NCBI GenBank assembly: GCA_023512835.1
Contig: CM042088.1
Span: 6,006,078-6,070,077 of the forward strand
DNA length: 64,000 bases
Direction of reading: 5' to 3'
Source of the DNA: Taxillus chinensis
Lineage: Eukaryota > Streptophyta > Magnoliopsida > Santalales > Loranthaceae
The notes below the pieces were generated by a model that worked only from the letters and a program-made list of their open reading frames with translations, did not search any database and was not told the DNA's origin. Position numbers and translations under genes: made by a program. Positions 1-64,000 of the stretch are shown in pieces (the stretch's first letter is position 1; each line of letters starts with the position of its first letter).

Positions 1-996
1 AGTTATGAATCTTAATCCGCCCCAGACTAGGGCTAAGAATACCAAGGTGTACATCCAAAGATAGAACTTAAGAATAGATTCATAAAACATGCAAAACTCA
101 ATCATCCAAACCCAATATTCATAAACACAGCAAAGCAATAAGGGGGCTACATTGCTCCCCTAGATTATAAGAACTACTCACGCATGATTACAAGCAAAAC
201 CATAGCAGAAAAGCTAAATATCTTCTTCTAATCCACGCGCGCAACAAAGCTTCAAATCCAGGCTCCAAAATCCGCGACGGCTGCTACGATGGCTGCGACG
301 GCTGCTCTCCTAGGTCAAGGAGCAACCTCCAAGTCGTGGAGCCTTTCTCTCTCTAAAAACGTGTAGGGGGGGTCTAGGATGCATAGCAGAGGGCGTGGAG
401 GCTGTATTTATAGAGTTTGGATGGACCTTGAGGTGTGTACCCTAGCCCATTTATCAAAACGGCGTAGTTTTGATAAGTGACACTCCAAACTTTAAAATCT
501 CTATCTTCCATCCACAATTTGGACATGGGCCTTCAGAAACAAATGATCAGCATGGAAAAACGATAGGATCGGTCCAAAAATATCTCTGCACGTGAATTTG
601 CACGTGATATGGTGAATTCACGTGCAGCTCCAAATCAGCTCAAACTTCTCCCCAAGCTTCCTTGCATCCTGTAGAGGCCTGAGAGGCAAAAATATGCTTG
701 CACGTGAAATGGGTGAATTCACGTGCAGCTCCAAATGCTCTGAAATTTCTATGGTAGGTAGAGGACATCATTCTAAGCCACTTTTGTTCTTGCACGCCAA
801 TTGTTTGAGGCCATCTACTATGTCAAAAGTGAGCTCCAAAATCTGCCAAAACAGCTTAAAAGCGCATGTATTTGCAAATAGCATCTTCCTAGGGGTTAGA
901 GCAAATATATATGATATATGAGGCAATAAGGCTCTAATCGTGCTCTTAAACATCCTAAATAAACACTAGAATAACGGCATAAAATGCACGTTATCA
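1..996 (-). repeat. 3' LTR of Ath-1 (partial)
   Basis: It matches 9510-10495 with scattered single-base differences and small indels. The first 518 bp of the LTR, judged from the right copy, lie left of the window. The boundary at 996 is the last base of TTATCA, the complement of the TGATAA start. Small ORFs inside it recur in the other LTR and are not genes. Confidence 0.95.
403..725 (-). promoter_or_regulatory. U3 promoter cassette in Ath-1 left LTR
   Basis: On the minus strand the order is five G-box cores CACGTG (701-706, 720-725, 589-594, 601-606, 619-624), then a 26-bp inverted repeat at 451-476 with arms TTATCAAAAC and GTTTTGATAA, then a TATA box TATAAATA at 405-412. A short GA-rich stretch follows near 350-361. 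Some G-box pairs face each other and could fold. G-boxes are known bZIP/bHLH sites; use here is inferred. Confidence 0.7.
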
Positions 997-1010
997 AATA
1001 CACCACACTT
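997..1010 (-). other. Polypurine tract of Ath-1 (decayed)
   Basis: On the minus strand a purine-rich run, AAGTGTGGTGTATT, lies directly before the LTR start. Ath-G has a more canonical AAGTATGGGGAATT at the same place, so the Ath-1 tract has lost purines. Confidence 0.7.
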
Positions 1011-2489
1011 GAACCATTGCTTGTCCTCAAGCAAAAACATACAAGCATGCAAAAATAAAATAAACACGCAGTCAAACGGAAGAAAAATAAAATAACAATC
1101 AAGGAGAATCATGGTTTCCTAAGCATGCAACTCTATCATGATGAAATGAGAATTTAAGCATCAAAATGAGTCATAACTTAGTTCATTCATGTCCATATCC
1201 CTAGTCCAACAACCATGCAATATCACCACTTAAATTTTAGATATGAGCAAGCAATCCATGATAAAATAGCACCTAGTTTCCCTTTAAGTTCTTACCAAGG
1301 ATAAGCAGCCTCACTCAAATATAATAATTCTCAAGCCCAATACCTATCAATGAACAATGGATGGAAAACTCTATCTCTACACTCGCCATCAGCTATTGAT
1401 TAAGTACTTGCCGAGCAATCATGAGAGTTCCCTATTGTGCTCATCAAAGAAAACACACTCTCTATTCTACTTTATTTGAACTCACACGCTAGTCTAAACT
1501 CAATAAACTCACACTCTATTCTAATAACTGATAAAACATAACATGAGCCAAAGAATTGAGCTCAAAACTCTCAAAACAAAACACAATTCAGCCAATGTGG
1601 CTTCACAAATAAATAATCACACATAAACATCAAGCCATTGTGGCTTTTATTCTGAATCTTTTTTTTTTGATAATAACCTTACAAGGTTGCATTTTATGCT
1701 CTCTCTTGATGGATTATTTACTCTTTTTTTTACTCATATAACACATAAATAAGACTGATTTTTCTAATGCATACCCCTTTTCAAAATATGATGGGCTTTT
1801 TCCACAATGTGCATCACAGCCTTTTCCAATAATATCACAAAATAAAGAAAAGAATACAAAGACAGTCACAGTGACTTAGAGGTCTTGTATCCTGACTCCA
1901 TGACTCCACACACCAAACACTAAGCACTAATAAGTAATCACATGCTTACTTGACTCCTACCATTAAATAACCAATGTTGAATGCAAGAAGAGTAGCAATT
2001 ATTACCTATACCCTAAAATGGCGCTCAAAGACTAAAAGAAGCTGTTCTCATTTTTCATTTCTTTTTCACTCAACTTTAAGGGTTACTTAGGTCTATCATA
2101 GCATTTCATGCTCAGCTAATATTCAAAACTCAGCTCCAAAAACATGGTGATATCATTCAAAAGATAAAGACATGATCAAACCAATTCAGAGCACATTTTA
2201 ACTACTTTAACACCTTTATCACAACATGATACTAATGTGGCATAAAAAATTAAATTTTAAGCCAAAATTGCATACTTAATATCCATGCCTCCACAAGCAA
2301 ATTATTCAAGCAAACAACTCAAACAATCATGCAACTAAAAACAGTGGTTGTTTTTTTTTTTTTTAATAATTATAAATAAAACATGCAATCACAACATAAA
2401 AGACAAGCAAGTGGCTCAAGTCACTCCCAATACACCACACTTAAAATATGTTATGTCCTCATGGCATAAAATAGGGAGTAGGAAAATAC
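997..2489 (-). other. Conserved 3' noncoding region of the Athila family
   Basis: No meaningful ORF. The stretch is AT-rich but shows block similarity to the plus-strand region 25735-26975 in Ath-2 and to 63309-64000 in Ath-G. Shared pieces include an inverted repeat AACCTTACAAGGTT (1675-1688) and a small hairpin AAGCCATTGTGGCTT (1632-1646). A second copy of an ACCACACTTAA motif occurs near 2433, just downstream of the protease-like ORF end. Confidence 0.75.
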
Positions 2490-2582
2490 TTACCTCTCAG
2501 TTGGCAAGCTGTAGTAGTAGATAACATTGGCCACCATTCGTCGCACCTGAGCCACAAAGTCAACCGACGTCTCGCCGCGCAC
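2490..2582 (-). pseudogene. C-terminal remnant of Ulp1-like cysteine protease ORF (Ath-1 ORF3)
   Basis: Thirty codons and a TAA stop on the minus strand start VRGETSVDFVAQV and end YYYSLPTER. The same peptide ends the Ulp1-like ORF of Ath-2 (25606-25700), with few changes. The catalytic part of the domain is missing here because the sequence upstream (2583 onward) is LTR-like. Ulp1/C48 peptidases normally cut SUMO-type linkages; activity of this relic is not expected. The shared position, after integrase and before the 3' noncoding region, is where other Athila elements carry an env-like ORF. Confidence 0.75.
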
Positions 2583-3364
2583 TTCCCAAGTTTCCTTCCC
2601 TTGGTGTGGAAGCCTTTGAAAAGATGGCCTCTCCTTATATAGCGTGCAGAAGGAAAGATGCTCCAATTGGCGTGATACACGTGCCCTTAAATTTTCAGAG
2701 TGTTCTGACTAAAATAGCCCTTGCACGTGAATTGGTTGAATTGGTGTGCAGGTCAGAATTGTCCCAAACTTTGGTGGTGGGTCCTCCTTGAGCTGGCAAG
2801 CAATAGTCCCTTCTGCATGTGAATTGTTGGAAGCTTCTAGGAGGGCTAAAATCGGTATTTTGCATTTTTGAGCCTCCATATGACAGCTAGCAATTCGCGT
2901 GCAAGAGTAAACGTGATTCACATGGTCTTCATCTATCATTCCAGAAAGTTACAGCTCAAAATGAGGTGCACGAGAATTGGGCAATTCACGTGCAAATTCA
3001 CGTTCAGGCCCAAACTGGCCCAAATTTCTCCACGTTGTTGCTTATGCATTATGGACCATCTTTAAGTCTTGCACGCGAATTGTTTGAGCCCATCTTCAAG
3101 CACTTTTGAGCTTCACTTGCTCCTTGCTCCTTGACTTTGACTTTAAAAAAAATTCCACAAGTTCAGGACCCAATAATTTGCTCATCCTGCAAATGGTTAG
3201 CTAAGAAAGGAACAAAGTCTCCTGCACAATGGTTAGCTTGCAAACAAATTTATTGAATAAAAAAAATAAAAAAAAATAACATAAAATAAAACATAGCAAT
3301 AAACATTGGGTTGCCTCCCAACCAGCGCTTTATTTAAAGTCTGTAGCTAGACTTTCAGTTATGA
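2583..3364 (-). other. LTR-like promoter fragment plus spacer inside Ath-1
   Basis: No coding potential seen. On the minus strand there is a TATA box (complement of CTTATATA at 2634-2641) preceded by G-box cores at 2987-2992, 2724-2729 and 2678-2683, the same layout as the Athila U3. I read this as a piece of an Athila-type LTR inserted in or recombined with ORF3. From 3131 the sequence becomes A-rich, and around 3308-3340 it carries the stretch that follows integrase in this element. Exact edges are not resolved. Confidence 0.5.
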
Positions 3365-4569
3365 TCATGCAATGGTGAAAGAGAGGGAATCAACTATCTC
3401 CCTCTGAGTTGAATCAAAGTATGGTTTCAGTCTGTTACCATTCACCCAAAATTTCTTGCCATCTACAGCTTGGAGCTCAAAGCTCCCATATGGCTTCTTA
3501 TCAACTATCACAAAAGGTCCCATCCACTTGGACCTTAATTTTCCAGGAAATAACCTCAACCTTGTGTTAAATAGAAGAACTTTCTGCCCTAAGGTTAAAG
3601 GTTCATTGTTGAGTTGCCTATCATGCCATTTCTTAGTTCTTTCTTTGTAAAATTTAGCACTATTATAGGCATCCAGCCTAAGCTCATCTAACTTAATTAA
3701 TTGAGTCATCCTAAGCTCCTTGATCTCTTGTGAGTTAAAATTTAACTTCTTCAAGGCCCAATGAGCCTTGTGTTCTAGTTCCATAGGCAAGTGACATGCC
3801 TTACCATATAGAATACGGTAAGGTGACATCCCAATGGGAGTTTTGTAAGCTGTCCTATATGCCCATAAGGCTTCATCAAGCCTTTGAGACCAATCTTTCC
3901 TATTGGCTCCAACAGTTTTCTCTAAAATGGCCTTAATCTCTCTGTTGGACACTTCTGCTTGTCCATTAGCTTGTGCGTGGTAGGCTAAAGACTTCCTATG
4001 AGTGACACCATACTTGTTCAATAACTTATCAAACAATTTGTTGCAGAAATGACTACCCTCATCACTAATTATAGCCCTTGGTGTCCCAAAACGGCTAAAG
4101 ATGTTCCTAGTAAGGAAGTGAGTCACAACTCTAGCATCATTCACTCTAGTAGGAATAGCTTCTACCCACTTAGACACATAATCCACAGCAAGCAAAATGT
4201 ATGAATACCCATCGAATTGGGGAATGGCCCCATGAAGTCAATGCCCCAAATGTCAAAAATTTCAACTGGAAGGATTCCAATTAAGGGCATCTCATTTTTC
4301 CTAGACAGACCACCTACCCTTTGACATCTATCACACTTTTTGATGTAGACATAGGTGTCTTTCACCATGTGAGGCCAATAAAAGCCACACCGCATGATCT
4401 TAGCCACGCTTCTCTGCACCCCAAAGTGGCCCCCATAATGTGATGCATGACAATGATGTATTATGTCATCTACCTCCTCCTCAAGGACACACTTTCTAAT
4501 GATTTGGTCAGGACACCTCCTATAAAGAATTGAGTCTTCCCAAATGAATTTCTTAGCATCTACTACCAA
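3365..4569 (-). pseudogene. Integrase of Ath-1 (frameshifted)
   Basis: Integrase inserts the cDNA into the host genome. The zinc-binding domain is at 4569-4300: two His in HHCHASHYGGHFG and Cys pair KKCDRCQRVGG. The first catalytic Asp lies in [11 protein letters not shown] shift of frame near 4190 moves the core to the second frame, where the second Asp is in [11 protein letters not shown] and the Glu in [10 protein letters not shown]. The C-terminal region has the SKWMGPF motif and ends SLSFTIA without a chromodomain, which fits Athila/Tat and argues against a chromovirus. It follows RT/RNase H with a short overlap in another frame. The catalytic residues are present, so the break is recent or single. 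Confidence 0.92.
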
Positions 4570-5989
4570 TTTCTTTCTCTCGGTGGTAGTCTAACTCTTG
4601 GGTATGAACCCAGGTGGCTAAATAATTTGCTATGTCGGCAAACCAAGGAAGATGATGCACCTCAAACAACTTCTCATCAGGAAAGTCATCTACAATGGGT
4701 AGAGACTTAGGTGCATTCTCCACACGGGAGAGGTGATCAGCCACAGAATTTAGGGCTCCCTTTATGTCTCTAATTTCAAGGTCAAATTCCTGTAAGAGGA
4801 GAACCCACCTAATCAAGCATGGCTTAGCTTCTTTTTTAGCAAACAAATATTTCAATGCAGCATGATCAGTATAAACAATGACTTTAGACCCCAAAAGGTA
4901 GGGTCTAAACTTGTTGCAACCATAAACCATGGCTACCAATTCTTTCTCAGTGGTGGTATAGTTCTGTTGAGCATCATCTAAGGTCTTACTAGCATAGTAA
5001 ATGACCCTAAACACCTTTTCTCGCCTTTGCCCTAAGACTACCCCCACGAGATAATCACTCGCATCACACATTAGCTCAAAAGGCCGAGCCCAGTCGGTGT
5101 GACTATAACAAAGTGCGATGACTAACTTACCCTTGAGGATGTTGAAAGCTTCTAAGCAATCTGCATTAAACTCAAAGCATGTGTCTTTCTCTAATAACCT
5201 ACTCATGGGTTTTGCAATTTTTGAGAAGTTCTTAATGAATCTCCTATACAAGCCAGCATGGCCAAGGAAACTTTTCACTCCTTTTTCATTGGTTGGAGGT
5301 GGCAGAGTCTCAATAGTGGAGATTTTTGCCTTGTCTACCTCCAAACCATGTGCAGACACCTTGTGCCCTAGAACTATCCCCTCAGTTACCATGAAATGGC
5401 ATTTCTCCCAATTTAGGACTAGTTCCTTCTCCTCACATCTCTCTAAGACCACATCTAGATTTTTCAAGCACTGTTGGTAGGAGGAACCAAAAACCGAGAA
5501 GTCATCCATGAAGACCTCCATGATCTCCTCAACCAAACCCTGAAAAATGGCCATCATACACCTTTGAAAGGTGGCCGGGGCATTACAAAGCCCAAATGGC
5601 ATTCTCCTAAATGCAAAAGTTCCAAAAGGGCATGTGAAGGTGGTCTTTTCTTGGTCCTCGGGCTTAACCATGATCTGATTATACCCGGAATAGCCATCTA
5701 AAAAGCAGTAGTGACTATAGCCAGCTAACCTATCCAACATTTGGTCAATGAAAGGAAGAGGAAAATGATCCTTTCTAGTAGCCTTGTTAAGATTTCTATA
5801 GTCAACACACACTCTCCACCCCGTCACAGTGCGAGATGGGATCAATTCATTTTTCTCATTTTTAATCACGGTCATGCCCCCTTTCTTGGGCACAACATGC
5901 AATGGACTCACCCACTCACTATCAGAAATAGCATAAATTATACCCGCATTTTTCCATTTTAAAATTTCTTTTCTAACAACTTCTTTCAT
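4553..5989 (-). CDS. Reverse transcriptase and RNase H of Ath-1
   Basis: A 478-codon open frame, the longest in the window. RT copies element RNA into DNA; RNase H removes the RNA strand. RT motifs in order: the [11 protein letters not shown] fingers, [24 protein letters not shown] with the first catalytic Asp, [14 protein letters not shown], and the active site VFMDDFSVF (FMDD). RNase H follows with [15 protein letters not shown] and [11 protein letters not shown], giving the expected D-E-D set. The frame is shifted relative to the protease part upstream (to 5998) and to the integrase downstream. There is no native start codon here; in the intact element it would be part of one polyprotein. 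Confidence 0.95.
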
Positions 5990-5997
5990 GGCAGGGT

Positions 5998-7221
5998 TTA
6001 ATCTTCTTTGTCTTTCAAGATGGGTTTAAAATCATCATTCATCAAAATTTTATGCATGCAAATCCCTGGACTAATACCCCTAATGTCTTCAATGTTCCAT
6101 CCTAGGGCCTTTTTGTGTTTCCTAAGGACTTCTAGCAATTGAGTACACTCCACATCATTCAAATTAGAAGCAACAATGACAGGAAATTGATTTGTAGAGT
6201 CTAGAAATTCGTACCTTAGGTGTCCAGGCAGCTCCTTCAGTTCTGGAGCTGGAGGCACGTCATCTTCTTTCTCCTCCTCAGCTTGCTCCAGAAAATTTGT
6301 AGTTTGCTCATCTTCCTCTGCTGTCAAGTACATCTCTTCATCTTGTTGAGCTTCTATAAGCTGAAGGGCTCCATTATTGGTGGTGGTAATTTCTTCTGTC
6401 AAGTAGTCTTCTACCAATTCCTCAAGGTCTTCAACCCAAAAGCAGTCCTCCTCCTCTTGACCTTACAAAGCCTTCCCCATGTGGAAGACTAAGGTCTCCT
6501 CATTAATTCTTAGAGTTAGCTGCCCTTGACCAATATCAATCAATGCACAACCCGTTCTGAGAAACGGTCTTCCAAGGAGTAGTTGAACTCCTCTATCTTC
6601 TTCCATCTCCAAAACTACAAAGTCCACTGGAAATATGAAGGAACCCACTTTGACTAACACGTCTTCAATTATCCCTTCAGGCCTTCCAGTAGACCGGTCA
6701 GCAAACTGCAATGATATGGAAGTGGGCTTCATGCCCTTAAGCCCAAGCTGCTTATACAAAGCAAAGGAAATCAAATTGATGCTGGCCCGTAAATCACATA
6801 AGGCCTGCTGCTGCGGTGCATTGCCAATCACACAAGGGAGATTAAAACTGCCCGGATCTTTATGCTCGATGGGCAAACTCTATTGAACAACACTGCTCAC
6901 CTCGTTAGTGACTGCCACCGTCTCATGATCCCTGTATTTCCTCTTCTTTGTCACAAAATCTTTGATGTATTTTCTGTACCTAGGCATCTGCTCCAAGATT
7001 TCCACAAATGGAATGTTAATTTCAAGCTTCTTGAACAAACTCAGAAAGCACTCATACTCTTCCTCAACCCTCTGATTCCTCAGCCTCTGAGGAAATGGCA
7101 TAGTAGGCCTGAGCTCTTGCCTCTGTTCTTCAGCTATTCTGTCTTGACTTAGCTGCTGGTCCTTCTTTTCTTGCACTCTTTCTTCAGCTTTATCTGATTT
7201 TCCTTGGTCATCAGCTTCCAA
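5998..7221 (-). pseudogene. Protease region of Ath-1 Pol, catalytic Gly lost
   Basis: One frame from 7221 to 5998 with stops near 6877 and 6460. The retropepsin-like part (6876-6463) has LCDLRASINL where the related Ath-F copy at 47232-47540 has DLGAS; the Gly after the catalytic Asp-Leu is Arg here, which should kill activity. LLLGRPFLRTG is the second protease motif. An acidic linker rich in Glu (6417-5998) leads to RT. Upstream, 7221-6880 holds a charged linker with the FKKLEINIPF motif that is also present in Ath-F (47500). The role is processing of Gag-Pol during particle maturation. Confidence 0.88.
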
Positions 7222-7433
7222 GGGTCTGCTCTGTTATTCTGGAATTGCCTTCTTCTTAGGCTCTTCAGCTTCTTTTAGTGCTTTCCCGCTTCTTAGAGTA
7301 ATAGCCTTGCAGCTCTCCTTGGGGTTCACCTCAGTATCACTTGGAAAAGATTTAGCTAAGACTCCTTGATTTACATTCTAGGCCAAACTCACAAGCAGCT
7401 TTTCTATATTCTTCATTGAAGATTCTATGGTGA

Positions 7434-8780
7434 CTACCCTTTCCTCCAAATTATCCTCTCTTTTGGTTGGCTCATCCACATTCTGATATACCCTTCCTCT
7501 TTGTTGTTGAGGCCGAGGTCAGCTCGCTCGAATCCTGGAGGTGGGTGTAAATAATTATCCGTAGCATACGGATTCTGCTTCATTCCTGGGGGCACATATT
7601 TGTACTGAAATGAGGTATCTCCCCCTCGGTTCTGGTTTCTCTGAAATGGCTGAGATTGTTGTTGGTTCTGGTTGTACCCTTGTTGTTGATATTGAGGATA
7701 AAATTGTTGCTTCTGATACAAGCCCTTTCCTCCAACATAATTTGCTTCTTCAGCTCCACTCCAGCCCTGCTCAGCTACTGGTAAAGCTTGTTGTGATCCT
7801 TCAACTTTATGAGCCAATACTTCCATGCCTTTCACTAAAGCTTGAATCTGTGCTTGCATATCATTGGAAGAATTATCAACTGAAGCTATCTTCTCCCTTG
7901 GCTTTGAAGTACGCACATTAGACCACCGCCAATCAGCTAATGACGGCCTCTCCAAGAGCTCTCTTCGCGCGTCAGGCTCTAGATTCATCAAGCATCCTCC
8001 AGGCATTGCATTCACCTTGTCTTGTGAGTGGGACTGAAGACCTGTATAGAAAGATTCAATTTGAATCCACTAGGGTCTTCCATGATCAGGGCATCTTCTC
8101 ACTAAGTCTTTGAAACGCTCCCAAGCTTCATGAAGAGTCTCCATCTCATCTTGCCTGAATCTGCTAATCTCCCCTCTGAGTTGGATCACCTTGGAAGGAG
8201 GGAAGTACTTTGACATGAACTTGGTTTGCATCTCCTCCCAAGTGTTGATTGAACCTGCTGGCAGACTGTTGAACCAGCCAAGAGCTTTATCCCTTAAAGA
8301 GAAAGGGAAAAGCCTTAGCTTTATTGCCTCCTCCGATACATTGTTGATCTTTATTGTGTCGCACATCTGGTAGAACCTCATCAAATGCTGGTGTGGACCA
8401 TCCACGGCTGTTCCTCCAAACGCGTTGTTGCTCACCATGTTGATCAACGCCGGCTTCAGCTCGAAGCTATTTGCTTGGACTCTTGTCTGCCGAATCCCAG
8501 AATAATGGTTTGACATCATTGGGCTCGCATAATCTAAGAAGGTTCTGGGCATAAACCGATTACCCTCTTCTTCTGGATATTGGCCATTGTAATTGGCCCC
8601 TCCTTGCGGTGCACCACCATCAGGCCTTAAATCTGCCATCAGTTCACCTACTGAATGCTCTATGCCCTGCAGTGCTTCTTCAGCCTCACGTGCTGCTTCC
8701 CTAGCTGCTCTACGCCGAGCTCTGAACAATCTTTCAGGTTCCCAATTAAATGGTATAAACTCTTGTCTTGGCATGCACAA
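7434..8780 (-). pseudogene. gag of Ath-1, internal stop
   Basis: Gag forms the virus-like particle. The N-terminal part (8780-8070) has a run of Arg/Ala/Glu, then TRVQANSFELKPALI, the LRLFPFSLRDKALGWFNSL core of the retrotransposon gag domain, and FRQDEMETLHEAWERFK. A stop at about 8067 breaks the frame where relatives have Trp (TGG to TAG is likely). The same frame then runs from 8015 to 7434: a Gln/Tyr/Asn-rich tail (QQQGYNQNQQQ), typical of Athila Gag, with no CCHC zinc knuckle seen. After 7434 the frame is lost until the protease linker. Confidence 0.9.
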
Positions 8781-8968
8781 CTAGGAATTCCTCAAACACT
8801 TGGTGTATGTTCCTGTAAAACAACAAGAACACACCCAGCAGCTCCGAACAATGCAAAATAAACAAATAAAGAACACAAAATAACAGGAAATAAAAAACAA
8901 AATAAACACCAAGATCAGAATTCAAACAATTTCACTCAATGTTGATTTCTAAAGCTAGTCAACCGTTG

Positions 8969-8988
8969 AATCCCCGGCAATGGTACTA
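8969..8988 (-). other. Primer-binding site of Ath-1 (Asp-tRNA type, decayed)
   Basis: Minus strand reads TAGTACCATTGCCGGGGATT, starting 3 nt inside the 5' LTR. The Athila consensus that I know, matching the 3' end of plant Asp-tRNA, differs at four places in the first eight bases; all four are transitions. Confidence 0.85.
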
Positions 8989-8991
8989 ATT

Positions 8992-10495
8992 TGACGAACG
9001 GGTATTTCGTGAGCGAAACCCAAGTGAGGGTTAAGCTACTGTTATTTAAATCCCTTCTCAAAATATTAATTCCCTTAACTAATGCTAAATAGAATAGCGA
9101 CATGAAAGGGGTTGATCCCATAGAGATTACCAAGTTATCTAGCTTTAACTTAAATCACCAAATTAATCTTGCTTAAAACAATGTCTTGGCAAAAACGAAT
9201 TCTTTTTTAAACTAAAGATCTAATTTTTATTTGGTTTTATGAATAAACAAAGAAAGCAAATTGATTTTAGGATTAAGATTCAAGGATTAAAGCATCTAGG
9301 ATCACAATTTCACCTCCCTATGTTATCTCTACTGGTTCATGGTATTAGGGTTGTCTGATTGAAAACATGCTAAACATAAGCCAAGGACAACAAATGGTCA
9401 TTGAGGTCCTTCTAAGAGTTGTATGCCAGAATGGTCATCTAAACACACAAACATGCAAAGCCAATAAATCATACTTGCAAAAGGATAATGATCACACCAA
9501 TTACAAATAAGTTATGAATCTCAATCCGCCCCAGACTAGGGCTAAGAATACCAAGGTGTACATCCAAAGATAGAACTTAAGAACAGATTCATAAAACATG
9601 CAAAACTCAATCATCCAAACCTAATATTCATAAACACAACAAAGCAACAAGGGGGCTACATTGCTCTCCTAGATTATAAGAACTACTCACGCATGATTAC
9701 AAGCAAAACCATAGCAGAAAAGCTAAACATCTTCTTCTAATCCACGCGCGCAACAAAGCTTCAAATCCAGGCTCCAAAATCCGCGACGGCTGCTACGACG
9801 GCTGCTCTCCTAGGTCAAGGAGCAACCTCCAAGTCGTGGAGCCTCTCTCTCTCTAAAAACGTGTAGGGGGGTCTAGGATGCATAGCAGAGGGCGTGGAGG
9901 CTGTATTTATAGAGTTTGGATGGACCTTGAGGTGTGTACCCTAGCCCATTTATCAAAACGGCGTAGTTTTGATAAGTGACACTCCAAACTTTAAAATCTC
10001 TATCTTCTATCCACAATTTGGACATGGGCCTTCAGAAACAAATGATCAGCATGGAAAAACGATAGGATCGGTCCAAAAATATCTCTGCACGTGAATTTGC
10101 ACGTGATATGGTGAATTCACGTGCAGCTCCAAATCAGCTCAAACTTCTCCCCAAGCTTCCTTGCATCCAGTAGAGGCCTGAGAGGCAAAAATAGGCTTGC
10201 ACGTGAAATGGGTGAATTCACGTGCAGCTCCAAATGCTCTGAAATTTCTGTGGTAGGTAGAGGACATCATTCTAAGCAACTTTTGTTCTTGCACGCCAAT
10301 TTTTTGAGGCCATCTACTATGTCGAAAGTGAGCTCCAAAATTTGCCAAAATAGCTTAAAAGCGCATGTATTTGCAAATAGCATCTTCCTAGGGGTTAGAG
10401 CAAATATATATGATATATGAGGCAATAAGGCTCTAATCATGCTCTTAAACATCCTAAATAAACACTAGAATAACGGCATAAAATGCACATTATCA
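8992..10495 (-). repeat. 5' LTR of Ath-1 (1504 bp)
   Basis: Full-length LTR with plus-strand ends TGACGAACGG and TTATCA. The part from 9510 pairs with the left LTR. The inner end abuts the primer-binding site and the outer end abuts a 61-bp remnant of the Cop-1 LTR. Confidence 0.95.
9904..10224 (-). promoter_or_regulatory. U3 promoter cassette in Ath-1 right LTR
   Basis: Same elements as in the left LTR: CACGTG at 10088-10093, 10100-10105, 10118-10123, 10200-10205 and 10219-10224; inverted repeat at 9950-9975; TATA complement TATTTATA at 9904-9911. This copy would drive transcription of the element toward gag on the minus strand. Confidence 0.7.
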
Positions 10496-10556
10496 GTCAT
10501 AAGCTTTCGTGAAAAATGTTTATTCACCTCCCTCTAGACTCACTTTGGGACCTACA
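10496..10556 (+). repeat. Remnant of the 5' LTR end of Cop-1
   Basis: Ends CACTTTGGGACCTACA directly before the primer-binding site. The reverse complement of the same end, with TCACC/CCTCTAGACTCAC, occurs at 32367-32405, identifying a second LTR of this family. The rest of this LTR lies beyond Ath-1, outside the window. Confidence 0.85.
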
Positions 10557-10558
10557 AT

Positions 10559-10569
10559 TGGTATCAGAG
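10559..10569 (+). other. Primer-binding site of Cop-1
   Basis: TGGTATCAGAG is complementary to the 3' end of initiator Met-tRNA and lies 2 nt after the LTR end, the usual place in copia elements. Confidence 0.9.
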
Positions 10570-10597
10570 TAGTACTACAACTTTATAAAGATCCCTA

Positions 10598-11977
10598 ATG
10601 GCAGATTCCAGTAGCACCGCTCCCGCTCAAACTCCCATCCCAGTTGGGGAACAAGAACCCAGTGTAATTCCATATGTGGAATTGACTGGAGAGCAAGAGC
10701 AAGAACAACCCAGCAGCAGCAATAACAACAAGAAGGAATAAGAAGACTTCTACGATGTCCTTTCCAGCTCATCATCCCAAGTCCCAATGTGTACATCAAC
10801 TCTCTTTTCAAAGTGGAAAGCCTGAATGAGAGCGCACCTTGACATGCTTGATACCTTTTGTGGGAAGTCATTAAAAACGGAACTTATTCACCCATGATAA
10901 TATAAAGAGGTCATTTAACCACTAAAGATCTAGATAATTGGACCAAGATAGAATAGAGAAAAGTAAAACTCAGCTTCAAAGCAAAAACCATACTTTTCTC
11001 AACTCTCGATTATGACATGTTCATAAGTGTGCAGGATTTAGACACGATAAAATAAGTATGGGACAAACTATGTTTCATCTACAAAGGAGATGAGTACATA
11101 CGAGACAACAAGATTTTCCTGCTCAAATAAGAGTATGAATCCTTTAGATGTGAATTGAAAGAGTCACTTGACAACATTTATAAACGGTTCACTAGTCTCA
11201 TTCAACGAATGAAGAGTTACAACATTGAGATCTCTCAGAAGGACAAAAATGATAAATTTCTGAGATCTCTGCCACTTAGACTGTTGATTAAGACATTAGC
11301 CATCCGTCAACTGAATGAATGAAAAACTTGTGCCTTGGAAGCACTTTATGGAGACCTCAAGACATTTGAGATGCAAAAAAAAAAAAAAAAAAGAACTTGA
11401 GGCGTTTGAGAACCCCTCCAAGAAAAAGGAGAAGTCTATCGCTTTTAAGGCTGCTGAATAGAGGGAATCATCCTTAGAGGAGGAAAAAGGAGAAGATAAA
11501 GACCTTGATACAGATAGCTCCTTAGATCAAAAGCTAGCTTTTCTTATCAAAAAGCTGCTAAAGAGAAGGAGGAACTACAAATGGAAAGCTAGATAGTCCT
11601 CTTCCTTCTCGAAGGGAAAGGACAAAGAGAAGTTGCAGTGCTATCACTATAACAGGCCCGGCCACTTCGCTGCCGATTGCTACAAGCTGAAGAGGGATAA
11701 GAAAGAGGCAACAAAGCAGAAAAAGAAGACCAAAGACTCCTCAAGTTCAAGGAAGGATGACAAGAGGAAGAAGGCTCTTGTCACCAACAAATTTAATAGT
11801 GACACTAAGGAAGGTAAAGAATCCTCTGATGAGGAGCATAAGGAAAAAGGTCTCATTTGCTTCATGGCTGACACCTTGCCTCTACTCAAGGTAAGAACCT
11901 ATGAACAGCTCTACATTGAATTTGAATATACATATGGAGCTTACAAAAAATGGAGGAACAATTTCTCCCTATGAAAG
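10598..11977 (+). pseudogene. gag of Cop-1, N-terminal part
   Basis: An ATG at 10598 opens a short frame beginning MADSSSTAPAQTP, soon stopped. The UBN2/gag-like core can be followed with many stops (for example SLDNIYKRFTSLIQRMKSY around 11160-11215). An A-run near 11377-11393 interrupts a Lys-rich stretch. The zinc knuckle is at about 11637: CYHYNRPGHFAADC, where the second Cys is Tyr, so metal binding is doubtful. A Lys/Ser-rich tail follows. The gag is cut by the LTR at 11978-13390. Confidence 0.78.
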
Positions 11978-13390
11978 TGATAACTGCAATATTTGTCATT
12001 AAATTTGCATGTAATTTATAGGCTTTAATTTAATATTTTATTGAATTATTACATTTTTATAATAGTTTTTCCTATTTTCAATTATTTATTGTCTTAATCA
12101 CTTTTATAGATTTAATATCAATTTTGGTAGATTTGACTTTCAATTTAATTATTTCAATTTTGATATTAATTCTTTGGGCTAATTTGTAATTTTATTATGT
12201 GATTCGATAACAAAAATTGTAATTAAATTATGAATTCAAAGCTCGATTACAATTTTGCATCAATTGCGCAGGTCACGCTGTTGCCTAGTTTCAACGTGCT
12301 TAATTGGAAAATTGTTTTTGTGTATTCCAATTTTAATTGATTGGGTCAATTTAATGTGTCAATTTTATTTGTTCTATTTAATTGGAATAAAGAGATGAAA
12401 AGGAAGGCATGCGCGGGATTGGTGTGAGATTTGGCAAGAGACCATTAATATGTGGGCCCATAATCTTAATGCATGTAAATTGGAAACAGCTTTATGGCAT
12501 GCACGTTCAAGTTTTCAAATTTGTCTCCATCTATATAATTTGAAATTTACGTCAATATATGAGAGCCCTGGGGCGGCACCATCAAAGACCCATCCCACGC
12601 CGCAGACATCACCCAGCACCATCGCGCAGCATACCAGGTGACACCCAGCACAGCATTCAGACGCCTAGCTTAGTGCCTCCCGAGCAATTCTCACATCAGG
12701 GAGGACCTTTGGCGCAATACTGCAGGGCTGTTCATGTATTTTATTTTTTTTATGTATTAATTTTCTGTATTTGATTTAACTTCAAACTTCGATTGTTATT
12801 TTGAATCTTGGTTCTTCATTTAATAATTTATTTAGGTGCTATGGTTTGCAATTCAATCCTCTATCTGTTTTAAATTCTTTGCAATTAATTTGCGGTTGTA
12901 GTTAATTGTGGATTGTTTAAAGCATGATTTTTAATTATGATTAATTCGCGGTTGCGGTTAATTAATTTTGAGATGTGAAGATTTTTATTCGTAGTGAACG
13001 ATTTGATCTTCCTAATGCAAAACATAATCGTTCCTAGGATTGGTACGAGTTCAAGTCTGATTTCTAGTGCGAATTCATAATTTAATTATAATCATGGTGT
13101 CTTGGTTTAATTGAATTATGGGGCCTTAAATATGTTATTATATTTTTAGAAGATAATGATAAATAATAATTGAAGTGAGAGGTTAAATCATTTGCGTCTT
13201 TAATTCATTAATTTTCTTTACATATTTTATTTTATTTTAATTTCATTCAATCAAAAACCCCCCAATTTTCTAACTTAGATTTTCTTTATTTATTTTTATT
13301 GAAGAATAAGTTGAATTAAATTTTATAAGTCCTCCAGGTTAGTGAACGACCTATGTTAGCCCTATGCTATACTTAGTTTAAATTTTATTT
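11978..13390 (+). repeat. Solo LTR-like insertion in Cop-1 gag
   Basis: AT-rich, about 1.4 kb, starts TGATAACTGCAATA and has a TATA box TATATAA at 12532-12538 on the plus strand. Flanks are gaaag on the left and gaaat on the right (or tgaaa on both sides, if shifted by one base). Removing it joins cctatgaaa to tgcgtgtgcg and restores the gag frame at MKCVCDKCSF. The right end lacks a clean CA, so the 3' terminus is mutated or slightly trimmed. I see no internal coding region, hence solo. Confidence 0.65.
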
Positions 13391-14340
13391 GAAATGCGTG
13401 TGCGATAAATGCTCTTTTCAGAAAGCTGATAAAGAAAGATACTATTTAAAACTAAAAAGGCTTTCATGTGAATACCGTGATATACTTGATGACTATGAAC
13501 AAACTGAAAGAAGATTAAAATTAGAAGTGAGTGAAATGAGATGCACACACAATGGCCTTTTAGAAAAAGATGAACAATTAAAAATAGCCAAAAAGAACAT
13601 TGAATTGCTTGAGAAGGAACTAAAGGAAACCAAAGAAGAACTGGAGAAGGAAAGACAAACCTGTAAAAAGTGGCAAGACTCAGCTGAGATTGCAGCCCAC
13701 TTTAGAACCGCTCTAGACATTAAAGGTCTAGCTTTAGGACTAGGTTTCTCTAAGGATTAAGTAGCCATGATGCAGAAATATCCAATGCAAACCAAGTGCC
13801 TAGTTGGATTTGTTTCTGCCGATAACGTGCGTTATGATTATGGAAAGGAGGTTGAAATAGCTGTTAATAGTCTACCCAAACCAGTAGCACCCAAGCAAAG
13901 AGATCAATGTACTATTGTGTCTCAGGATAGTGATGTAGCAGTTGAGATGGTAGAACTAAAAGCTGAACCTCAAACCAATCTGCCCTCTACATCCCTTCAC
14001 AATGGTAAGGGTGTAGTAATTTAGGAGACAAGCCCAAGTAGGTATCTTACTAAGTTTGAGATTGGTTCGTCCAATAAGACTACATCCTCCTAGCCCAAGG
14101 TTGTCTCTGGTGGATTTAGGAAAGATCTAAGATATGAGAGTAATCATATGAAACCTTCTATAAATCAAACCAACCCCTTGAGACAGTGTGTCCTACCCAA
14201 ACCTGTTCAATGCCACATCTGTGCAGAAGTAGGACACCTTTCCTATTAATGTAGATTTTACCCTGATTACCTGAAGAGTGAGGTTGCTAAACAAATCAAG
14301 TTAAGCATATATTTCCAATAATCTACATGTTACAAAAGCA
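13391..14340 (+). pseudogene. gag of Cop-1, coiled-coil and second zinc knuckle
   Basis: From 13391 to 13757 the frame encodes a Lys/Glu-rich heptad-like helix (ELLEKELKETKEELEKE), a likely coiled coil used in particle assembly, ending ALDIKGLALGLGFSKD. The next frame (13767-14024) lacks known domains. At about 14210-14255 a second knuckle CHICAEVGHLSY is followed by a stop and Cys, so CCHC spacing is kept apart from the stop. Long gag with a C-terminal helix fits SIRE-like copia elements. Confidence 0.7.
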
Positions 14341-14649
14341 AATAGGAAGAAACAACCTAGGCACACACAAGTTAACCTTACTAAGTACTTAAAGACTAAA
14401 CCTGTGAAGAAAACTGTCAAGCTAGTGCCTGAGAAAGCTACAAAGGGTAAGAGTGAAGAAGGAGAGTCAAGTGTGGACTTAAAGGATAACCTTGCTAATG
14501 AACCAAAACTTTGATCAACTAAACAAGCATGGAAAATAAAATATGCTCCTTCTCACCAGATACCTAAATCAATAATTGTAGTATCCACTTACCCCAAGCC
14601 CAATCAATATTGGGCCCCAAGACGTAGTTTTTTGTTGTGCAGGAACAAG

Positions 14650-15070
14650 TGCCTGAAGTTGAAAGCAGCCACAAGAAACAAAAGATAAATTCAAGCCAGT
14701 GGTAACTTGACAGTGCTTGTTCCATGCACATGACAGATAATACCTCCCTATTGAGTGAAGTAAGGGAGGTTGCTTCATCATCTATTACCTTTGGTGACAA
14801 TAAGAAAGGTAAGATTGTTGGTAAGGGTACTCTCTCTAATGGCTCAATTTCAATTCATAATGTGTCTGTTGTCTAAGGTCTGAAATATAACCTGTTGAGC
14901 ATAAGTCAATTGTATGACAAAGGTTCTGAAGTGTTATTCACTAAGCACACTTGCACTGTTATGGATCCTGTCTCCAAGGGGTGAAGCTAAGCGGACATAG
15001 ACAAGGCAATGTCTATAAATTGGTCTTTGGTAATGCTTAATCTAATGAACCAATTTACTTTCTGTCTAAA
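14650..15070 (+). pseudogene. Protease of Cop-1
   Basis: At about 14700 the translation reads LDSACSMHMTDNT, matching the copia protease motif in which DSGCSRHMT is usual; Gly is Ala and the preceding Tyr codon is a stop. FGDNKKGKIVGKGTLSNG and LLSISQLYDKG, typical of the copia protease end, follow around 14790-14925 across further stops. No functional product is expected. Confidence 0.75.
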
Positions 15071-15079
15071 GCTTCGCTT

Positions 15080-15972
15080 GATATTAGATGGTTATGGCAC
15101 AAGAGATTTGTTCATTCAAAATTTAAGATTATGTCTAAACTTGCTTCTCTTAATCTGATTGAGGGCTTACCCAAGCATGTGTATGAGAAAGAACACCCAT
15201 GCAGGGATTGTCAGCTTGGTAAGTATGTAAAATATTCTTTCAAGAGTATGGATAAAACATTAACCACACAACCTCTAAAGCTTTTGTATATGGACCTATG
15301 TGGTCCTATCAATATGGCTTCCCTATCTGGTGCAAGATACTTCGTTGCAGTTGTAGATGACTACACCAGATACACATGGGTTATGTTTCTCAAGAACAAA
15401 ACTGAAACATTTGAAAATTTGGTTGAACTCTTTAACTGGATATCTAATGTCAAGAGTCTCTCTATTAAATGTATAAAAAGAGATCATGGCAGGGAATTTG
15501 AATTTTCTGATATGTTAGAGTTCTGTGCTGAGCATGGTATCCAACACAATTTCTTAGCTCCAAGAACTCTATAACAAAATGGAGTAGCTGAAAGAAAGAA
15601 TCGGACGTTGGTTAAAGTAGCTAGAACCATGCTGACAGGAGCTTAGTTCCCAAAATCCCTATGGGCTGAAGCTATTACCATTGCATATTATGTGTAAAAC
15701 AAAACTCTAATCAACAAACGAGCCATGAAAACGCCCTATGAGTTATGGAAGGGAAGGAGACAAAATATTGGTCACCTAAGGATCTTTGGGTGCACTTCCT
15801 ACATTCTGAACAATGGCAAGGATTACTTAAATAAGTTTGATGCCAAGTTAGATGATGGATATCTCCTTGGATACTCCATGAATAGCAAGACTTATCATAT
15901 ATTTAATAGGAGAACTAAAACAGTTGAAGAGTCTATTCATGTTTCTCTTGATGAAACTAACCATGGTATGTA
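15080..15972 (+). pseudogene. Integrase of Cop-1
   Basis: The GAG-pre-integrase zinc motif spans LWHKRFVHS to HPCRDCQLGK. Catalytic residues: Asp in LLYMDLCGP (about 15292), Asp in IKRDHGREFE (about 15484), Glu in QNGVAERKNRTL (about 15592). A stop sits just before QNGVAE and two more follow, each where a codon such as Gln or Asn is usual. The C-terminal part TPYELWKGRR to FNRRTKTVEESIHV is intact to 15972. Confidence 0.88.
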
Positions 15973-16349
15973 AAAAGGAAACAAAAATGTAAATGATATG
16001 CAGGATACTATTGTTGTTGAAGACCTTGACATAGACAAATAGACAGCAGAACCAAGAGAACAAGTGCCTGAACCTGAAGAGACTTAAGTTGAACAGACTG
16101 CTGAAGAACCTATTCTAGAACCAACAGAAGATTGGAACAATCAGAAATAGCCTATTCAGTCACAATCACATCCACTAACCCAAGAACCTGACATTGAGGA
16201 ATTGGGCATTCAATATGAAGAAAGAGAAGACCTTCCAAAGGCAAGAAGGAGACTAAAGGACCACCCCTCTAAACTAATAATAGGAGATCCTGATTCACGT
16301 GTTAGAACAAGAGCTGCCACTTCAAATGAAAATCTTTACATGTGCTTCA

Positions 16350-17617
16350 TATCTCAAGTGGATTGATGCTATACAAGAAGAATTAAATCAGCTCAAAAGA
16401 TAAAGAGTATGGGAGTTAATCAGTAGGCCTAGATCATAGCAAGTTATTGGAGTGAAATGGATCTTTAGAAACAAGCTAGATACAGATGGCATAGTGATTA
16501 AAAATAAGGCTAGACTAGTAACAAAGGGATACAGACAAGAAGAAGGTATTGATTATGATGAGCCCTTTGCACCAGTTGCTAGACTAGAGGCCATTAGAAT
16601 GTTCCTGACATATATGACATTCTAAGACTTCAAAGTCTATCAAATAGATGTCAATAGTGCATTCTTAAATGGAGATATCCAAGAAGAAGTCTATGTTGAA
16701 CAACCCCCTAAATTTCTAGAGCCAAATCAAGAACACAAAATGTACAAACTGAAAAAGGCTCTATATGGACCGAAGCAAGCACCACAGGCTTAGTAGAAAC
16801 CCTGTCAGAGTTCTTAATTAAGAACAAGTTTAGAAAAGGCAAGATTGACCCAACCTTTTTTCTCAAGGAAGGAAAAGGATCACCCTTGATTGTATAGATC
16901 TATGTTGATAACATCATCTTTGGATCAAGAGACAAGAAACAATATAAGGAATTCTCCCAGTTGATGAAAAGTGAATATGAAATGAGTATAATTGGAGAAC
17001 TCTCATTCTTCCTTTGGTTAGAAGTCAAGCAGTTGAAAGATGAGATATTTATCAGTCAAACTAAATACACAAAAGAGATTATGAAGAAATTCAAAATGAC
17101 TGATGCTTCTCACATGAAAACATCCATTCCTACAGATGGCAAATTGGATATGGATGAAGCTGGCAAAGAGGTGGATATCACAGAGTACATAAGCATGATT
17201 TCTTGTTGTATTTGACAGCAAGAAGACCTAACATAATGTGCACCACATGCATCTGTGCAAGATACCAATCAAATCCTAAGGAATCTCACATGTTACACGC
17301 CAAGAGGATAACGTGGTATCTTAAGGGAACTAAAAATTTGGGGCTTTGGTATCCAAAGGAGTCTGACAGGAAGAGCACAAGTGGAACATAAGTAGAACAT
17401 GCCAACTTCTCAGCAATAGATTTGTATCTTGGTTCAACAAGAAATAGAATTCAGTTTCAACCTCTACAACTAAAGTTGAATGCATTATTGCAAGAAGCTG
17501 TTGTGCTCAACTGCTATGGGTGGCCAGTCAATTATCAGAAAACGAGTTTAATCTCAAAGCTGTGCCATTGTACTGTGACAACACAAGTGCCACAACAATC
17601 TCTAACAATCCTGTCAT
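16350..17617 (+). pseudogene. Reverse transcriptase and RNase H (first part) of Cop-1
   Basis: RT begins WIDAIQEELNQL and continues [43 protein letters not shown] and MYKLKKALYGPKQAP. The active site at 16901-16912 reads YVDN instead of YVDD, so the second catalytic Asp is Asn. Many stops and at least two frameshifts follow. The thumb/connection is at 16961-17215. RNase H motifs (KKQNSVSTSTTKVE, YCDNTSATTISNNPV) appear in shifted frames up to the break at 17617; the gene resumes at 61141. Confidence 0.85.
17613..17617. other. Target-site duplication gtcat, left copy
   Basis: gtcat here and at 61141-61145 flank the 43.5 kb insertion. The Cop-1 codons read AAT CCT GTC AT on the left and GTC ATG CAA on the right. 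Confidence 0.88.
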
Positions 17618-18009
17618 TGTAAAGACTCATACCGGTGGGAGGTTGAAAGTTAGACCCCGAATAGAGTTTGGAATATATATTCGGTAGCACGGCCTCAACA
17701 TTAGCATTTTGAGTTTATTATTAAATATTATTATTTTAATATGTTCATTTATTATAATAGTAATATTATTAATATAATTATTTAAGCATTTGAGTGATTA
17801 TTATTATAATAATTAGTGTTATGATAGTTATTATTATTGATGCAATTATTGAGTTATTATAATTAATATGAGATTATTATTAATGTAAGTATTTTAATAT
17901 TTAGATTTTATTAATATTATATAATAATTTGAGTGGATTATTATAAAGATTTATTATTATTACTATTATTATTATTATTACTATAAGATGCTAATTCATT
18001 TTAAGACTT

Positions 18010-18064
<55 letters not shown>

Positions 18065-18720
18065 TACAAAAGGGAAAACCTAGGAGAGGAACCTGATGTG
18101 TGCGTGCACAGAGCTTGGCAAGGGAGAAATACTGTGTTCGAAGCCGTCATGTTCTACATCTCTCGAGTTTGAATCCAGATAGATGATTCATGATTCCTCG
18201 TCATCCTATTGCATGAACATGGTCTATTGGAGAATAGTACTTACTCGATTTTGTCTATGCGAGCATATACATATATATATATATACACACACACATGCTC
18301 GACATTCTTGTCTTCTTAATCCTGTACATGTACCTGATTTATTACCTTACATATTATTATTATTATTACCACTCACCCTTACCTGTTCCTGCACGATTTC
18401 TACAAAAAAAATAGTGTAGGCCCACATGCTTTTCCTTATTTATTTACCTGTTCCTACATGACTTCTATTCATCCTTTCTTGTTCCCATTCAACATCATGC
18501 TACATTCCAATCCCCTTTTCTTGTTATATATATAATATAAATATATATATATATATATTATGATTGTATGGTTATTTAAGAGTATTTTATATACTCACGT
18601 TTATTTAAAATACTTTTACTCATGGTTATTCAAAAGCTTTCATGCATCATATTTTATTTAAGAGTTAAATAAAATATATATATATATATATATTAAAACC
18701 CAATTTGTAAAATATTGAGT
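17618..18720 (+). repeat. Left part of Gyp-C LTR, AT-rich
   Basis: After TGTAAAGACTCATACC the sequence turns into long ATT/TAA-rich runs (17690-18000), a TA microsatellite and several shorter TA/CA runs (18268-18292, 18522-18560, 18672-18694). No ORF of note. The right edge is uncertain, because no primer-binding site or LTR end was found before 19264. Confidence 0.45.
18013..18062. repeat. TA dinucleotide microsatellite
   Basis: About 25 uninterrupted TA units. Its length is likely to vary between individuals. Confidence 0.95.
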
Positions 18721-19263
18721 GTGAGAGGGTTTTATTGGGAATAAGACCCATGGTCTCCATTATTAAATAACTAAGGTATATGTCTTAATGTATCTCCGAA
18801 GAGATTTTATGGACTAGGCTCAAGTTATTTTCCTAAAAGGATAGTTTACTTATTATTTAAACCAGCTTGATTGACACCTCGCCAAAGCTAGGCAATTCAA
18901 AAGGTTTAGGTAATAAGACACGAAATAATGGTTATACACTCAACACGATCTCTTGCATTAATCTTCCAAAGAGGCGCTGTTGCAAGGGATGTGGACCAAA
19001 TATAAACGAAAATTGAATTGGTTGAATATGCGATATTTAGGAAAGCCAAATCAATTGGGAGGGTCCCGACAAAGTAAAGAAAAAGTTTATTCTCCCAAAG
19101 GAGGTTTATTGATTCTGGATATTTTGTTATTCGTAGTAAGAGTATTGATTTAGGGTTTTATTAATACTTGTACATTCATGCATTCATTAATGTATATGCA
19201 TTTTACTAAATTTAGTTATGATGTATGCCATTCTAAAACATTTTATATTTTATATTTTCGAAA
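18721..19263 (+). other. Unassigned stretch upstream of Cop-2 gag
   Basis: No ORF, LTR end or primer site recognised. It may be the Cop-2 5' leader plus flanking element sequence. The expected Cop-2 5' LTR (1.8 kb, cf. 23222-25042) is absent, so a deletion junction should lie here or just to the left. Confidence 0.4.
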
Positions 19264-20051
19264 ATGTCTTTTAACCCACTAGCCGTTTTATTGAGCCAAA
19301 ATAAATTGACCGGTGAAAATTTCAATGATTGGAAGCGTAATCGAATATTGTGTTAACGCTAAAAGCACAAGTTTGTGCTATCAGAGCCTTGTCCACCTGA
19401 ACCTCCGGCTAATGCTTCGAAAACTGCAAAGGATGCCTATGATAAGTGGATTGCGTCCGATGATATGACTCGTTGTTACATGTTGGCATCCATGTCCAAT
19501 GTGTTGCAACAACAACATCAAGGGATGCGAACCGCCAAGGATATCATGGATTCTTTACAGGTATGTTTGGGGAGATCTCAATTCGTGCGCGGTTTGAGGC
19601 CGTGAGAGCTATTATGAATAGTCGCATGAAAGTGGGAACTCCTATTAGGGATCATCTCTTAGAGATCATGGCTCATTTTAATGAGGCTGAGATCCATGGA
19701 GCTAGTATAGATCAACAGACTCAAGTTGGTATGATACTAGAGACTCTCCCTGATAGCTTCATTTCTTTTAAGACTAATTATGTCTTGAATAAAATGGATC
19801 TAAACCTCACCACTCTTATGACTGAATTACAAACCTATGAGGGAATGATTAAGTCTAAGAAAGGTGAGGTGAACATGGTTGTTGCTGGTTCTTCTCTTAA
19901 GAAGAAGAAGAAGCTAAGTGACAAGAAAAAGGCATCTTTAAAAGCCAAGAGGAAGGTGAACAAGAAAAAAAAGACTCCTAAAGCTGGAAAGTGTTTCCAT
20001 TGCGGCAAAGAAGGGCACTAGAAGAGGAACTGTAAAGAGTACCTCCAAACA
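19264..20051 (+). pseudogene. gag of Cop-2
   Basis: ATG at 19264 gives MSFNPLAVLLSQNKLTGENF, the usual copia Gag opening. Two stops follow near 19353, then SEPCPPEPPANASKT. A frameshift near 19562 moves the frame to MFGEISIRARFEAVR. The UBN2-type region (VGMILETLPDSF) is followed by a Lys-rich linker and the zinc knuckle CFHCGKEGH at about 19990, where a TAG replaces the usual Trp before KRNC. The role is particle formation and RNA binding. Confidence 0.85.
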
Positions 20052-20618
20052 GTGAAGCCAAAGGAAGGTATTGTACTTGTCCTTGAAACTGGTTTAGTGG
20101 AAAAATCAAATAATCTTTGGATTATAGATTATGGTGCCACTAATAATGTTTGTACTTCTTTGCGGGGACTTCAGGTCCAAAGGCGGCTTAAGGAAGGGGA
20201 ATTCATTTTTAGAGTTGGCACTGGGGATTCGGTTTCAGCAATGGCGATGGGAGTGCTAAAGTTATATTTTAGAAATAAATTTATTTTGTTAAAGGATTGT
20301 TTTTATGTACCTGAGTTGAACAGGAATTTGATTTCAGTTTCTTCTTTGGTTGAACATGGTTATTCTATTCGTTTTGCTGAAAATGTTTCAGTTTATAAGA
20401 ATAATATGTTGATATGTTCTGGTATAAAGGAAAACAATCTTTACAAAATTAATCCTAGCATTCATACATTGTTGAACACTGAAATAATTGATGATGAACC
20501 CATTCCAAAACGAGTTAAGTTAGATACAAATGAAACATATCTATGGCACATGAGACTTGGACATATTAACCAAACTAGGATTCAAAGGTTAGTAAAGGAT
20601 GGACTTCGAATGGTTTAG
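20052..20618 (+). pseudogene. Protease and pre-integrase region of Cop-2
   Basis: An open frame of 188 codons. The protease motif reads WIIDYGATNNVCTS: the Ser/Thr after the catalytic Asp is Tyr, so activity should be lost even though the frame is open. LKDCFYVPELNRNLISVSSL is the typical end of copia protease. TYLWHMRLGHINQTRIQRL starts the His-His-Cys-Cys region, which is cut by a stop at 20616. Confidence 0.85.
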
Positions 20619-21560
20619 AGGTTACTCCTTTACCCACATGTGAATCATGTTTGGAGGGTAAAATGACCAAGAGGTCTTTTCCTTCGAAAGGACATCGTGT
20701 TAATGATCTCCTAGAGCTAGTACATACGAGATGTTTGTGGACCATTTAATGTACAAGCAAGAGGAGGTTATGAGTATTTCGTCACTTTTATTGACGATTT
20801 CTCTAGATATGGATATGTTTACCTAATACACCGTAAGTCAGAGACTTTTGAAAAGTTCAAAGAATTTCGGACTGAGACGGAAAAGCAATTAGGTAAATTT
20901 ATCAAGATGCTTCGATCAGATCGAGGTGGAGAGTACCTGGATAATGAGTTTAGGTCATATCTAACTGATAATGGGATATTGTCTCAACTCTCTGCACCTG
21001 GCACACCACAACAAAATGGTGTTGCAGAGAGGAGGAATAGGACAATGCTTGACATGATGAGATCAATGTTAAGTAGTTCATCATTGCCCAAATCGTTTTG
21101 GGGGTATGCACTACAAACGCTCTGTTTATTTGATAAACAGGGTACCTTCTAAATCCATACCTAAGACACCATTCGAATTATGGACAGGTCGTAAACCAAG
21201 TTTAAGGCATATCCGAATTTGGGGGTGTAGGGCTCATGTCAAAAGGGCTAAGGTGGATAAGTTGGATGCACGCACTGAGTTGTGCATTTTTGTAGGATAT
21301 CCAAAAGAAATGAAAGGTGGTTTATTTTATAGTCAAAAAGATAATAAAGTATTTGTATCGACAAATGCTAAATATCTTGAAGATGACCATATTAAAAATC
21401 ACAAATCAGATCACCGAATAGAGTTGGATGAGATACCAGTTGATGAGATCAGTGGCCCAACTCAGGATCAACATGATGAGATCATTATTGATCAACCAAT
21501 CATAAGAAATGAGACCACAACATTGGAACAATATCCGGTTACTTTGCGTCAGTAGTGGGA
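20619..21560 (+). pseudogene. Integrase of Cop-2
   Basis: The Cys pair is in CESCLEGKMTKRSF (about 20640). One extra A near 20731 shifts the frame exactly before the first catalytic Asp (DVCGPF can be read only in the next frame). The second Asp is in MLRSDRGGEYLDNE (20907 onward) and the Glu in QNGVAERRNRTM. A further shift near 21130 leads into VYLINRVPSKSIPKTPFELW and IWGCRAHVKRAKVDKLD. Domain order and residues fit copia integrase. Confidence 0.88.
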
Positions 21561-23099
21561 GGGTTGTTAGACAACCGGACCGTTACATGGGAGTTGGAGA
21601 TGCTCTGGTAGCTATCTCTGATGATCATAAAGATGATCCCTTGACCCTGAGTGATGCACTGAATGATGTAGATTCCAAAGCATGGCAACAAGCAATGGAT
21701 GCTGAAATGAATTCAATGTATTCAAACCAAGTTTGGGAACTTGTGGATTTGCCCAAAGGGGTGAAACCAATTGGATGCAAATGGATTTATAAAAGGAAAA
21801 GAGGCGCGGATGGAAAAGTAGAGACTTTTAAAGCTAGGCTAGTAGCCAAGGGCTACACCCAGAAAGAAGGTATCGATTATGAGGAAACCTTCTCTCCGGT
21901 TGCCATGCTCAAATCCATTCGCATCCTCCTGTCTATAGCTACACATCTCGATTATGAGATTTGGCAAATGGACGTGAAAACGGCATTCTTGAATGGTCGT
22001 TTGGAGGAGAGTATCTATATGATACGACCTGAAGGATTCATTGCTAAAGGGCAACAACATAAAGTATGCAAGTTGCAGAGATCCATTTATGGACTCAAAC
22101 AAGCCTCTAGGTCTTGGAACATTAGATTTGACGAGGTGGTCAAATCATTTGATTTCAAGCGAGCATGGACGAGCCATGCGTCTACAAGAAGATAAAGGAT
22201 GGAAATGTGGTCTTTCTTATTCTTTATGTTGATGATATTCTTATCATTGGGAATGATATAGTATCATTGGAATCGGTCAAACAGTGGTTGACTAAACAAT
22301 TCCAGATGAAAGACTTGGGAGAAGCAAGCTATGTTCTTGGAATCCGTATTTACCGTGATAGGAAGAACAAGATGTTAGCATTATCCCAAGCCTCGTACAT
22401 AGATAAAATACTTGAGAAGTATTGTATGCAAAATTCCAAAAAGGGTCAACAACCCATGAGAAATGGAATTACGTTGTCTAAGGAAATGTCTCCTAAGACA
22501 CAAGCAGAGATCGATAAGATGCGAAAGATACCCTATGCTTCAAGGGTTGGTAGTCTAATGTATGCTATGTTATGTACGAGACCGGATATTTGTTATGCGG
22601 TGGGAATTGTTAGTAGATATCAATCGAATCCGGGAATCAAACATTGGGAATCGGTTAAGCATATTCTTAAGTATCTTCGGAGAACTAGGAATTACATGCT
22701 CGTGTATTCAGGGTCAGATTTGACGCCTGTGGGATACACCGATTCTGATTTTCAATCAGATCCAGTTCGAGGAAATCAACCTCTGCTCTGTGTTCACTTT
22801 GAATGGTGGAGCTATAGTTTGGAGGAGTGTGAAACAATCTTGTGTTTCGACTCTACTATGGAAGCCGAATATGTGGCGGCTTCGGAAGGCATCAAAGAGG
22901 CCGTATGGCTCCGTAACTTCTTAAAGGATTTAGAGGTTATCCCTGACCTTGAGCAACCCATGACCATTTATTGTGACAATAGTGGTGCGGTTGCAAATAG
23001 TAAGGAACCAAGAAGCCATCAAAGGGGAAAACACATTGAACGGAAGTTTCACCTCATCGAGACATTGTGGAGCGCGGTGACGTGTCGGTATGCAAGATA
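21561..23099 (+). pseudogene. Reverse transcriptase and RNase H of Cop-2
   Basis: RT from about 21640: CKWIYKRKRGADGKVETFKA, YTQKEGIDYEETFSPVA, WQMDVKTAFLNGRLEESIYM and SIYGLKQASRSWNIRFD. One frameshift near 22165, just after FDFKRA, precedes the active site ILYVDDILIIGND (YVDD intact). RNase H residues: Asp in GYTDSDFQSD, Glu in TMEAEYVAASE, Asp in IYCDNSGAVANS. The last segment loses frame near KHIERKFHLIE, and the end (DPFTKTLP) is read in another frame to about 23207. Confidence 0.9.
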
Positions 23100-23210
23100 G
23101 CATCGGAGGACAACCCTGCTGATCCTTTTACAAAGACTCTTCCTTCTAGAGTTTTTGATGGACACCTTGAGAGGTTGGGAATTCGGGATATGACACGGTT
23201 GCTTTAATGC

Positions 23211-23221
23211 AAGTGGGAGAT
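23211..23221 (+). other. Polypurine tract of Cop-2
   Basis: AAGTGGGAGAT lies directly before the LTR start TGTTGGGATAG, the standard plus-strand primer of copia elements. Confidence 0.88.
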
Positions 23222-25042
23222 TGTTGGGATAGTGCTATATAAAGCAATGTGTAATCCTAATAATGTAAAGACTATTTCGATTAATTGAAATATATTTTGT
23301 TTAAATATTTATTAGATTGCATTATTCTGCTTTCTTATGTGGCTGAGCATCGTAACATCCCATTACTTATCAAAGTCTATTACTTGGGTATGTGTGTAAC
23401 ACATACAATAGATCCACTAATTAGACTAAGTAAAAATTGGTTCACAATCGGTGAATGGAGTTTGGGATGCTCTGTTCGATAAGATTGTGGTGCGGACTAT
23501 TTCCATAGTGGGAGTGATCTAATCTAGGATCATTGTAAAGAGTTTACAAATAGTAGTACCAGTGTGTAATTATACATATTGAACAGGACCATGATAGAAT
23601 AAGTTCTTCAACTAATATCCGTTGCATTGTATGAAGAATTTTAGATTCTATCGCAGGATGATCGATTTATGAATTGATCTTAATCCAGACCGTTTGATTA
23701 ACTCATGTCTATAATTTATGTCTTTTGACTTATTAATGAGTGAGAGGCTTAGTGCTTCAAATACATCGATATCTTGGAGATATAATATTATAGATAGTGG
23801 GAGCGTCAAGTCAGGTGCATGGAATCTACTGCTTCGTTATACGAAGAGTAATGATATTCCCATGTTGTTTAATTCGGGATTCTTGGGTGAATCAAGCGCT
23901 TGTAATTATATTAGATATAATTTATTATAAATCCTAATTCATGATTGGATCATGAATAGGTCGCCTATTAGAGAATTAATGGTAACACATGGATAAAAAT
24001 ATAATTAGAGAGGTTGAACGGAATCTATTGATACCTGTCTCTAATTATGAATATCATAGTGGAGGATCATATCACATGGCAATCAGTTATATCGATGGAC
24101 AAATAATTTATTATGGATTCTTGTAATCATATCTGCTTGATCTTAGAGTGCAGTTTTAGTCCCTGATCGTGGCTCGGACTAAAACTAATAAATAATGATT
24201 TAATTGATTAATGAGATTAATTAATTAAATATTATTTATTGGAGCTTCGATTAAGTGGGTCCATTTGGTCCCTCTTGCTAGCACCGTTTATTCTTGTATG
24301 GAGTACTGGATCGTTGTGAGTTAATTCTTTGGTTGTGCTTAAGAGCTAATTAATTAACGTGTGTTAATATATATTTAAGAGTTAAATATATATCACATGG
24401 TTATTTATTTAATTAGATTAAATAAATAATAATAAATATTTTATCCATTTAATGTGATTAAATGAATAAATATATTATTTATTTATTTGATAAATAAATA
24501 ATATTATATATTTATTTAATTAGTTTGTTGCGTAATAATTATATTATTTAAATAGTTTAAATAATATGTATTATTATTATTTAACTAAAGGGGCGTATGC
24601 GTAATAGCACAGGGGTAACCCTAGGTCTATAAATAGATGCATAGCCTCCTAGGTTAAAGTGTGTGCGTGTGCAACCATTGACAGCCAAGAGAGAGAGAGA
24701 GACAGGTGACGGCCAACCCTAGCAGAGGTGGTGTTCCTGTTCTTTGATCCAAGGGTGCCACAGCCCTGTACTCCTTGAGAAGGTGAATAGCAGAGAAGGC
24801 TATTTGGTGGTTGAATCCAGGAGACTGCGAGGACGATCAAAGGCAGATCGTGAGTTCGTTCTTGGAGGGAAAAGAAGAGGGTTCTAGCTTTACCGTTCTT
24901 CAGGTTGGTTTCTTCTTTTCTCTCTTTGCAACATTAACCGAATTGATTCATGTTTAGATCCTGGTGTTTGTTTGCTGGAATAAAATTTTTAAAATTCGTT
25001 TCCGCTGCGGTTGATTATTAAACCCATTCCAGTATTCCAACA
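23222..25042 (+). repeat. 3' LTR of Cop-2 (1821 bp)
   Basis: Starts TGTTGGGAT and ends TATTCCAACA, an inverted TGTTGG/CCAACA pair. It is AT-rich (24330-24590 is nearly all TTAAATA-type sequence). A TATA-like TCTATAAATAG lies at about 24626. No gene inside. The sister LTR is missing from the window. Confidence 0.88.
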
Positions 25043-25700
25043 CATGGATGTCTTCATATCTGACGTTCTACGGCGGATTCCAGGTAATGAATTTTTATGT
25101 ACAGATGATGTGGATTTGTTTTGCAGGACCATGTGATTCGTAGTGGAGGCTGAGCCTCATAATTATCCGTTGGCCCAGTACAAGTCTATTATGCTGTGCG
25201 AATTATACGACCACCCCTTGTCTGAAAGTGTTCTGCGTCAGCGCATAAATGGTGCGAATGAAGGCCACCAAGCCTGGCTCACCATGCATGGGGTACTGAT
25301 TCCTGTACACATTGACCACCATTTTGTATTAGTGCATTTGGATTTGAGTGTAGGGCATGTAGTGCTGTATGATCCCAATTAAGGCTATGGGTTTGGAAGG
25401 AGAAAGAGACAGCTTGTTCATGGCTTCATGAAAAGAATTAAAGACGCCATGAAGAAAGAGGGGTTATTATAGAGCAAATTACCTCTTATTCACCTCATTG
25501 AAATGGAATTCCCTCAACAGCCTGACCAGTTCAGTTGTGGGATTTTCGTTTGCTATTATTTGCTGGCTATCCTGTAGCAGAGAGATAGTTGGGCAGTCCG
25601 CGGTGAAACTTCAGCTGATTTTGTGGCTCGTGTCAGGAGCATGGTAGCCCAAGTTATCTATTATTATAGCTTACCCGCGGATAGGTCAGGAGCTTCTTAA
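25043..25700 (+). pseudogene. Ulp1-like (C48) cysteine protease ORF of Ath-2
   Basis: One reading frame runs 25043-25700 with four in-frame stops (25134, 25380, 25470 and 25575 areas) and no frameshift between 25143 and 25700. The Ulp1 fold motifs are in order: His in DHHFVLVHLDL (codon 60 of the segment from 25143), Asp in VLYDPN (codon 77), Gln and Cys in QQPDQFSCGIFVCYYL. This is the His-Asp-Gln-Cys set of SUMO proteases. It ends VIYYYSLPADRSGAS. Family activity is removal of SUMO-like tags; here I infer an element-encoded accessory protease. The alternative is a gene captured from a Mutator-like element, since those also carry Ulp1 domains. Confidence 0.82.
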
Positions 25701-26975
25701 TCCCCAATCCATGCCATGAGGACATAGCATATTTTAAGTGTGGTGTGGGGAGTGCCTTGAGTCACTTGTTTGTCCTTTATGTTGTATGATTGCATGTTTT
25801 GTTTTTAGTTTATGTTTTTGGACTGTTTGTTTGTTGTTCATTTCTTTATTTTGTGTGATTATTTGCTTGTTTGAATGTATGAATTGCATGTGGAGAGGCA
25901 TGACTACTGGGTCTGCAATTTTGGCTTAAATTTTCAATTTTTATGCCACATTAGTAACATGTTGTGATACGGGTGTTGAAGTAATTAAAGTGTGCTATGA
26001 TTTGATTCAATTATGTCTCTATCTTTTGAATGATATCACCATGTTTTTGGAGCTAGCATTTGAATATTAGCTGAGCATGACATGCTAGGATAACACTTAG
26101 TATCCCTTAAGGTTGAGTGAAAAAGATAATTCACAAGGAAAACAAAACCTCTTTCTAGCCTTTGAGTGCCATTAGTGGGTTATGGGTTTGTAGTTTGCTG
26201 CTCCTCTTGCATCTCGACATTAGTTATTTCATGGTAGGAGTCAAGTATGCATGATAACTGCTTATTTGTGCTCAGTGCTTGGTGTGGGTGTTAATAATGC
26301 AAATGATGCAAAAGCTTCACGGTCACCTAGACCTTCCTAGCATCTTTTGTTTCCTTAGTGTGCAATAAAAGGCAAATGAGCCTTGTGTAATGACCTTACA
26401 ATGAAGAAAAAGGCAAATAACAGCAAAATAAAATAAAACAATATAAAAAAAGGGTGAGCATTTGAAAGAAAAGAGTGAATAATCCATCAAGGGAGAGCAT
26501 TAAATGCAACCTTGTAAGGTTATTATTTAAAAAGAAGTGTGGAAAAAGCCAAAAACAATAAAAAAAATATTTTCAGAATAAAAGCCACAATGGTTTAATG
26601 GTTATTTCTGTGATGGTGTTGTTTTGCAGCCGCAGTCACATTGGTTGAACATTTTAACATGATGTGTGAGTTTCCCAATTAAGTAGAAAAGAGGGTGTGT
26701 TTTCTTTGATGAGTACAGTAGAGCCTTCTTATGTTAGCTTGGCAAGTACTTAATCAATAGCTAGAGGACAATGTAGGAGGAGCTTTCCAACCTGTTGATT
26801 TTCTGTTGGGTACCATACTTGGGCTTGTATGAAGTTGTATAATTAAGTGAGGCTGCTCTAACCTTGGAGAGGACCTTAAGGGAAACTAGATGCTGTTTTA
26901 TCATGGAATGTTTATGAATATATGAATTTCAATGATGAGACTGCATGGTTGTTAGACTTAGGGTATGAACATGGA
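25701..26975 (+). other. Conserved 3' noncoding region of Ath-2
   Basis: Similar, in reverse orientation, to 1185-2465. It begins with a TTTTAAGTGTGGTGTGGGG motif (about 25732), has the inverted repeat AACCTTGTAAGGTT at 26508-26521 and the hairpin remnant AAAGCCACAATGGTTT at 26581-26596. No coding potential seen beyond chance ORFs. Confidence 0.75.
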
Positions 26976-27161
26976 TGTTCAGGAAGAACAGAACCCCTAC
27001 CTCAGGAAGATCCTCCTTGCTCTTGCTCCCACGCTAGACGCCGTCAACCCACGCAAGTCACCCCAGCAGCAACGATCTGGAACTCTCTCTCTTTCCCTCT
27101 GCGACGGCTGCGGCCGCTGACAACAAAAACCCTAAACCTAAAACAAAGAGAGGTCCTCCTC

Positions 27162-27276
27162 CTTATATAGACCTCACTTATCAAAATGATGTAGTTTTGA
27201 TAAGTGAACCCCATCTTGAAAACGACGTAGTTTTGATAAATGAAGCCCAACATCAAAATAACGTAGTTTTGATAAA
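27162..27276 (-). promoter_or_regulatory. TATA box and three ACGT-centred repeats of left LTR-B
   Basis: TATA complement CTTATATA at 27162-27169. Upstream on the minus strand are three units: 27178-27203 (arms TTATCAAAA and TTTTGATAA), about 27212-27240, and 27250-27276. Decayed G-box pairs lie further upstream at 28191-28216 and 28294-28318. Confidence 0.65.
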
Positions 27277-27333
27277 TGAAACACGTTACAACCTTTCTGC
27301 TTCCACACAGGACAAAATACCCATAATTCGAAC

Positions 27334-27724
27334 TGTAACAGCCCAGCCCACCCGTAGCCCGATATTGTCCGCTTTGGGCCTCGCCCGCACGATTTTCTTT
27401 TTGGTAGGCCCTCGGCCCCCAAAAGGCCTCATGCTAGGAGAGGTTTCCACAGCCACCTAAGTAGCCTGCTTCATTCTCCTCCCCAGCCGATGTGGGACAT
27501 TACATCCACCCCCCCTCGGAGAGCCCAGCGTCCTCGCTGGCACACCGACCCGGGCCCTGGCTTTGATACCATCTGTAACAGCCCAGCCCACCCGTAGCCC
27601 GATATTGTCCGCTTTGGGCCTCGCCCACACGGTTTTGTTTTTGGTAGGCCCTCGGCCCCCGAAAGTCCTCATGCTAGGAGAGGTTTCCACATCCACCTAA
27701 GTAGCCTGCTTCGTTCTCCTCCCC
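27334..27724 (-). mobile_element. TRIM copy 1, minus strand
   Basis: LTR of 171 bp at 27334-27504 and a second LTR at 27574-27724, separated by a 69-bp middle (27505-27573). On the minus strand the primer site TGGTATCAAAGCC (27559-27571) follows the second LTR, and a purine tract precedes the first one, so the order is 5' LTR (27724-27574), middle, 3' LTR. The 5' LTR lacks about 20 bp at its U3 end. No coding capacity, as is normal for TRIM elements. Confidence 0.85.
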
Positions 27725-27762
27725 CGGGATACATGCCTGGGGAAAAGAACGACGTAGTTATT

Positions 27763-28121
27763 GGGGGCCAAAGGCCTCCAAAAACAAAACCGTTTGGGGG
27801 CCAAAGGCCACAAAAACAAAACCGTGGGGCGAGGCCCAAAGCGGACAATATCGAGCTATGGGTGGGCCGGGTCACATTGCGTATGGTATCAGAGCCAGGG
27901 CCCGGGTCGGTGTGCCGGCGAGGATGCTAGGCTGTCCGAGGGGGGGTGGATGTAATGTCCCACATCAGCTGGGGAGGAGAATGAAGCAGGCTACTTAGGT
28001 GGCTGTGGAAACCTCTCCTAGCACGATGTGTTTTGGGGGCCGAAGGCTTACCAAAAACAAAACCATGCGGGCGAGGCCTAAAGCGGACAATATCAGGCTA
28101 CGGGTGGGTTGGGCTGTTACA
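27763..28121 (+). mobile_element. TRIM copy 2, plus strand, head to head with copy 1
   Basis: 5' LTR truncated at U3 (27763-27876), primer site TGGTATCAGAGCC at 27884-27896, purine tract GAGGGGGGGTGGA, then the 171-bp 3' LTR 27951-28121 starting TGTAATGTCC and ending GGGCTGTTACA. The 5' LTR contains a 32-34 bp tandem doubling of the TTGGGGGCCAAAGGCC segment. The same 5-bp sequence cgaac borders the pair at 27329-27333 and 28122-28126. Confidence 0.85.
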
Positions 28122-28490
28122 CGAACATAGCCCTTTGGGAGAAGATTACCAGCATAACAAAACGAAGGTGATGGTGTAAAAACATGGCTGCATGTGACAA
28201 AGGCCATTGTCACGTGCAAGCTCCAAATGCCCTAGGATTTTGCCACAAGCTTTAGAACTAAGTATGGAAGGCTCCCATGCAAAAACATCACTGCAAGTGA
28301 CAAAGGCATTGTCACATGCAACCTCAATTTGCTCCCTCTTGAGCTCATCACTTGCCTCATGCTTGCTCATCTATATACAAAGTGTTCTAGCCAATGTGTA
28401 TGAGAAGAAATCTCCCAAAGACCTGACAATTGCCACTCAAAAGGCATAATTATGACTAAGTCCTCACATCCCAAAACACGGGTCGTTACA

Positions 28491-28503
28491 TCCTCTCCCC
28501 GTT
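28491..28503 (-). other. Polypurine tract of Tek-B
   Basis: Minus strand reads AACGGGGAGAGGA, directly before the LTR start TGTAACGACCCG. Tek-D has AAGGGGGAGAGGA at the same place. Confidence 0.85.
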
Positions 28504-28723
28504 AAGAATTTTCCTCCTCAAAAAGAAACAACATGCCACTAGAACCGCAAGGAACAACAAACACATGCAACCCATTATGCAAAACCGTAAGCCACAACAC
28601 AAATGGATCATACACCGCACACAGCACATAACAGGATATACATCCACAAATGCAACAAAGCACCACCACAATGCATATAACACATATCTGCATCAAATAC
28701 ACATCTCAAATACAAGTTAATGT

Positions 28724-28870
28724 CTAAAAAGGACAATACACAACATAAAACTGCATCACTAGCACTTGGCCAAAAGCCACCTCCCACCCACAAGATTGTT
28801 CGTCCTCGAATAACTCCGGGTGCTGCTCACGCATCATGGACTCACATTCCCATGTCTCCTCTGCAAGACG
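28724..28870 (-). pseudogene. Chromodomain C-terminal remnant of Tek-B integrase
   Basis: Minus-strand translation contains AEETWECESMMREQHPELFE, the end of a chromodomain; Tek-D has MEEETWEHEAEMRAHYPDLFE there. Chromodomains guide integration to marked chromatin. The N-terminal half, including the usual Trp-Lys-His segment, is replaced by a sequence resembling the 3' leader at 28500, so this piece has been rearranged. Confidence 0.72.
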
Positions 28871-29058
28871 TTTCGTCCTCAAAAAGACAACACACCTTCC
28901 AGAACGCACATGCGAATGCACATCGCCCACAACCATTCACATACCCGCAACTGAAGATATCACACAATAACACACATGAAGGCACATACCCACAAACCCA
29001 ATATAACACAACACGATAGGGAAACACATATTCTAATCTCACAAACAACCCATGTCCT

Positions 29059-30998
29059 TGTCATGCCCCCAATTTCTAGGGAACCCGGAACTAGGAACAT
29101 GATTTCCCCTTGCCCACACCCGATAGGTCAAGGGGTTGGTGACTAGCACCAATGTAGACTACACCACGGGTGTTGTCTCAAATATGCAACTTTGTACAGT
29201 GATAGATCAAGGGTAATCCTGTACTTTCCAATATATCATCATGCATACAATGAGTCAAACAGTCATACAGACATCAAAGCACAAACAGTATACAAATACA
29301 ACTGTCCACGGACCCATGTCTGGGATATCACGCAAAACAATACAGAATATAATACTGTATCATAAATCAGAGTAGTGGGCGTCCTCCTGGAAGGCAGTCT
29401 TCCACTAGTCTCAAGTCACACCTGAAAAAGGTAAACGGCAAGTAGGAGCGAGTGACAAGCTCAGTAGGTGACCCCAACACTCCACATCATGCAAACATAC
29501 AAGTCTATACTACATGCTCTGTGTAATCATGCACTATGTAGTGTGCACAATCATCAGGACTCAGCCTGCAAACAAACATCAGGACCCAGCCTGCCCACAC
29601 AGAACAGCTTGTGCACGATCCTCCATGGGATCCCAGCTCAGGGCACTCAGCCCTAGCTCAACGGCTCCACTGAGGCTTTAGCTTGTCCATAACGCAATAT
29701 GCCCAGCCACAGTCGCCACACAGGCCTGCCATCGGCGCATATGCCTGCCACGTCAACCACATAGCACCATCGGTGCATCACGGTGAGAACCCAACAAGTC
29801 ATAGAGCCTAAGCCCCAATCCCTAAAACCAACATACCAACACCAATATGGTCTTAAAGTATACAACACTCCCTTTAGAACTGTAGCCAGTCTTCACCGGT
29901 CGATCCTCATTCCTTGACTAAGGAAGGAGATACCCATAGGAGTTATTTTCTTGAAGTAAAAAGTCCCGGCATTGGGTCTCCATATCATAAATAAGATAAT
30001 CTGATTTTTGGGGATTTTTCTGAGATGTCTAACCCCACTTTATAAAAATTCACCTCTACAAAAAACTGGATTTTTACGAGATTTTACACTAAATCCCAAT
30101 TTTCACATTATGAAAGAGTGAGAATTAATTTTTCTAGTATTTTTCTTTGAATCCAAATGGGGGGTATTTCATTATTTATATTGTAACTTAAGTATATACT
30201 TTATAGGTTACAATGTAAATAGTCCAATCCAGTGCAGTCCAATGTCCAATTACATTGTTGGAGCTGAGACTCGTAGCGCGGAACTGCAGCGCGCCTCGGA
30301 GACTCATAGCTGGAGTTGTGACTCGTAGCTGCGTAGCGCGCCTCGAAGACTCAAAGCGGGTCTTCGATCTCCGACCTTCGGACTACGGGTCTACGAACTA
30401 CGACCCTACGAACTACGAGTCTACGAACTACGACCCTACGAACTACGGGTCTACGAACAATGACCCAGAACTTCGGATCTTCGTCATTTCGACTCAGTAA
30501 CGCGCCCAGGGTACTGTTCATCATCGTTTTCGCCTGTTCTTCGTCTGGAACCAACCCAGCAACCCCCAAACGGACACAAACACGCATTCTACGCAACAGG
30601 CTACGATATCTACCTCAAAGTGCATCCAGAATGCCTCTAAATCGTACAGATAACAACAGACACACACTAAATTTCAGATTTCCCGAAATCTAGATTTAAA
30701 TCCAGATTTCCATGGTTGACTTCTCAACCCAAATGGAATATGCAATTAAACAGCCCCAGATCACAGAAACACATATTAAAACTGATATAAAACAGTTCTT
30801 AACCACAGATTTTTTCCTAAACCATTAGATCTAACCCAAAATTGGATTTCTCCAAAACCTAGGGTTCATGCTTAATTTCACAAATCATGACAAATTCGTG
30901 CATACCAAGGATAGAATCAAGATAAGAAGTTTAAGAACACCTACTTGGAGTGATTCTTTGAGCTCCACGAACCCAAATCGCTAAGGCACCAAGCTCCA

Positions 30999-31054
<56 letters not shown>

Positions 31055-31449
31055 CGCACAAACGTGATAGTGTAAAGTGAAAGCTTCTTCTTTTTTCTGC
31101 TATTTATATTTCTGCCAGTCATTGACCAATAACTGACTTAGTCAATCATTGACCTAGTCAATAATTGACCTCCAAGGTCCCAAACTCCAAATTGAGTCAA
31201 ATTATAGTCAAAACGCTCGAAATGATAAGCACAACACTATTCAAATAATATCACACCCACATGACCGCCCAAACGCAAAGTCAACCAATAAACCCCAAAA
31301 AGTCAACAATTGGGTAAAACGGGGCCCCGACTCGGAATCGGGCCCAAGTACAGTCAAAATGCTCACATCGACGACTATACTACCGTCCAGATAGTTGCAT
31401 TCCCATAGAATGACTATCTCTCAAACCTACCCAAATACGAGTCTTTACA
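29059..31449 (-). repeat. Solo LTR-A1 (2391 bp)
   Basis: Plus-strand ends TGTCATGCCCC and GAGTCTTTACA; flanked by gtcct on both sides (29054-29058 and 31450-31454). No internal region follows, so it is a solo LTR left by recombination between two LTRs. Landmarks on the minus strand: WRKY-type TTGAC cores (31117-31170), TATA near 31100-31110, a GA/CT tract (31000-31050), and CTACGA/CGAAG repeats (30255-30480). Confidence 0.92.
31000..31050. repeat. CT (GA) microsatellite in LTR-A1
   Basis: About 25 CT units on the plus strand. On the minus strand this is a GA tract about 55 bp downstream of the TATA box. LTR-A2 and LTR-A3 have only short GAGAGAG-type runs at the same place, so the tract expanded in this copy. 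Confidence 0.95.
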
Positions 31450-31454
31450 GTCCT

Positions 31455-32366
31455 CCTCACCTAACAAATATTTCACAAGTATGCACATGTCATGACGGTG
31501 TAAGACATATACTCCCATCCCCAACACGTTTAACAAAACACATAGGTAGGTCACAGACCAACTCACAACACAAACACTGCTACAAGGAAGAACACCACAA
31601 ACAATTCCTCTAGAAAATGAAACTTAAACGTTCCACTGCCCATTTGCCATCACCATACAAACTCATCCATTGGTAGTTTCCTCACAACCGTCCCACCTTT
31701 GGATGTTTCGTCCTTGAAAAGAGAAGCCAAATAGCAAACACCATAATGAGATCAAAGCAACACATAATGCTTTAATTATTACAAACATTGTTAGTAATTT
31801 CCAAATGAGTACCTCCATTTATCCAATACTAACATAACACTCATGAGCATATCAAGAACTAGAGCTTGCCCACTTAGTGCACTGACAATAACTCATGGGA
31901 GCAAGTCTGATAACAGTGAGGTCGAGAAATTTCCCATAGATTCACGAAGACCCCGACAACCAAACAAGGTGAACACCATCAGCCTATGCGTGAAGCATGC
32001 ATTCGCTAGAATTCATATGATGGAACGAGAAGTCACTACATCGACATAGCGGGGTACTCTGCTGTAGACGCCTACTCGCGTCACAATAGGACCAACACTC
32101 TACAATTTAAGATACCTAACAATAACCCACCACTAAGATTTGATGTCAACGGACACCAACAATTTACAACGTAGCCACACCCCATATGTAGACCTCACCC
32201 TGACAGCAAGCACAATGAGGTCACAAGGAAACACAAACAAACAGGAGAAGAGCATTATGCAAACCACAATTACATTCCCACACAGGGAGATCACCACGGC
32301 GGCACCATCATCACTGCTAAAACCGCCTCACTCTATTGCGAAACATGCTTGGGGATCTGAGGAACA
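31455..32366 (-). other. Unassigned Tek-B internal or flanking sequence
   Basis: No domain found in six frames. A TTCGTCCTTGAAAAGAG motif near 31708 resembles the sequence near the polypurine tract of Tek-D (49785) and suggests 3' leader sequence of a chromovirus. The rest shows nothing that I recognise. Confidence 0.35.
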
Positions 32367-32996
32367 TGTAGGTCCCAAAGTGAGTCTAGAGGGGGGGTGA
32401 ATAGACTTTCTTCGTGCACGGAAGCTAGACTGTTGGCTGGTATGTGGTACTTCTAAGGATGACTATGCTAGAACTATTAATGGAGAAGATGATAGTAATT
32501 TGAGTGAAAATGTGAGTTATGAACTATCAGACAAATCTAAGATGTAGTAAATGCTCCTTATTAAATAGATCTCAGATGTCATAAGAAAGCACTATGATAG
32601 TTTGGATTGTGGGAAACAACAAGAGAGTAGACTAGACAATCGTGCTGAATCTTGGGTGAGCAAGAGAATATGATGGATTGTAAAGGTTGATCTTGATCTT
32701 GGTTCTACGAGGCGCACAGCACTTGGAAGTTCTTGTTCTCTCTCTTTCCGAATTCTTGCTGAAGATTAATCTTTTTATGTGTTTTTAATCCCCTTTTCTT
32801 GTATACTGTGTATTCCACACTTCTCCAGAACAAGACTAACTCAGCTTTTTGTCATTTTGTGTGAGAGTGATATATATTTTAAGCTTAGATTGTTGTACGC
32901 CTAGTTGTCTATCTGACAAAATGACTTCCCACCACTGGATATGTGGGATGTCAGGGGATGGGTTGATCTGCTCTGATTTGCAGATCTGTTGCCCAT
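32367..32996 (-). repeat. SIRE-type copia LTR, probably solo
   Basis: Its left end (complement: CACTTTGGGACCTACA) equals the Cop-1 LTR end. No primer-binding site follows on the minus strand (tgttcctcagatcc instead), so no internal part is attached. The right edge is placed where Tek-B integrase homology stops (about 32996); I found no matching target duplication, so the edge may be off. Confidence 0.6.
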
Positions 32997-33290
32997 GCTA
33001 TGCGGTCCCACTTCCACTCCGCGATCGGCAATGGTTGCAACATACCTGCTGGCCACTGGTGCTCAGCCTTCACTTGCTGACACGTGAGGCACCTCGAAAC
33101 AAAAGCAACTACATCACATTTCATCCCAGACCACCAAAAATGTCCCCGAAGTGCATGATACATCTTCATACCCCTGGATGCACTGCAACCCTAAACTGAT
33201 GAAACTCCCTCATCACCTCATCCCGGAGAGAAGAAGCCACTACTAGCCGCCCCTGAAAAGCTTCCACTCTCTCACGGCCACTTCAGCCTT
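32997..33290 (-). pseudogene. Integrase N-terminal remnant of Tek-B
   Basis: Minus strand: KMYHALRGHFWWSGMK, VAFVSRCLTCQQVKAEH and LPIAEWKWDRIA, i.e. the zinc-binding domain (Cys pair present) and the start of the catalytic core. The sequence breaks right before the first catalytic Asp, replaced by the SIRE-type LTR. The central core was not found anywhere else in Tek-B. Confidence 0.8.
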
Positions 33291-34685
33291 CCCCTTTCTG
33301 CTCAACGCATCAGCCACAACATTGCCCTTGCCCGGGGTATAGGCAAGAGTAAAGTCAAAGGTCTACAAATAATCCACCCATCTCCTCTGCCTCAAATTCA
33401 AGTCATTCTTAGTAAAGATGTACTGAAGGCTCTTGTGATCTGAGAACACCACAAACTTCTCTCCCAAGAGGTAATGCTGCCAACTCTACAAGGCAAAGAT
33501 GACAGCCGCCAACTCAAGATCATGAGAAGGGTAATTCTGCTCATGAGGTTTCAGCTGCCTCGAACCATAAGCTACCACACTGTGCTCCTGCATAAGCACA
33601 CACCCCAAACCAACCCTGGATGCATCACAATACACCTCATATGGGATATCCTCCCTAGGTAACCTCAACACAGGTGCAGTGGTCAAAAAGGTTTTGAGGG
33701 CCTCAAACGTCTGCTGACACTTGTCAGTCCACTCAAACTTCACTCCCTTCCTGGTCAACGCCATCATAGGAGCCGCCAAACGGGAGAACCCCTCTATAAA
33801 ACGACGATAGTGGCCTGCCAAGCCAAGAAAACTACGGACCTCGAAAACATTGGTTTGCCTCTCCCATGATGATACAACCTCAATCTTAGCTGGGTCCACT
33901 CTAACCCCCTCAGCTGACACTACATGGCCAAGAAAATGAACCTCCTGCATCCAAAACTCACATTTGCTAAACTTAGCAAACAACTGCTGATCCCTCAAGG
34001 TTTGTAACCCGGTTGCCAAGTGCTCCACATGCTCCCTCTCAGTCTTGGAATACACAAAGATATCGTCTATAAACACCACAATAAAGGAATCCAAATATGG
34101 AGCAAAGACTTGGTTCATCAAATTTATGAACATTGCTGGTGCATTAGTGAGCCCGAAAGGCATCACTACCCACTCATAGTGCCCATACCTACACCGAAAA
34201 GCCACCTTAGGGATGTCCTCCTCCCTAACCCTTAACTAGTGATACCCCGATCGCATATCTATCTTGGAAAACCACTGGGCCCCACTCAACTGGTTGAACA
34301 GGTCATCTATCTGAAGCAACAGATACTTGTTCTTCACAGTCACCGAATTCAGCTTCCTGTAGTCAATGCAGAGGCAAAGCGTGCCATCTTCCTTCTTTGC
34401 AAAGAGCACCGGAGCACCCCAAGGTGAGGTACTCGGTCTGATATACCCCTGGTCCACCAACTCTTTTATTTGCCTCTGAAGCTCCCTCAACTCGGCTAGC
34501 CCCATACGATAAGCTACTTGGGAGATTGGGCCAGTCCCCGGAACCAACTCAATGGTGAACTCCACACTTCTTTTAGGAGGTAAACTCCTCAACTGGTCAG
34601 GGAAGACATCCTGAAATTGGTCAACAACTGCTGTCCACACTCTCTTTTCTACTTTCTCCTCCTCGGCAAAGGTCAGGGCTGCCAA
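33291..34685 (-). pseudogene. Reverse transcriptase and RNase H of Tek-B
   Basis: RT begins [20 protein letters not shown] (34600 area), then [34 protein letters not shown] and [10 protein letters not shown], with a stop near 34233. The next open part (34205-33486) has [12 protein letters not shown], the active site [12 protein letters not shown], and [14 protein letters not shown]. RNase H follows ([30 protein letters not shown], then a stop, [10 protein letters not shown] and [11 protein letters not shown]). All in one frame apart from the stops. Sequence is close to Tek-D but clearly distinct. Confidence 0.9.
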
Positions 34686-34754
34686 CCTGTGGGTAATGGC
34701 ACCCCACTAGTCCAGCAGTGGCCCAGTTCGACTCGCCTCACAGTCCCACTCCCC

Positions 34755-35117
34755 CTACAGGGTGCAAGAAGTCCCTGCAGGTGTCACGAAGGATACATGC
34801 CGCCGATAACAATCTATCTTGGCCTGGAAAGCCATAAGCCAATCCATACCCAAGATCAAGTCAAACGTCCTCATAGGCATCACATGTAAATCAAAACTAA
34901 GCTCTACATCTCCTATGGTTAGCATGCAGTCTCGACAAACACGCTGCACCTCGATCACACCTCCCACCGGAGACTCCACTGCTAGGGGTCTCTCTGCCTC
35001 AACACATGCTAACCCCAATCCCTCAATCAGAAGTTCTGCAATAAACGAACAAGATGCACCCGTATCAAAAAGTGTAGAAACAAGCGTACAAGAGATCAAA
35101 ATGGTACCTCTAACCAC
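34755..35117 (-). pseudogene. Protease of Tek-B
   Basis: Open for 120 codons. The retropepsin site [13 protein letters not shown] is intact; [20 protein letters not shown] is the second conserved part. A Cys-rich middle ([12 protein letters not shown]) is shared with Tek-D. Flanking stops separate it from gag (35169) and RT (34685). In life it would be part of one Gag-Pol chain. Confidence 0.9.
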
Positions 35118-35168
35118 CGATGGTCCTGCCCCACCCTCCGCCGGTGGAGGTGGTAGCTTAGCCTCCTC

Positions 35169-36044
35169 CTAGGGTGTTGCATTCTGTTCAAATACCCTCC
35201 CTTGGCCCGTGCCATTGGTCGGCTCCCCCACTGGACGGTTCCCGCCATGGCTGCCTCCAGCTTCAGCCTGCTGCCGCTCAGGCCTCCCCTGAGGTCGGGT
35301 CTGGCTAGATCCTGCTTGACTAGCCTGCCACTGACACGCTAGCCTCTCCGCTGGTGCATGAAAACTAGCATCACTCATGTTGGATGCCAAGCCTCCTGCT
35401 CCCCTGTTGCCACTCCTGTAAACGTTGCGCAAATGGCCCTCCCGTCCACAGTTGTTGCACCGCCAGTCTTTCTTGGGACACTCCCTTTTCACATGCCCTT
35501 GCTCCCCACAACAAAGACAATCGCTGGGAAGACCTCCTGCTGAACCTCCCTGTCTATTGCCACCAAAGGTGAACCTCCCTGGGTTCACTGATGGTTGACC
35601 CCAGCTGCGGAAGGAACTACTATCTCTCTCCTCGGTCTTGGCCCTCTTGGATCCTGAATCCTGATCTGACCCACCCTGCAACAGGCAACCCTAATGGGCC
35701 TGCCTCCCATCATCCAGCTCTCTGTCAGCTATACGAGCCGTCTCAACAACCTCAGCATAAGTCCTCAAAGGCAGAGTCGCCACCCTCTGCCTAAGGGCTG
35801 GCCTAAGGCCCAAAGTGAACTTGTGGGCCTTCAGGTCCTCCTTGGCCACAGTCTCGGGAGCAAATCTACTCAAGCTCCGGAACTCGCGTTCATACTCGGG
35901 CACCGTTTTCGATCCCTGCTTCAGACTCCCGAATTCCTCCCTCTTTTGCCACCTCGGCGACTCGGGGAAGAACTCATCATCGAAAAGCTATAAGAACTCA
36001 TCCCATAACATGTACTGCACAGCACGGCTTCCCGTGACACTTAG
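35169..36044 (-). pseudogene. gag of Tek-B, C-terminal part
   Basis: Resumes after the LTR-A2 insertion with FPESPRWQKREEFGSLKQGS, then AHKFTLGLRPALRQRVATL (36044-35691). A frameshift near 35690 leads to the nucleocapsid: first knuckle CLCCGEQGHVKREC intact, second CNNCGREGHLRNVY has Tyr for the last Cys. A Gln/Gly/Arg-rich tail follows to 35169. Confidence 0.88.
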
Positions 36045-38456
36045 TGTAAAGACTCGTATTCGGGTGGTTTTGAGAGATAGTCATTCTATGGGAATGTAAC
36101 TATCTGGATGGTAGTGTAGTCGTCGATGTGAGCATTTTGACTGTACTTGGGCCCGATTTCGAGTCAGGGCCCCGTTTGACCCGATTGCTGACTTTGCATT
36201 TGGGCGGTCATTTGGGTGTAATAATATCTGTTTAGTGTTGTGCTTGGCATTTCAAGCGTTTTGACTATAGTTTGACTAAATTTGGAGTTTGGGGCCTTGG
36301 AGGTCAATTATTGACTAGGTCAATGGTTGACTAGGTCAGTTGACTGGCAGAAATATAAATAGCAGAAAAAAAAAAAAAAAAGAGGAAGCTTTCACTTTAC
36401 GTTTCACGTTTGTGCATTGAGAGAGAGAGCTTGAGAGAGAGCTTGGAGGCTTTGGCGATTTGGGGCGATTTGTGTTCGTGGAGCTCAAAGATTCACTTCA
36501 AGTAGGTGTCATTGAACTTCTTATCTTGATTCTATGCTTGGTATGCACGAATTTATCATGATTTATGAAATTGAGCATAAACCCTAGAATTTGGGGAAAA
36601 CCAATTTTGGGTTAGATCTAATGGTTTAGCATAAGATTTGTGGTTAAGAACTATTTTATATCATTGTGGATATATATTTCGTGATTTTGGGGTTAATTAA
36701 TTGTGTTTTTCATGAGGGTTGATAAGTCAACCATGGGAATTTGGGTTTAGATCTAGATTTCTAGAAATCTAGAATTTAATGCGTGTTTCTGTTGTTTCCG
36801 TGCGATTTAGAGGCGTTCTGGACGCATTTTAAGGTAAATATCGCAGTCTGTTGCGTAGAATGCGTGTTTGTGCGTGTCTGGGGGTTGCTGGGTTGATTCC
36901 AAACGAAGAACAGGCAAAAACGATGATGAACAGTACCCTGGGCGCGTTACTGGGTCGAACTAACGAAAATCCGAAGTTCTGGGTCGTAGGGTCGTAGTTC
37001 GTAGACCCGTAGTTCATAGGTTCGTAGTTCGTAGTTCGAAGGTTCGAAGGTTCGAAGGTTCGTAGTTCGTAGATTCGTAGACCCGTAGTCCGAAGGTCGA
37101 AGTTCGTAGTCGAAGGATCGAAGTTCGTAGCCTCGTAGGTCGAAGATCGAAGACCCGCTTCGAGTCTTCGAGGCGCGCTATGCAGCTACGAGTCTCCAAG
37201 GCGCGTTGCAGTTCCGTGCTACGAGTCGCAGTCCTGAAGCTACGAGGCAGTGCAACAGCACTGGACTGGACCTATTTACACCGTAACCTATACACATCTA
37301 CACATTTATACTTAAGTTACTATGTAAATAACGAAATACCCCCATTTGGATTCATAGAAAAATACTAGAAAAAATTAATTCCCACTCTTTCAAAATGTGA
37401 AAATTGGGTTTTAGTGTAAAATCTCGGAAAAACCCAAAAGTTCGTAGTGGTGAATTTTTGGAAAGTGGGGTTAGATATCTCCGAAAAATCCCCCAAAATC
37501 AGATTATCTTAGTTATGCTATGGGAACCCAATGCCGGGACTTTTGATTTCAAGAAAATAGCTGCTAAGGGTACTTCCTTCATAAATCAAGGATTGAGGAT
37601 TTACTTGTGACGACTGGCTAGAGTTCTAAAGGAAAGGTTGAGAATGACATACCATACTAATGTTAGTATGTTGGTGTGAGGTATTGGGGCATAGACTCTG
37701 TGACTTGTTTGGGTTCTCACCGTGTTGCACCGATGGTGCTATGTGGTTGACGTGGTAGGCATATGCATCGATGGCAGGCCTGTGTGGTGACTGTGGCCGG
37801 GCATATTGCGCTGTGGACAGGCTAAGGCCTGAGTTGAGCCATTGAGCTCGTGGAGCTAGGGCTGAGTGCCCTGAGCTGGGATCCCATGGAGGATCGTGGA
37901 CAAGTTGTCCTGTGTGAACAGGCTGTCCTGATGTCTGTTTGCAGGCTGAGTCCTGATGATTGTGCACACTACACGGTGCACGAGTACACTGAGCATATAG
38001 TATAGACTTATATGTGTTGCATGATGTGGAGTTTGGGGTCACCTACTGAGCTTGTCGCTCACCCCTACTTGTTGTTTACCCCTTTTCAGGTGTGACCCGA
38101 GACTAGTGGAGGACTTTCTTCCAGGAGGACGTGCCCACTACTCTGATGTATGATACAGTACTGTATTCTGTATTTTATTATGTGTTGTATCCCGGACATG
38201 GGTCCGTGGACAGATGTATTTGTATACTGTTTATGATGTGATGTCTGTATGACTGTTTGACTTATTATATGCATGATGATATATGGGAAAGTACAGGATT
38301 ACCATTGATGTATGACTGTACAGAGTTGCATATTTGAGACAGCACCTGCGGTGTAGTCTCCATTGGTGCTAGTCACCAACCCCTTGACCTATCGGGTGCG
38401 GGCAAGGGGAAGTCATGTACCCGGTTCCGGGTTCCCTGGAATTCGGGGGCGTGACA
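36045..38456 (+). repeat. Solo LTR-A2 (2412 bp) in Tek-B gag
   Basis: Plus strand, starts TGTAAAGACTCG and ends GGGGCGTGACA. Left flank cttag, right flank ctcaa: a duplication with two later changes, since removing the LTR rejoins the gag codons for WWLS-VTGS. TATAAATAG at 36354-36362, TTGAC array at 36301-36347 and CTACGA/CGAAG repeats at 37010-37260. No internal region is attached, so it is solo. Confidence 0.9.
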
Positions 38457-38949
38457 CTCAACCACCACTCCAAGGCATTCCCCTCCAATTGCCGGATGGC
38501 CAACCTCACCTTATCCTCCTCCCGGGGTAGGAGAAAGGAGAACACATGCTCGATCTGCCTCAACCAATGCTCCGTTATCACTGGATCCCCCTCTCCCTTG
38601 AACCTCAGAGGTTGTTCCTTTTGGAACCTCATTACAACATCATCTTTTGCACGATGCATCGGTATGCCACCCAGCGAACTCTCACGCTCACGAGGTAACT
38701 CCCTTACTGGCGGTGGTGGTGGTGGTGGTGGCACCACCTGCTGTGCTGCCATTTAACGGCGCACCTCCTCCCGAACCTCCTACCGAATACCCTCCTTCAG
38801 CTCACGGACTTCCAGTCGGATGCTCTCTTGCAGCTGTGCCAACAATAGCGCATGCGCTCCAGCGGGCTGCCCCGCACCAGGACCCTCGTGGGCAGATGAC
38901 TCATCAGCCACTGCCCCAGACACACGTGTCGCTCTCCTTGGTGGCATTC
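38457..38949 (-). pseudogene. gag of Tek-B, N-terminal part
   Basis: Starts MPPRRATRVSGAVADESS; Tek-D Gag starts MPPRKITRATPAAEDE. Two stops lie near 38780 and 38755. After a Pro run (PPPPPPPP) comes FKGEGDPVITEHWLRQIEHV and LAIRQLEGNALEWWLS, where the LTR-A2 insertion cuts the frame. The ATG follows the primer-binding site by about 450 bp. Confidence 0.88.
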
Positions 38950-39399
38950 TTACTACATGTAGTAAGGAGCACAAACGTCAAAACGAATTTGAATCTATCG
39001 TGTGTCACTACCTCTACCCCACTTATCAATTCTACTATCATATGGTCGTACACACATATATTGCATCAATCCTCATTGCACACAGCTCAATTCAGATTTC
39101 ACATAGCTCAATTAAACAAGGAGTTCTCATGCTCAAGGTATTCTAAGAAAATTCATAGTTGTACATTTCACACTTTATCACGCTATTCATGTTTTTTTTT
39201 TCCATTTTAGCAAACATTAACAACAAATGCAACTTGTGCCCTAATGCCAATGAATGCAAATCCTACCTCAGGTCCGGACTACCCCAAGTACACCTTAGAG
39301 GCTCAAAGAGGATCGTGTTGATCAGGCACGTCCCTCCAGGCTCCTCCAAAGGACTGAAGATAACCAGATCCACCCATTACCCTAGGCCAACTAGACCAT

Positions 39400-39411
39400 G
39401 CTCTAATACCA
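39400..39411 (-). other. Primer-binding site of Tek-B
   Basis: Minus strand TGGTATTAGAGC, one base from the initiator Met-tRNA complement TGGTATCAGAGC, 3 nt from the LTR. Confidence 0.88.
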
Positions 39412-39414
39412 TAC

Positions 39415-40369
39415 TATCACGCCCCGAATTTCCAACCCGAGGAAACCGGTTCGTGACTCCCCTTTACCCACTCGGTGGGCAAGGGGTTGATATACAACAT
39501 CACGCAAGACATCGTACACACAGCAGAAATTCATAATAATGTAAATCAAATATCTTTATTAATTTCAAATCACAATAAACGTTTACAACCAAACCACACG
39601 CCTTTATTACATTCAAATTCTTTTTTTATAATCTCTCCCCACTGGGGTTACATCGGTTTCCACAAAATAGCATAATTGAAAAGGAACAGTAAAACAAATA
39701 TGGTCTTCCACCTAACGCCTGTAGGTTCCTGCAAGAAAACACATCACAGTAGGAGGGGTGAGCAACCGCAGCTCAGTAGGGATCAAGTCTCCCCAACCCA
39801 TCCCATGCACCTAACCACTACATGAGAACGTGTACTAGTGCAGTGTCGTGGCGTAGTAAATACAAGTAAAGCACACCACTCAAATGGGCGCAACCACAGC
39901 GCCAACCACACTGGCTCCACAGCCTCACAGGCTACCAATATCACAGCCTTCCAGGCTAACAATTTAACCGCCTCTCAAGCAAATAGTTTCCATAGCCTCT
40001 CAAGCTGACAATCATACAATCAAACACATAACATACATTTCTGCCTCACAGGCATAAAATCAAACACATGGCATGCACACAATCACAGGTTCTCAAACTC
40101 AGCCACACGGGCATAAAATCAAACACGTAATAGGCATAGCCACACAAGCATATTATCAAACACATAATAGGCATAGCAACACGGGCATATTATCAAACAT
40201 ATAACGTGCACACATTCATAGGCTCACAAACGCAGCCACACAGGCATAAAAGCGAACACTTATCATGCAGGCATACTTGCACACGATAGCAAACGTCCAC
40301 ATAGGAGATCACATCAAATATGCCGTTGAAGGCCAACATTCATATAGGAGATCACACCTATATGAATTT

Positions 40370-40405
<36 letters not shown>

Positions 40406-40564
40406 TATAACAACATTGATAATACTCGACAGATTATTCACCACAGGGTCTAACCCCGGAATGGGTACTAGAAGAGACAAAACCCCTACCTCAACAGGTT
40501 CCCCCTTGTCCTTGCTTCCACACTAGACGTCGTCGCCGCACGAATCACCCCAACAGCAGCGCTC

Positions 40565-40610
<46 letters not shown>

Positions 40611-41102
40611 ACAGCTGCGGCAACTGACAACAAAAACCCTAAACCTAAAACAAAGAGAGCTCCTCCTTATATAGACCTCACTTATCAAAAGGATGTAGTT
40701 TTGATAAATGAAATCCCACTAGCAAAACGACATAGTTTTGATAAATGAAATCCCACCATCAAAACAACATAGTTTTGATAAATCAAACACACCATCAAAA
40801 TGACGTAGTTTTGATAAATGAAACACACCATTAAAACGACGTAGCTTTGATAAATGAAACACTCCCTCGAAGACTTGTAGAACACTGCCTTGAAGATCAC
40901 CGCCTCGGAGCCTCGTAGCTGCAGCCTCGAAGATCTATCTCGAAGATCAAACCATCGACCATCAAACCTTCGAACTTCGATCCTCGGTCTTTGACCTTAC
41001 GACCCAAATCTTCGGGTCTTCCACCTTTCGGCCGAAGCATTCACCCAGAGGTACTGTTCATCTTCGTTCCATCATGTTCTTCCCAAAACACGGGTCATTA
41101 CA
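39415..41102 (-). repeat. Right LTR-B (5' LTR of Tek-B, 1688 bp)
   Basis: Plus-strand ends TATCACGCCCCG and CGGGTCATTACA. The first base pair is TA where TG is usual. It holds CA and TA microsatellites at 40372-40406, a CT tract at 40571-40609, TATA, a five-unit palindrome array and CGAAG repeats. It abuts family-A LTR sequence at 41103. Confidence 0.85.
40666..41030 (-). promoter_or_regulatory. U3 of right LTR-B: TATA, five-unit palindrome array, CGAAG repeats
   Basis: TATA complement CTTATATA at 40666-40673. Just upstream (40682-40859) about five units of roughly 36 bp carry CAAAACGACGTAGTTTTGATAA-like inverted repeats. Beyond them (40863-41030) is a stretch of CTCGAAGAT/TTCGA repeats. The GA tract (CT on plus, 40571-40609) lies 60 bp downstream of the TATA box. 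Confidence 0.7.
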
Positions 41103-43275
41103 AATACAACTGTCCACGGACCCATGTCCGGGACACAATACACAACAATACAGAATACAATACTGTATCATACATCAGAGTAGTGGGCACGTCCTCTTGG
41201 AAGAAAGTCCACTAGTCTCGGGTCATACCTGAAAAAGGTAAACAACAAGTAGGGGTGGGTAACAAGCTCAGTAGGTGACGCCAAAACTCCACAACATGCA
41301 AACATACAAGTGTATATGCTTAGTGTACTCGTGCATCGTGTAGTGTGCACAATCATCAGGACACATCCTAAAAACAAACATTAGGACCTAGCCTGCCCAC
41401 ACAGGACAACTTGTTCACAATCCTCCACAGGATCCCAGCTCAGGGAACTCAGCCCTACCACAGCGCTATATGCGCAGACACAGTGCCATATAGGCCTGCC
41501 ATCGGCGCATTTGCCTGCCACAGCCACGCGCAATATGCCCGGCCACAGTGCCACACAGGCCTGCTATCGGCGCATATGCCTGCTCCGCCAACCACATAGC
41601 ATCATCTGTGCTTCATGGTGAGAACCTAACAAGTCATAGTGTCCAAGCCCCAATTCCTCAGACCAACATACCAACACCAATAGGGCATAGTTCACCATAC
41701 TCCTTTTATAACTGAACCCAGTCTTCACAGATCAATCATCATTCCTTGACCAAGGAAGGAGATACCCATAGGAGTTGTTTTCTTGAAATAAAAAGTCCCG
41801 GCATTGTGTCCCCATATCATAACTAAGATAATCTGATTTTTGGGGATTTTTTTGAGATGCCTAACCCCACTTCCCAAAAATTCACCTCTACGAAAAACTT
41901 GATTTTTCCGAGATTTTACACTAAATCCCAATTTTCACATTTTGAAGGAGTGGAATTTAATTTTCTAGTATTTTTCTTTGAATCCAAATGGGGGGTATTT
42001 CATTATTTACATTGTAACTTAAGTATATGTGGAGTTGACAACATAAATGGTCCAGTCCAGTGCAGTTGCAGTTGCTCGAAGCTACAGAACTGCGACTCGT
42101 AGCTGTGGGAATGTGGCCTCGAAGACGCGAAGCTGTGACCTGCGACCTTTAACCTTCGACTATGGATCTTTGACCCTATGACTACGAGTGTACGGATCTT
42201 CGACCCTATGACCACGGATCTTTGGATCTTCGACCCTACGACTACGGATCTTCGGATCTTCAACCCTACGACTATAGATCTTCGACCCTACGACCCAAAA
42301 TCTTCGACCCTTCGATCCAAATCTTCGGGTCTTCATCCTTTCACCCCAATAGTTTGCCCAGGGTACTGTTCATCGTCGTTTTTGCCTATTCTTCATTTGG
42401 AATCAACCCAGCGACCCCCAGACGCTCCCAAACACACGTTTTATGCAACAAACTATAATATCTACCTCAAAACGAGTCCTGAATGCCTCTAAATCGCACA
42501 GTAACAACAGAAATACGCACATAATTACAGATTTCTAGAAATCTAGATCTAAATCTAGATATCCATGGTTGACTTCTCAACCCTCATGGAATATGCAGTT
42601 AAAGAACCCCAGATCATAGAAACACATATCCACACTGATATAAATCAGTTCTTAACCATAGATCTTATGCTTAACCATTAGATCTAACCCAAAATTGGAT
42701 TCCCCAAAAACCTAGGGTTCATGCTTAATTCCATAAATCATGACAAATTCGTGCATACCAAAGACAGAATCAAGATAAGAAGTTCAAGGACATCTACCTA
42801 GAGTGATTCTTTGAGCTCCACGAACCCAAATTGCCCCAAATTGCCAAGGCTTCAAGCTTCCAAGCTCTCTCTCGCAAATGCACAAACGTGATAGCGTAAA
42901 GTAAAAGCTCTTACTTTTCATTCTATTTATATTTCTGCCAATCATTGACCACTAATTGATCCAGTCAATAATTGACCTCTTAACACAATAATTGACGTCC
43001 AAGGTCCCGAACTCCAAATTGAGTCAAATTATAGTCAAAACGCTCAAAATGACGAGCACAACACTATTCAGATATTATCACACTCAAATGATCGCTCAAA
43101 AGCAAAGTCAACCAATAAACCCCGCAAAGTCAACAATCGGGCCACTCGATGCCCGACCCAGAATCGGGCCCAAGTACTGTCAAAATGCTCACATCGATGA
43201 CTAGACTACTGTCTAGATAGTTGCATTCCCATAGAATGGCTATCTCTCAACATTACCCAAATACGAGTCTTTACA
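41103..43275 (-). repeat. LTR-A3, truncated by Tek-B
   Basis: Matches LTR-A1 from about 29295 to its end. The inner boundary at 43275 is GAGTCTTTACA. The left part was separated by the Tek-B insertion and is not found further left, so a deletion is likely. It interrupts Tat-E right after its G-patch segment. TTGAC cores at 42942-42998. Confidence 0.88.
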
Positions 43276-44289
43276 ATAGCCCAATCCGTACCTTTCTCTA
43301 GTGCTTTGTATGACTAAGGGCTCCTTAATCCCTTGTACTCGTGCACCCAGACCTTGACCTTCCTTATGCCCCAGTTTAAGCATGACTGCGGCAACAATCT
43401 TTGTAGCCTTTGGGAATAAGGCTCCCATATCTAGTGACTTTCTAGTGTTTGGGACATAGGCTGCATTAAGCACTTCAAACGAATGGTAGGAGCATTCTGG
43501 TATGTCCTTGCTACTTTCAATGGAAGGAACAGACATAGGCTTGGTAACCAAAATCTCTGCTTCTCCATATACACACATAAGTTGGTCGTCTACCACAATG
43601 GTAAGCACTTCAAACGAATGGTAGGAGCATTCTGGTATGTCCTTGCTACTTTCAATGGAAGGAACAGACATAGGCTTGGTAACCAAAATCTCTGCTTCTC
43701 CATATACACAGATAAGTTGGTCGTCTACCACAAACTTGACCTTCTGATGTAGTGTTGATGGCACTGCCCCTGCCGAGTGGATCCATGGTCTTCCAAGCAA
43801 GCAACTGTAGTATGGAGCAATGTCCATCACCTGGAACTCAACCAGAAACTCACTTGGGCCAATTTGCAAAGGGATATCTAGCGTACCAACTACTTCTCAC
43901 TTTTCACCGTCAAAAACTCTTACTACCATATTAGTGGGACGCACATGAGAGGAGTCTATTGGTAGTTGCTTCATGATTTGAGCCGGCATGATGTTTAGGG
44001 ATGACCCATTGTCAATCAGCATATGGGAGATAATGTGATCCTTACATTTGATAGATATATGTAAAGCTTTGACATGTCCAATACCTTCTAAAGGTGGCTC
44101 ATCTTTGCCAAAACTAAGGAAATTATCCACTATGATATTGTTGACGAGACTATTCAGATTTTCCAAGGATATGGTTGAAGGGACGTAAGCCTTGCTCAAA
44201 ACCTTCATGAGGGCTTCTCTATGTGGAGTTGAATCCATGAGCAAAGACAACAAGGAGATACGAGCCGGCTGCCGACTGAGTTGGTCCAC
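43276..44289 (-). pseudogene. Protease and G-patch region of Tat-E
   Basis: Frame 44289-43897, stop, then 43869-43276. The protease motif is HMLIDNGSSLNIMP (Asp-Asn-Gly-Ser), a form I associate with Tat elements. SCLLGRPWIHSAGAVPSTLH is the flap/end region. A 45-codon block is present twice. The segment MLKLGHKEGQGLGARVQGIKE has the Gly pattern of a G-patch, an RNA-binding or helicase-activating motif also known next to the protease of some retroviruses. It ends RYGLGYCKDSY near the LTR-A3 junction. Confidence 0.8.
43471..43740 (-). repeat. 135-bp in-frame tandem duplication
   Basis: 43471-43605 and 43606-43740 are nearly identical (one visible change inside the copies). The unit is 45 codons, so the frame is kept, and the peptide block from VVDDQL to FEVL is doubled. 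Confidence 0.95.
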
Positions 44290-44312
44290 AATGTTGTACT
44301 CGCTCTACTTTA

Positions 44313-45990
44313 TTAGCTTAAAGAATTTGGTGGAATGCCCATCAATAATAGGAGTATTCTTGTTACCTGGTGCAGGTATGGGGAGTATATCATACTCTCC
44401 TCCTTTGTTTTGGTTGACCTCAGTACCTCCTTATAATCCATAGACACGACCACTTCTCGTCTTCTTCTCGGTTGTGGGGTCTCCTCTAATGACTGATTTG
44501 CAGTGGTATTTCCAGGGCACTGCGTTATCATTTTTGTAAGGGAATAAGGTGGCAGTTTGGATAATAAGAGAGCGGACCCCTTGTGCCAATGTGGCAATCT
44601 TTGATTTCTCCTTATATTCGATAATTAAAGGCTTGGGCGCCCCCAATACCTTGGTACACTCCATCGAAACCATACATGCCTTTTGTTCTTCTGACTACTA
44701 TGTGATTTCCAACCTTAGAGAGTTAATGAGAGTTTGCACAGCTTCCTGGAATTCAACGAATTCCTCAATATCATGTCCACAAGCTAATTCATGGTAGACA
44801 CAACATTTTTCCTAGTTTGTGCCTCTCGTGGTGTCAATTACCTCTCTGGTTACCAAGAACCCATTCTTATGTAGGATAAAGAACAGTTGATCCTTGCCCA
44901 TCTTGATCTCAGAAGCCTTTCTAGGAGGATTTCCATGCTTAGTCGTTATATTGGTGATATTGCTTGAGTGTTCAGGCAGAGGGTTGGTGCCCACATTAGG
45001 AGTACTGGTCATTTTGGATTAATCTAGCCATCCAGCATCTCTTAGGTGTTGGACCTTCTTTTTCAAAGCAAAGCAGTTCTCTGTATCATGTCCACTTCCG
45101 CCTCCATGGTATGCACAATGGGCATTACCTTTGTACCAGTCGGGATATGGAGCAGTCCGCTTTTTTAGGGGTACTGGACTAATGAGTCCTGCTGCCAACA
45201 ATCGAGTATAGGCTTCTGTGTATGTGATAGGAATTGGATCGAATTTGTGTTGCCCAACCCTCCCAGAATTCTGATTCTGTCAGGGCTGCTTTGACTGCTC
45301 GGGTCGAGGCTGGCTTGACTGAGGCATGTACAAGTTTCCTCCTTGTGGATGGTATTGCGGGAATTCCGATGGTGGGACTGATGCCACATAAGATGCCATG
45401 GGCTTCCCACCATAATATCCTAGCGCGATACACTATCCAAATTGTGCTCCAAAGGAGGTGAAGTCAATTTTAGGTTACCACACTGTCTGTGCTTCTTCTT
45501 CTTTTTTGCGATTGGGTGGCGTAGGCCTTCTACGAGTCTTGGTTTTATTCCCACCAAGTCTGCCTTCCCTGATGCCGCACTCAATTCTTTCCCCTGAGGT
45601 GACTAAGTCGGCAAAGCTGCTCGATACATTCCCAACCAGCTTTTCATAGTAAATGCCCTTTAAGGTACTAATAGGGTAGTGAGCTCTCATTGAATCAGTG
45701 GGGGCTGAACATCTATAGCTGCTTCTCTCCATCTTCAAGCATAAGTCTTGAAACTTTTCTTATCAGTTTTCTCGAATGACTGCAATGCTAATCTGTCTAG
45801 TGCTAGCTCCATGACATGTTTGTATTGCACTAAAAAGGCTGTGGCTAAGTCATTCGAAGTGTGGATACGACTACCTTCTAACTGAATGTACCATTATAAT
45901 GGCCCACCGGTTAAACTTTCTTGGAAGTAGTGCATAAGTAATTTGTCATTGTTGGTATGTGTGGCCAACTTGCGGCAATACATCGTCAAA
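44313..45990 (-). pseudogene. gag of Tat-E
   Basis: From about 45990: MYCRKLATHTNNDKLLMHYF, FQESLTGGP, and DLATAFLVQYKHVMELALDR lie in the gag core of Tat elements, with frequent stops. YKGNAHCAYHGGGSGHDTEN with KKKVQHLRDAGWL at 45130-45020 is the Tat-type His/Cys segment. The remainder to 44313 is low in known motifs. Confidence 0.75.
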
Positions 45991-46010
45991 TGGGTCTAAG
46001 CAAATAACTT

Positions 46011-46500
46011 TGAGCAAATCCCTGGAAGATCGCCATTATACACCTCTGAAATGTAGCAGGTGCATTACATAGACCAAATGACATCCTTTTGAAGGCAAAC
46101 GTGCCAAACGGGCACGTGAATGTTGTCTTCTCCTAATCCTCGGGCGCCACAGCGATCTAATTGTAGCCTGAATAGCCATCGAGGAAACAGTAGTAAGGGT
46201 AGCCTGCTAACCGGTCCAACATTTGATCAATGAAGGGCAGTGGGAAGTGGTCCTTGTGAGTCACCATGTTTAATTTGCGGTAGTCAATACAAACATGCCA
46301 CCCTATCACAATCCGGGAAGGAATGAGCTCATTTTCATCATTTCTTATAACGGTCATACCCCCTTCTTTGGAACCACATGCACTGGACTCACCCATGGGC
46401 TGTCAGAGATAGCGAAGATAATACCAGCTTTTCTCCACTTGAGAATTTCTTTGCCTATAACCTCTTTCATCGCAGGATTAAGCCTGCGCTGTTCGTGTGA
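46011..46500 (-). pseudogene. Reverse transcriptase N-terminal part of Ath-F
   Basis: Motifs [48 protein letters not shown] and [11 protein letters not shown] show the first RT half, up to the region before the active site. A stop lies between GYN and the next block. The rest of RT, RNase H and integrase are missing; Tat-E gag follows directly. Confidence 0.88.
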
Positions 46501-46646
46501 GTCTCCTCCATCAAAATTTTGTGCATGCAAATTGCTGGACTGATCCCTTTAATATCATCAATAGTCCATCCCAAAGCCTTCTTATGACTTTGCAGTACCC
46601 TTAACAGTTGCTGGCTTTCATCAACAGCTAGTGATGTCATCAACTA

Positions 46647-47550
46647 TTACTGGTACCTTCCCGTTGAATCTAAAAATTCATATTTTAGATGTTCAGGGAG
46701 TTGTTTCAGTTCTGGAAGTTGTTCTTTAAGTGGAGACGGTTCTTTAGAGTTTAAAGGTTGCTCCTCAACTTGCTCAACCTCACCTTCTAGTTCTTCTTCC
46801 TTGCTTAGTTCAGTAAATTCAACCTGCTGCAGCTCGTGGTCAAGGCTCTTGGTGACGATGTTCTCTTCAAAGTATTCTTCCATGAAGTTTGCTATGTCAT
46901 CCACCCAAAAGCAGCTTAAATAGTCATCCTGCCTTCTCATTGATTTCTCCATATTAAATACCACTACCTCTTCATCCACACGAAGAGTCAGCTCTCCTAA
47001 ACTCACATCAATGAGTGCACGGCCTATTCTCAGAAATGGTCTACCTAAAATGAGTTGCGCTCCTCTGTCCTCTGCCATGTCTAGCACCACAAAGTCAGCA
47101 GGGAAAATGAACTTATCCACCATTACTAATACATCTTTTATAATCCCCTCCGGCTTCGCAATGGATCAGCCAACGAACTGAAGGGAAATGGATGTGGGCT
47201 TTATCCCTTGCAACCTTAATATTTTGTACATTTACTTTGGCATTAAATTTATACTTGCCCCCAAATCACAAAGAGCTTGCTCCAACTGTGAGCTCCGGAT
47301 CGTGCAGGACAACGTGAAGCTACCCGAATCCTTAAGCTTTGGTGGTGGCTTGTGATGCACCACAGCACTAATCTCATTGGTCAGCACTACCATCTCGCAA
47401 TCTTCGTAGCGTCTCTTGTTGGACAGCAAGTCTTTTAGGAATTTGACGTACTTGGGCATTTGCTCTAAAGCTTCAATGAAGGGAATGTTCACTTCCAACT
47501 TCTTGAATATCTCCAAAAATTTACAGAACTGAGCGTCCATCTTTTGCTTC
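46647..47550 (-). pseudogene. Protease and linker of Ath-F
   Basis: 47540-47232 begins FCKFLEIFKKLEVNIPFIEA and carries the intact protease site ALCDLGASINLMPK (Ath-1 has Arg at the Gly). After a stop the frame continues VDKFIFPADFVVLDMAEDRG and LILGRPFLRIGRALID, then a Glu-rich linker to 46647. Frame and order match Ath-1 (7221-5998). Confidence 0.9.
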
Positions 47551-49312
47551 TGTCACGCCCCAAATTTCCTTCCCCTTTGGAAATGGGTAATGACTATCCA
47601 TGCCCGCACCCGAAGGGTCAAGACTTCGGTGTAAACACCAAAGTGAGGACACCTACCGCGGGTGCTGTCCTATCCCTGTATCACATGTCAACATGCCAAG
47701 GGGCATGTACCTGTTTCCATGCCAACCACACCACCACAATATACATACATACGGTATTCACAACCCAAAACATCAATTACATTGCTCAGAGGTTTCAAGC
47801 TCTTTTATAACCCACTAGGGAACAAGCTCCCAATAATAAAACCAGGGTACACAGTTCAAGCAAACAGAATCTCAAATACAACAAAATAACCAAATGTATA
47901 TATATATATATATAAGGCCATACAGCCCCAGCGGCCTACCAACTCAGCTCTTCCGCCTATCGCCTGCTAGGTCCTGCAAAGAACAGTTCATAGGAGGGGT
48001 GAGCACACCACGCCTCGCTAGGGATCAAGTCTCCCCGGTCCCTGTCCCACTCTAAAACTATGCATGTCAAGTGGGTGCATGTGCTCGTGTAGTGACTTAA
48101 GCTAAAACTACAACCATCGCCCAAGTAACACACCTCATACCTCTCGCGATAGGAGGGCAGAGGACACCCCGCCACCACGGCGACGTGACATGCCACACCA
48201 GGCAAATGTGAATCTCATCTCAAGGGGTACAGTATAATGACTGTCCCATACTCAGCTCATTTTGCCCTCGTTTCTGGGGTTCTTATCTCAACTCCCCGCG
48301 TTTCTGGGGTTCTCATCTCAACTCAATAAACATAACTCATCAAACACAGTACAAACATGCAACTCATTCAACATACAGAAAACTCAACTCAGAATGTAAA
48401 ACAACAGATAGTCTTAGAACAATCAAATCATTACACATAACATCACCTAACCCCTCATGGTCCCAGAAGTCCACACATTTCTCACTCATAGTCTAGATCA
48501 TAAACAACCTTTCAAAGGAAGCTTATCCACCTCAAGGGGAGTTCAAACATCATTCTAACCATCCCAGAAGGTTCAGGGATGATTTTTAGCCAAAAACAAG
48601 GTTGCACGTGAAAAGGTCATTCTCACGTGCAGGGGTATTTCAACTCCTATGCCTCTAAGGAAGCTCCACCTAAAATTTGGGGCAATTTGGAGCAAGAACG
48701 AATCTGCAAGTGAAAAAGGCATTCTCACGTGCAGGCTCCAAAACCTTCCTTTTTGTCATTCTAATCATTTTTCCCTAAAGAACCAACCTCAAATTCGTCT
48801 TAGTTTAGAAGTTATTGAGGTTCTAAGCCCATAAACCGGGTCTAAATCCAACTCTGGCCTCACTCTCATTTGATTTCCCAATACCAGAGGCCTTAGCCAA
48901 GCCAAATATAGGGTTTTTCCTAAAATTTTCATCTAAATAATCTCAAGACAATGGGTATACAAATGACCCTTAACCCAAAGGCACAAATAATCTCACGCAG
49001 AAAATTTAGAAATTTAGAAAACTCGGACAAAAACCCCAGATCATCCATAGGCTCAAGGTGGAATTTAGAAACTCAATATATATAAAAAGGTCCCTTCTCA
49101 ACATCCCAGATCATCACATAAATTTTATTTTCTAGAAATCTGTAAGAGAGAGACGGCAAATAGACAAACTTGAAATCCCTACCTCGTATTGCAAAAAAAA
49201 GAATTGGGGAAAAGAACGGAGCGATTAGTGTCCTTGCTACCTCAACGCCTCCGGCCTCCCGTCGTCTGTAGGAAATCCTTGATCGTCAGGAACCCCTCCA
49301 CTCTGGATCGTC

Positions 49313-49349
<37 letters not shown>

Positions 49350-49758
49350 CGTGTGTGTGTGACGGCTACAGGGAAGGTAGGGTTTGGTTCTTCCTTTTCT
49401 TTTCTCCTATTTTATTTTTTTTATTATTTTGTTTTTAATAGAAGCCCAAGACCAAATGCAGCCCAATGGTTAAGTAAACCCAAGAAGAAAGGCAAAACAG
49501 CCCACTCTCTCTCATATTGGGTTTTTTCCTTCAAGGGAGGCCCAAAGCTCAAAATACAAACCCAGGTAATTTAAAAGGGAATAAAAATTATTTGTGAAAT
49601 CCCGAAAATACCCCTCAGGGCCATAAATCCCAAATTTAGTCCAAGTATAGTCAAAATTCTCCATTTGATGAGCACATCATTGTGCTGATATTCATTTGTT
49701 AAAATAAGGTCTCTAACTCAAGGCTGTCTCTAAGGCCCCTCAAATACGGGTCCTTACA
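47551..49758 (-). repeat. 3' LTR of Tek-D (2208 bp)
   Basis: Differs from the right LTR by scattered substitutions and by about 55 bp near 48540, where the right LTR has an extra G-box pair. TA run at 47898-47914 and CT tract at 49313-49347. No gene inside. Confidence 0.96.
48605..48731 (-). promoter_or_regulatory. Paired G-boxes in Tek-D left LTR
   Basis: CACGTG at 48605-48610 and 48624-48629 face each other, followed by CAAGTG 48707-48712 with CACGTG 48726-48731. Spacing between partners is 19 bp in both pairs. They lie downstream of the likely TATA region, unlike in Athila LTRs. Confidence 0.6.
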
Positions 49759-49772
49759 TCCTCTCCCCCTTA
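49759..49772 (-). other. Polypurine tract of Tek-D
   Basis: Minus strand TAAGGGGGAGAGGA next to the LTR start TGTAAGGACCCG. Confidence 0.92.
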
Positions 49773-49943
49773 AAGACTTTTCGTCCTCGAAAAGAAAATG
49801 CGGAATTAAAAGAAACAACAACTACAACCAAAGAATAGACCACTAACACAAATGAATACACGCATCAAACAACCAGTTGGACAAGTACGCATCAAACACG
49901 CATCAAAGAATAGACTATGTTGATGTTTGCCTTCCTCCCCCCT

Positions 49944-51248
49944 TCAAGGTTGTTCGTCCTCGAACAGGTCAGGGTAGTGAGCACGCATCTCAGCCTCATG
50001 TTCCCAAGTCTCTTCCTCCATACCATGGTGTTTCCACAACACCCGAACCAACAGAATAGTCTTACCTCGTAGCTGCTTCACGCGCCTATCCAAAATACGA
50101 ATTGGTGCCTCAACAATCGTCACATCCTCCCCAATATCCAGGGTACTCCAATCCAGCACATGTGTGGGATCTGGATGGTATTTCCGTAACTAGGATACGT
50201 GGAAAACATCATGAACTCTGCTCAAACTGTGAGGTAATGCCAACCTATAAGCAACGGGTCCAACTCTGCTCAAAATCTCGAACGGTCCAATGTATCGTGG
50301 AGATAACTTGGATCCCTTTCCAAATCGCTTATGCCCTCTCCGTGGAGAAACACGAAGAAACACGTGGTCTCCAACCAAAAACTCCAATGGTCTGCGTCGG
50401 CAATCCGCATAAGACTTTTGTCTACTCTGTGCCGTAAGAAGGCGCTGCCTAATCAGTTGGACTTTTGCCGTGGCCTCTTGGACCAATTGAGGTCCCAACA
50501 TAGCTACCTCTCCAGCTTCTGCCCAACATAATGGAGACCGACAAGGTCTGCCATACAATGCCTCAAACGGAGCCATCCCAATAGAAGCCTGGTAACTATT
50601 ATTATAGGCAAACTCTACCAAAGGAAGGTGAGAAGCCCCTGATCCCCCAAAATCAAGCACACAAGCTCTCAATAGGTCTTCCAACATTTGAATGGTCCTC
50701 TCTGACTGACCATCAGTCTCAGGATGGAAAACAGTACTCAAATTAAGCCGCGTCCCCAATGCCTCTTACAAACCATTCCAAAACCGAGAAGTGAATTGTG
50801 CATCTCTGTCTGAAACGATAGACAAAGGCACTCCATGCAATCGCACAATCTCATCAACATACAGCTGGCTCAATGTTCCAATGGAGTCTCGCTCCCGAAT
50901 AGCCAAGAAATGGGCCGATTTAGTCAATCGGTCTACAATGACCCAAATCATATGCTTCCTCCTAGAAGTGGTAGGAAGTCCTGTCACAAAATCCATGGTA
51001 ATAAGCTCCCACTTCCACTCAGCCACAGGCAATGGTCAGACTCGACCAGCAGGTCGTGGGTGCTCTGCCTTTACTTGTTGACAAGTAAGGCACCTGGAAA
51101 CAAACTCAGCTATACACCTCTTCAGTCCTGGCCACCAGAACTGTGCTCGCACAGCATGATACATCTTAGTCCCTCCTGGATGCACAGCCAAACGGGAATG
51201 ATGAAACTCCCTCATCACATCCTCGCGTAAGGAGGGTGGTACTATCAA
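49944..51248 (-). pseudogene. Integrase and chromodomain of Tek-D
   Basis: One frame from 51248 to 49944 with stops near 51033, 50763 and 50187. Zinc domain: HHSRLAVHP and SRCLTCQQVKAEH. Core: Asp in TMDFVTGLP, Asp in [13 protein letters not shown], Glu in TDGQSERTIQML. The GPF/Y part reads YIGPFEILSRVGPVAYRLAL. The chromodomain at the end has LLVRVLWKHHGMEEETWEHE and MRAHYPDLFEDEQP. Chromodomain integrases target histone-marked chromatin, which fits an insertion into other elements. Confidence 0.93.
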
Positions 51249-51262
51249 GCGCCCCTGAAATC

Positions 51263-53305
51263 TCAGCTCATGCTCAGTTCCTTCTGTCCATTCCTCACAA
51301 GTTCACCAGCCTCTATCTGGGCCCGGATCACTTCACAGTCCACGTCCCCCAACTGTCCCTCAGGGACACGATGGTATAACTCTGGCATTACAGCAATAGA
51401 ACATAGGACTGCTTCCCCATTTCTAAAATCAGGCTGTACCTGCAGCACTGCTAACCGTTCCATCATTTTCCATTCTCTCATGGAAACCTCAGCTTTTCCC
51501 TTCCTACTCAGTGCATCTGCAACTACATTCCCCTTTCCAGGTGTGTAGGAGAGTGTAAAGTCAAACATCTGCAAGTACTCCACCCATCTCCTCTGTCTCA
51601 AATTCAGATCCCTCTGGGTGAAGATGTACTGTAGGCTCTTGTGGTCAGTGTATACCACAAATTTCTCCCCCAGCAGGTAATGTTGCCACGACTTCAAGCC
51701 AAAGATAACTACTGCTAATTCCAGATCATGAGTTGGGTAATTCTGTTCATGGGGCTTAAGCTGTCGTGAGCCATAAGCTATGACTTTGTGTTCCTGCATC
51801 AGAACACACCCCAATCCAACGCGGGATGCATCACGATACACCTTGTAAGGCACTCCATCCCGTGGTAGACTCAAAACTGGTGCAGTAGTCAAACGAGTCT
51901 TCAATTCCTCAAAAGCTCGCTAACACTTGTCCGTCCACTCGAATTTAACTCCTTTTCGTGTCAGGGCTGTCATCGGTGCTGCTAACCGAGAGAACCCTTC
52001 CACGAAATGCCTATAATATCCTGCCAGACCCAAGAAACTACGGATCTCAAAAACATTCGTGGGCCTTTTCCAAGATGATACAGACTCAATCTTGGTTGGG
52101 TCCACTCTAACTCCCTCGGCAGATACCACATGCGCAAGAAAATGCACCTCTTGCATCCAGAAGTTACACTTGCTGAATTTAGCATACAACTGGTGGTATC
52201 GGAGCGTCTGTAACACCATAGTCAAATGCTCCTCATGCTCCTCTCGGGTCCTTGAGTATACAAGGATGTCATCAATAAATACCACCACAAAGGAATCTAG
52301 GTACGGGGAAAATACCTGATTCATCAGGTGCATGAACACCGCTGGTGCATTCGTGAGCCCGAAAGGCATCACTAACCACTCATAGTGCCCATATCTACAC
52401 CTGAAAGCAGTCTTAGGAATATCCTCGCTCCTGACCCTCACCTGATGATACCCAGAACGCAAATCAATCTTTGAAAACCACTGTGCCCCACTCAGCTAGT
52501 CAAACAGATCATCAATCCTCGGCAAAGGGTATTTGTTCTTTACTGTCACTTGGTTCAGCTTTCGATAATCGATGCAGAGTCGTAGTGAACCGTCTGCCTT
52601 TCTAGCAAACAAGACTGGTGCACCCCAAGGTGATGTACTTGGGCGAATGAAACTTTTATCTCCTAACTCCTTTATTTGCTTTTGAAGCTCCCTCAACTCG
52701 ACAGGTCCCATCCGGTATGCCACTTGTGAGATAGGTCCCACCCCTGGCAATAACTCGATTGTGAACTCAACACTCCTGTGTGGAGGCAACTCCAGTAACT
52801 CCCCAGGAAACACATCCTGAAAATTTTCAACAATAACTGGCCACACTCGTTTTTCAGTATTACCTTCCTCCTCAAAAGTAAGTGTAGCAAGCCTATGGGT
52901 AACACTACCCCATAGCCCTCCCGTCAGTCCAGCCCTCCCGGCATTCTCATCCCATTCCCCCACTAGGGTACAGAGTAACCCTGTGGGTGAAATAAATGAC
53001 ACCCGCCGTCTATAACAGTTAATCTTAGCCTGGAAGGCCATTAACCAGTCCATCCCTAAAATCAAATCAAAGGTCCTCATGGGCATCACATACAAATCAA
53101 ATGTGACCTCAACATCTCCTATCGTAAGCATACACTCACGACACACTCGGTTTATTGTCGATGCACCTCCCACAGGTGACTCAACACTGAGGGGCTTATC
53201 TGCCCTCACACAATCAAGTCCAAGGCTCTCAACCAAGGACTTAGCAATCAAGGAGCACGAAGCTCCGGTATCAAACAAGACAGCAACTATAGTGCGAGAT
53301 ATCAA
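51263..53305 (-). pseudogene. Protease, reverse transcriptase and RNase H of Tek-D
   Basis: One frame with stops near 52494 and 51918. Protease: [78 protein letters not shown] and the active site [12 protein letters not shown]. RNase [17 protein letters not shown] (usual Cys-Asp-Ala is Arg-Asp-Ala), [11 protein letters not shown] and [12 protein letters not shown], ending [13 protein letters not shown]. It is one frame off from gag (overlap at 53302-53305) and from integrase. Confidence 0.93.
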
Positions 53306-54726
53306 ACCACCAAAGGTCCGGCTTCGCCTTCCTCGGAGGATAATGGCAACTCCTCCTGCTCGGATGGTGCTGAAGTAAGTGCAAATACTCTGCCATGGTT
53401 TGCCTTGCTATTAGCCTCTCCTGTTTGTCCTTTGATCCCTGTCTGATGTCCACTTGGATGATTCTCTGAACTGCCTTGTGGTTGCTTCTCTCCCTGTGGC
53501 CTTGCATGAGTGGAACCAGCCTGACTCGCCTGCCATGAACGTGTTGGCCTCGGAGTCGGGGCCCGAAAGTGGGTCTCACTCCTCCCTCCTGATGCGAATC
53601 CACTAGCTCCCCGATTGTTCCCCTTACTGAAACACACCGTACTAATGTGTCCTGTCTTCCCACAGCTATGGCACTGCAGGTGCTGCTTGGGACACTCACG
53701 TTTCATGTGTCCAGTTTGGCCACAACAAGTACACTCACGTGGGATACCTCCAGCTGAGTTCTCCGGTCCTCCAGAATAACGGGACTTTGGTGGAGCCATT
53801 GGTGATTGGCCCTTGTCCCTGGAGAAACTGCTACCTCCAAGCTCAACTCTCGGTTTCTTGGAGTCTCCCTGCTTATCGCGCGTACTCTGTGCTAGCCGCT
53901 CCTGATGAGCCTGTTTACCCTCCTCCAGTCCTCTTTCCACAATCTTAGATGTCTCCACGACCTCCGCATAGGTCCTCAGCCGCAGCATCTCCACCCTCTG
54001 CTTCAGGGCAGGCCTGAGTCCCATGGTAAACTTATGGGCCTTCAGGTCCTCTCTAGAGATTGCCTCAGGGGCAAACCGGCTTAGTCCTCGGAATTCACGC
54101 TCATACTCAGACACAGTGCGTGATCCTTGTTTCAAACCACTGAATTCCTCCCGTTTCTGCCACCGCAAGGACTCCGGGAAGTACTCTTCATGGAACAACT
54201 AAAGGAACTCCTCCTATGACAAGGTCTGCATGTCCCGGCTACCTGAAATGCTGAGCCACCACTCTAAGGCTACCTCTTCCAACTGCCTGACTGCTAACCT
54301 CACTTTATCCTCCTCCCGAGGTCGGAGAAAGGAGAACACGTGCTCAATCTGTCGCAGCCAATGCTCTGCTGCTAGAGGATCAGCTCCTCCCTTGAACCTC
54401 GGTGGCTATTCCTTCCGGAACCGGGTCACCACATCTTCCTCCTCCCTTCTCACCGGTATCTCTTGTCTACGTGGAGGCTCTGTCTCATGGAGTGGAGAAG
54501 GTAGCACTGTCTGCTGTGCCATCATCTCCCGCCTAATCTCATCTCGGATCTCTCCCCTGAGATCCTCTCGCACGCCTTGTACATTCTCACTCAAGGCCCT
54601 AACTTGGGCCATGATCCGCTCCATGGGATCATCGCCCTCCGTTTGCAGCCTTCCCTCTTGTCCAGCACGTGCAGAAGGCTCATCCTCTGCAGCTGGGGTA
54701 GCCCGGGTAATTTTCCTAGGAGGCAT
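53302..54726 (-). pseudogene. gag of Tek-D
   Basis: Starts MPPRKITRATPAAEDEPSAR at 54726 and holds one frame to 53302 with three stops: after RFRKE (about 54405), and two near 54225 and 54200 around EEFL. The gag core includes LRLRTYAEVVETSKIVERGL and MGLRPALKQRVEM. Both zinc knuckles are intact: CTCCGQTGHMKREC and CHSCGKTGHISTVC. It encodes the capsid/nucleocapsid of the particle. Confidence 0.93.
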
Positions 54727-55201
54727 TGTCTACACATTTGAAAAACAAGTGGAGCTGGAATCAATATCTCTCAAGCTCAGTACACTCTCACCTCTAGGAC
54801 CAGGAGGTACTCAAACAACATCTCATAATCATACACATCATGTTCACAAGATCTCAACATACATATTACAATCTCATACTTTAAATTTTTCAACACATCA
54901 CAGTTTCTCAAATTAGCATGTCTCAACACTTTCCATAGTATTCACATTTCAATTCATTGTATGCTCATTTCAAATCAGTTACTCACTCATATTATGATTA
55001 AGCTAGTGCCCTTAATGCCAATGCATGTATGCACCCCCATCCCAAATGCAAATGCCCTACTCCTTGGTCTAACTACCCCTGAGTGCACCCCAGAAAACCA
55101 GATAGAACCACGGTGATCAGGCGTGTCCTATACAGCCTCCTAAGGGTCTCAGAAGCAGTTATCCCTCCCCACTATCCTAAGTCCACTAGACCATGAACTT
55201 G

Positions 55202-55214
55202 GGCTTTGATACCA
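55202..55214 (-). other. Primer-binding site of Tek-D
   Basis: Minus strand TGGTATCAAAGCC, 3 nt after the LTR end, matching initiator Met-tRNA with one change. Confidence 0.92.
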
Positions 55215-55217
55215 TAT

Positions 55218-57027
55218 TGTCACGCCCCAAATTTCCTTCCCCTTTGGAAATGGGTAATAACTGCCCATGCCCGCACCCGAAGGGTCAAGGGTTCGGTGTA
55301 AACACCAAAGTGAGGACACTTACCGCGGGTGCTGTCCTATCCCTGTATCACATGTCAACATGCCAAGGGGCATGTACCTGTTTCCATGCCAACCACACCA
55401 CCACAATATACATACATACGGTATTCACAACCCAAAACATCAATTACATTGCTCATAGGCTTCAAGCTCTTTTACAACCCACTAGGGAACAAGCTCCCAA
55501 TAATAAAACCAGGGTACACAGTTCAAGCAAACAGAATCTCAAATACAACGAAATAACCAAATGTATATATATATAAGGCCATACAGCCCTAGCGGCCTAC
55601 CAACTCAGCTCTTCCGCCTATCGCCTGCTAGGTCCTGCAAAGAACAGTTCATAGGAGGGGTGAGCACACCATAGCTCAGTAGGGATCAAGTCTCCCCAGT
55701 CCCGTCCCACTCTAAAACTATGCATGTCAAGTGGATGCATGTGCTCGTGTAGTGACTTAAGCTAAAACTACAACCATCACCCAGTAAACACACCTCATAC
55801 CTCTGCCTGCACAGGAGGGCAGAGGACACCCCACCACCACGGCGACGTGACATGCCACACCAGGCAAATGTGAATCTCATCTCAAGGGCTATAGTATAAT
55901 GACTGTCCCATACTCAGCTCATTTCCCCGCGTTTCTGGGGTTCTTATCTCAACTCCCTGCATTTCTGGGGTTCTCATCTCAACTCAATAAACGTAACTCA
56001 ACAAACACAGTACAAACATGTAACTCATTCAACATACAGAAAACTCAACTCAGAATGTAAAACAATAGATAGTCTTAGAACAATCAAATCATTACACATA
56101 ACATCACCTAACCCCTCATGGTCCCAGAAGTCCACACATTTCTCACTCATAGTCTAGATCATAAATAACCTTTCAAAGGAAGCTTATCCACCTCAAGGGG
56201 AGCCCAAAACAAGCTGCACGTGACAACCTATTGTCACGTGCAGAGGAAAATTAACTCCAAACATCATTCTAACCATCCCAGAAGGTTCAGGGATGGTTTT
56301 TAGCCAAAAACAAGGTTGCACGTGAAAAGGTCATTCTCATGTGCAGGGGTATTTCAACTCCTATGCCTCTAAGGAAGCTCCACCTAAAATTTGGGGCAAT
56401 TTGGAGCAAGAACGAATCTGCAAGTGAAAAAGGCATTCTCACGTGCAGGCTCCAAAACCTTCCTTTTTGTCATTCTAATCATTTTTCCCTAAAGAACTAA
56501 CCTCAAATTCGTCTTAGTTTAGAAGTTATTAAGGTTCTAAGCCCATAAACCGGGTCTAAATCCAACTCTTGCCTCACTCTCATTTGATTTCCCAATACCA
56601 GAGGCCTTAGCCAAGCCAAATACAGGGTTTTTCCTAAAATTTTCATCTAAATAATCTCAAAACAATGGGTATACAAATGACCCCTAACCCAAAGGCACAA
56701 ATAATCTCACGCAGAAAATTTAGAAATTTAGAAAACTCGGATAAAAACCCCAGATCATCCATAGGCTCAAGGTGGAATTTAGAAACTCAATATATATAAA
56801 AAGGTCCCTTCTCAACATCCCAGATCATCACATAAATTTTATTTTCTAGAAATCTGTAAGAGAGAGACGGCAAATAGACAAACTTGAAATCCCTACCTCG
56901 TATTGCAAAAAAAAGAATTGGGGAAAAGAACGGAGCGATCAGTGTCCTTGCTACCTCAACGCCTCCGGCCTCCCGTCGTTTGTGGGAAATCCTTGATCGT
57001 CAGGAACCCCTCCACTCTGGATCGTCT

Positions 57028-57065
<38 letters not shown>

Positions 57066-57476
57066 GCGTGTGTGTGTGACGGCTACAGGGAAGGTAGGGT
57101 TTGGTTCTTCCTTTTCTTTTCTCCTATTTTATTTTTTTTATTATTTTGTTTTTAATAGAAGCCCAAGACCAAATGCAGCCCAATGGTTAAGTAAACCCAA
57201 GAAGAAAGGCAAAATAGCCCACTCTCTCTCATATTGGGTTTTTTCCTTGAAGGGAGGCCCAAAGCTCAAAATACAAACCCAGGTAATTTAAAAGGGAATA
57301 TAAAATTATTTGTGAAATCTCGAAAATACCCCTCAGGGCCTAAAATCCCAAATTTAGTCCAAGTACAGTCAAAATTCTCCATTTGATGAGCACATCATTG
57401 TGCTGATATTCATTTGTTAAAATAAGGTCTCTAACTCAAGGCTGTCTCTAAGGTCCCTCAAATACGGGTCCTTACA
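55218..57476 (-). repeat. 5' LTR of Tek-D (2259 bp)
   Basis: Pairs with 47551-49758. Followed by gcttc, the target duplication. CT tract at about 57035-57062. Contains one G-box pair more than the left LTR. Confidence 0.96.
56217..56445 (-). promoter_or_regulatory. Paired G-boxes in Tek-D right LTR
   Basis: Pairs: CACGTG 56217-56222 with 56235-56240 (absent from the left LTR); 56319-56324 with CATGTG 56338-56343; CAAGTG 56421-56426 with CACGTG 56440-56445. Confidence 0.6.
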
Positions 57477-58935
57477 GCTTCCTTAGCCTTTGAGGATAAG
57501 GCATAGGAGGTTGATACGGTGCTGGCTTTACATTTTTAGGCTGACTAGCTACCGCCTTTTCCTTCTCTTGCTACCCAGCACTGCTCTCTCCCGTTCTTCT
57601 TCGTTATCCTTTGTTGATTCTGCCATAGTATTCTTTTCTCCAACATCAATTGAGGTTTCCTCTCTTTCTTTAGGCTAAAGCTCTTTCCCACTTCTGAGCA
57701 TTATAGCCTTACAATGCTCTCTTGGGAAGCTATTTGATGAAGAGGGCTTCACTGCATTTGCTAGTTGACCTATTTGCTGTTCTATATTCTTCATAGATGT
57801 TCCTAGGTCTTGAATAGAGATGGTAAGGGATTCAATTCTTGTTTCTCCTCTACTCAATTGGTCAGTTGCCTGCTTAGCAAATTTGTAGAAAAAATTCCTC
57901 ATTTCTTTATCTTTGGCTTTCTCTTTGTCCTCCTCCTTCTGCTATGGAGGTCTTTGAAATTCTTGAGGGAGTTGATTATTAGGTTGAGATCCTTCACCAT
58001 AGTGTGGCGCTCCATAGGTTTGAGCTTTGTTCTGCCTCTGCCACACATATGGTTGCTGAGCACTTCCCTGCCCTTACTGATTCTGATAATTATTTGAAGA
58101 GGCAGGATTCTGATATTGGCGCTGATATCCACCGTTGTTTCCAACATACAAAGTATCCTCCTGAGCTGGGTCTGATGTGCCTTCTCCTCCAGTATTTTGT
58201 TCTACTCTCCCTTCCATCCGTACAGACATGACTGATATTTGTTCAGTCAGCATGTTAATCTTTTTGGTTAACTCATCAAGTTGGTTTGAGTTAGAAAGTG
58301 CAGCTACACACTCTGATTTGGAATGTGTTTGTCTGTCAGTGGACCATTGGCAATTTGACATTGCCATCCTCTCAAGCAACTCCAGTGCATTTGTCGGTTC
58401 CATCATCATGAAGGCTCCACCAGCTGCTGCATCAACCATGTTTCTGATTGAAGGTTGTAGGCCCATGAAGGACTCTACCTGCAACCATTCAGGTCTTCCA
58501 TGGTTAGGACAATGCCTAACCAAGTCCTTAAACCTCTCCCATGCTTCATAGAGAGATTCATCAGTGTGCTAGCTGAATTGGCTTATTTAGCTCCTCAGGT
58601 GCATCACTCTTGAAGGCGGGAAGCATTTTTAAAGAAATTTCTTCACCATTTGATCCCAGGTAGTAATGCTCCCTGTTGGTAATGACTGAAACCAGCCCAG
58701 CGCTCTATCCCTCAACGAAAAGGGAAAGAGTCGCAGCTTTATCGTGTCATCTGTTACACCATTGATTTTGATCGTGTCCCATATTTGCAAGAATCTCACT
58801 AGATGATTGTGAGGATCATCCAACGCTAATCCTCGAAATGCTTCTTGCCCAACCATCTGCAGCATCGCAGGCTTTAGCTCAAAGTTATTTGCTTGGACCG
58901 GCACCCTTCTAATGAAGGTGTGCTTGGCCACCTAG
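57477..58935 (-). pseudogene. gag of Ath-F
   Basis: 58931-58629 reads RVPVQANNFELKPAMLQMV, LRLFPFSLRDRALGWFQSL and TTWDQMVKKFL. The next frame pieces (58523-58074, 57902-57675) contain VRHCPNHGRPEWLQVESFM, VDAAAGGAFMMMEPTNALEL, and the C-terminal motif HCKAIMLRSGKEL typical of Athila Gag-Pol. The start of gag is missing: homology ends near 58935. Confidence 0.9.
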
Positions 58936-60025
58936 AGGGGTCTACGGTTCCAGAGAATAGGTTCGGGAGTCGGTTACATGTGGGGAAGGAAGAAGTATTC
59001 TTGCAGCCCCACAATGGGGTAGTTTTATTTAGAAAAATAGAATGTTATTCTTTCGTTTTATCTGGGAAAACAGAAAGAAAGTCAGTAGTATGAAGAGCAC
59101 GACATGGAGCTCGGATTCATTACCACAATTGTTGTTGGCTAGGCGGCGAAGATATAAGCATAGGGCTTAATCCCATAGCCATCGGTGCCTAGATTTGTTT
59201 AAAAAGAACCTGGGGTTTTATCTTAGAAAATGAAAAAACCAGGGTCTGGTGACATGAAGAGCATACTGTGAAGTTGTCCAAGTGGCAAGGATATGAGCAT
59301 AAAAGCTCAATCCCATGGCCACCGGGCCTCTAAAACGATTCTTGTATTTTTGAATAAAAAGATAAGATTCTTGATGTAGTTTACGATGAAGAATGTGAGA
59401 GAGAAGGGAATAAAAACCTCAAAATCGGAGTTGATGTTCCTACTAGTGCCTTACTCCCTCCTTTGAATGTTTGAAGAATGTGAGGATAAAATCCCGCAAA
59501 GGTGGCGAGAGATATCTATTTGTTAGCTCCTGTCAGCAAGAATTTGTTCCAAGAATAGCACCACGTTTCCCTCGTTTCAGAAATGGGAACCCAGAATTTG
59601 CAAGCTGCTTTTTGGGATTTCACCCGTCGGATTCTTGAACTCCCTACTGAACTCTCTATATGGCCAGAAGCTAACCTCTCATTATCCCCCCCGTTTCTTT
59701 TCCTTTCTATTGAGCAGATGACCATTTTATAGAGGTTTTTGGAGGGGACAGACAGCTACTTGGGAAGTTGAAGAATTAAATGATGGAATTTTCGAGTTCC
59801 CAGGCATCAATAGCAGGTCCCAAAAATGACATATGCTTTTACGAGGTGAAAACAAGTCCCCAGGCGTTGAATAATGCATTTTCGAGAGTCCAGCCTTTAA
59901 AACACGTGTTTTGAGTTGTTAAATTCAATTCCGAGAAAAGTAGTGCTTACTTTACTGTGCACTTAAAAGAGGAGCAAAACGGCGTCATTTTGGAGTTTCC
60001 ATCCGAAGCCTACGGGGTCGAAGGT
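58936..60025 (-). other. Unassigned LTR-like sequence with U3 signals
   Basis: No ORF with known domain. On the minus strand: an ACGT-centred near-palindrome CAAAACGGCGTCATTTTG around 59977-59994, a perfect palindrome AAAACACGTGTTTT at 59899-59912 and a TATA-like TATAAAATGG (complement near 59728-59737). From 59085 to 59335 two diverged copies of a roughly 150-bp segment (ATGAAGAGCA to CCATGGCCACCGG) are seen. I read it as part of one or more LTRs. Confidence 0.45.
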
Positions 60026-60262
60026 CGCATGGTTGCCTCGCAGGGTGAAGGTCGTAGGTTGCCTCGCAGGGTCAAAGGTCGTAGGTTGCCTCTCAGGGTC
60101 AAAGTTCGTAGGTTGCCTCGCGGGGTCGAAGGTCGTAGGTTGCCACGCAGGGTTAAAGGTCGTAAGTTGCCACGCAGGGTTGAAGGTCGTAGCTTTCCTC
60201 GCAAGGTCGAAGGTCTTAGGTTGCCTCATAGGGTTGAAGGTCGTAGGTTGCCTTGTAGGGAC
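60026..60262. repeat. 27-bp minisatellite, about 8.7 units
   Basis: Units begin CGTAGGTTGCCTCGCAGGGT and end AAAGGT or GAAGGT, 27 bp each with 1-5 changes between neighbours. The unit is a multiple of three, so long frames with no stops arise on both strands; these are not genes. Confidence 0.93.
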
Positions 60263-60410
60263 TTCGAAACTGCGATTGCGAGGCTTCGAGGCTGCGACTG
60301 TGAGGCTACGAGGTTGCGACTACGAGGGTTCAAGGCTGCTACTGCGAGGCTTCGAGACTGCGACTGTGAGGCTTTGAGACTGCGACGGCAAAGGCATTGA
60401 CCGGCTTTTC
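60263..60410. repeat. Degenerate short repeats (GAGGCTTCGAGACTGCGAC type)
   Basis: Six or so imperfect units of about 22-25 bp built from GAGGCT(A/T)CGAG and CTGCGACT. Similar words occur in the LTR-A copies and in right LTR-B. Confidence 0.8.
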
Positions 60411-61140
60411 GCAAGCTTGACTTTTCATGCCCAAAACCATTTTGGCCATAACTTCCTCATTTTAAGTCGGATTCAGGCACGGTCGAGTACGTTAGTCTCC
60501 AAATTTCGTCCTCTATCCTTTGGTGCTGATATTGGGGTATTTTGAGGTCTCTAGGAAATGGCTCTCACTCTTGGCCTTCTCTGCTGAGTTCGGTTGCGAT
60601 CTGGCTCAGTCAAAATGGGGTCCAACATAACTGAGATAGAATATGACACTACACTGGCACAAGCATACACCGCTCATCTAGACACAAGATCTCATACTAT
60701 AGGATAATGGAAATGGGGATTACCTACTGGGCATACGTGCTCACCTTACTTTATTTCTATTTCCTACAGGTTGTAGGGAGTAGCTGGTGGAGCCGTAGCG
60801 GAGCAGGATGGGACAACCTTGGTCTAGGTTTTTGTTCAATAGACTTCATTTGTTTACTATTTTGTTATTTTATTTTTCGCACATGGGTCCGTGGCAGTTG
60901 TATGAATCCTTTTTGGTGGGACTTATAAGTGAGTTATTTTGTGTGCTAGACATTTATGAAAATTGAATGCATTGTCATGCTTTTTAATAAATTTTGAATT
61001 TTATTCATTGGAGTGTACAATTATACCCATCCTGTAGTATTGTACAGGATTGCATCAGTCACTAACCCTTCGACTCCTGGAGTGGGCATGAGGAAGTCGC
61101 ATTCCTAGTTCTGTGATTTTCAGAATTTAGGGGCGTGATA
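60411..61140 (+). repeat. Right end of Gyp-C LTR
   Basis: Colinear with the last part of LTR-A2 in sparse motifs: TACCTACTGGGCATACGTGC (60719), ACATGGGTCCGTGGCA (60882) and GGGGCGTGATA at the end. Divergent enough to be another family. Followed by gtcat and Cop-1 RNase H. Confidence 0.65.
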
Positions 61141-61332
61141 GTCATGCAACCCAAAACCAAGCACATTGAAGTCAAACATTACTTCATTCGAGATCATGTG
61201 CTGAAAAAGGATATTTCCCTGGAGTACATATCCACTAATGACCAACTCACTGACATATTCACCAAACCACTACAAGAACCCAGGTTCAATAAACTTCTGA
61301 CTAAACTTGGCATGCTAGATTTAACCTCTTAA
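61141..61332 (+). pseudogene. RNase H C-terminal part of Cop-1
   Basis: 64 codons, VMQPKTKHIEVKHYFIRDHV to KLGMLDLTS and a stop, open throughout. It contains the RNase H and tail motifs TKHIEVKHYF, EYISTNDQLTDIFTKPL. It continues the protein interrupted at 17617 and has no start of its own. Confidence 0.92.
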
Positions 61333-61803
61333 ATTCTATTGCATGCCTTGTGTTTCATCTCAACTTTAATACCTGTGCATTAACATGAGTATGAGACTAG
61401 TAATGGCCATTTAGTTTTGCCATGATACTTAGAAATACCTAAGTGTGATTCACAACATCTTACTGCAGGTACTTGATAAATCACGTGAATGAGACTTGCT
61501 ACCTCTGAACCTGAGCATAAGTTATGTGTGTAATCTGTCATGAACCTTTATAAGTCACAATAGTGAAATGATTGCAATTCCATCTGTTCTTCATGCACAT
61601 GATATTCTTTCTTAAGTGTATATCTCTTGTGTGGTATTGCATTCATCAACTAGCCGGAACTATCGTATCTCTTGGTATCGTTGGTTGCATGGAAACGATC
61701 CACAATGATTCAATGCTCTGAGGATGACTGAGACATTAGCATAAGAGAATCATCAAAAGCTTATTACTTTCAAAAGAGCCAACACCTTATGACCCATATA
61801 AAT
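61333..61803 (+). other. 3' untranslated part of Cop-1
   Basis: No ORF of note. The Cop-1 3' LTR start was not found before Ath-G begins. A SIRE-like element could have an env-like ORF here, but I see none. Confidence 0.5.
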
Positions 61804-63308
61804 TGTGTCTATAGGTTTTGCAGCAAGTGCACTGGTCAAGTAATAAAATGGAGTATTAAGACTCCGGTTGTCGAACCCACAGGGAGGTAGCTAATGCTGT
61901 TAAGCAGCAAGCACTAAGCTAACAAGTTGTTTTTATGTCTGGACAATTGATTTTTGTTGGACAAATAATGTGAACGAAAGGTGATTAAATCAGAAAGTTG
62001 GCAAGCTATTGGTATAGAAATTTCAGTGATTAAGGATCTAGGGTCACAATGTTTACCACCCAATCGATTGTAATAGTCTGGTTATGGCTCTTGTTCTTGA
62101 TTTATGTTCTAGTTCACGTTCATGTTGATTATCTCCTACCTATCTTACATTTGGTCCATGCTAAGATAGATTTAAGGCTTTTATCTCATTTGGTCTATGT
62201 GAATAAAAGTGATCAAGATAGATAAACAATCTAATAGTTGCAGACTTGGTCCATCATGCAATATTAAATCTAATTCACTAGTGTTCCACCCTAGACAAGG
62301 GCTAAGATTACCTAATTATGCATAAACTAGGCATTTCCATTCAAGCAAATGAATTAAACAAGAACTGAATTCTATTTTATTGAACAACCATAACCAAACC
62401 GACTACAATTTATTGGGGGCTACATTGCTCCCCTAGACTAACAAGACTACTCCATAATCATGACAAAAACAATAACAATCACAGGAAAGAACATGATTAC
62501 AGTACCAGGACAATAAAGGAAGACCCCAAGATGAACCAGGACTCCAGCCTCCAAAGACTCCGGCGTCTGCTGCCCAAACTCACTCCTTGCCAAGGACAAT
62601 CCGATCTTTTAGCAATGGCTATAGCTCTTTTCAGAACTCAGATCAGATTCTCCCACTCAAGATGATTTACAATGCCTCCAAAGACCCCTATTTATAGGTT
62701 TTAGTGGGCCAAATTAGGGTTACAAAAGGTGTGCCCTAATTATAAATGTGGTCGCAGCCAAAACGACGTCGTTTTGGTTAGTGACACTATTCGACGCTCT
62801 AGGCGAAATAAAACTCAAACTACACCAAATTTGACCCCAGTTCTTTAGAGGAAAATGATTAAAACAACAAAATACATCATTTGGAGCTTAAAAATGCTTG
62901 CACGTGAGAACGCACGTGAGAAGACCCTTTTCACGTGCAGCTCCAATTTGACTCAAATTTGCTCCAAAGCTTCCTATTGAGTTGTAGAAGGCATCCATGC
63001 AATAAAATCCTTGCACGTGAGAATGCACGTGAGAAAGCTTTTCACGTGCACCTTGATTTTGCCTTCATTTTGCTTCCATCTTCTTCCTATAGCTTCCTTG
63101 TGAGTTGATGGAGTGATCTAGCCAAAGTGTGTGGGAAAAGGTTGCTCCAAAACCTGCCAAAAACACTCAAAAAGTACTACTATACACCAGACAGGGTCTT
63201 CCTAGGGGTTAGAGCAAATATGTGGAAAATATCATGCAAATAGGGACAAAACATACGCTAAAACACCCTATATAAGGTCTAGGATAACGGCATAAATGCA
63301 CGTTATCA
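61804..63308 (-). repeat. 3' LTR of Ath-G (1505 bp)
   Basis: Plus-strand ends TGTGTCTATAGG and GCACGTTATCA. The right end matches the Ath-1 LTR end (TGATAACGTGC on the minus strand), while the left end differs. Length is almost equal to that of the Ath-1 LTR. The left edge is chosen at the TG before the GTGCACTGGTCAAG stretch and could be off by some bases. Confidence 0.8.
62689..63048 (-). promoter_or_regulatory. U3 promoter cassette of Ath-G
   Basis: Two G-box triplets (62901-62906, 62913-62918, 62932-62937; 63014-63019, 63026-63031, 63043-63048), then a perfect 20-bp palindrome at 62758-62777, then TATAAATA (complement at 62689-62696). Same order as in Ath-1. Confidence 0.7.
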
Positions 63309-63324
63309 AATTCCCCATACTTGA
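63309..63324 (-). other. Polypurine tract of Ath-G
   Basis: Minus strand AAGTATGGGGAATT next to the LTR start TGATAACG. Confidence 0.85.
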
Positions 63325-64000
63325 ACCTTTACTTGTCCTCAAGCAAAAAGAAATAAACACACAGTCAAACGGAAAAGAACGAATAAACGAACAAACAAGA
63401 GAGGCATGGTTTCCCAAGGCATACATTTCTATCATGATGAAGTAGACATTCCAATAGCTAAAAATGAATCATAAGTGAATCAAAACATGCCCTTACTATC
63501 AAGTCCAACAACCATGTAATATCGTTACTAACAGTTCAGATAGAAGCAAACATGCAAGGATAAAATGAACTTAGCTCCCCCTGAATGTCCTCACGAAGGT
63601 TAGAGCAGCCTTACTCAAATATAACTTTCTTTTCTCTCCTCTCAGGCCCTACTATCAATGCCTAACAACTAAGGGTTTACTCTTACACCCACTACTAGCT
63701 ATTGATTAAGTTTTTGCCAAGTAAACATGCGAGGTCCCCATGTACTCGTCAAGGAAAACACACACTCTATTCTACTTGATGATAAACACTGGGAGCTAAA
63801 GATTTAAGCTCACATTTGTGACACAAATTGCTCAGCAAAACAGCTTAGCCATTATGGCTGCAACACGAAAACAAAAACACATATAAACAGTAAGCCATTG
63901 TGGCTTTTATTCGGGCAAACACTTGTTTCTGTTTCTGTTTGTTTTTGTTGTTTTTTTGTTGTTTTTTTTTTCACACTTATTTTTAGTAATAACCTTACAA
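63309..64000 (-). other. Conserved 3' noncoding region of Ath-G
   Basis: Matches 997-1690 in blocks, including AAGCCATTGTGGCTT (63892-63906), AGCCATTATGGCT (63847-63859) and the start of AACCTTACAA at the window edge. No coding sequence seen. Confidence 0.78.

Follow-up and report, generated by a model that had tools for sequence, protein, structure and literature searches.

Two head-to-head TRIM-like elements within a single 5-bp flanking duplication in Taxillus chinensis

Anatomy of the inverted pair

The window analysed here, a stretch of 64,000 nucleotides from Taxillus chinensis (assembly GCA_023512835.1, contig CM042088.1, positions 6,006,078 to 6,070,077 of the forward strand, numbered from 1 below), contains two TRIM-like elements of opposite orientation, which face each other head to head and together occupy exactly positions 27334-28121. 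Their inverted arms, 27334-27572 and 27883-28121, each span 239 nt and show 92% complementarity; of the 18 differences between them, 14 are transitions. Both outer LTRs are complete, with termini reading TGTAATG...CTGTTACA; TRIMs are miniature LTR retrotransposons, and here the outer LTRs measure 171 bp and the internal domains ∼69 bp. No open reading frame of at least 150 amino acids is listed within 27334-28121, and the pair is without coding capacity of its own (Table 1).

Table 1. Parts of the inverted TRIM pair and its flanks (window coordinates)
Feature	Position	Strand	Remarks
Left TSD copy	27329..27333	+	CGAAC; direct reading; equal 5-mers by chance 0.0013
Copy 1, 3' LTR	27334..27504	-	171 bp, TG...CA; U5 end outermost at 27334
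Copy 1, internal domain	27505..27573	-	69 bp; PPT-like purine run 27505-27517; PBS-like TGGTATCA 27564-27571
Copy 1, 5' LTR	27574..27724	-	U3 truncated by 20 bp; 7/151 differences from own 3' LTR
Joint	27725..27760	.	27731-27752 LTR-start-like; 27747-27760 LTR-like; holds the 12-mer in common with 27221-27232
Copy 2, remaining 5' LTR	27761..27881 (right border approximate)	+	∼32-bp internal tandem duplication; altered U5 end
Copy 2, internal domain	27882..27950	+	∼69 bp; PBS-like TGGTATCA from 27884; PPT-like purine run at end
Copy 2, 3' LTR	27951..28121	+	171 bp; U5 end outermost at 28121
Right TSD copy	28122..28126	+	CGAAC

The PBS-like motif TGGTATCA, presumably of the plant initiator Met tRNA family, adjoins the inner LTR of both copies and has two further occurrences in the window (10559 and 55207), and a PPT-like purine run (GAGGGGGGGTGGA) adjoins each outer LTR. 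Because in each copy the PBS-like motif lies inside and the purine run outside, each inner LTR is the 5' LTR of its copy, and the insertion ends on both sides in U5. The head-to-head layout and the two outward U5 ends proposed in the initial annotation are thus both borne out. The inner LTRs are less well preserved: that of copy 1 is missing the initial 20 bp of U3, and that of copy 2 has a degenerate start and a U3 side that is shortened and rearranged. A tandem duplication of ∼32 bp (27757-27830), together with the altered U5 end, is seen in the inner LTR of copy 2 alone.

The left border reads ...ATTCGAAC/TGTAACAG and the right border CTGTTACA/CGAACATAG (slashes mark the ends of the insertion), so that direct reading confirms the earlier observation that the same five bases, CGAAC, stand immediately outside both ends. 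A pair of 5-mers drawn at random from the window is identical with a probability of 0.0013 (∼1 in 780), and CGAAC itself is rarer than average (frequency 0.0004). Within the insertion, neither CGAAC nor GTTCG occurs. Two inverted TRIMs accordingly lie within one 5-bp target site duplication (TSD), the arrangement depicted by Gao et al. in their Fig. 2C. We considered a fold-back replication that duplicated the locus and rejected it, the right flank being a direct copy of CGAAC and not the reverse complement of the left. When the two flanks were joined as an empty-site query and compared with the window, no match elsewhere extended across the join; each was confined to a single side.

BLAST at an E value of 0.01 returned no further TRIM copy in the window. 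A 19-position LTR pattern gave no stretches in the viral contig set (viral_contigs) and 16 in the genome contig set (genome_contigs). When both TRIM copies and the neighboring repeat LTR-B were compared with these 16 stretches by BLAST, matches were obtained in 13, all of at most 40 bp and consisting mostly of the pattern itself; we take these matches as chance.

Several other repeats are present in the window. LTR-B, a name given in the initial annotation, lies at 26983-27284 and 40471-40790; its two copies are 79% identical and contain internal units of ∼36 bp. Direct repeats of ∼2.2 kb at 47551-49758 and 55218-57476 (94.4% identical) flank gypsy-like open reading frames (50190-54198, minus strand) and are probably the LTR pair of one retrotransposon. 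Three related stretches of ∼2.2-2.4 kb (29059-31449, 36045-38456, and 41099-43275), 78-82% identical and with the middle one inverted, are perhaps LTRs of one large family. An apparently recent tandem duplication of 132 nt (43467-43733; units 43467-43598 and 43602-43733, 99.2% identity) is located inside a listed open reading frame (43240-43869, minus strand).

The joint and the divergence of the LTRs

The two truncated U3 sides are connected by what had been described as ∼38 bp of filler. A joint is indeed present, but part of it resembles the start of the LTR. In local alignments, 27731-27752 aligns with the LTR start of the copy 1 outer LTR and 27737-27752 with that of copy 2, both in the correct orientation. 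We compared 27725-27752 with the first 45 LTR bases and found that 187 of 20,000 shuffles scored as well for copy 1 and 697 of 20,000 for copy 2; among random 28-mers from the window, the numbers were 5 of 4907 and 35 of 4905, respectively. A second segment, 27747-27760, aligns to the matching place in the copy 2 outer LTR, just before the TTGGGGGCC anchor, with a score reached by 151 of 20,000 shuffles. For a model in which two complete U3 ends are joined directly and then trimmed, 28 of 5000 shuffles attained the score, as did 41 random draws from the window out of 5000 at most, this upper figure allowing for draws near the locus that were skipped and went uncounted. On account of the collinear position of these segments and of the shuffle and random 28-mer tests, we read the 38-bp filler as probably LTR in part rather than as wholly foreign DNA.

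The initial annotation had also pointed to 12 filler bases that equal LTR-B sequence at 27221-27232, and had proposed that they were copied from there during repair. The match is real: the expectation for this 12-mer in the shuffled window is 0.00, and counting over the 27 filler 12-mers one would expect ∼0.2 matches window-wide and 0.006 within 1 kb. When the entire 38-bp filler is aligned locally, LTR-B gives a stronger match (score 24, reached by 1 of 2000 shuffles) than the LTR start does (scores 17 and 19, reached by 145 and 58 of 2000 shuffles, respectively). The filler also contains a 14-mer, TGGGGAAAAGAACG, that matches at 49205 and 56919. These positions sit in two copies of one repeat and thus count as one place; read directly, the surroundings of 49205 look unrelated to the TRIM. 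Another filler 12-mer matches at 63371. Since part of the filler resembles the LTR, and since an equal or longer match is found elsewhere in the window, LTR-B may have served as a template but need not be invoked to account for the joint, and we prefer the LTR reading.

The LTR pairs of the two copies have diverged unequally. In copy 1 the 5' and 3' LTRs differ at 7 of 151 positions, whereas in copy 2, where the inner LTR can be aligned over 27793-27882, 18 of 87 columns differ (Fisher p = 0.00025). Leaving out the last 8 columns, which cover the scrambled U5 end, reduces the latter figure to 10 of 79 and brings the p value to 0.035. A simultaneous insertion of both copies predicts like divergence, unless the inner LTR of copy 2 was damaged or the LTRs of copy 1 were converted. 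The unequal divergence is therefore a difficulty for any simultaneous insertion and the main evidence against a single event; either the inner LTR of copy 2 suffered damage at the joining or later, or the copies differ in age.

In the part of the LTR that is readable in all four, each copy 2 LTR carries more private changes than each copy 1 LTR. Where the 3' LTR of copy 2 is unlike both copy 1 LTRs, its 5' LTR has the copy 1 state in five of the six readable columns (98, 115, 129, 145, and 159; the exception is column 94). Most differences between the copies therefore look as if they arose after insertion. The recognizable homology of both arms ends near the same LTR position.

Origin of the pair

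Our preferred reading, to which we assign a probability of roughly 0.6, is a single integration through the two U5 ends of a U3-joined pair, the palindrome center having been eroded later. Such an event fits the anatomy and the common flank better than two independent insertions. It is supported by the outer U5 ends, which are intact, by the identical flank, which has a length usual for LTR retrotransposons, by the PBS-like motifs beside the inner LTRs and the 92% complementarity of the arms, and also by the joint, which looks partly LTR-like, and by the homology of the arms, which ends at nearly the same LTR position. The maize precedent and the HIV-1 findings discussed below point the same way. 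Against it stand the unequal divergence of the LTR pairs and the possibility, ∼1 in 780 for this window, that the flanks match by chance.

By this route, a helper integrase would have attached two cDNAs by their U5 ends to a single target and so generated the 5-bp duplication CGAAC; the flanks and the TG...CA ends lead us to infer an integrase-made duplication. The U3 ends would have been linked by host end-joining, either before integration, yielding a linear dimer, or afterward, and both orders fit equally. Subsequent trimming of the palindrome center may then have damaged both inner LTRs and left the scrambled, partly LTR-derived joint.

The initial annotation had favored one of these orders, in which integrase captured two separate cDNAs by their U5 ends at one target and host end-joining then healed the free U3 ends. 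The use of two U5 ends at one target agrees with the anatomy and the flank, but the proposed order cannot be told apart from the integration of a preformed dimer, and we regard it as a tentative variant, on balance doubtful. If true, the locus would be the fossil of a two-molecule integration in a plant, and not of a preformed dimer.

Two separate insertions of different age would account directly for the unequal LTR-pair divergences, which keep this explanation alive, and for the excess of private changes in each copy 2 LTR; moreover, an EVD insertion nested in antisense within EVD has been reported in Arabidopsis (PMC11624286). The second TRIM could have entered the TSD of the first (CGAAC-A-CGAAC-B-CGAAC), with a deletion then removing the middle copy of the duplication and both U3 ends, or two nearby insertions could have lost the intervening DNA and have equal flanks by chance. 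These histories require, however, either the ∼1 in 780 match or a second insertion at exactly the same 5 bp, and in addition a deletion that ends within both U3 regions. The insertion contains no third CGAAC, which speaks against the nested variant only to the extent that its deletion would not have removed that copy anyway. We consider two insertions unlikely, though they are the rival to which most weight is due.

It is also conceivable that the pair arose from one cDNA, whose minus strand, in the course of reverse transcription, folded back at its U3 end and served as its own template, the resulting palindromic dimer integrating by its two U5 ends. The arms would then have been near-identical at birth, as the copy 1 state of the copy 2 5' LTR at five of six columns suggests, and both would stop at nearly one place in the LTR, as they do. 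Column 94 and an ACGAyGTrG-like block before TTGGGGGCC, on the other hand, appear common to both copy 2 LTRs and distinct from copy 1, which hints at two subfamilies and so at two distinct source elements; the signal is weak and lies in a gapped alignment. We judge such self-copying to be quite improbable.

Inverted repeats are prone to misassembly, but an artefact joining two TRIM-bearing reads or haplotypes is very improbable here, as the arms carry 18 differences over 239 positions and the common 5-bp flank would be left unexplained. Confirmation of the arrays in the maize figure by PCR and sequencing (PMC4717578) likewise argues against it.

The single-strand RNA fold predicted for the locus has an energy of -690 kcal/mol, compared with a mean of -311 kcal/mol for 20 shuffles, and a low fold energy is expected of any inverted repeat. 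A transcript running through the pair would form a long, near-perfect hairpin, which might possibly act as a source of siRNA.

Comparison with known arrays

A structure of the type described here has already been published for maize. Gao et al. (2016; PMC4717578) detected tandem TRIM arrays in 35 of 43 plant genomes. The legend to their Fig. 2C presents a maize array "with two inverted TRIMs" enclosed by a single TSD (AC220956:117725-118283, TSD CTTCA); the arrays of Fig. 2 were validated there by PCR and sequencing. As in Taxillus, two TRIMs of the same family are inverted within one 5-bp TSD, but the family and the host are different. At 559 bp, compared with 280 bp for the single element, the maize array seems to have lost nothing at its joint; in our pair, by contrast, damage is seen in both inner LTRs. 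We draw this likeness from the legend, which is silent on which ends, U3 or U5, point inward, and the paper's account of its arrays gives no mechanism for the inverted form. Among the literature matches listed, this is the only publication that describes inverted TRIMs in one TSD.

Other arrays share some features of the pair. Wukong (PMC4528315), rice TLI1 and TLI2 (PMC11899658), and Cassandra (cited in PMC4717578) likewise contain several LTRs and internal domains per array, and TLI1 and TLI2 are also enclosed by one 5-nt TSD. These head-to-tail arrays alternate shared LTRs and internal regions, however, whereas the Taxillus copies are inverted and have four LTRs; in Wukong the orientation is described as "usually ... 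in the same orientation" (PMC4528315).

A partial parallel to the proposed mechanism comes from aberrant HIV-1 integration, as portrayed in PMC5041404. There, one end is inserted normally; the end that integrase did not insert is left to host enzymes, is frequently truncated, and is in some cases linked to additional viral DNA in either orientation, much as we propose for the U3 ends. In these aberrant HIV-1 events, large duplications of host DNA are the commonest outcome, whereas in Taxillus both outer ends look integrase-made and border a clean 5-bp TSD. For new EVD insertions in Arabidopsis, the relevant part of PMC11624286 reports no read pair with closely spaced antisense LTRs and states technical limits to this result, which argues against such pairs forming often.

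The existence of TRIM pairs inverted within one TSD suggests that two like ends, or dimers, can be used by the retrotransposon machinery; such pairs also leave behind long inverted repeats that could serve as siRNA sources. What the Taxillus pair adds to the maize case, besides a question about which step came first, is a worked-out anatomy, with U5 ends outside and a U3-U3 joint that is eroded.
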